Source: a virus
DNA: 27,287 bases
Direction: 5' to 3' (one strand)
Virus record (IMG/VR): IMGVR_UViG_3300034118_000819
Span: 1 to 27,287 of that record
The position numbers and the translations under genes were made by a program. Of the stretch, positions 1-27,287 are shown in pieces (the first letter of the stretch is position 1; each line of letters opens with the position of its first letter). The notes beneath the pieces were generated by a model. It saw only the letters and a program-made list of their open reading frames with translations, searched no databases and was not told the origin of the DNA.

Positions 1-52
1 AATTTAAAGTAGTTCCTACGTTTGCTAACATACTAATTAATCCTATTTTCAT
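1..52 (-). CDS. 5' fragment of an unknown gene, cut by window edge
   Basis: An ATG at 52-50 opens a minus-strand reading frame that runs off the left edge; only 17 residues are visible, beginning MKIGLISMLANVGTTLN. The start is supported by its context: the 17 bases ending in this ATG are identical to those ending in the ATG of the neighbouring 63-residue gene. The stop of that gene lies 9 bases upstream. The visible residues are mildly hydrophobic, but too few to call a signal or a family. Confidence 0.5.
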   Translation of the reverse strand, partial: MKIGLISMLANVGTTLN

Positions 53-66
53 ATTATACGTTTAAT
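53..66 (-). promoter_or_regulatory. repeated start-context element, copy 1
   Basis: On the minus strand the bases ATTAAACGTATAAT lie directly against the ATG at position 52. An identical copy lies at 254-267. Either a promoter-like element giving a nearly leaderless message (TATAAT-like core) or a translation-initiation element; the sequence alone does not decide. Confidence 0.4.
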
Positions 67-253
67 TTTTATTAAATACTTCCGGAAATGCTATTTTAAC
101 CTTATTATACGTGTCAAACATTTTTTCAGATTCCCAATCTATAGCATTCATGTGCTTATTTATTTCATTGTCATGTAAACCACGCATACGTTCATAGGCC
201 ACGTCCGTACCACAACCGAAACCTAATGAAAATATTTGTAAATCTCTGTCCAT
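62..253 (-). CDS. hypothetical 63-residue protein
   Basis: Small acidic to neutral soluble protein with no signal peptide or membrane segment and no family I recognise. It is the first gene after the intrinsic terminator at 321-347, so it probably belongs to a separate transcription unit from groEL. Its ATG (253-251) follows the 14 bases ATTAAACGTATAAT directly, the same context seen before the next gene at position 52. The TAA stop overlaps the copy of that repeat serving the next gene, which suggests a compact array of short genes continuing beyond the window. Confidence 0.55.
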   Translation of the reverse strand: MDRDLQIFSLGFGCGTDVAYERMRGLHDNEINKHMNAIDWESEKMFDTYNKVKIAFPEVFNKN

Positions 254-267
254 ATTATACGTTTAAT
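254..267 (-). promoter_or_regulatory. repeated start-context element, copy 2
   Basis: ATTAAACGTATAAT directly precedes the ATG at 253, identical to the copy at 53-66, 201 bases away. A related but imperfect form (ATTAAACTATAATA) lies shortly before the ssDNA-binding protein gene, around 15083-15096. Confidence 0.4.
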
Positions 268-320
268 ATTAAAATTACTTAATCTTTTTGTATTTCAAAA
301 ATTTAAAAAGTAAGTAACAT

Positions 321-347
321 AAAAAAGCCCTCTTAATTGAGGGCTTT
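321..347 (-). terminator. strong intrinsic terminator, potentially bidirectional
   Basis: A perfect 9-bp stem (AAAGCCCTC / GAGGGCTTT, 324-332 with 339-347) closes a 6-base loop. On the minus strand the stem is followed by a run of six T (complement of 321-326), the classic rho-independent form. It starts only 4 bases after the stop codon of the 56-residue gene at 352-522 and so ends the groEL-side transcription unit. The other side carries TTTGATTTT, so weaker termination of plus-strand transcripts is possible. Confidence 0.9.
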
Positions 348-351
348 GATT

Positions 352-522
352 TTATCCTTTAAGCAAGGTCTTTTTAATATCACCGTAAGTCATCGACGTT
401 GTATTTGCCGTAGTCGTAGTAACATAATTTAAATTCGCTGTACCTGTAATAGCTGCGGGGCCAGGGCTGCGATATATGAAGTCTGGACTTATAGTGGAAT
501 TGTATTCTCCAGTACCACTCAT
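352..522 (-). CDS. hypothetical 56-residue protein, last gene before the terminator
   Basis: Reading frame from ATG at 522-520 to TAA at 354-352. The product is rich in Thr, Ser, Gly and Asn with a basic C-terminus (ending KKTLLKG), and has no membrane segment. I do not recognise a family; the small polar Thr-rich composition resembles many virion-associated or peptide-like phage products, but that is only an impression. Its stop sits 4 bases before the terminator stem and its start 32 bases after the stop of the upstream 68-residue gene, which is what a genuine last gene of an operon looks like. The same frame stays open upstream of the ATG into the 68-residue gene, so a longer form from a non-ATG start cannot be excluded. 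Confidence 0.55.
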   Translation of the reverse strand: MSGTGEYNSTISPDFIYRSPGPAAITGTANLNYVTTTTANTTSMTYGDIKKTLLKG

Positions 523-554
523 GAAATTCAAACCGCTAACTGAGGTGTTTGATA

Positions 555-761
555 CTAAAAAGGGCGTAAGACCACCTCCACTTGATCGAGCTCGTCTAAA
601 TATTGCTCTGGAATTTCCCGGCTGGCTAACACGAAAGCTGAATCTTTACTTTGCGATAAAATGGTTTTTGGTTCTACTAACAATTTTGATTTTTTTCCCG
701 CCTCGTGTTGTTCTTTTGTGGGGTGCCAAATCACAGCATACTGAAATAACTGTTGTTTCAT
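555..761 (-). CDS. small conserved phage-type protein (68 residues)
   Basis: The product has an N-terminal hydrophobic strand-like stretch (QYAVIWHP), a charged middle, and a C-terminal half with AFVLASREIPEQYLDELDQV and a final RPF. This pattern matches, from memory, small proteins of unknown function common in T4-like marine phages; the role is unknown. It starts 18 bases after the groEL stop and is probably cotranscribed with it. An overlapping longer plus-strand frame exists here but has no support from gene context. Family resemblance is recollection, not a search result. Confidence 0.75.
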   Translation of the reverse strand: MKQQLFQYAVIWHPTKEQHEAGKKSKLLVEPKTILSQSKDSAFVLASREIPEQYLDELDQVEVVLRPF

Positions 762-779
762 GGTTTTTGTTTTTTGTTA

Positions 780-2396
780 TTAATACATTCCCATCATTGG
801 GTCTTGTTGTTTTTCTTCTTTGTCTTTCTTTTCGAAAACTACGCTTTCTGTAGTCAATACTGTGCCTGCAACAGATACCGCGTTCTTTAGAGCAGTTATT
901 ACCACTTTAGCTGGATCTATTATTCCTGATTCGAAAGCGTCTACGATTTCGTGATTTTTTGCATCGTACACTTGACCGCTTGCTGGTACTCGATCCCACC
1001 AATTTTCAACTCCTGAGTTGGACAATATTTTTTTGAACGGAGCTTCCAAAGCTTTTTTAACTATGGATTGGGCTATAGAACGATTAGGATCTGTCGTATC
1101 TTCCAATTCTCTCGCTGCGTTTAGTAAAGTCGTTCCTCCTCCAGGTACGATACCATCCGAAAGCGCGGCTTTAGTTGCGAACAGCGCGTCTTCTACTCTG
1201 TCTTTCTTTTCTTTAATTTCTATCTCTGAGTTTCCTCCGACGCTTATTATTGCAACTCCACCTACAAGTTTACCTAACCTTTCTTGTAACTTTTCTTTTT
1301 CGTAAAAAGAGCTAGCTTTATCTATTTGAGTTTTGATTTCTTCTATCCTCATTTCGATCGATTCTTCAGATCCCTTTCCGTCAACTATTGTCGTTTCTTC
1401 TTTGGATACTGTGACCATTCTAGCTCTACCCAAATATTTAGAAATTTCGGATCTTGAAATCTTATCGAGTTTGTGTCCCTTGTCTTTAGACATTACTACA
1501 CCTCCGGTGATAACTGCCATATCTTCTAACAAAAGAGTTTTTCTATCTCCAAAATCTGGAGCTTTTACAGCACAAACTTGAACTATGCCGCGCATCTTGT
1601 TAACGATAAGCGTAGCAATTGCTTCGTCTCCAAAATCTTCTGCGATTACAAGTAGAGGTTTATTCTCTGCGTTAACTTTTGTCAACACTTCCACCATCTC
1701 TTGAGCAGTGGATATTCTACCGTCGTAGAATAAGATATAAGGATCTTCCAACGCTGCTTGCATAGTCGTATTGTTTGTAACGAAGTACGGAGATTTATAG
1801 CCTCTGTCGAATTGCACGCCTTCCACTATTTCCAAACTTGTTTCTCCTGTCTTCGATTCTTCGATAGTTACTACGCCCTCTCTACCAACTTTCTCTAAAG
1901 CGGAAGATATTAATTCTCCAACTTCGGAATCGTTGTTACCAGATATTGTGGCGACTTGTCTAATTTGATCTTGCGTAGAGATATCTATAGCGTTGCGTTT
2001 GATTATTTCAAGAACTAACGCTGAGACATTATTTATTTCGTTTTTTATGGCGACAGCGTTAGTGCCTTGACGAATGTGTTTTAATCCCTCTTTAATCATT
2101 TCGGTAGCTAACAGCGTAGAAGTCGTAGTTCCGTCTCCTGCTTCGTTTGCAGATTTTATAGAAACTTGCTTCACTAAAGTTGCTCCAATAGTTTCAATTG
2201 GATCTTCCAATTCTCCGAAGCTTTTGGCTACAGTTACTCCGTCTTTAGTAGCTTTTATTTCTCCACTCTGTTCTTTTATTATTACCGTTCTACCGCCAGG
2301 TCCCAACGTAGAAGATACAGCAGTATTTAGCTTATCTATACCTAATGATAATTTTTCTTTAAGCTCTTGTCCAATTACAAATTGTGTTTTACTCAT
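780..2396 (-). CDS. groEL: GroEL chaperonin (Cpn60), phage-encoded
   Basis: Full-length group I chaperonin of 538 residues, close to the roughly 545 of bacterial GroEL. The ATP-site signatures are present: KDGVTVAK with Asp52 early, GDGTTT at about 87-92, the VEDAL segment carrying the catalytic Asp (equivalent of Asp398), and VPGGGTT after it. The C-terminus ends DPMMGMY, so the Gly-Gly-Met tail that lines the bacterial cavity is almost gone. It follows groES by 7 bases, so the two are surely cotranscribed. The expected role is ATP-driven folding of phage proteins in the host cytoplasm, probably with its own GroES; whether it makes homo-rings or mixes with host GroEL is unknown. Starts at ATG 2396 with an A/T-rich upstream and no Shine-Dalgarno site. 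Confidence 0.97.
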
Positions 2397-2403
2397 GCTA
2401 TTA

Positions 2404-2709
2404 TTATTCTTTTATTATTGTTCCTAAAATTTCTGATTCTTTGGTCATAAAATAATCTTCTCCATCTATCACTATGCGTTGAGATCCTAATTTGGGAATC
2501 AACGCTACATCTCCGATGTCAAACGTAGAATCTATGTAAGTTCCAGTGTGATAGTTGTATTGTTCAGATATCGCAACAACTTCACCCATCTCAGGACGCT
2601 CTTGACCGAGGTTTGGTATAATGATGTTTCCATAAGCCTCTTCTGTGAGCTCTATTGGCTTTAACACAACGTAACCGTTTTTCGGTATGATTTTTGATTT
2701 TTGTTTCAT
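2404..2709 (-). CDS. groES: GroES co-chaperonin (Cpn10)
   Basis: 101 residues, the usual Cpn10 length. The N-terminal half has the mobile-loop region with a hydrophobic tripeptide (GNIIIPN, about residues 27-33) that would dock on GroEL, followed by EMGEVVAIS. The C-terminal strand pair is clear (RIVIDGEDYFMTKESEILG). It lies 7 bases upstream of groEL and 5 bases downstream of an 83-residue gene. T4 encodes only a GroES-like protein (gp31) that uses host GroEL; here both partners are present side by side. Confidence 0.93.
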   Translation of the reverse strand: MKQKSKIIPKNGYVVLKPIELTEEAYGNIIIPNLGQERPEMGEVVAISEQYNYHTGTYIDSTFDIGDVALIPKLGSQRIVIDGEDYFMTKESEILGTIIKE

Positions 2710-2714
2710 GATTT

Positions 2715-2966
2715 TTATTTAATTGTTTCGGTTTCTTGTTCCTGCGGTTGTTCAGAAATTTCCAGTTTAGTTACCTCTTCGTCTGGTATTATTTCTAGGT
2801 CTTGAACCATCTCGCAAAAGTAAAGGTAGCCGTCCCTTCTGAAAACGTGTTCAGAGTAGTATACCTCTTTTGCTGCGTCTACATTCTTAACGTGTTCTTC
2901 TCTAACTATCCTTTTTACTCGATAGAGTTGATCGTTAACATTTATAAATTGATTGATTAAAGACAT
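2715..2966 (-). CDS. hypothetical 83-residue protein between hsp20 and groES
   Basis: A short protein with an N-terminal beta-like half (QLYRVKRIV), a central motif with RRDGYLYFCEMV, and a very acidic, Gln/Glu-rich C-terminus from about residue 60 on. No membrane segment or signal. I have an impression of similar small proteins with a YLYFC-type strand in other phages but no function. It is embedded in the chaperone block (31 bases after hsp20, 5 bases before groES), so a link with protein folding or virion assembly is possible, not shown. Confidence 0.75.
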   Translation of the reverse strand: MSLINQFINVNDQLYRVKRIVREEHVKNVDAAKEVYYSEHVFRRDGYLYFCEMVQDLEIIPDEEVTKLEISEQPQEQETETIK

Positions 2967-2997
2967 AACTTGAATTCGGTAGGTCCCTTAAATATAA

Positions 2998-3450
2998 CTA
3001 AGCTTTTACTTCTGGTAAAGTTCTTGTTTGTGGTTTGAAAGTTAATTTTTTACTCTCTTTGTTTTCTTTAGTGGGTATTGAAATTACCAAAAGACCCTTA
3101 TCCATGTCTGCAGAAAGCTTAGTCAAGTCGTACTTGGCAGAAACTTTCCAGCTCAAATCAAAAGCCCTTTTTGCTATTCCTCTATAGAGGTACTTCTTTG
3201 TGTCTGCTTCTTTTCTTTCTGGTAAGTATTTGATTCTTAGGATATCATTATCGACTTCTATATCGATGTTTTTGGATTCGATACCCACTACGGCAATTTC
3301 GAAATTAATGCCTGTGCTTGTTTCGTAAATGTCAACTGGGTAGTTGATTTTTTCTGTTAATAAATTGAAATTGTTTGTGTGATCAAGCATGTTCTTCCAT
3401 AATAAATCGAACATGTTGTCAAATTCTTCAATGCTTAGAGCGTTGCTCAT
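2998..3450 (-). CDS. small heat-shock protein, Hsp20/alpha-crystallin family
   Basis: 150 residues with an N-terminal helical arm (1-35), then an alpha-crystallin domain from about residue 38 (YPVDIYETSTGINFEIAVVG) to about 130 (GLLVISIPTKE), and a short basic tail ending RTLPEVKA. The strand with YLYRGIAKRAFDLSW is typical of the phage branch of Hsp20 proteins found in T4-like marine viruses. The family is an ATP-independent holdase that forms oligomers in the cytoplasm. It heads the chaperone block. Its start is decided by a near-perfect Shine-Dalgarno sequence, unlike every other gene here. Confidence 0.92.
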   Translation of the reverse strand: MSNALSIEEFDNMFDLLWKNMLDHTNNFNLLTEKINYPVDIYETSTGINFEIAVVGIESKNIDIEVDNDILRIKYLPERKEADTKKYLYRGIAKRAFDLSWKVSAKYDLTKLSADMDKGLLVISIPTKENKESKKLTFKPQTRTLPEVKA

Positions 3451-3453
3451 AAT

Positions 3454-3462
3454 TCACCTCCT
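3454..3462 (-). promoter_or_regulatory. consensus Shine-Dalgarno site of hsp20
   Basis: On the minus strand AGGAGGTGA precedes the hsp20 ATG (3450) with 6 bases between AGGAGG and the ATG. It is the only AGGAGG found just upstream of a start in the window; the other genes have A/T-rich leaders. Confidence 0.8.
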
Positions 3463-3535
3463 GTGTGTTTTAAATTGTTTTGTTAATCGAAATTTAACTA
3501 ATTCGCAACTTGGACCTACCGTATCCAAATCTACT

Positions 3536-3543
3536 ATAAATAT
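3536..3543 (-). promoter_or_regulatory. ATATTTAT promoter-like element upstream of hsp20
   Basis: TATATTTATAG on the minus strand in the 120-base gap between the 53-residue gene (stop 3571) and hsp20 (start 3450). One of eight copies of ATATTTAT found on this strand, all at gene boundaries. About 85 bases of leader would precede hsp20. The rest of the gap holds no gene. Confidence 0.45.
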
Positions 3544-3570
3544 AGCGAATATACGAATTGAATAAAAATT

Positions 3571-3732
3571 TTACTTTTTGGTGCTATTTTTATCTTCGTC
3601 TTCAGTTTGAGCACTCTTTGATTTCCACTCTGATTTTGAAACGTACTTCCAAGTGTTTCCCACCATATTCATAGCTGTTTTATCTTCTACTCTAATTACG
3701 TTTCCAGTTTTTTTGTTTTTTACGCACTTCAT
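3571..3732 (-). CDS. small conserved phage-type protein (53 residues)
   Basis: ATG at 3732-3730 to TAA at 3573-3571, below usual ORF cut-offs. The sequence starts MKCVKNKKTGNVIRV and has a WKYVSKSEWK core followed by a polar, charged tail. From memory this pattern (KCVKN-TG-V-RV ... W-YV-KSEWK) recurs in small proteins of unknown function in T4-like phages. It sits 26 bases after the polA stop and ends where the hsp20 leader begins. No membrane or signal segment. Confidence 0.75.
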   Translation of the reverse strand: MKCVKNKKTGNVIRVEDKTAMNMVGNTWKYVSKSEWKSKSAQTEDEDKNSTKK

Positions 3733-3758
3733 ATTTTATGTATTTTTTATTGTTAAAA

Positions 3759-6074
3759 TTAAGCGTGGCCGTCTCTCCAATTGTGAGATATTACGGGCTC
3801 TGCGTGTAATGGAACATTTAATTTAGTGGTATTTTCCATGCAGTATTGCACTATTTCAGCAGCTTCTTTTGAATGAGACTCTTCCACTTCTACGATTAAT
3901 TGGTCGTGTATTTGAGCGCAGACCCAACCAACTATTCCTTTTTTTGCAAATTCTCTATTTATTGCAATTGCAGCTCTATTAACTATCGAAGCCGCTAGAG
4001 ATTGAATCTGAAAATTCATGCTATTATTAAGACCGTTCTTATAATCTCTTTTTATATTGGTAACTTTATTTTCTCCGTATATTCTCTCTAACATCTTTCT
4101 TGCTTCCCAATCTAACATAGCGTCACCTATAGTTTCGTAAATCTTCTTAACTTTGGGTAAGTGTCTAATTCTACCAACTTGAGTTTTTATGAAACCGTGC
4201 TCTTTTACTTGAATGTTAGATCTTTCCATCCACTTTTTTAACTCTGGAAATCCATCTAAATAACCATCAACTAGTTTTTTCGCTTCTTTGGTGGGTATTT
4301 CAAGATTTTTACCCAGAGCGTACGCGCCCATGCCATAAGGTATACCCAAAGCATAAGCTTTCGCTTTACTTCTAACTTTAGGCAAATGCTTTCTTAAGTA
4401 ATTGTCTGCTTTTTTGTCTGGAGAATAGTCTTTGTATCCTTCTGTTTTTATAGCGATCGTGGAATAGAAATCGTAATCTTTTTTAAAAATTTCCATCAAG
4501 CCCTCGTCTCCGGATACGTGAGCAAACACACTCGGTTCAAGAGAAGTGTAATCGTCGTCTATAAAAACATTACTTTCTTCAGGCACAAAAAACGCCCTTA
4601 CCATGTTGTTGTAGTGAATTACGACTGGATTATCGTCGCCTTCGTCTTTTGGTCTTGGTAGCTGCTGTGCGTCCGAACCGTATCTGCCGGATATTGTTCC
4701 GTGTTGCTTGTAAGAAAAGTAATATTTACCGTCTTCCGAAGATTCAAGGAATCTATCAATGTAAGTAGAAGATATTTTAACCAATCGATTGTAAACTCGC
4801 AAGTCTTTTGCCCACTGCTCTTTATCTGCTATAGATTGTATAAAATCATCGTCGAATTGATCTGCACCTTTTTTAGTTTTAGAGAGAGGCTTGAATCCCA
4901 TTACTCCAAAAACTATTTTTCCCATTTGAAGTTTGGATTGGATGTTTATATACCCATCGTTTGCGTCCTTCCACATCTTCATAGAAACTTTTTCTAGGTT
5001 ACTCTTTATAGAATCATCTATTTCTCCAGTAACCAAAAACTTCTTGTACGAAGAATCGGGCATTACATAAATAGTTCTCTTTACTATGTTGTATTTTTCT
5101 TTTTCGCTATCGTACTCTATGGGTAAATCGTACATTTTAGCTAGCTCTTGAGCAAACTGTCCTTTATTCGTTGGAGGATACGCTGTTATTGCTTCGTTTA
5201 CTACCCAAGCTCTTACTCCTTCATGAGATAGTATGTTAGTCAATACCCTGGTCTTGTACTCAGCTAGAGTGTTGACAATGTCTTTTTTTGCTTGACAAAT
5301 CAAATCCATATCCAGTTTTACACCCTTTTCTTCCATTTTTATGGTTACTTCTTTACAAAGGGGCATGACTTCGTCGACAAAAAAGAAATTAGATAGTTCT
5401 TCTTGATGTAATATCTTCAAATAATAGTCACAAATTCTCAAAGTCAAATCAGTATCAGCTGCGGCGTATTTAGCCAAAACGTTTAAGTCAGCTTTATATA
5501 TTTCAAAGTTAGAAGAAGTTACAGAACCTCCGTTTGCTTTTATCGAAGCTTTAAGCTCTAACTGCTCTTCGTTAGCCGCCTTTTCTACGTCCAAACCTAT
5601 TTCTTGTTGTATAGCTTTAGCTATCTCTTTTAGCGCAAATTTTCCATTAATTCCGTCTTCCTTTACGGTGTGAACTAAAAGGATAGTATCTATGTAAAGA
5701 GCTTGAGTCAAATCTACTCCGTAACAATGCTTTACGAATCTACAGTCGAAAGAAGAATTGTGCATGATTAGTTTCTTTTTACTAATCACATCACGTATAA
5801 ACATTGTTGCTATTTTTTCTGTTTCTACTAAAGTTCCATCGCAGTCTATAAAGTATTTTTCTAATTGATCAGATTCTTTATTGTACACATAAGTTGGTAA
5901 ATAGTAACCGTTTCCAATTTCTGTGCTTATAGAAAATCCAACTATTTTACCCTGTCTGGGATTTAGAGAATTGGTTTCAGTATCAAAAGATAAGATGTCC
6001 GCTGCTTTAGCAGCTTGTGTCATACCTAAGAGTTTATCGTAGGTATCTACTAGTACATAACTTTTTTCATTCAT
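3759..6074 (-). CDS. polA: family-A DNA polymerase with 3'-5' exonuclease domain
   Basis: 771 residues from ATG 6074; a TTG two codons upstream (6080) is a less likely start. The exonuclease domain (about 1-230) has FDTETNSL (Asp31, Glu33), HNSSFD (Asp110) and the Y-x3-D motif (Tyr203, Asp207). The polymerase domain has SGRYGSDAQQLP (about 462), motif A DYTSLEPSVFA (catalytic Asp508, steric-gate Glu513), motif B (Arg568, Lys572, Tyr580), the N-x3-Q pair (Asn687, Gln691) and motif C IHDQ (Asp724). No 5' nuclease domain is attached; that activity is a separate gene at 11846-12886. This is presumably the replicative polymerase, replacing the family-B gp43 of T4. Oddities: motif C has Gln where Glu is usual, and the motif-B Phe is Leu. 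Confidence 0.95.
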   Translation of the reverse strand: MNEKSYVLVDTYDKLLGMTQAAKAADILSFDTETNSLNPRQGKIVGFSISTEIGNGYYLPTYVYNKESDQLEKYFIDCDGTLVETEKIATMFIRDVISKKKLIMHNSSFDCRFVKHCYGVDLTQALYIDTILLVHTVKEDGINGKFALKEIAKAIQQEIGLDVEKAANEEQLELKASIKANGGSVTSSNFEIYKADLNVLAKYAAADTDLTLRICDYYLKILHQEELSNFFFVDEVMPLCKEVTIKMEEKGVKLDMDLICQAKKDIVNTLAEYKTRVLTNILSHEGVRAWVVNEAITAYPPTNKGQFAQELAKMYDLPIEYDSEKEKYNIVKRTIYVMPDSSYKKFLVTGEIDDSIKSNLEKVSMKMWKDANDGYINIQSKLQMGKIVFGVMGFKPLSKTKKGADQFDDDFIQSIADKEQWAKDLRVYNRLVKISSTYIDRFLESSEDGKYYFSYKQHGTISGRYGSDAQQLPRPKDEGDDNPVVIHYNNMVRAFFVPEESNVFIDDDYTSLEPSVFAHVSGDEGLMEIFKKDYDFYSTIAIKTEGYKDYSPDKKADNYLRKHLPKVRSKAKAYALGIPYGMGAYALGKNLEIPTKEAKKLVDGYLDGFPELKKWMERSNIQVKEHGFIKTQVGRIRHLPKVKKIYETIGDAMLDWEARKMLERIYGENKVTNIKRDYKNGLNNSMNFQIQSLAASIVNRAAIAINREFAKKGIVGWVCAQIHDQLIVEVEESHSKEAAEIVQYCMENTTKLNVPLHAEPVISHNWRDGHA

Positions 6075-6077
6075 AAT

Positions 6078-6110
6078 CAAATATAACTTATTGCTTGCTA
6101 ATACAAAAAA
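6078..6110 (-). promoter_or_regulatory. possible Bacteroidota-type promoter before polA
   Basis: The minus strand reads TTTTTTG, 18 bases, TATATTTG, then ATTATG. TATATTTG fits the TAnnTTTG -7 element of Bacteroidota and TTTG the -33 element. The start codon follows so closely that the message would be nearly leaderless, which weakens the call; AT-rich chance is a fair alternative. Confidence 0.3.
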
Positions 6111-6287
6111 TTAAATATTAAGTGAGTCAGAATCTTTGTACGGAAAGATTTCGTTAAGCTTATCTCTTCGTCTTTTACACCCACAATCTTTTTTACCAAA
6201 CATTTTTGCTACAAACTCGGCTAATTTATCGAGTCCAAAAAAATGTGTAAATTTTTCAATAGTGTCGCCTAAGCCTCTAGATTTCAT
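6111..6287 (-). CDS. small Cys-x-Cys protein (58 residues)
   Basis: ATG at 6287-6285 to TAA at 6113-6111, below usual ORF cut-offs. The product has an amphipathic N-terminal helix region (GLGDTIEKFTHFFGLDKLAE), then KKDCGCKRRRDKLNEIFPY. The CGC pair followed by a basic run and LN-IFPY looks like a recurring signature of small phage proteins, remembered rather than searched. Two Cys alone do not make a zinc site, but dimers could share one. It starts 3 bases after the stop of the 112-residue gene, so it is cotranscribed with it. Confidence 0.7.
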   Translation of the reverse strand: MKSRGLGDTIEKFTHFFGLDKLAEFVAKMFGKKDCGCKRRRDKLNEIFPYKDSDSLNI

Positions 6288-6290
6288 TAA

Positions 6291-6629
6291 TTATCTAGTA
6301 GAGTTGTTAGAAAATAAGCTATCGTTAGAATCTACTGGTAAAGTTGTTACTTTAATAGGCGGTACTGGAGCGAATTGACTCGTTATCTGTTTTTGTTTAG
6401 TTTCCACCGTAGATTCTGGCGCCGCCAACGAACTTTTTATTGTATCTAAACTAACTTTTGATTTTACGCTCTCTTGAGGATCTAGATCGCTAGTTTTTGT
6501 ATCCAAACTTTCTCCCCTTGCTTGATTGGGTTTTGGACCCAAAGATGTATTGTTATCGGATATAGATGAGTCTTTTATTCCGGACGTATCTTTTGGACCG
6601 AGTATACTATTTAATTCTAAAATAGACAT
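6291..6629 (-). CDS. low-complexity, probably disordered 112-residue protein
   Basis: After a short hydrophobic start (MSILELNSILGP) the protein is almost entirely Ser, Thr, Asp, Lys, Pro and Gln with a repeated (I/S)LGPK element near residues 9-13 and 30-33, and no predicted fold. Its ATG is 9 bases from an ATATTTAT element that overlaps the stop of the upstream 68-residue gene. Possible roles are a virion-internal, scaffold or linker protein; no homologue is recognised. Frame and boundaries are consistent with the close packing around it. Confidence 0.6.
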   Translation of the reverse strand: MSILELNSILGPKDTSGIKDSSISDNNTSLGPKPNQARGESLDTKTSDLDPQESVKSKVSLDTIKSSLAAPESTVETKQKQITSQFAPVPPIKVTTLPVDSNDSLFSNNSTR

Positions 6630-6638
6630 GATTTTTGT

Positions 6639-6647
6639 ATAAATATC
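6639..6647 (-). promoter_or_regulatory. GATATTTAT promoter-like element before the 112-residue gene
   Basis: TGATATTTATAC on the minus strand; its TGA is the stop codon of the upstream 68-residue gene, and the next ATG (6629) lies 9 bases downstream. Confidence 0.5.
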
Positions 6648-6852
6648 ACTTAATAGTAGTATTGTTTTCGCTATTTTCTTGAGTCGTAGCGTTTCTATAA
6701 GCTAGCTGTAGTATTATGCGAGCTACTTGTCCGTAAAGTATATCTATGTCTTTCTTTACTTTATAGATCAATCTAAGCTGATAAACTTGTAATATCGTTA
6801 GCAGTACTCCCACTGCTCCGAATATAACCTCTTGTGTTAACGTAATTGTCAT
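6646..6852 (-). CDS. small single-pass membrane protein (68 residues)
   Basis: One transmembrane segment at about residues 9-30 (VIFGAVGVLLTILQVY core) follows a short N-terminus, then a basic stretch and a polar Asn/Thr-rich C-terminus. The size and topology would suit a holin, antiholin or other lysis helper, or an inner-membrane accessory protein, but no lysis gene is next to it and no family is recognised. It starts 19 bases after the stop of the 95-residue gene and is followed by a gene with its own promoter-like element. Confidence 0.7.
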   Translation of the reverse strand: MTITLTQEVIFGAVGVLLTILQVYQLRLIYKVKKDIDILYGQVARIILQLAYRNATTQENSENNTTIK

Positions 6853-6871
6853 TGTAACTTGTTTTTTAATA

Positions 6872-7159
6872 TTAAGAATCCCACCTAACTACAAATACGA
6901 TATCTGTGTTTCTTGGTATGGGTATTGGGTTTGCAAATTTTCCAACCACAATCAATTCGTTTTTTTGATTGTACAAACCTATCGTAGTTGCGTAAGGTCT
7001 AAAGTCTGATCCTGTTATGTTATTCGCGACTGCGCCGTCTGTACCGGGCTCTATAGCGGTCGGATTTTGAGTGTAGTTAAAGTCATTTTCGTTCACTCTA
7101 CACCTTACTTCTGTTTGGTATATTGTGTTCTCGCTCTTTATTCTTAATGTGTACGGCAT
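6872..7159 (-). CDS. putative virion structural protein (95 residues)
   Basis: I chose ATG 7159 (MPYTLRIKSEN) because a GATATTTATA element lies 6 bases upstream, and the longer frame from 7228 would overlap the end of nrdA. The C-terminal half, with RPYATTIGLYNQKNELIVVG, then a Pro-rich turn and VVRWDS, resembles from memory the beta-rich ends of structural proteins in T4-like marine phages. No Cys-rich, membrane or signal features beyond one Cys. It is probably a late gene placed between nrdA and small unknown genes. Confidence 0.7.
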   Translation of the reverse strand: MPYTLRIKSENTIYQTEVRCRVNENDFNYTQNPTAIEPGTDGAVANNITGSDFRPYATTIGLYNQKNELIVVGKFANPIPIPRNTDIVFVVRWDS

Positions 7160-7165
7160 ACGAAT

Positions 7166-7174
7166 ATAAATATC
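7166..7174 (-). promoter_or_regulatory. GATATTTAT promoter-like element at the end of nrdA
   Basis: TGATATTTATATTCG on the minus strand; the TGA is the nrdA stop codon (7175-7173) and the ATG of the structural gene is 6 bases downstream. If this is a late promoter the message is nearly leaderless. Confidence 0.5.
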
Positions 7175-8822
7175 AGGCTTCGCAACTCGCGCAGGCCAGG
7201 ATGTCCCGGGTGAACTGCTGAGCTGCATTTACTGAGAATTGATAATAAAGTCCCTTCACCCCAAGACTCTCTGCTTCGAGTATCAAAGCGTTAACGTCTT
7301 TTACAGGTACAGAGGGGTGTATCATTAGATTTAAAGACTGTCCTTGATCTATGTATTTTTGTCGTTGACTGGCTTGAATTATTACCTCCCTCTGGGAAAT
7401 CTCTGAAAAGGTTTTAAACACATTTTTTTCGTGTTCTGTTAAAAAATCTAAGTGTTGAACGCTTCCAGCCCTTTTGAGTATGCTATTCCAGGTTTCTTCT
7501 GTATTTTGACCTTTACTCTCCAATAGTTCTAATAGATACGGATTCTTAACAGTGAATTTTATCTTTGCAAGATCAGTTACGTAATAATTAGATTTTACTG
7601 GTTCGTTAGATTCTGACGCTTGACCCAATATGAAAGCTGAAGATTTTGTGGGAGCGTCCGCCAACAGCGTGGTGTTCCTTCTACCGTAACCCTTTAACAA
7701 TTCAGGTTCGCCAAACATGTCTGCCAATTCTTTTGATGCTGTGTAAGCTTCCTCTTTCATGAATTTTGCTATCTTCACGTTTTCTATTTTGGCTTCCATG
7801 GATTCGAAAGGTATCATTTTACTTTGCAAATAACTGTGCCAACCGAGTCTACCAAGTCCGAGAGCTCGATGTCTCTCTGCGAATCTGGTTGCTCTATCCA
7901 TGAACTTTATTTTTTTAGATTTCTCTATGAATTCTTCCATCACAGTATCCAAAAAATACACCATTAACTTTACTGCGTCTGTGTTGTACCACTCATCGAA
8001 GTATCTCAAGTTCATAGAACACAAGCAACAAACAAAAGACTCAAATTCGTCAGATGGTAGTTGAATTTCGTTACACAAATTTGAAGCCAATATTCTCATT
8101 GCCTTATCTTTGTATACGTCTACTGTATTCTCGTTAGCGTTGTCGATGAATTCTATATAAGGGTACCCAATTTCTGATCTTATTTGCAACACTTTGGCCC
8201 ACACTTTTCTCTTTTCTTGATCTCCGTCTTTCATTTGTTGTAACCACTCTCGCGGTGCGCAAACTCCAAAAGATAAATCTTGAATGGGACTTCCTTCACT
8301 CCTTATAGTCAAAAACTCCATAATATCCTTATGGTTCAAATCTAAATAAGCAGCGAAGTTTCCTCTACGAGTTTTTCCTTGACTAACTACGTTTATCAAA
8401 TTATTGAACATTTGCATTTGGTGTACCGCTCCTGAAGAGTAACCGTTGTTTTTTATTTCTGAACCGCGAGCTCTTAAATGACCAAAATATCCAGAAGTTC
8501 CGCCTCCCATCTTAGTCATCATACCGACCTCAGCTACGGATTCTAATATGCTCTCCATGCTGTCTCCCACGTAAGATCCAAAACAAGATATCGGAAGCCC
8601 TCTGTCTGTGCCGTAGTTTGTCCACACCGGAGTGGAAAAACTATACCATCCCTTTTGTACGTTCTCTTTAAACTTCTTTGCGAAACCTTCTATTCTAAGT
8701 CTCTTTTCAGCTGTTTCACAAATTATTGTAACTCTCTCATCTATAGTTTGATTTGGAAGTAAATAATCTCTTTCCAAAAAAGTCTTGCTTTGCTCTGTTA
8801 ACCACCTATAGTTATTTTCCAT
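7173..8822 (-). CDS. nrdA: ribonucleotide reductase class I large subunit (R1)
   Basis: 549 residues, against about 760 in E. coli; the N-terminal ATP-cone is absent, so the overall-activity allosteric site is missing. The catalytic core is intact: Cys80 (ISCFGSY), Asn248-Cys250-Glu252 (NLCNEIQLP), the redox partner Cys265 (CCLCSMNL), the radical-transfer tyrosines 526-527 (GLYYQFSVN) and a C-terminal Cys544/Cys547 pair (CASC) for reactivation by thioredoxin or glutaredoxin. It reduces ribonucleoside diphosphates to deoxy forms for phage DNA synthesis in the cytoplasm. It starts 2 bases after nrdB and is cotranscribed with it. Loss of the cone is known in T4-like and other phage enzymes and would remove dATP feedback inhibition. 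Confidence 0.97.
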   Translation of the reverse strand: MENNYRWLTEQSKTFLERDYLLPNQTIDERVTIICETAEKRLRIEGFAKKFKENVQKGWYSFSTPVWTNYGTDRGLPISCFGSYVGDSMESILESVAEVGMMTKMGGGTSGYFGHLRARGSEIKNNGYSSGAVHQMQMFNNLINVVSQGKTRRGNFAAYLDLNHKDIMEFLTIRSEGSPIQDLSFGVCAPREWLQQMKDGDQEKRKVWAKVLQIRSEIGYPYIEFIDNANENTVDVYKDKAMRILASNLCNEIQLPSDEFESFVCCLCSMNLRYFDEWYNTDAVKLMVYFLDTVMEEFIEKSKKIKFMDRATRFAERHRALGLGRLGWHSYLQSKMIPFESMEAKIENVKIAKFMKEEAYTASKELADMFGEPELLKGYGRRNTTLLADAPTKSSAFILGQASESNEPVKSNYYVTDLAKIKFTVKNPYLLELLESKGQNTEETWNSILKRAGSVQHLDFLTEHEKNVFKTFSEISQREVIIQASQRQKYIDQGQSLNLMIHPSVPVKDVNALILEAESLGVKGLYYQFSVNAAQQFTRDILACASCEA

Positions 8823-8824
8823 AA

Positions 8825-9799
8825 TTAAAATAGATCTGCTTCCGTTATTGATTTTGTTTTCTTTGAATATGTAACTGCTTTCTTGTTGAAAAAATCCGTG
8901 TTTACTTCAGCGTACACCTCTTCTTCGAACCACTTGAGTTGATTAACCAACTCTTGATCGATTTCAAATACGGCTTCTCCGCCTATCATTTTTACACTAT
9001 CATTAAATCTACTTTTGATGTACTCTTTAAGCACGTCTTTTGGTAAAAAGTCTAATTCCCCTTGTTCGAATATCCAATCAATTATCTTGCTCTCAGCTTC
9101 ATACGCTTTCTTACAAGCACGATATATTTTCGTATAAAACTCTTCGTTGAACCATTCTGGAAATTCTTCTTTAACTTTGTTGATAACATAAGATCCCAAT
9201 AAAGCGTGTACTGTTTCTTCTTTTTGGGTAGCTTGCACAACGTTATCTATGTCTTTCAAAACATTTTTATGCTTATTGAACGCTTTTATTATGGCGAATT
9301 GACTAAACAAACTAACGTTTTCTATAAAAAGTGAAAAAAGCGCTAGAGTTAACGTGTAATTTTCATCGCTGTTTGTCGAAGCGCCACGCAAATACTTTGT
9401 CAAGTAATCTACTCTACCTTGGATAACAGGCTCTTGTAATAAGAGTTCAAAATCTCCGTTTAAGTTTAACACCTCCAATAAGTGAGAATACGCTCGTTCG
9501 TGGCGAACTTCAGATTCTGCAAACGTAGAACCAACAGCATTAAACTCAGGTTTAGGAAACCTATCATATAATTTGCCCCAAAAAGTCTTAACACTTACTT
9601 CTATCTGAGATATTGCAAGCAGCGTATTCTTTATGGCGTTTTTTTCGTGAGGAGCAAGCTTTACGTGGAAATCGTGTATATCACTCATAAAATTCCACTC
9701 TGTGTGTATCCAATAACTGTGATTTACTGCGTCGACATACTCCATGACCTCTGGGTATTCGAATGGTTTAAAGTTAACTCTTTTATCAAATATTCCCAT
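8825..9799 (-). CDS. nrdB: ribonucleotide reductase class I small subunit (R2)
   Basis: 324 residues from ATG 9799 (MGIFDKRVNF). The same frame is open further upstream to a TTG at 9907, but those residues look unlike R2 proteins, so the ATG is preferred. Diiron ligands and radical site are visible: Glu67, Glu97 and His100 (ESEVRHERAYSHL), radical Tyr104, Glu160 (FIENVS), and Glu195 with His198 (KEETVHALL). The C-terminus SITEADLF is the tail that docks into R1. The order nrdB-nrdA is reversed from E. coli. It follows an unusually long 204-base non-coding leader. Confidence 0.97.
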   Translation of the reverse strand: MGIFDKRVNFKPFEYPEVMEYVDAVNHSYWIHTEWNFMSDIHDFHVKLAPHEKNAIKNTLLAISQIEVSVKTFWGKLYDRFPKPEFNAVGSTFAESEVRHERAYSHLLEVLNLNGDFELLLQEPVIQGRVDYLTKYLRGASTNSDENYTLTLALFSLFIENVSLFSQFAIIKAFNKHKNVLKDIDNVVQATQKEETVHALLGSYVINKVKEEFPEWFNEEFYTKIYRACKKAYEAESKIIDWIFEQGELDFLPKDVLKEYIKSRFNDSVKMIGGEAVFEIDQELVNQLKWFEEEVYAEVNTDFFNKKAVTYSKKTKSITEADLF

Positions 9800-9833
9800 A
9801 ATTTTGTTTTTAAAACATAAAAAATAATATCTA

Positions 9834-9851
9834 CTCGAAGAACCTTCCGAG
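9834..9851 (-). promoter_or_regulatory. hairpin in the nrdB leader
   Basis: On the minus strand CTCGGAAGGTTCTTCGAG folds as a 7-bp stem with one bulged G and a GTT triloop. It is followed after a few bases by a T-rich stretch (TATTATTTTTTATG), so a weak attenuator is possible. It ends about 34 bases before the nrdB ATG. Confidence 0.4.
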
Positions 9852-9994
9852 CCCTTCGAATGTTTGTAACTATTCCAATAATTAATGACGTGTATTTTCG
9901 CAACCAAAGATCAGGCATTGTATGATATTTGTTGTATTTCCTTTTGGGTTAGGCGTATACTAAACTTATTGCCTTGATGCTTGGATTTGCTTGA

Positions 9995-10002
9995 ATAAAT
10001 AT
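9995..10002 (-). promoter_or_regulatory. ATATTTAT promoter-like element heading the nrdB leader
   Basis: TAGAATATTTATTC on the minus strand, where TAG is the helicase stop codon (10006-10004). It would give the nrdB-nrdA pair its own transcript with a leader near 190 bases. Confidence 0.45.
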
Positions 10003-10003
10003 T

Positions 10004-11380
10004 CTATTTTGTACTTAATTCAAAGAATTTTTGAGCTAAGTACTTTCTTTCGTCGCTACTAAATCCGCCTATTTGTTGCTTAGGTTGAGAATTTCCGTCA
10101 TCGAAAGTTAGATCATCATCGTTCATTTGAGAGTTACTCACATCTATAAATCCACACGCAGTATTTACAGTGGCCGAATACGTCATACCATCGCCGCCGT
10201 ATCTGTTTTTCATAATGTGTATTCTACCAGTACCGTTAACTTTGTCCATTCTTTTTCTCGATAAAGACATGGCAAAATCCGCTATCATTAGTTTGTTGTA
10301 AGATCCTGCGGCTTTATCTCCTTCGATAACATCGTCCTTAGCGCCAGCACGATTAACTTGAGATACGGTCCATATAGGCACTTTGAGTTCTCTTGCCATT
10401 CCCTTTATGCTTGCATATAGATCGTCCAATTCGTCTTTACGTTCTTTGCTCCTGTGAACAGGTTTGAGTAGATCGACGTAATCTATTATGATCAAGTCGG
10501 GGACTATGCCCATGTTTTTACACTTGTTATAGTGATTTTCTATTGCGTGAGGACTAGCTTTTCCCATAGAAAATTCTCGTATGATCAACTTTCCTGGTAA
10601 TTTACTTACAGCTTCTTCGACCTCGACTCTGTGCATGTGTATGTCTCGTACGTCTATTCCTGTAAATATAGCATCGTACCTTTTACCCACGTAATCTTCT
10701 GAAAGTTCTAACGTGTAATGGGCTACCGTCATGCCAGCTTTTACAGCCATTGCTCCGAGGTTAACTAGCATCCAAGATTTACCTCCTCCTGGATTTCCGA
10801 ATATTAGTCCCAAATCTCCAACTCCCAGTCCACCAGCCAACAATTCATTGACGTTTGGCCACGGCGTAGGTACTACTTTTCTAACATCTTGTCTAAATCT
10901 AGACTCAACGTCCCTATCGTATTCGTGACCTATCGACTTGTCTTGCCCAGACTTAAGAGCGTTTTTTATAATAAGCTCTATCTCTTCGTATTTACCGTTT
11001 TCTAGTAAACTAACCGAATTTAATATTGCTTTTTTTATTTGTTGATTTCTACAAAAATTATTGAATTCTTGCTCAACGTACTCTCTATCTTCGTTACTGG
11101 CTTTTAGAGACTCTTTTAAGTTTTCTATTACAGACACACGCAACACTTCGTTGTCGATCTTCTTCACTTCTGCTTGCAAAGAGTCCAGAGTGGGTACTGT
11201 ATTGTACTTATAGTAGTACCTAAGCACTTCTGCGACTATCCACTGACCAGATGGACTATCGAAGTAGTCTTTTTCTATCGCGTCGTGTATATTTTGTAAA
11301 AACTCTTTGTGTTTTAATAAACTCGATAGTACTTTTATTTGAAAACCGTGTCCGTATTGATTTAGTGAATTTAATACCAT
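10004..11380 (-). CDS. replicative DNA helicase, DnaB/T4 gp41 type
   Basis: 458 residues from ATG 11380 (MVLNSLNQYG), close to T4 gp41 (475). A longer frame from 11470 overlaps the upstream gene and adds residues without helicase character, so I reject it. The N-terminal helical domain spans about 1-150. The RecA-like motor has Walker A GNPGGGKS (195-202), Walker B LIIIDYVDLL (296-305), the VPIWTVSQVNR segment (335-344) and a late KNRYGG motif (391-396). The ring would unwind the fork 5'-3' and load the primase; no primase gene is in the window. The acidic C-terminal stretch (about 419-430) may be a partner-binding tail. Confidence 0.95.
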   Translation of the reverse strand: MVLNSLNQYGHGFQIKVLSSLLKHKEFLQNIHDAIEKDYFDSPSGQWIVAEVLRYYYKYNTVPTLDSLQAEVKKIDNEVLRVSVIENLKESLKASNEDREYVEQEFNNFCRNQQIKKAILNSVSLLENGKYEEIELIIKNALKSGQDKSIGHEYDRDVESRFRQDVRKVVPTPWPNVNELLAGGLGVGDLGLIFGNPGGGKSWMLVNLGAMAVKAGMTVAHYTLELSEDYVGKRYDAIFTGIDVRDIHMHRVEVEEAVSKLPGKLIIREFSMGKASPHAIENHYNKCKNMGIVPDLIIIDYVDLLKPVHRSKERKDELDDLYASIKGMARELKVPIWTVSQVNRAGAKDDVIEGDKAAGSYNKLMIADFAMSLSRKRMDKVNGTGRIHIMKNRYGGDGMTYSATVNTACGFIDVSNSQMNDDDLTFDDGNSQPKQQIGGFSSDERKYLAQKFFELSTK

Positions 11381-11397
11381 TATTATTTTATGTTTTT

Positions 11398-11853
11398 TTA
11401 ATTGGCTGATACTGCGAATGACACTGGTAAGCTTGGTGCGTTTATAACTTGGATGTTTTTGTAAATACACGCTCTAGTATATTTTATAACCTTTTCTTCG
11501 CCAGAGAATACTAATCTATTATCAGAGCATTGAGCAATCATTGGAAGTGTCTCTTCTCTTTCACAATAAAGTATAACACTTATATTCTCTTCTTCATCTT
11601 TTATATGATATTTTTTATAGTTTTGTAATCTTTCATCTAGTGTGCCATACATTGTATTTACGAAGCCAGAACATGTGTGTTTAATAAGATTACCAAAAAC
11701 ATCTTTTTGTCCATCTGTATATGTTAGCTGAAATACTGGAGTATTAATTTTATATATTTTCACTCTATTCTCATGTGCGAAAGATAATAGAGGAGAAAAT
11801 GCTATAGCTCCAGCAGATAGACCCAAAGTTTTTAAGAAAGCACCTCTATTCAT
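11398..11853 (-). CDS. exported protein of unknown function with Tat-like leader
   Basis: 151 residues. The N-terminus MNRGAFLKTLGLSAGAIAFS has the layout of a twin-arginine leader of the Bacteroidota type (NRRxFLKTLG), with the second Arg replaced by Gly, then a hydrophobic core and a plausible cleavage site after SFA (residue 26). The mature part is beta-rich and has four Cys (61, 97, 109, 129), which could form two disulfides outside the cytoplasm. Its start overlaps the end of the 5' nuclease gene by 8 bases and its stop is 17 bases before the helicase start, so it is part of the replication transcript although its product should leave the cytoplasm. I recognise no family; envelope modification or superinfection exclusion are guesses. 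Confidence 0.75.
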   Translation of the reverse strand: MNRGAFLKTLGLSAGAIAFSPLLSFAHENRVKIYKINTPVFQLTYTDGQKDVFGNLIKHTCSGFVNTMYGTLDERLQNYKKYHIKDEEENISVILYCEREETLPMIAQCSDNRLVFSGEEKVIKYTRACIYKNIQVINAPSLPVSFAVSAN

Positions 11854-12886
11854 GTTTTTTTATTTTACTCAATTCGTGAAAAGCGTTGTATAACCACGAC
11901 TGTAAGTTATTTATGGAATTTCCTAAATCGTCTTCATTATATAAAATTTGAAATTCTCGTGGATAAAAATTCTTATTAGGATTATCCAATAACTCAGCTA
12001 TGTGTTCCATAGATTCTTGTGGAATGTTAGGATCGTGAAGATCCATCAATAGTTTGTTTATTGCTAATTGATTCTTAAAAGCTAAAATTTTTGAATGGAC
12101 ATTATCGTTACCCAATTCACACTTTTCTAACAACATATTTAGCGTAAATTCTTTTTCTGTGGTCAATTCTGGGAAATGCTTTACGAGAGTTTTTATTCCA
12201 AGCCCATTAACGCCCGGTACGTTATCTCCTTTGTCACCGACTAATATTTTATGAGTTAAGAAATTTTTTGAAGTTACTTCGTACTCCTCTAAAACTCTCT
12301 TTTTGTTATAGAATATTTTTTTAGTAGGAGAGTAAACTTCTACGTTATCGTTGACCAACTGTAAATAATCTCTATCACTGGATAGTATGGTTATCTTCGA
12401 TTCTGGTAACTGTTTTACCAAATAACCAATAACGTCATCGGCCTCTACTTTATCTATGGACAATAAGTCGACAGGAAGACACTTTAGATAGTCTATCAAC
12501 CTGACCAATTGATTGGTTATTGCCTCTGACTCTTGCTCTTGATTTTCAAACGTATCCCAGTTAGTGATTCGTCTTATTCCCCTATTAGCTTTATATTCCG
12601 GATATATATACCTCTTGTTTGTGGATGAACCTTGCCCATCGAACACCAGTATGATTCTGGTTGGTCTGACCAGGCTTATCGCGTAACTCAGAGACCTAAG
12701 ATAGCCAGTTAAACCTCCCACATGATTGCCACTTTTATTAATGTGTCTAATTACAGTAAAAGATCTTATAAAGGTGTTTAAAGAATCAACTAATAATACT
12801 CTATCGTTGACTTTTTTCTGTACGACTTCTTCTTGATCTGATCCTTTTCCTAAAGAGTCAAATATCTTTTTGTAATCTTCTTTCAA
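11846..12886 (-). CDS. 5'-3' exonuclease / flap endonuclease (T4 RNase H or Pol I 5' nuclease type)
   Basis: 346 residues with the full PIN/FEN metal-site set: Asp34 (LLVDSLN), Asp83 (LVFDGQG), Glu148-Asp150-Asp151 (VEADDVIG), Asp171 and Asp173 (SSDRDYL), Asp218 and Asp221 (VGDKGDNVPGV), the last leading into the helix-3-turn-helix (NGLGIKTLVKHFP). The enzyme removes RNA primers and 5' flaps. Because the phage PolA lacks a 5' nuclease domain, this gene supplies it in trans. The start is TTG: an in-frame TAA lies two codons upstream and no ATG occurs in the first 45 codons. It runs 8 bases into the next gene. Confidence 0.93.
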   Translation of the reverse strand: MKEDYKKIFDSLGKGSDQEEVVQKKVNDRVLLVDSLNTFIRSFTVIRHINKSGNHVGGLTGYLRSLSYAISLVRPTRIILVFDGQGSSTNKRYIYPEYKANRGIRRITNWDTFENQEQESEAITNQLVRLIDYLKCLPVDLLSIDKVEADDVIGYLVKQLPESKITILSSDRDYLQLVNDNVEVYSPTKKIFYNKKRVLEEYEVTSKNFLTHKILVGDKGDNVPGVNGLGIKTLVKHFPELTTEKEFTLNMLLEKCELGNDNVHSKILAFKNQLAINKLLMDLHDPNIPQESMEHIAELLDNPNKNFYPREFQILYNEDDLGNSINNLQSWLYNAFHELSKIKKHE

Positions 12887-12919
12887 AACTTAATTTTTTA
12901 TTGTTAAAAAAGTATAAAA

Positions 12920-13066
12920 TTAGTATATTGCTAAATTTTTTAGTAATAGTATTTCATAAGATCTACCTAACTCATCTTTTGGTATTTCTCCAAAAGTTAA
13001 TTTCCATATATTTCTAGCTATAGAAGTATCTCTTTTTTTGCTTTTCATAAAATAAAAAGGACTCAT
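12920..13066 (-). pseudogene. remnant of an HNH homing-type endonuclease
   Basis: 48 residues from ATG 13066 (MSPFYFMKSKKRDTS); a GTG at 13135 would extend the frame. The segment FGEIPKDELGRSYEI matches the conserved N-terminal part of phage HNH endonucleases, where YEI is normally followed by the HHIDGN metal-binding motif. Here YEI is followed by LLLKNLAIY and a stop, and no other frame in the remaining bases before the nuclease gene encodes the His-His pair. The catalytic part is therefore missing, probably by deletion. It lies between uvsX and the 5' nuclease, a typical place for a free-standing homing gene. The family match is from memory of the motif. Confidence 0.6.
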
Positions 13067-13111
13067 CGAATGCAAAGGTCGTGCGATGACCAATGCATCT
13101 AGAGTCCAAAG

Positions 13112-13156
13112 TTTATTATAGATAGTTAATCGCACTAACTCTCTAACTATAATAAA
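13112..13156 (-). promoter_or_regulatory. AT-rich hairpin downstream of uvsX
   Basis: TTTATTATAG (13112-13121) and its exact complement CTATAATAAA (13147-13156) can form a 10-bp stem, with a further 5-bp AGTTA/TAACT pairing inside. There is no T-run after it, so it is not a standard terminator. It starts 10 bases after the uvsX stop and precedes the HNH remnant; such hairpins can control free-standing endonuclease genes or protect the 3' end of a message. Confidence 0.35.
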
Positions 13157-13159
13157 TAT
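13152..13159 (-). promoter_or_regulatory. ATATTTAT promoter-like element after uvsX
   Basis: CATATATTTATTATAG on the minus strand, 7 bases after the uvsX stop and overlapping the upstream arm of the hairpin. It could drive the HNH remnant and the 5' nuclease. Confidence 0.4.
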
Positions 13160-13166
13160 ATGATAA

Positions 13167-14237
13167 TTAGTCTTCTGATGTATCGAATATCTCTAAATTA
13201 TCTGCTTCTTCTTCCACTATATCAAATGTATCCGATCCTAGAATTTTTGCCCATTCATGGGAGTGAGTACTTTGATAAGCTTTAATAGCCGCGGGCTTAT
13301 CATCGATGAATCCATGAGGAGTCATTATTACTTTTGCAACTGCTGTAACTCCCGTAACGTGATTTTTATCACAAGAAATCCTTGTTCTCTTAGCAAATTC
13401 TATGTCTTTACCGCCTTTGGTAGCTTTGATCTTATTAGTACCCGCCTTTGCTATGCTACCGAACGTAATAACTAGTGAAGAGTCAAACATCATAGTTGTA
13501 CCGCCCTTGTTTTGCAATGTAGGCTGTCCCATCGGATGATCTGGTTTTGCTACCCAAACTTTATTTATTGCCACGAGCGTGTTTGTATATTGCTGACTTT
13601 CTTTTCTGCTTAATACAATTTTTTGATTTATATAATTACCAAATTGAGTTGACATAGCCCCAGCGGCCCACTCGTTATTATTTGTGGACTTTTCTATACT
13701 CATTCTACATGGTATCGATCCAACAGAATCCCAAAAGAAGCACAGATCATAAGGTAAATTACCTTTCTTTTGTTCGTCTAACATATCTGCTATAAAAGCT
13801 GATACATCCTCTATGCATTGTAATTTTTCTCTATCTACGTATACAAAAAATCCGTTGTAATCCTTAACAACTCCGTCGTCGTCTGGGATTTCTTCAAACT
13901 GTAAACCCATTTGCCTTGCGTGCTCCCAACTCCATTTCATTTCTGTGATTATGAAGACAGGTAATATTCCCATCTTTTGACAGGATACAGCAGCTTCTAG
14001 TAAGGCTGTAGTTTTTCCTGTGTCGGAGTGGCCACGTAAAAGCGTTATGTGACCTACTGGTATACCTGGAATTTGTAGGGCTTCCATAAACGCCGATGAC
14101 AGGGGGATCCATTTGTTGTCTTTGAACTTTATGGATACAGTAGATAAATTTTTGCTTTTTTTGAAGTTGTCAAGATTGAACTCCTTCTTTATTGCGCTAG
14201 ATACGGAACTATTAAGCCCTACTTTAGCCTTAGCCAT
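13167..14237 (-). CDS. uvsX: UvsX/RecA-like recombinase
   Basis: 356 residues, near T4 UvsX (391). Walker A is GHSDTGKT (69-76), the catalytic Glu is in IITEMKW (Glu99), and Walker B is DLCFFWDSV (164-172). A region around 215-260 (VAINKVWVAKP, GGTTMMFDSSL) fits the DNA-binding loops and oligomer core. The C-terminal tail is acidic, as in RecA proteins that regulate DNA binding. It forms filaments on ssDNA for strand exchange, recombination-dependent replication and repair. It starts 21 bases after the ssDNA-binding protein gene; UvsX and gp32 work together in T4. Confidence 0.95.
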   Translation of the reverse strand: MAKAKVGLNSSVSSAIKKEFNLDNFKKSKNLSTVSIKFKDNKWIPLSSAFMEALQIPGIPVGHITLLRGHSDTGKTTALLEAAVSCQKMGILPVFIITEMKWSWEHARQMGLQFEEIPDDDGVVKDYNGFFVYVDREKLQCIEDVSAFIADMLDEQKKGNLPYDLCFFWDSVGSIPCRMSIEKSTNNNEWAAGAMSTQFGNYINQKIVLSRKESQQYTNTLVAINKVWVAKPDHPMGQPTLQNKGGTTMMFDSSLVITFGSIAKAGTNKIKATKGGKDIEFAKRTRISCDKNHVTGVTAVAKVIMTPHGFIDDKPAAIKAYQSTHSHEWAKILGSDTFDIVEEEADNLEIFDTSED

Positions 14238-14258
14238 ACTTTACTTGTTTTGTCTTGA

Positions 14259-15074
14259 TTAAAAATCGAATAAGTCGTCCAGCTTTTTATCTACTTCAGA
14301 CTTAGGTGTACTTAAGGTAAACAACTCTGACTTTTTAGGGGCAGGATTATCCCAAGGTAAATCGCTAGCTGGCTCTTGTTTAGTAGATTGTTCGGTCTCT
14401 TCCACCGTTTCTTCAGGATTTAAGTGAGACATGAGATGAGATTTCATATCGTCGTAACTGTAATTCTTAAAGAGTTCGTTGGGATTTGGTTGCTCTGATA
14501 ACCAAAGTTTAACTTTATTTGCGTCGTCTGACAACGCAGTAACTTTAGTTTTGATACGAACTGTTGAGGTGTTGTAACTAAGACCAGTCTGCTCTTTACT
14601 CTGAGTCTCGACTAAAATGTCGCGACCTGAGATCACATCTGTGTAATCGCCTACATCCTCGTCTTCCGCAATGGCCAATAACTCCATGTAAACTTGTTTA
14701 CCGAATTCCCACAATCTAACGCCTTTGTCCTCTTCGTTTCTAACGATTACGGGTACGAATACTCGCAATTTTGGATCCAATTTTTTTGCCAAAGACCAGT
14801 CTTCTTTGTTGGAAGATTTCCTGAGCTGTTGCGCAAATTCGATGATTGGATCTTTTTGACCAAAACTCTTTGGCGAGATCATCGTTTTTTTGTTAATGTC
14901 GTAGTGAAAAAATAATTCCCGGAAAGGATTCGACTTATCGAACTTAGAGGGAACTATTCTTACCAAGTGTTTCCCTACAGCAGGTTTCCAAATTGTCTTG
15001 CTGTAATCTTTGCTTTGGCCGCTTCTTGGATTTTGTAATGCAGCCAAGCGATTTTTTAGTGCTTGAATGTCCAT
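14259..15074 (-). CDS. ssDNA-binding protein, T4 gp32-like
   Basis: 271 residues, near gp32 (301). The basic N-terminal region (1-30), the core beginning WKPAVGKHLVRIVPSKFDKS with FRELFFHYDI, and the acidic C-terminus from about 215 ending KKLDDLFDF follow the gp32 plan: cooperativity arm, OB-fold core and partner-binding tail. The whole protein has no Cys, so the zinc site of T4 gp32 (His plus three Cys) is absent; the stretch KKTMISPKSFGQKDPI stands where those Cys would be. Next to uvsX as expected for partners. It would coat ssDNA at the fork and tune UvsX, helicase and polymerase. Confidence 0.88.
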   Translation of the reverse strand: MDIQALKNRLAALQNPRSGQSKDYSKTIWKPAVGKHLVRIVPSKFDKSNPFRELFFHYDINKKTMISPKSFGQKDPIIEFAQQLRKSSNKEDWSLAKKLDPKLRVFVPVIVRNEEDKGVRLWEFGKQVYMELLAIAEDEDVGDYTDVISGRDILVETQSKEQTGLSYNTSTVRIKTKVTALSDDANKVKLWLSEQPNPNELFKNYSYDDMKSHLMSHLNPEETVEETEQSTKQEPASDLPWDNPAPKKSELFTLSTPKSEVDKKLDDLFDF

Positions 15075-15131
15075 ATAACTGTATTATAGTTTAATAATTA
15101 AACTTAATTAAATGTTACTAATTGAAAAAAT

Positions 15132-15593
15132 TTATCTATCGAGTCCGCCTACTTCTATGACGTTATGTATAACCGTGTTTAACTTTCTTAAAGAATCACC
15201 TTGAGTTAATAGCATTGAGTTTTTGTAATCTTGCCAATTGATGCTAAATTTTGTGTCCAACACTCCGTAATTTAGTGATTTTATTAGAGTGTTTAATGCG
15301 TTAATGGTATACAGAGTGTTCGTATCTTTTTTACGGTGCAACAAAATAGTATTAGGCAGTATGCGAGTTTTTATCGGAGATTCGTCTATCTCTATGTTGT
15401 AAGTACACATGTATTCATCCGACTCGGGACTGGCCAAAACAAAAATCTTACCGTACATTATTCTGTACTGTCGATTAATTTTGTATATTGATTCTTGCAA
15501 ATCTTCTTTGTGCGAAAACGTGCAAAATAGTTTGTTCATTATTTGCTCTCTTGTAAGTTCTATTTCCTTGTTCTTATAATTCATCGTAACCAT
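15132..15593 (-). CDS. hypothetical 153-residue protein between PolA-like gene and SSB
   Basis: Soluble alpha/beta protein with KIFVLASP near residue 50, a strand NTILLHRKK (about 83-91), then TLYTINALNTLIKSL and an INWQDYKNSMLL segment. No family recognised; the impression is of a conserved T4-like phage protein that might bind replication partners. The start is ATG 15593 (MVTMNYK) or ATG 15584; the first is 8 bases after a GATATTTAT element that overlaps the upstream stop codon. It lies 57 bases before the SSB gene. Confidence 0.8.
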   Translation of the reverse strand: MVTMNYKNKEIELTREQIMNKLFCTFSHKEDLQESIYKINRQYRIMYGKIFVLASPESDEYMCTYNIEIDESPIKTRILPNTILLHRKKDTNTLYTINALNTLIKSLNYGVLDTKFSINWQDYKNSMLLTQGDSLRKLNTVIHNVIEVGGLDR

Positions 15594-15601
15594 TTATGTT
15601 A

Positions 15602-15610
15602 ATAAATATC
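15602..15610 (-). promoter_or_regulatory. GATATTTAT promoter-like element before the 153-residue gene
   Basis: TAGATATTTATTAACATAAATG on the minus strand contains, in order, the last base-pairs of the PolA-like gene (stop TAG), the element and the start codon of the next gene. Confidence 0.45.
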
Positions 15611-16920
15611 TATTTATTTTCGTAAAACGAATATGTTTCTCCGTACTTGTACTTAACTTTCATGTCTCCCTTCTCTAGTATTTCTTTTATTCCAACTAAC
15701 GTATCTTTACCATCGTTTGGATCGAAGTCAAACAAAAAAGAGTCGTAAGTTATCATAACAAGTTTTGTATTTGTCCCAACTAAAAATTCTCTCAACTCCA
15801 ATATTTTATCTACGTTTTCTTTAGTTTCTAAATTTTGTATTATGTAATTAAATAACTTCATAGGCGTCATATCTTCGTAATACTTAACTATTCTTCCAGT
15901 TGGAAGTTCAAACTGTCTATCGTTCGTATACTTTTGATATATGCATGCTACGTACTCAGAAGTTTTTGCAAAAAACGGTATCTTTTCGTATTTCTTTTGT
16001 ACGCCTCCATAAAGTTGTTTAAACGTTATTCCCTTAGATTCAGCGTACTCTTCTTGAGACACTTCTGATTTTCCAAAGTAAGATTTAGCTAAGTACGAGT
16101 GTACACTGTGCTCTTCTTTTGGAAATTGATAATCTATTAATTTTGCTATTAATCTTGGGTGATAAGCGTCGAAATCAAACTCTACAAAGTAATTATCTGC
16201 TACGAAACACTTTCTATATTCGCCTTCTTTTGGTATAGCTAAAAAGTTGATACCATTAAAAGAGTTGGTCGGTCTTCCTGTTAAATTGTACAAATTATAA
16301 TAGGTTAGTAATTTACTTCCTATTGAAGAGTGGTGTAAACACTTTATCTGGTAAGTCTTACTTGCACAATCTATATCTACGCCAACTCCGGATTCCTCTA
16401 CGTACTTGTAAGCGGAGGTTAATTTATTTATAAAATCCGTATTACGCTCTTTACCGAAATACTGTTTTACGCTGTCGTATTCGTTTTCGCAATATTCGTA
16501 GTGTTTACTCACTGGTATTATTTCATTAACTGAATAATCTTCGTAATACTTGTTATAAAAATCGTTGTGCAACTTTGTATGATGATCGATGTTTTCAAGA
16601 GAGTTCTTTTCGTCGAGTACAGAATGGTTTACATCTACTAAATTTTTGTGGTCAAAAAAATACGTGTGATATTTTTTATCAAGTACATATAATTTATTGT
16701 GAGCCATCAAAAAATTCTTAATTAAATCAAAACTCAAACTAAAAGTTTCGTGATGCTTTACGCAAAGCACGTACCCCTTGTTTCCAGGATTGTAATACAC
16801 TAAAGTTGGACTTTCTAAAGACGGATGACAATAATCGTTACCCGCTATTATTTTTATGTATGCGGTATCGACTGCTTGTAACTTTGAAAATTGTTCTTTG
16901 TTCTCTACGAGATAGTGCAT
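15610..16920 (-). CDS. divergent family-A polymerase-like protein
   Basis: 436 residues. The C-terminal two thirds can be laid on the PolA polymerase domain motif by motif: VGVDID (about 179-184), TGRPTNSFNGINFLAIP (214-230, the TGR segment), motif A EFDFDAYHPRLIA (catalytic Asp249), motif B SKGITFKQLYGG (Lys296, Phe300, Tyr304), the N-x3-Q pair (Asn358, Gln362) and motif C MITYDSFLFDF (Asp393). Substitutions: His254 at the steric-gate Glu, Ser394 at the motif-C Glu, and no Arg four residues before the motif-B Lys. The first 170 residues could be a shrunken exonuclease-like domain without the DxE residues. Two metal-binding Asp remain, so activity is plausible. It lies between the tail block and SSB/UvsX. 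Alternatives: an inactive accessory subunit or a specialised repair or primer-making polymerase. Confidence 0.75.
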   Translation of the reverse strand: MHYLVENKEQFSKLQAVDTAYIKIIAGNDYCHPSLESPTLVYYNPGNKGYVLCVKHHETFSLSFDLIKNFLMAHNKLYVLDKKYHTYFFDHKNLVDVNHSVLDEKNSLENIDHHTKLHNDFYNKYYEDYSVNEIIPVSKHYEYCENEYDSVKQYFGKERNTDFINKLTSAYKYVEESGVGVDIDCASKTYQIKCLHHSSIGSKLLTYYNLYNLTGRPTNSFNGINFLAIPKEGEYRKCFVADNYFVEFDFDAYHPRLIAKLIDYQFPKEEHSVHSYLAKSYFGKSEVSQEEYAESKGITFKQLYGGVQKKYEKIPFFAKTSEYVACIYQKYTNDRQFELPTGRIVKYYEDMTPMKLFNYIIQNLETKENVDKILELREFLVGTNTKLVMITYDSFLFDFDPNDGKDTLVGIKEILEKGDMKVKYKYGETYSFYENK

Positions 16921-16971
16921 TAACCTTTATTTTCCATCTAACATAACAACTAATTGATTACGAACGAATTT

Positions 16972-17601
16972 TTATTTTTCGGTAGGTTTTGCGAATTGAT
17001 CGTATTTTTCACCTATAAATTCTTTTATGCCTAGAAAAGACTTATTCGCGTCTTCTACCAATCTTTTATTTGTGTCTATTATTCCAGTGCGGATATCGTA
17101 TTGAGATACTCTCTTTTGATTCAATGGGCCAGTGAGTTTCCAAAACAGACCTATAGCTTGATACATACTGATATCGTAATCTGCTGTACCGTTTTTTATG
17201 GAATTATACTCTTGTTCAGACACCTCTGTGACGTATCCCTGTTGATTTATTCGTTTAACGAAATACCTAATTACGTATCCCTTATCGTAATCGCTCTTAA
17301 GAGGCGAAGGATAATAAGGCACAGGAGCAGACTGGGATTTACCAGTTAGCTTTGCTTGTTTGGTTAATGTTCTAATAGACTTAGCAGATAAACTCTGACC
17401 AGCGACTCCTGGTGCGTTTGTGTAATCTTCTATTTTGGTTAACTCTATAGACGGACCAATTATCGGATCTGGACCTGAGAAGGCTCTTCCATCGAAAGTC
17501 AAATGATACTTACCAGAATAAGGAATTCCCGATTCGGTGTATTCGTTACCCGAAGTGGTCAAATTCGTCTTTACTTTTGATTTAGGATAATATCTTATCA
17601 T
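16972..17601 (-). CDS. putative virion/baseplate protein (209 residues)
   Basis: Starts MIRYYPKSKVKTNL and has GKYHLTFDGRAFSGPDPIIG (about 30-49), then a Lys/Ser/Pro-rich linker and an alpha/beta C-terminal half with YVIRYFVKRINQQGYVTEV. No Cys, signal or membrane segment. It is the last gene of the tail block, 4 bases after the hub-lysozyme gene, so it is probably a baseplate or hub partner; no T4 counterpart is recognised. Confidence 0.75.
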   Translation of the reverse strand: MIRYYPKSKVKTNLTTSGNEYTESGIPYSGKYHLTFDGRAFSGPDPIIGPSIELTKIEDYTNAPGVAGQSLSAKSIRTLTKQAKLTGKSQSAPVPYYPSPLKSDYDKGYVIRYFVKRINQQGYVTEVSEQEYNSIKNGTADYDISMYQAIGLFWKLTGPLNQKRVSQYDIRTGIIDTNKRLVEDANKSFLGIKEFIGEKYDQFAKPTEK

Positions 17602-17605
17602 GAAT

Positions 17606-20600
17606 TTAGCTTAAATACAATTGACTCTCTTTTTCTCTTCTAGTTATTAAACCTCTCACAGGTTTCCTATCAGCTCCATCACCTGCTATAGTCGTAGCGA
17701 AAGTTTTTATGCTTTGCGCCACTATTTGAGAGTTTTGTCCGGAATTAATAGCTTCCCATACTTTTGATTTAGATAAATTACCAGAACCTGCGTTATACCC
17801 TAAACTTATCAATACTACTTTTTGATTCTTTGTAAGTTTATCGTAAGATTTTAAATTAGCGCGTAAGTATCTATCAAGATTAGCAACTTCAAACTGTATC
17901 TCAGCGCTTGCTTGAGCGACTGTAATAGAATCTCCCAATCTTACGTCTTGACCTTTTTTATCTTTAGACATGTCCGATTGGTATCTAGTAGTTCCCCAAC
18001 CTATTGTAGGCTTATCGTTTCCTTGCTTATACGCATAAACTACTGTATTAGCGTTAATTGGTGAATTTACTCTCGAGTAAGCGTTTGGCTGCGCTGAATA
18101 CAAGCCTTCAAAACTTTTTATAAACTCTACAGCATCTAATATTACATCTCCGACAAAAGTTGGTAAGTCTATGTTAGAATTAAGCAATTGTCCCAATAAT
18201 AATCTATCTTTTGCGTCGTCTGCAAACTTACTCACTTGTCCAGAAAATTCTCCAGGTTCTTTTAGTGGTAACATTTGTCCTTTTATGGAAGTATTCCACA
18301 CATTATCAGAACTTATAGTGTCAGTTTTACCAACTATTACAAATCCCACCTTTCTTGGATTATTATCGACCACGCTTCTTATATTGTACGTATAAGGCAA
18401 TAATTCGTCTTGTATAGTAAACGCAGAAAAGATAGGCAAACCACCTAAACCGTGCATCGTCAAGTTTACAGACACTGGTATCATTGCACTTGCTCTCGTA
18501 GCTTTCGACTCTACTCTAATCTTGCTCATCGATAAGATGTAGTAATTTGTTGCCGATGGTACGTTGTTTTGCGACGGATTAACTGTGCTGTAAAATTGTC
18601 GTATGCTGTCATCGAATAAAGTAGCCGCTTCTATATCAGTATTACTTTTAATAGAACCTGAATTTGAATTACCCAATTTTGTGCCTACGTATCTATCTGA
18701 TAGGTACGTATTAACGTAACCAAAGGCGGTAGAGTCTGTTGAATTTTGCGATTGTTCGCTTGGTGTAGAGTTAGCAGAAATGGCCAACATATTCGCCATT
18801 CTTGAGCTGACTTCGGAACGTATCTCTAAAGATTTTGCTATTGATTTTTTACCGTAGAGGGGCAAATCTTCTCCAAGCTCTTTAGAGTTTATTGGATGCC
18901 CTTCACCGTCTATGTTTACGTATTGAGAATCGATAACGTGATAAGTATTCGCTTTGTCGTTATACACTAAACTAAACGCATTAAAATTACCTATGCTTTT
19001 GTTCAAATCGCTCAATAGTTTCTCAATAAAGTCTTTAAAAAAGACTTCGCTTAAAGAATCGCTCTTTGCGTATTGGGATATTACTTCTATCGCGTAATTG
19101 CAATTAATTAACACGTTTAATAATTTTGCCGTATACGGACTGTTATCTTTATATTGAGGAATGGCTCCTGATATCGCGTCTTCTTGTTGCGGTTGAAAAA
19201 GTTTTACGTTATTGTCTTTTAACTTATTGTATATTTCTTTATCAAATATGTTTATGTAATCTTTGTTAGTTCCTTGAAAAGGTATTAAAAATTTAAAAGG
19301 ATCAGTGCTAAGTTGACTTGGGTGACTCAAACAATAATTTACGTTAGCATTAAAATCCAAATAAAAAAATGGAGTCTTTAAAGATCTATCACACTCTGAC
19401 TGTTGCGTTAACGTGCACATGTGATTAATCAACATAAATAACGTAGATAATTTTATATAAGTTGGATACACCAAAGTTAATCCACCCTCTTGCATGTTTT
19501 GGTTAACTTGATAAGGTATAACGTAAGAAGTAAATAAATCTTTGTAATTGACTTCTTTATTAATTAAATCTTTGTTGTTTTGACCCAAAGATCCAGCCAT
19601 TAATTCTGTCCAAAATCCGTATTTCGCTCTAAACTTAAACAAATCTTTGTCTGATATGTTTTCGTTATTTAATCTGTATAACTCTTTTTTTCTTTGATCT
19701 ATTTCTGGAAACGGTCTCTGCTGATTTTGAGAAGTGCTCCAAATTTGAGAACCATCAAATCTTAACGAAGAAGGATCAATAGACGTTCCGTTAGGTACGT
19801 TAGGTATAGTGATAGTAGATGGAGACGACTTAATAGTTTCTCCCATCAATTCTGATATTACATCAGAAAACACTCCGTATTTCATTGCCTCACCAACAAA
19901 GCTTTTACCGCGACTATCTTTTTTCCATAAAGGAATTTCTATCACTTTGTTTAAAGAGTCTTGACCGTAAATTTTATAAGCTTCTGTTAGTGAGTGTAGT
20001 TGTATCGCTTTTAGTATTATCTCTATAGCAGAATTATACTTTAATTTCTCAACTAACTGAGTTTTTTCTGTTTCTAAATTTTGTAGATCTTGAGTCGATT
20101 GAACTGTTGCGGACTGTGATATGTTTTGTTGCTCTAACTTATTTCTGTATTCTAAATAATCAACTAGGGTAGATATCTGACTTCCTACTGTTAGATCTTT
20201 TATTATGATGGTATCTGTAGAAGATATAGTTATTGGAAATTTTAAATCTCTTTGAACTTCGACAATTTTTTTAACGCTTCCTCCTCCTGGCAAGGATTGT
20301 TCTTCCTTTATTGTCGCTGAATGTATATAATCGATCTTAAAGACTAATCTGGAAGTTCCGTAACTATCTTCATTTACTATTTCATTGAGCTTCAATGTAT
20401 CTATTAAATTACTTTCATTCTTAACTATTCCCTCTAAAAAATCAGCAAACACTTGATCTAATTGAGTTCCTAATTCAAATCTATGATTCGATTCGGCAGG
20501 AGGAATATCTATTCTAAATTTTAAATTATATTTTTCCTCCTTAGCTTCACCAAAGTATTCTATTGACCAAGTATAAAAATCAATATTAGATGTACCTACA

Positions 20601-21982
20601 CTTCCTGGTCTACCTAAACTTTTAACAAATCCTAAATAAGTTGGACGAGATTCTGTTGATCCTGGTAAAGAAGTCAATTCTTGTATTCCACCACCTGGGA
20701 TAGCGGGTGTAACAGTGTTAAATTTGCTACTATATTTATTGTAATCTTGAACTATTTTACTACTAATTAGATTGTAATCTAAAGATATGCTCAAATCTTG
20801 ATACGTATTATCATTATTTTGTTCTAAGAACACAGTTTGACCAAATCTTCTTATCAATAAAGCGGGAGATGCATTAACTACAACTTGAACATCGTATTTG
20901 TCCAATTTTTTAAATTGTTCTTTTGAGTTGGCACGACCGCGTTTTCTTATATATTCGTCTACAGTTAAAGAAGCTTTTGATGCATTATCTTTCAATATTC
21001 CGTCTACGGTTAACTTATCTTTTTTATTGGCGTTTAATTGCTCTTGTAAAGTTTTTTGTTGCTCCGCTAACTCTTTAGCTCTATTAGCTTGTTCTATTTG
21101 AGCAAGCAAATTACTATATTGCTCTATTTCGGACTCTAAGAGATCGGGTAACCCTTCTGGATGATTTATTTTTGCGTTTTGGCCTACTACTCCTCCAGAC
21201 AATAGCTCTATAGTACAATCGTACCCAGCTTCTGCGTTTAGAGAAAAAGAAAAATTTGTTACTATGCCTATCATAGCATCGTAATTACCTTCAGACTCTC
21301 TAACTTTTTTATTTATTTCTAATTGTATCTTTTGATTATTAGTACAAGACTTAAAGGGATCTATCATGTAATCTTCTCCCTTTTCTAAATTATTACTAGA
21401 GTTATAAAAATAAGTGTGACCAAACTCTAACAACATCGTATATCCCAACTTAAAATATAAAAGATCGATAACGTCCAATTGATATTTATCCCAAACTTGA
21501 AAGTCTATCTTCGCTTTTCTTAACGATCCTAATCGACCCATAGTTTCTATAGTAACGTTAGATATACCAGGCATGGGTCTATATCCAAACTGTCTAATTT
21601 CGCTTTCACCTAATGTATCGTAAGTTCCAGATAAACCCTGTCTAAGTTCGTAAGAGAACCCACCACCTTGGCCTGGGTGCAGTGTGTAAGCGGAAATTCC
21701 TCCGAATAACACAAATTTTCTGGCCATAGAAGATTCAAACTCTGGATTTCCTGTTAACGTTTCAAAATACCTAATGTCTGCTGAAGGAGTTAACGCGTCT
21801 TTATACTTTAGGTCTATGGAAGACACGAGTCTTACCCAACCAGTTTTGTTGGCTAAGTATACCAAATTTTCGTTGTCTCTTAGATCCTTTGTATTTTGAT
21901 TTGATCTAGTTTTTATTTGAGTCTTTATCCAATCTGGTAAAGGCGTACCTATTATGTTAGATATTCTGTTGTCGAGCGGCAT
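17606..21982 (-). CDS. giant baseplate hub protein with C-terminal T4-type lysozyme domain
   Basis: 1458 residues. The N-terminal part has beta-rich modules typical of hub or spike proteins (GISNVTIETMGRLGSLRKAK and FGHTYFYN, about 139-194), a coiled coil at about 282-322, and a hub-like segment with LTMHGLGGLPIF before about 1280. Residues 1283-1458 are a GH24 lysozyme: FIKSFEG (Glu1292), PTIGWGTT (Thr1326), LTKNQKVVLISLGYNAGSG, and the final RGLITRREKESQLYL typical of the family. At the usual catalytic Asp the sequence has Gln1320, with an insertion of about 19 residues before it. It probably combines gp27-like hub and gp5-like puncturing functions, cutting peptidoglycan during DNA entry. 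Neighbours: the gp53/LysM-like gene 4 bases upstream. Confidence 0.88.
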   Translation of the reverse strand: MPLDNRISNIIGTPLPDWIKTQIKTRSNQNTKDLRDNENLVYLANKTGWVRLVSSIDLKYKDALTPSADIRYFETLTGNPEFESSMARKFVLFGGISAYTLHPGQGGGFSYELRQGLSGTYDTLGESEIRQFGYRPMPGISNVTIETMGRLGSLRKAKIDFQVWDKYQLDVIDLLYFKLGYTMLLEFGHTYFYNSSNNLEKGEDYMIDPFKSCTNNQKIQLEINKKVRESEGNYDAMIGIVTNFSFSLNAEAGYDCTIELLSGGVVGQNAKINHPEGLPDLLESEIEQYSNLLAQIEQANRAKELAEQQKTLQEQLNANKKDKLTVDGILKDNASKASLTVDEYIRKRGRANSKEQFKKLDKYDVQVVVNASPALLIRRFGQTVFLEQNNDNTYQDLSISLDYNLISSKIVQDYNKYSSKFNTVTPAIPGGGIQELTSLPGSTESRPTYLGFVKSLGRPGSVGTSNIDFYTWSIEYFGEAKEEKYNLKFRIDIPPAESNHRFELGTQLDQVFADFLEGIVKNESNLIDTLKLNEIVNEDSYGTSRLVFKIDYIHSATIKEEQSLPGGGSVKKIVEVQRDLKFPITISSTDTIIIKDLTVGSQISTLVDYLEYRNKLEQQNISQSATVQSTQDLQNLETEKTQLVEKLKYNSAIEIILKAIQLHSLTEAYKIYGQDSLNKVIEIPLWKKDSRGKSFVGEAMKYGVFSDVISELMGETIKSSPSTITIPNVPNGTSIDPSSLRFDGSQIWSTSQNQQRPFPEIDQRKKELYRLNNENISDKDLFKFRAKYGFWTELMAGSLGQNNKDLINKEVNYKDLFTSYVIPYQVNQNMQEGGLTLVYPTYIKLSTLFMLINHMCTLTQQSECDRSLKTPFFYLDFNANVNYCLSHPSQLSTDPFKFLIPFQGTNKDYINIFDKEIYNKLKDNNVKLFQPQQEDAISGAIPQYKDNSPYTAKLLNVLINCNYAIEVISQYAKSDSLSEVFFKDFIEKLLSDLNKSIGNFNAFSLVYNDKANTYHVIDSQYVNIDGEGHPINSKELGEDLPLYGKKSIAKSLEIRSEVSSRMANMLAISANSTPSEQSQNSTDSTAFGYVNTYLSDRYVGTKLGNSNSGSIKSNTDIEAATLFDDSIRQFYSTVNPSQNNVPSATNYYILSMSKIRVESKATRASAMIPVSVNLTMHGLGGLPIFSAFTIQDELLPYTYNIRSVVDNNPRKVGFVIVGKTDTISSDNVWNTSIKGQMLPLKEPGEFSGQVSKFADDAKDRLLLGQLLNSNIDLPTFVGDVILDAVEFIKSFEGLYSAQPNAYSRVNSPINANTVVYAYKQGNDKPTIGWGTTRYQSDMSKDKKGQDVRLGDSITVAQASAEIQFEVANLDRYLRANLKSYDKLTKNQKVVLISLGYNAGSGNLSKSKVWEAINSGQNSQIVAQSIKTFATTIAGDGADRKPVRGLITRREKESQLYLS

Positions 21983-21986
21983 AACA

Positions 21987-22295
21987 TTATCTTACTGTAT
22001 TAATTAATCTGTATTGGTTTAATATTTGTTGTATGTCTCCTGGCACCCTTAATTGAACTCCGAGAGGAGGATATATAGAATCACCAGGCAAACTATTCGC
22101 AGAAGCTATTATCCACCACAAGCTTGAATCTCCGTAAAAATCCAACGCCATGTTATCTAACCTGTCTCCTATAGTAGTTATCAAATACGTGTCATCTTCT
22201 GTTATCGATATATCGGGATATATCGAATTCACATAGTATTTTTCTCCAGTTGTAGAGTTACTTGTTATGGGTATGTTTTGGTATCTGTAGTTCAT
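21987..22295 (-). CDS. LysM/gp53-like baseplate protein (102 residues)
   Basis: The middle, YLITTIGDRLDNMALDFYGD then SLWWIIASANS and a final PPLGVQLRVPGD, is the LysM-like fold seen in tail protein X (P2) and in T4 gp53-type baseplate wedge proteins: a threshold for start of a repeat, a helix pair and the I-Y-P-P-G-x-LR-P end. The family binds or joins baseplate parts and may contact peptidoglycan. It sits directly before the hub-lysozyme gene, and its first base overlaps the stop of the upstream gene (TAATG). Confidence 0.85.
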   Translation of the reverse strand: MNYRYQNIPITSNSTTGEKYYVNSIYPDISITEDDTYLITTIGDRLDNMALDFYGDSSLWWIIASANSLPGDSIYPPLGVQLRVPGDIQQILNQYRLINTVR

Positions 22296-23881
22296 TACTT
22301 ATTGTATATCAAAGGCACTGATTGACCTATGTTTTCTTTTCTAGGTAATATATTCATTATTGGTTTAAACGACACTGATACTTCCACCACTTGAGGTAGT
22401 TGACCCATATCCTTATCTTCTTCTAAATTTATTTCCCAAGGTACGTTTTGTGGTATAGTCAAATTAACGTTTTCCAAAAAACCAGGAACTCTATACATGT
22501 AATCTCCAAGAGTCAATTTAATTATCGGAGCTCTCATTACGCTGCCTGCTCCTGATGGAGCGGTTGAGCCGTGACTATAGTCAGGATATACTTGACTTAC
22601 TAAGTGATTTAATTTTTTGTACATAGGTGTCATGTCTTGCCTACTTTGAGCAGCTACGATGAAAGAAAATCCAATCGATCTATCAAAACCTTGATACGTG
22701 TAAAAATTTTCTCCCCTTCCTAAGTACTTAAATGAATTTAAATTTGCCGTGTGATTATCAGTTATCGCTGACGATATGAATGCCCTAAACATTATTACAG
22801 AAGCTTCGTTTGGATCGTCGTTATTTATTGCTTCAAACGCAAATTTTATAATGTCTTTGTTAAATACTCCACTTATGTCTTTGCTAAAAGGATTTTCTAT
22901 TTCGCTAATCGTAAACAAAGATTGTCTATTCAGTCTATCTTCCGCGTCTACTATCGTAACTGTGTAGTCTTTAGATTTGCTTCTTGTTCCTGGTTTACCT
23001 ACGCCCAATCGTTTTTGTATCGATTTTTCAGTATTCCATAAAATGTTACTGCCTCTATACTTTTCAAGATTTTCTCTAAAGTCAAAATTTAAATCAATGT
23101 TTAAACTTGCGCTTTGTTGACTCAGTTGCGCGTAATTCATTGCGTTTGTGGCGGATTGTCTTGTAGTATCTTCGTACCTACGAATAAGCGTAGATCCTAA
23201 TCCATACACAGAGCCAGGACCACCCAAATAACTGAACATAGTACGAGGATTCGTAGATATTCCCATACTATTCATCAAAGGCAAATTGGTGTTGTTTAAT
23301 AGTATCTTAGATTGATATAGCAAATACAATCTATTGCTTTGATATTGATTCGTTACGTTCTCTTGATTGACAATATCGAAATAGTATTTAGAGTTGTAAT
23401 CTAACGGAACTGTTCCTGCTCTTGGGTAGTGTACACCGGTGCCGGCTGCTCCTATTTGACTCAATGAATTTAAACCCCTATTATATACTCGCGTATTCTC
23501 TAACAAGTTTGGAAGTATAGTGCTTCCACCCAAAGAGAGTCCCTTTCCTGTTTGCATCTTTGGATTAGAAAGTTGTAGACCAACTTGCTTATCTAGAAAT
23601 ACTTTTCCTTGAGAAGTCTTAAAGAATTGTTTTATTCTAAAAACGTCCAATTCTCCCCTAGAGGTGATAGTTTGCGCTCCTAAACTTAATGTTTGTCCTC
23701 CTCTCATTGGCCAGTCAGCACCAAACAATAGCTGATCATTAAGAGTTCTTTGAGATCTTGGTTGAACTGTGTAGTACGGGTTTGCAAATTGGACGAAGGG
23801 CTGCCCAGACCATCCGCCTCCGAGTCTATCTCGATCGTATTTTAAGTTAGTTAGATTACTTCTTAAGTCTATTAGTGGCAT
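22295..23881 (-). CDS. baseplate/tail-tube-type structural protein (528 residues)
   Basis: Begins MPLIDLRSNLTNLKYDRDRL and is rich in Gly, Asn and Tyr in the first half. The C-terminal part (about 350-515) has LNSFKYLGRGENFYTYQGF, a segment IGFSFIVAAQSRQDM, GDYMYRVPGFLENVNLTI, then PWEINLEED and LPQVVEVSVSFKPI. This last pattern is typical of tube-like domains at the top of baseplates, the role played by gp48 and gp54 in T4. Location between tape measure and gp53-like gene fits that. No clear sequence identity to a T4 protein was established, so the role is an inference. Confidence 0.7.
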   Translation of the reverse strand: MPLIDLRSNLTNLKYDRDRLGGGWSGQPFVQFANPYYTVQPRSQRTLNDQLLFGADWPMRGGQTLSLGAQTITSRGELDVFRIKQFFKTSQGKVFLDKQVGLQLSNPKMQTGKGLSLGGSTILPNLLENTRVYNRGLNSLSQIGAAGTGVHYPRAGTVPLDYNSKYYFDIVNQENVTNQYQSNRLYLLYQSKILLNNTNLPLMNSMGISTNPRTMFSYLGGPGSVYGLGSTLIRRYEDTTRQSATNAMNYAQLSQQSASLNIDLNFDFRENLEKYRGSNILWNTEKSIQKRLGVGKPGTRSKSKDYTVTIVDAEDRLNRQSLFTISEIENPFSKDISGVFNKDIIKFAFEAINNDDPNEASVIMFRAFISSAITDNHTANLNSFKYLGRGENFYTYQGFDRSIGFSFIVAAQSRQDMTPMYKKLNHLVSQVYPDYSHGSTAPSGAGSVMRAPIIKLTLGDYMYRVPGFLENVNLTIPQNVPWEINLEEDKDMGQLPQVVEVSVSFKPIMNILPRKENIGQSVPLIYNK

Positions 23882-23884
23882 TTG

Positions 23885-26116
23885 CTATTGGATTGCTTTT
23901 GATATTTTTCCTGTACCCACGTCCGTTGCTATTCTAGCACTATCTAGATTTAAGTATGTCGTAGTGTTATTTTCTACGACTATAGCAGATTTTGTTTTTT
24001 CGATAGCGTTGTTACCTCCGGTTGTAGAAGTTTGAGTTTGCGCATTCGATCCTATGCTAGCAGAACCGACTTGTCCGGCCATAGAACCAAAATCTATCGA
24101 TTTTAACACAGAACCTCCCATCTTTGCGGATCTTATTAAGTTTTCGTCTATTCCCGCTCCAAAAAAGTTAGCTGCACTCATTATAGCGGCCGCTATGTTT
24201 CCAACTATATCGAACACTGTAGCCATCGTATTTTTTATGGCTTCTACTATTTTCATTATGTTTCCTGGCTTTGACACCCAATCGATCATCCTCTCTATCA
24301 TTGGCACTATTGGTGAATTTTGTACGAAATCCGCGAAAGCCGATTTTATTTTATCCATTAATCCTGCTATTTTGTCTTGACTACTTGCGTTTAACATAAG
24401 CTGTACGTTTTCTTGACCCAAAGCCTCGTTCATCGCTTCTTGAGTTCCGAATCTCTTAAGCGCTAATTGGTACTGCTTTTGAGCGTTATCTGTGTCTTTG
24501 GCTCCTATCTTCGATAGTAACTCTTGTCTCTTTAACATTTCACCCATTTGATCCCTTGTCATTCCAAGAGCTTCAGCAAAAGATTCTGCTTGTATTCTAT
24601 TCATTTTCATGAAGTCTGCAGAACTTCCCACTTGTGAATTTATTTCTGAAGCTGCTCCAGCCAAATCGTTGTTTAGAAATAGCTCTCTAGCTTTAGATAA
24701 GTTTATGGATCTACCGGTCAGCAATTGTGCTTCGAATTCTTTACTTATGCTTGATTCGAAATCTAAAAAAGAACTTGCCATAGAATCTAACTCTTTAAGA
24801 TTCATTCCCATGGCTTTTACAGTAACTAAAGATTTTGCTAGCTGAGCGGGATATTTTGCAAAAGATAAACCTAAAAATCCGCCAAGCTTGCTCGCTTCAC
24901 CCAACACCTCTTGATAGTTTAAGCTAACTCCAGTCGCTTGTTTTAATCCCTCAACTTGAGCTAAAACAGACTTAAGAGTATCTTTAGAGCTTTTTCCAGT
25001 TATTGTAGCCGACTCTGCGATGCTAGCTCTCGCTTGTTCGTCTAAACCCGCTATATCTTTTAACTGTATGTTTGTGTCCAATATCTCTTTAGACAAAACA
25101 TTGTTAACTCCCAAAGCTTTTCCCAATTCTATTTGGGATTCGTACATGCTTCTAGCATTAGCTAATATACTACCTTGAGTAACTGAATATACGTTGAATT
25201 CCGTATTTAATTTTCTTGCTTCTAAGTTAGACAATCCAAGTTGTCTACCGAATTTTGTGGTCTCGGAAGTAATATCGACTACGTAATTAAACGCAGATAC
25301 TAAGCCTTTAACTAACCCTGCTATAGCCACCCCAGCTATTGGTATTGCTGTTAACGGATCACTTAGCGCTTCCATTACTCCTCCACCAGCTGCCTTTCCT
25401 AAAACTCCCAATTTATCTAAAAATCCTGGTTTTTTTCCTTCATCGTTTAATCTTCTAGCGCTTTCTACCATCTCTTCGTAATACTGATTGCCTAAACCAA
25501 GTTTATCCGCGAACAATTTGAAAGTGGCTCCAGTGTAACCAATATTAGATCTTAGCTTTTTTTCTATTTCTAATTGTTGTTTTTGTTTATCTAACAACTC
25601 TTGATTTAGTTTATCAGTCTGTAAAGATTGAACATACGCAAGTTGTTCTACGTTAAGACTCTCCTCTTCACGTTCTATTCTTTGATTTAAATTATTTAGT
25701 ATATTTTGAGTATGCGTTAATAGCGCTTGATTTCCATTTTTTTGAGCTTTTAACATTTCTTGCTCAAGAGAATTGCGGCGCTCTAATGCATTTAAATAAC
25801 TTGAACTCGCTTGTTTTTGATTTGCCGATAACGATTTATCTAAATCAGCTAATTTTTTAGTATTTAAATATCTATCTTCTTCTACTTTTTTTATCTGTTG
25901 TTGAACTTCTTTTGTATTAATAGCAGATCTATTGATGGTCGCTAATTTGGCTTCCATCTTATCGTATGATTTTAATGTACTATTTAAATCCTTTATGGAT
26001 TCTTTAAGTATATCCCTATAATCGCCTTGTAATTTTAATATATTCTTTAACGCCTCTCTAACATCAGTCGTTTGTTGCTGTGTTTGACCAGTGCCGGGAT
26101 TTTGTTGATTAGCCAT
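23885..26116 (-). CDS. tail tape measure protein
   Basis: 743 residues. A long coiled coil at about 20-190 is followed by a hydrophobic region (234-280, with AIPIAGVAIAGLVKGLVSAF), a long helical middle, and a second Ala/Ile-rich region near 630-670 (IVGNIAAAIMSAANFFGAG). This is the composition of tape measures, which sit inside the tail tube and set its length. With about 1.5 angstrom per residue the tail would be near 110 nm (an estimate). The role corresponds to T4 gp29. The start is 20 bases after a GATATTTAT element. Confidence 0.88.
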   Translation of the reverse strand: MANQQNPGTGQTQQQTTDVREALKNILKLQGDYRDILKESIKDLNSTLKSYDKMEAKLATINRSAINTKEVQQQIKKVEEDRYLNTKKLADLDKSLSANQKQASSSYLNALERRNSLEQEMLKAQKNGNQALLTHTQNILNNLNQRIEREEESLNVEQLAYVQSLQTDKLNQELLDKQKQQLEIEKKLRSNIGYTGATFKLFADKLGLGNQYYEEMVESARRLNDEGKKPGFLDKLGVLGKAAGGGVMEALSDPLTAIPIAGVAIAGLVKGLVSAFNYVVDITSETTKFGRQLGLSNLEARKLNTEFNVYSVTQGSILANARSMYESQIELGKALGVNNVLSKEILDTNIQLKDIAGLDEQARASIAESATITGKSSKDTLKSVLAQVEGLKQATGVSLNYQEVLGEASKLGGFLGLSFAKYPAQLAKSLVTVKAMGMNLKELDSMASSFLDFESSISKEFEAQLLTGRSINLSKARELFLNNDLAGAASEINSQVGSSADFMKMNRIQAESFAEALGMTRDQMGEMLKRQELLSKIGAKDTDNAQKQYQLALKRFGTQEAMNEALGQENVQLMLNASSQDKIAGLMDKIKSAFADFVQNSPIVPMIERMIDWVSKPGNIMKIVEAIKNTMATVFDIVGNIAAAIMSAANFFGAGIDENLIRSAKMGGSVLKSIDFGSMAGQVGSASIGSNAQTQTSTTGGNNAIEKTKSAIVVENNTTTYLNLDSARIATDVGTGKISKAIQ

Positions 26117-26136
26117 TATACTATTAGTTGTTATAC

Positions 26137-26145
26137 ATAAATATC
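26137..26145 (-). promoter_or_regulatory. GATATTTAT promoter-like element before the tape measure gene
   Basis: GGTGATATTTATGTATAAC on the minus strand, in the 35-base gap before the tape measure ATG (26116), which lies 20 bases downstream. Confidence 0.5.
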
Positions 26146-26151
26146 ACCCGA

Positions 26152-26472
26152 CTACTTTTTTACTTTACTTACGTAAGGTTGAGATTTTTCGTTTTTTGCT
26201 ATGTGATCCGGTATTTTGATTTTAGACATATCTGTTTTGTTGGTCAACTGTTGTTTACCCGCAGCTTCCTCCCTGGCCTCTTTAACCTTTTCTAAGTGCT
26301 CTTGTATCTTTTTTAGATTAAACCTCCTGTAAGGTACAGGCATGTTCCACACTTCGGAATAATTGAATCCTCCACCTCCGTAGTAGGTCAATTCGAACAC
26401 TTCGGTCATGAATTCTGACCTGTATTCTTTAGTGGGAAACATGGGCACTATTTTTTTGTAAGTGTCGTCCAT
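26152..26472 (-). CDS. small tail/baseplate assembly factor-like protein (106 residues)
   Basis: The core EVFELTYYGGGGFNYSEVWN then MPVPYRRFNLKKIQEHLE resembles small proteins found between gp26 and the tape measure in T4-like phages, thought to aid hub or tail assembly (gp51-like role). The C-terminal half is charged and disordered-looking. Gene order, 13 bases after the gp26-like gene and just before the tape measure, is the main argument; the family link is tentative. Confidence 0.65.
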   Translation of the reverse strand: MDDTYKKIVPMFPTKEYRSEFMTEVFELTYYGGGGFNYSEVWNMPVPYRRFNLKKIQEHLEKVKEAREEAAGKQQLTNKTDMSKIKIPDHIAKNEKSQPYVSKVKK

Positions 26473-26485
26473 GCGTCGATCTTAA

Positions 26486-27244
26486 TTAATCTTGAGGGAA
26501 AAAGAAATCTGCGCCTATCGGTAGGCTAACCAACTCAGTGGATCCATCTGCGAAGGTCGCGTTAATGTTCATATCCAAGTCTGGAGTTACGCTTCGCATA
26601 TACTTTCTAAGTGGTGCGCTGTCCCTTGATATTAAGTTACCAGAATCTATGTATTGTCTTATCGTAGCTTGAGATCTGTCTCCATTTATTGAAGTGAGTT
26701 GGTACTTTAATCTCGTAGTGTACTCCCCAATAGCGTCTTCTCCTAACACCCTCTTCGTAGATTTTATCTCTTGCTCTATCTTGTTATCGTCCTCTACGGT
26801 CAGTATTTTAAAAGTAACTACGTTTTTTGTGTACGGCAACTCGAAAGTGAACTCGTTGTTTTCATTGTATACTGAGTAATCTACTTTCTTATGATTGAGT
26901 TGTTGTAAGTCAACTTTAACCACCTCAAATTCTCCAGTGATTGGGTGAGGGTACTTAAACGAGTACTCTGGTCCGTACGCTAATATTCTAGCGGCTATCA
27001 ACAGCATGTTCCTATCACCCAGGAGCAAATCCTCGTACTTTATTTGAGATTTAATAAGAGATTTTAACATTCGCTCTATCGCGATGCCCTGTTTAAGCAG
27101 ATTCACGTTTGTGATGATGTCTTCCGTTTTTGCTGTCATGTAATACATCTCTACTTGACCAGAAGATAAAAGATTTGATTTTTGATAAAGTAATCCTTTT
27201 GAAGGAAGACTAATAGTTTCTGATGGAATTTCAAAATTTGTCAT
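26486..27244 (-). CDS. T4 gp26-like baseplate hub protein
   Basis: 252 residues (T4 gp26: 208). The N-terminal pattern ETISLPSKGLLY, then GQVEMYYMTAKTEDIITN, and a helical stretch GIAIERMLKSLIK followed by LLLGDRNMLLIAARILAYG is the signature of the T4 baseplate gp26 family as I know it. The middle is beta-rich and the C-terminus ends IGADFFFPQD, a typical hydrophobic tail. It is the first gene of the visible tail block, with 43 non-coding bases before it carrying an ATATTTAT element. Confidence 0.85.
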   Translation of the reverse strand: MTNFEIPSETISLPSKGLLYQKSNLLSSGQVEMYYMTAKTEDIITNVNLLKQGIAIERMLKSLIKSQIKYEDLLLGDRNMLLIAARILAYGPEYSFKYPHPITGEFEVVKVDLQQLNHKKVDYSVYNENNEFTFELPYTKNVVTFKILTVEDDNKIEQEIKSTKRVLGEDAIGEYTTRLKYQLTSINGDRSQATIRQYIDSGNLISRDSAPLRKYMRSVTPDLDMNINATFADGSTELVSLPIGADFFFPQD

Positions 27245-27261
27245 AATTGTAACTGTTTTCT

Positions 27262-27269
27262 ATAAATAT
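27262..27269 (-). promoter_or_regulatory. ATATTTAT promoter-like element before the gp26-like gene
   Basis: ACATATTTATAGAAAACAG on the minus strand, 17 bases before the ATG at 27244. The rest of the sequence to the window edge (27270-27287) is AT-rich without a visible gene. Confidence 0.5.
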
Positions 27270-27287
27270 GTATATTTTAAATTTTGT

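Follow-up and report, generated by a model that had tools for sequence, protein, structure and literature searches.

A predicted thumbless homologue of family-A DNA polymerases is encoded before the SSB and UvsX genes in a large group of phages

The window analyzed here, a virus record of 27,287 bases, carries at positions 15610-16920 on the minus strand an open reading frame with an ATG start (436 amino acids, stop codon included in the coordinates). Sequence profiles and structure prediction identify its product as a remote but real homologue of family-A DNA polymerases. The protein belongs to a family that, judged from the sequences collected, is large in phages, many of them T4-like, and lacks a name. 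From sequence and model together, we put at about even the chance that it is an accessory DNA polymerase of family-A descent, thumbless and catalytically competent, which would act at recombination intermediates. As originally predicted, it is the second family-A-like protein of the window: a resident full-length PolA of 773 amino acids (Pfam DNA_pol_A 4.3e-67, exonuclease 6.1e-11) is encoded at 3759-6080 (minus strand) and has an exonuclease domain, a Glu steric gate and a long thumb region. Motif C of this PolA reads Asp-Gln and its O-helix Phe is replaced by Leu, and the same was observed in the PolA of Flavobacterium phage immuto.

Searches with the window protein on its own gave no match in Pfam or PHROGs (E<=1), nor among PDB sequences (E<=10). 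Klenow was matched by a profile built from 56 relatives, with an E-value of 3.4e-6, and 32 of these 56 relatives, the window protein not among them, individually matched Pfam DNA_pol_A (E<=0.01). Immuto gp001 scored above the cut-off of this Pfam family (42.7 versus 34.3 bits); neither the protein of Microcystis phage Mel-JY01 nor the window protein gave a match to it. The PHROG 'DNA polymerase' family phrog_17 was matched by 16 of the 56 members, so that counting 'PolA' matches per phage genome can mix two proteins. The AlphaFold2 model of the window protein (pLDDT 95.7, pTM 0.93) was used for a Foldseek search, in which the apicoplast polymerase (8.8e-20) and Klenow (7.3e-18) were matched. 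When the model was superposed on Bst Pol I, residues 1-434 corresponded to residues 300-876 of Bst, with a Z-score of 26.2 and an rmsd of 3.8 Å over 410 residues. The predicted model has the palm-fingers arrangement of Klenow and Bst Pol I, in agreement with the original assignment, and no single-subunit (T7-type) RNA polymerase was present among the 50 structural matches listed.

A tblastn search against annotated phages returned 54 records. Among the matches listed, six records have clear relatives, namely four immuto records (36% identity), LR756508 (33%) and Mel-JY01 (28%, annotated 'hypothetical'), and 34 further records gave weak matches (E 0.07 and above), nearly all to annotated DNA polymerases. 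Three relatives were found in the genome collection, all in metagenome-assembled bins, and the plasmid search yielded zero. When the family was compared by hhalign with a few resident PolAs, the alignment did not reach significance (E 0.13), which fits a great distance, but equally a shallow PolA set.

All residues named in the original prediction were found at the numbers given there: TGR at 214-216, Asp249, His254, Lys296, Phe300, Tyr304, Asn358, Gln362, Asp393 and Ser394. On the minus strand, the protein is laid out as an exonuclease-like N-terminal domain (residues 1-160, positions 16441-16920), recognized by a fold match with a strand at 19-26, and a short linker in the place of the thumb (176-213, 16282-16395), delimited by residue counts, profile and model. 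These are followed by a T-x-R-P segment equivalent to TGR (214-218, 16267-16281) with an invariant Arg216, motif A (247-256, 16153-16182) with the catalytic Asp249 and with His254 at the steric-gate position, and motif B or O helix (292-305, 16006-16047) with Lys296, Phe300 and Tyr304. An N-Y-x-x-Q-x-x-E-T signature (358-366, 15823-15849) contains Gln362, Glu365 and Thr366, and motif C (390-398, 15727-15753) has Tyr392-Asp393-Ser/Ala394.

The strongest structural oddity, absent from the earlier description, is the loss of the thumb subdomain, which alignment and model both predict to be missing. In a joint alignment of 15 family members and 11 phage PolAs, the distance from a conserved Glu to the Arg of the TGR segment is 23-43 residues in the family versus 130-237 in the PolAs. 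Positions 194 to 207 of the family profile face residues 231 to 329 of the Klenow chain, so that 12 profile positions stand against 97 Klenow residues, and from residue 190 to residue 218 the model lacks a long helix. The exonuclease-like domain retains its fold in the model, and its first strand (19-26) is free of Asp and Glu in the window protein. At the ExoI columns the Asp-Glu pair was found in 0 of the 15 members, in an alignment that is unreliable there, as most of the 11 PolA controls fail at these columns too; in this same alignment the ExoIII Tyr is gapped in 15/15 members and the ExoII Asp in 11/15. His32, His56, Lys83, Asp96 and Pro136 are conserved in >95% of the family.

In the direction of transcription, the polymerase homologue is followed by genes on the minus strand that encode a small protein (15132-15593), a gp32-like single-stranded DNA-binding protein (SSB; 14259-15074, Pfam gp32 2e-12), a UvsX/RecA-like recombinase (13167-14237, PHROG UvsX-like 6.7e-17), a 5'-3' exonuclease (11846-12886, Pfam 5_3_exonuc_N 8.2e-31) and a DnaB-like replicative helicase (10004-11470, PHROG 6.5e-74). 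Beyond the helicase, the ribonucleotide reductase subunits and then PolA are encoded. The claimed place before SSB and UvsX is thus confirmed, with one small conserved gene in between. A 151-residue ORF with a signal-like hydrophobic N-terminus lies between the 5'-3' exonuclease and helicase genes (11398-11853, minus strand). Near PolA, at 780-3450 (minus strand), GroEL, GroES and a small heat-shock-like protein were named from reading the ORFs; in immuto, GroES/GroEL are annotated directly after PolA, and 7-deazaguanine DNA-modification genes (QueC, QueD, QueE, FolE, QueF and DpdA, as annotated; NC_055915.1, 18.6-37.0 kb) are found before it. On the upstream side of the homologue, a conserved gene (16972-17601, minus strand) occurs in 152 of the 162 loci with room for it; like the other upstream genes in the window, it matched no Pfam or PHROG family. 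On the same side in immuto, tail and baseplate genes are annotated, and capsid genes of the T4 type are present in this phage, which is why the phages are called T4-like here. A 1,582-residue frame with long acidic repeats was observed upstream of the homologue in LR756508 (L006, 1495-6243).

Among loci with room for the respective gene, the small protein was found in 151/157, SSB in 115/117, UvsX in 96/97, the exonuclease in 79/80 and DnaB in 65/66, and in a reverse scan baited with the neighbour the small protein and the polymerase gene occurred together in 39/39. The gene order is near-fixed, which can reflect inheritance within one phage lineage and not function. In about a quarter of the loci, the polymerase gene and the gene for the small protein are more than ∼200 bases apart, and in some more than 2 kb, so that other genes can lie between them. 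The small protein has the conserved core HRKK-x-TNTLYTINALN and an alpha/beta model with a pLDDT of 89.6. The searches assigned it to no convincing family. In the structural comparisons, the best Foldseek E-value was 0.27, and the best Z-score of 5.0 was tied, included the T-antigen origin-binding domain and is at noise level. An ordinary PolA was observed before a UvsY-like gene, small genes, SSB and RecA in Bacillus phage 000TH009, and before two small genes and SSB in Bacillus phage CM1.

The near-fixed position before SSB and UvsX suggests synthesis on recombination intermediates. The favoured accessory polymerase would be an enzyme of family-A descent in which the thumb, and probably the proofreading site too, has been lost, and which works on DNA gripped by other recombination-replication proteins. 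It would make short DNA additions at 3' ends, in UvsX-made D-loops, at gaps and at annealed ends, after which the processive replicase of the respective phage, either PolA or PolB, would take over. The grip on the DNA could be supplied by SSB, by UvsX or by the small neighbour, which is a candidate for the missing grip. Both polymerization itself and the recombination-intermediate substrate are what we infer here. Against this explanation it counts that poor binding to duplex DNA would be expected of a thumbless polymerase, that the position of Klenow Arg754 is not kept, and that one 111-kb record has neither PolA nor PolB.

A PolA frame of at least 700 amino acids was present in 20 of the 72 records searched for DNA_pol_A (the window not counted); in a genome bin (G047), PolA lies on another contig than the homologue. 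A DNA_pol_B match over the cut-off was obtained in 8 of 70 records searched, and none of the records had both PolA and PolB. Eleven of the phage or viral records reach 100 kb; seven of these have PolA, three have PolB and one has neither. Most of the other records are fragments. In this last record (G064, 111 kb, the record of locus L296), the homologue is present and neither a full PolA nor PolB was found; G064 may be a fragment. Another record, G063, was considered as a case in which the homologue is the sole polymerase, and this was rejected when PolB was found in it. A DnaE-type replicase was not found in the five records searched for it. The suggested pairing with a full PolA is therefore not general, and homologues do not always co-occur with one, as some relatives coexist with PolB instead. 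The extra gene is retained whichever replicase type is present. Passages on crAss-like phages describe switches between replicases of type A and B (PMC10354031).

Among 32 records searched for a homologue of the DnaG-type primase of immuto, many of them fragments, 8 were found to carry one, including 7 of the 9 that reach 100 kb. Primer synthesis, one of the roles first proposed, is disfavoured by this count as a replacement for the primase, and the candidate role of a replicative primase substitute, for which genomes without DnaG would be expected, was rejected on it. As the protein has no predicted thumb and the genome has a separate replicase and usually a primase, it is unlikely to serve in bulk replication or in routine priming.

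The replacement of the motif-A Glu steric gate by His254, noticed in the window protein, holds across the family: the position is His in 278 of 278 covering rows of the alignment (one gap), versus Glu in 11/11 phage PolAs, several of which had been picked as controls because a family member matched them by tblastn. The second replacement, of the motif-C Glu by Ser394, is also present, but does not stand as a special feature. This Glu is absent from 10 of the 11 aligned phage PolAs, of which only one has it, and Ser or Ala occurs in 8 of the 11, so that a motif-C Ser was ruled out as an unusual trait.

The His gate and the missing thumb are the main points in favour of a different chemistry, in which the protein would be an untemplated (terminal-transferase-like), ribonucleotide-using or primer-making polymerase. 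His254 would then alter sugar selection, and the missing thumb would free the site from duplex DNA, as in the Abi reverse transcriptases. Thumbless polymerases are active elsewhere, and those of the Abi type (AbiK/Abi-P2 reverse transcriptases) make DNA without a template according to passages of PMC9508834, which makes an unusual reaction a serious alternative, though an unlikely one. His is bulky, however, and could still exclude ribonucleotides, and in the large records with a DnaG-type primase homologue priming is already covered. Moreover, the T-x-R segment, Lys296 and Gln362, which we take to be the primer/template and dNTP contacts of family A, are kept in the protein.

Conservation was determined in three differently baited sets. 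The first comprised 162 sequences, obtained by two scans baited with motif A or motif C peptides and supplemented with annotated and genome-bin relatives; it contains the window and 161 of 166 loci, after five loci of <330 amino acids were dropped, and L001-L004 were omitted as nearly identical to the window or the window itself. Asp249, His254, Lys296, Tyr304, Gln362 and Glu365 are each found in 162/162 of these sequences, Phe300 in 157 (Trp in the other 5) and Asp393 in 160/161, counts that are partly built in by the bait. In 78 loci baited by the stretch before motif A, Asp249 and His254 were each found in 77/77, Lys296 in 78/78, Gln362 in 77/78 (one Glu) and Asp393 in 76/76, gaps not counted. 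This set includes two duplicate contigs (L179 and L233) already present, so that the 279 rows of the combined alignment contain at least two repeats. The neighbour-baited scan gave 67 new loci, of which 14 repeat contigs were omitted and 14 others have <1.5 kb upstream; 12 of the latter 14 still show a piece of the polymerase gene. The gene was present in 39/39 new contigs that extend 1.5 kb or more upstream, with Asp249, His254, Lys296, Tyr304, Gln362 and Asp393 each in 39/39. As the best 80 rows were kept from each of four large scans, the family size is a lower bound and distant members are under-sampled.

Over the 279 aligned rows, Asp249, Lys296 and Tyr304 show no substitution, position 393 is Asp in 275 rows and Thr in one (three gaps), Gln362 is found in 278/279, Glu365 and Thr366 in 279/279, and Phe300 is replaced by Trp in 5/279. 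Asp249 and Asp393 are thus conserved across the homologues as originally expected, including in the sets gathered without motif bait. The O-helix position of Klenow Arg754, which presumably contacts the nucleotide triphosphate and which corresponds to Tyr292 in the window protein, is Tyr in 258/279 rows, the rest being other residues or gaps. Tyr292 was found in 162/162 and 78/78 sequences of the first two sets, but in only 18/39 (16 gaps) of the neighbour-baited set, and was dropped as a family-wide feature, likewise Asp251. The median dN/dS was 0.077 (range 0.024-0.175) in 161 of 192 close pairs, which have a dS of 0.1-1.5 and are not independent of each other. Purifying selection on this gene is strong. 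That three differently baited sets have such conserved catalytic residues argues for chemistry, and together with the low dN/dS it indicates that the homologue is probably an active enzyme.

The same data weigh on the explanation that the protein is a non-catalytic or barely catalytic scaffold, in which the polymerase fold would bind 3' ends or the helicase or SSB, for example handing recombination intermediates to the replisome, a role that can be likened to that of T4 gp59. The lost thumb, the lost Arg of the nucleotide-binding helix, the fixed place beside SSB and UvsX and the coexistence with a complete replicase would all fit such a scaffold. A pure scaffold, however, would need none of the four residues Asp249, Lys296, Tyr304 and Asp393, of which only the last is substituted, once; the dN/dS also speaks for constraint, though it does not tell the cause. 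We consider this explanation quite unlikely.

The descent of the family was analyzed in a tree of the palm-fingers region (15 members, 11 PolAs, 220 columns, LG+G4), which is unrooted and was drawn with a midpoint root. The family forms one clade opposite all PolAs, with a support of 100 and a stem of 1.40, and because it clusters apart from all 11 PolAs in this way, its sequences place it as a separate lineage and not a fresh PolA copy. The resident PolA of the window pairs with that of immuto among the other PolAs, within a part of the tree that has low support (49-54 at deeper nodes). When the family profile was compared with the 11 PolAs, those of CRP-3 and HMO-2011 scored highest and the resident PolA was not reported. 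Although a full PolA occurs in the same record, a recent, decaying duplicate of it is very improbable, as this idea is contradicted by the separate clade and its long stem, the missing profile match to the resident PolA, the occurrence of the family in phages with PolB and the purifying selection. By analogy with the PolAs that precede SSB in Bacillus phages 000TH009 and CM1, the ancestor of the family may have been a PolA at such a place, demoted after its role had passed to another replicase.

Taken together, the sequences indicate a family that is homologous to family A and probably polymerase-like in its action, without two defining features, the thumb and the gate Glu. A large natural family that lacks both and keeps the catalytic centre represents another use of the family-A fold, and His in place of Glu provides a natural test of sugar choice in family A. 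It also draws attention to an as yet unexplained step in the way phages, for example those of Flavobacterium and Microcystis, replicate through recombination. A more far-reaching reading, which as a whole is doubtful, is that of a distinct polymerase class. Its members would have a thumbless family-A core, His as the sugar gate and an exonuclease domain that has degenerated. The small neighbour and/or SSB-UvsX would grip the DNA for them in trans, and the additions made at recombination ends would be untemplated, specific to strand invasion or contain ribonucleotides. If true, this would be a fixed extra polymerase function in this phage group, kept whether the replicase is PolA or PolB.

Textbook family-A DNA polymerases have a thumb and a Glu gate, and both were seen in 11/11 phage controls. 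With Klenow and Bst Pol I, the window protein shares the fold over 410 of its 436 residues, and in our alignment it has equivalents of what we take to be Klenow Asp705, Lys758, Phe762, Tyr766, Gln849 and Asp882. Unlike Klenow, the family has no thumb, His for Glu710 and Ser/Ala for Glu883, and does not keep the Arg754 position. The PolAs of the marine Puniceispirillum and Roseobacter phages HMO-2011 and CRP-3, which were selected because tblastn with family members had matched them, were hit by the family profile at 2.5e-6 and 5.8e-14, respectively (Z=1000). They resemble the family in their motif-C D-S, the N-x-x-x-Q-S helix and Y-G-G/A after the O helix, but are 680-705 residues long, with 225-237 residues from Glu to TGR and a Glu steric gate.

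A direct homologue with an annotation is gp001 of Flavobacterium phage immuto (YP_010114413.1, 'DNA polymerase family A'), which has the same neighbours, in a phage whose full PolA is gp199 and which is cultured on Flavobacterium sp. LMO8. Its name occurs only in the genome record, and no description was found in the portion of the literature covered. Mel-JY01 (WWT39333.1) and LR756508, an uncultured phage of 484 kb, encode homologues with the same neighbour order; in these two records PolB was found and no full PolA, the PolB match of LR756508 being spread over two frames. Such a protein was not described in the titles and abstract openings listed by searches of open-licence literature, nor in passages of PMC9508834, PMC7824862, PMC10354031 and PMC9324360. 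The polymerase of Thermus phage Tt72 is, in the passages of PMC9324360, an active family-A enzyme with Asp-Ser in motif C, so that Ser at this position is compatible with activity; unlike the family, it has a thumb, a Glu gate and a strong exonuclease. Polymerase cores that lack a thumb are known from the Abi reverse transcriptases and from a viral PolX, which is still active according to the abstract of PMC5330486, both of which belong to polymerase families unrelated to family A.
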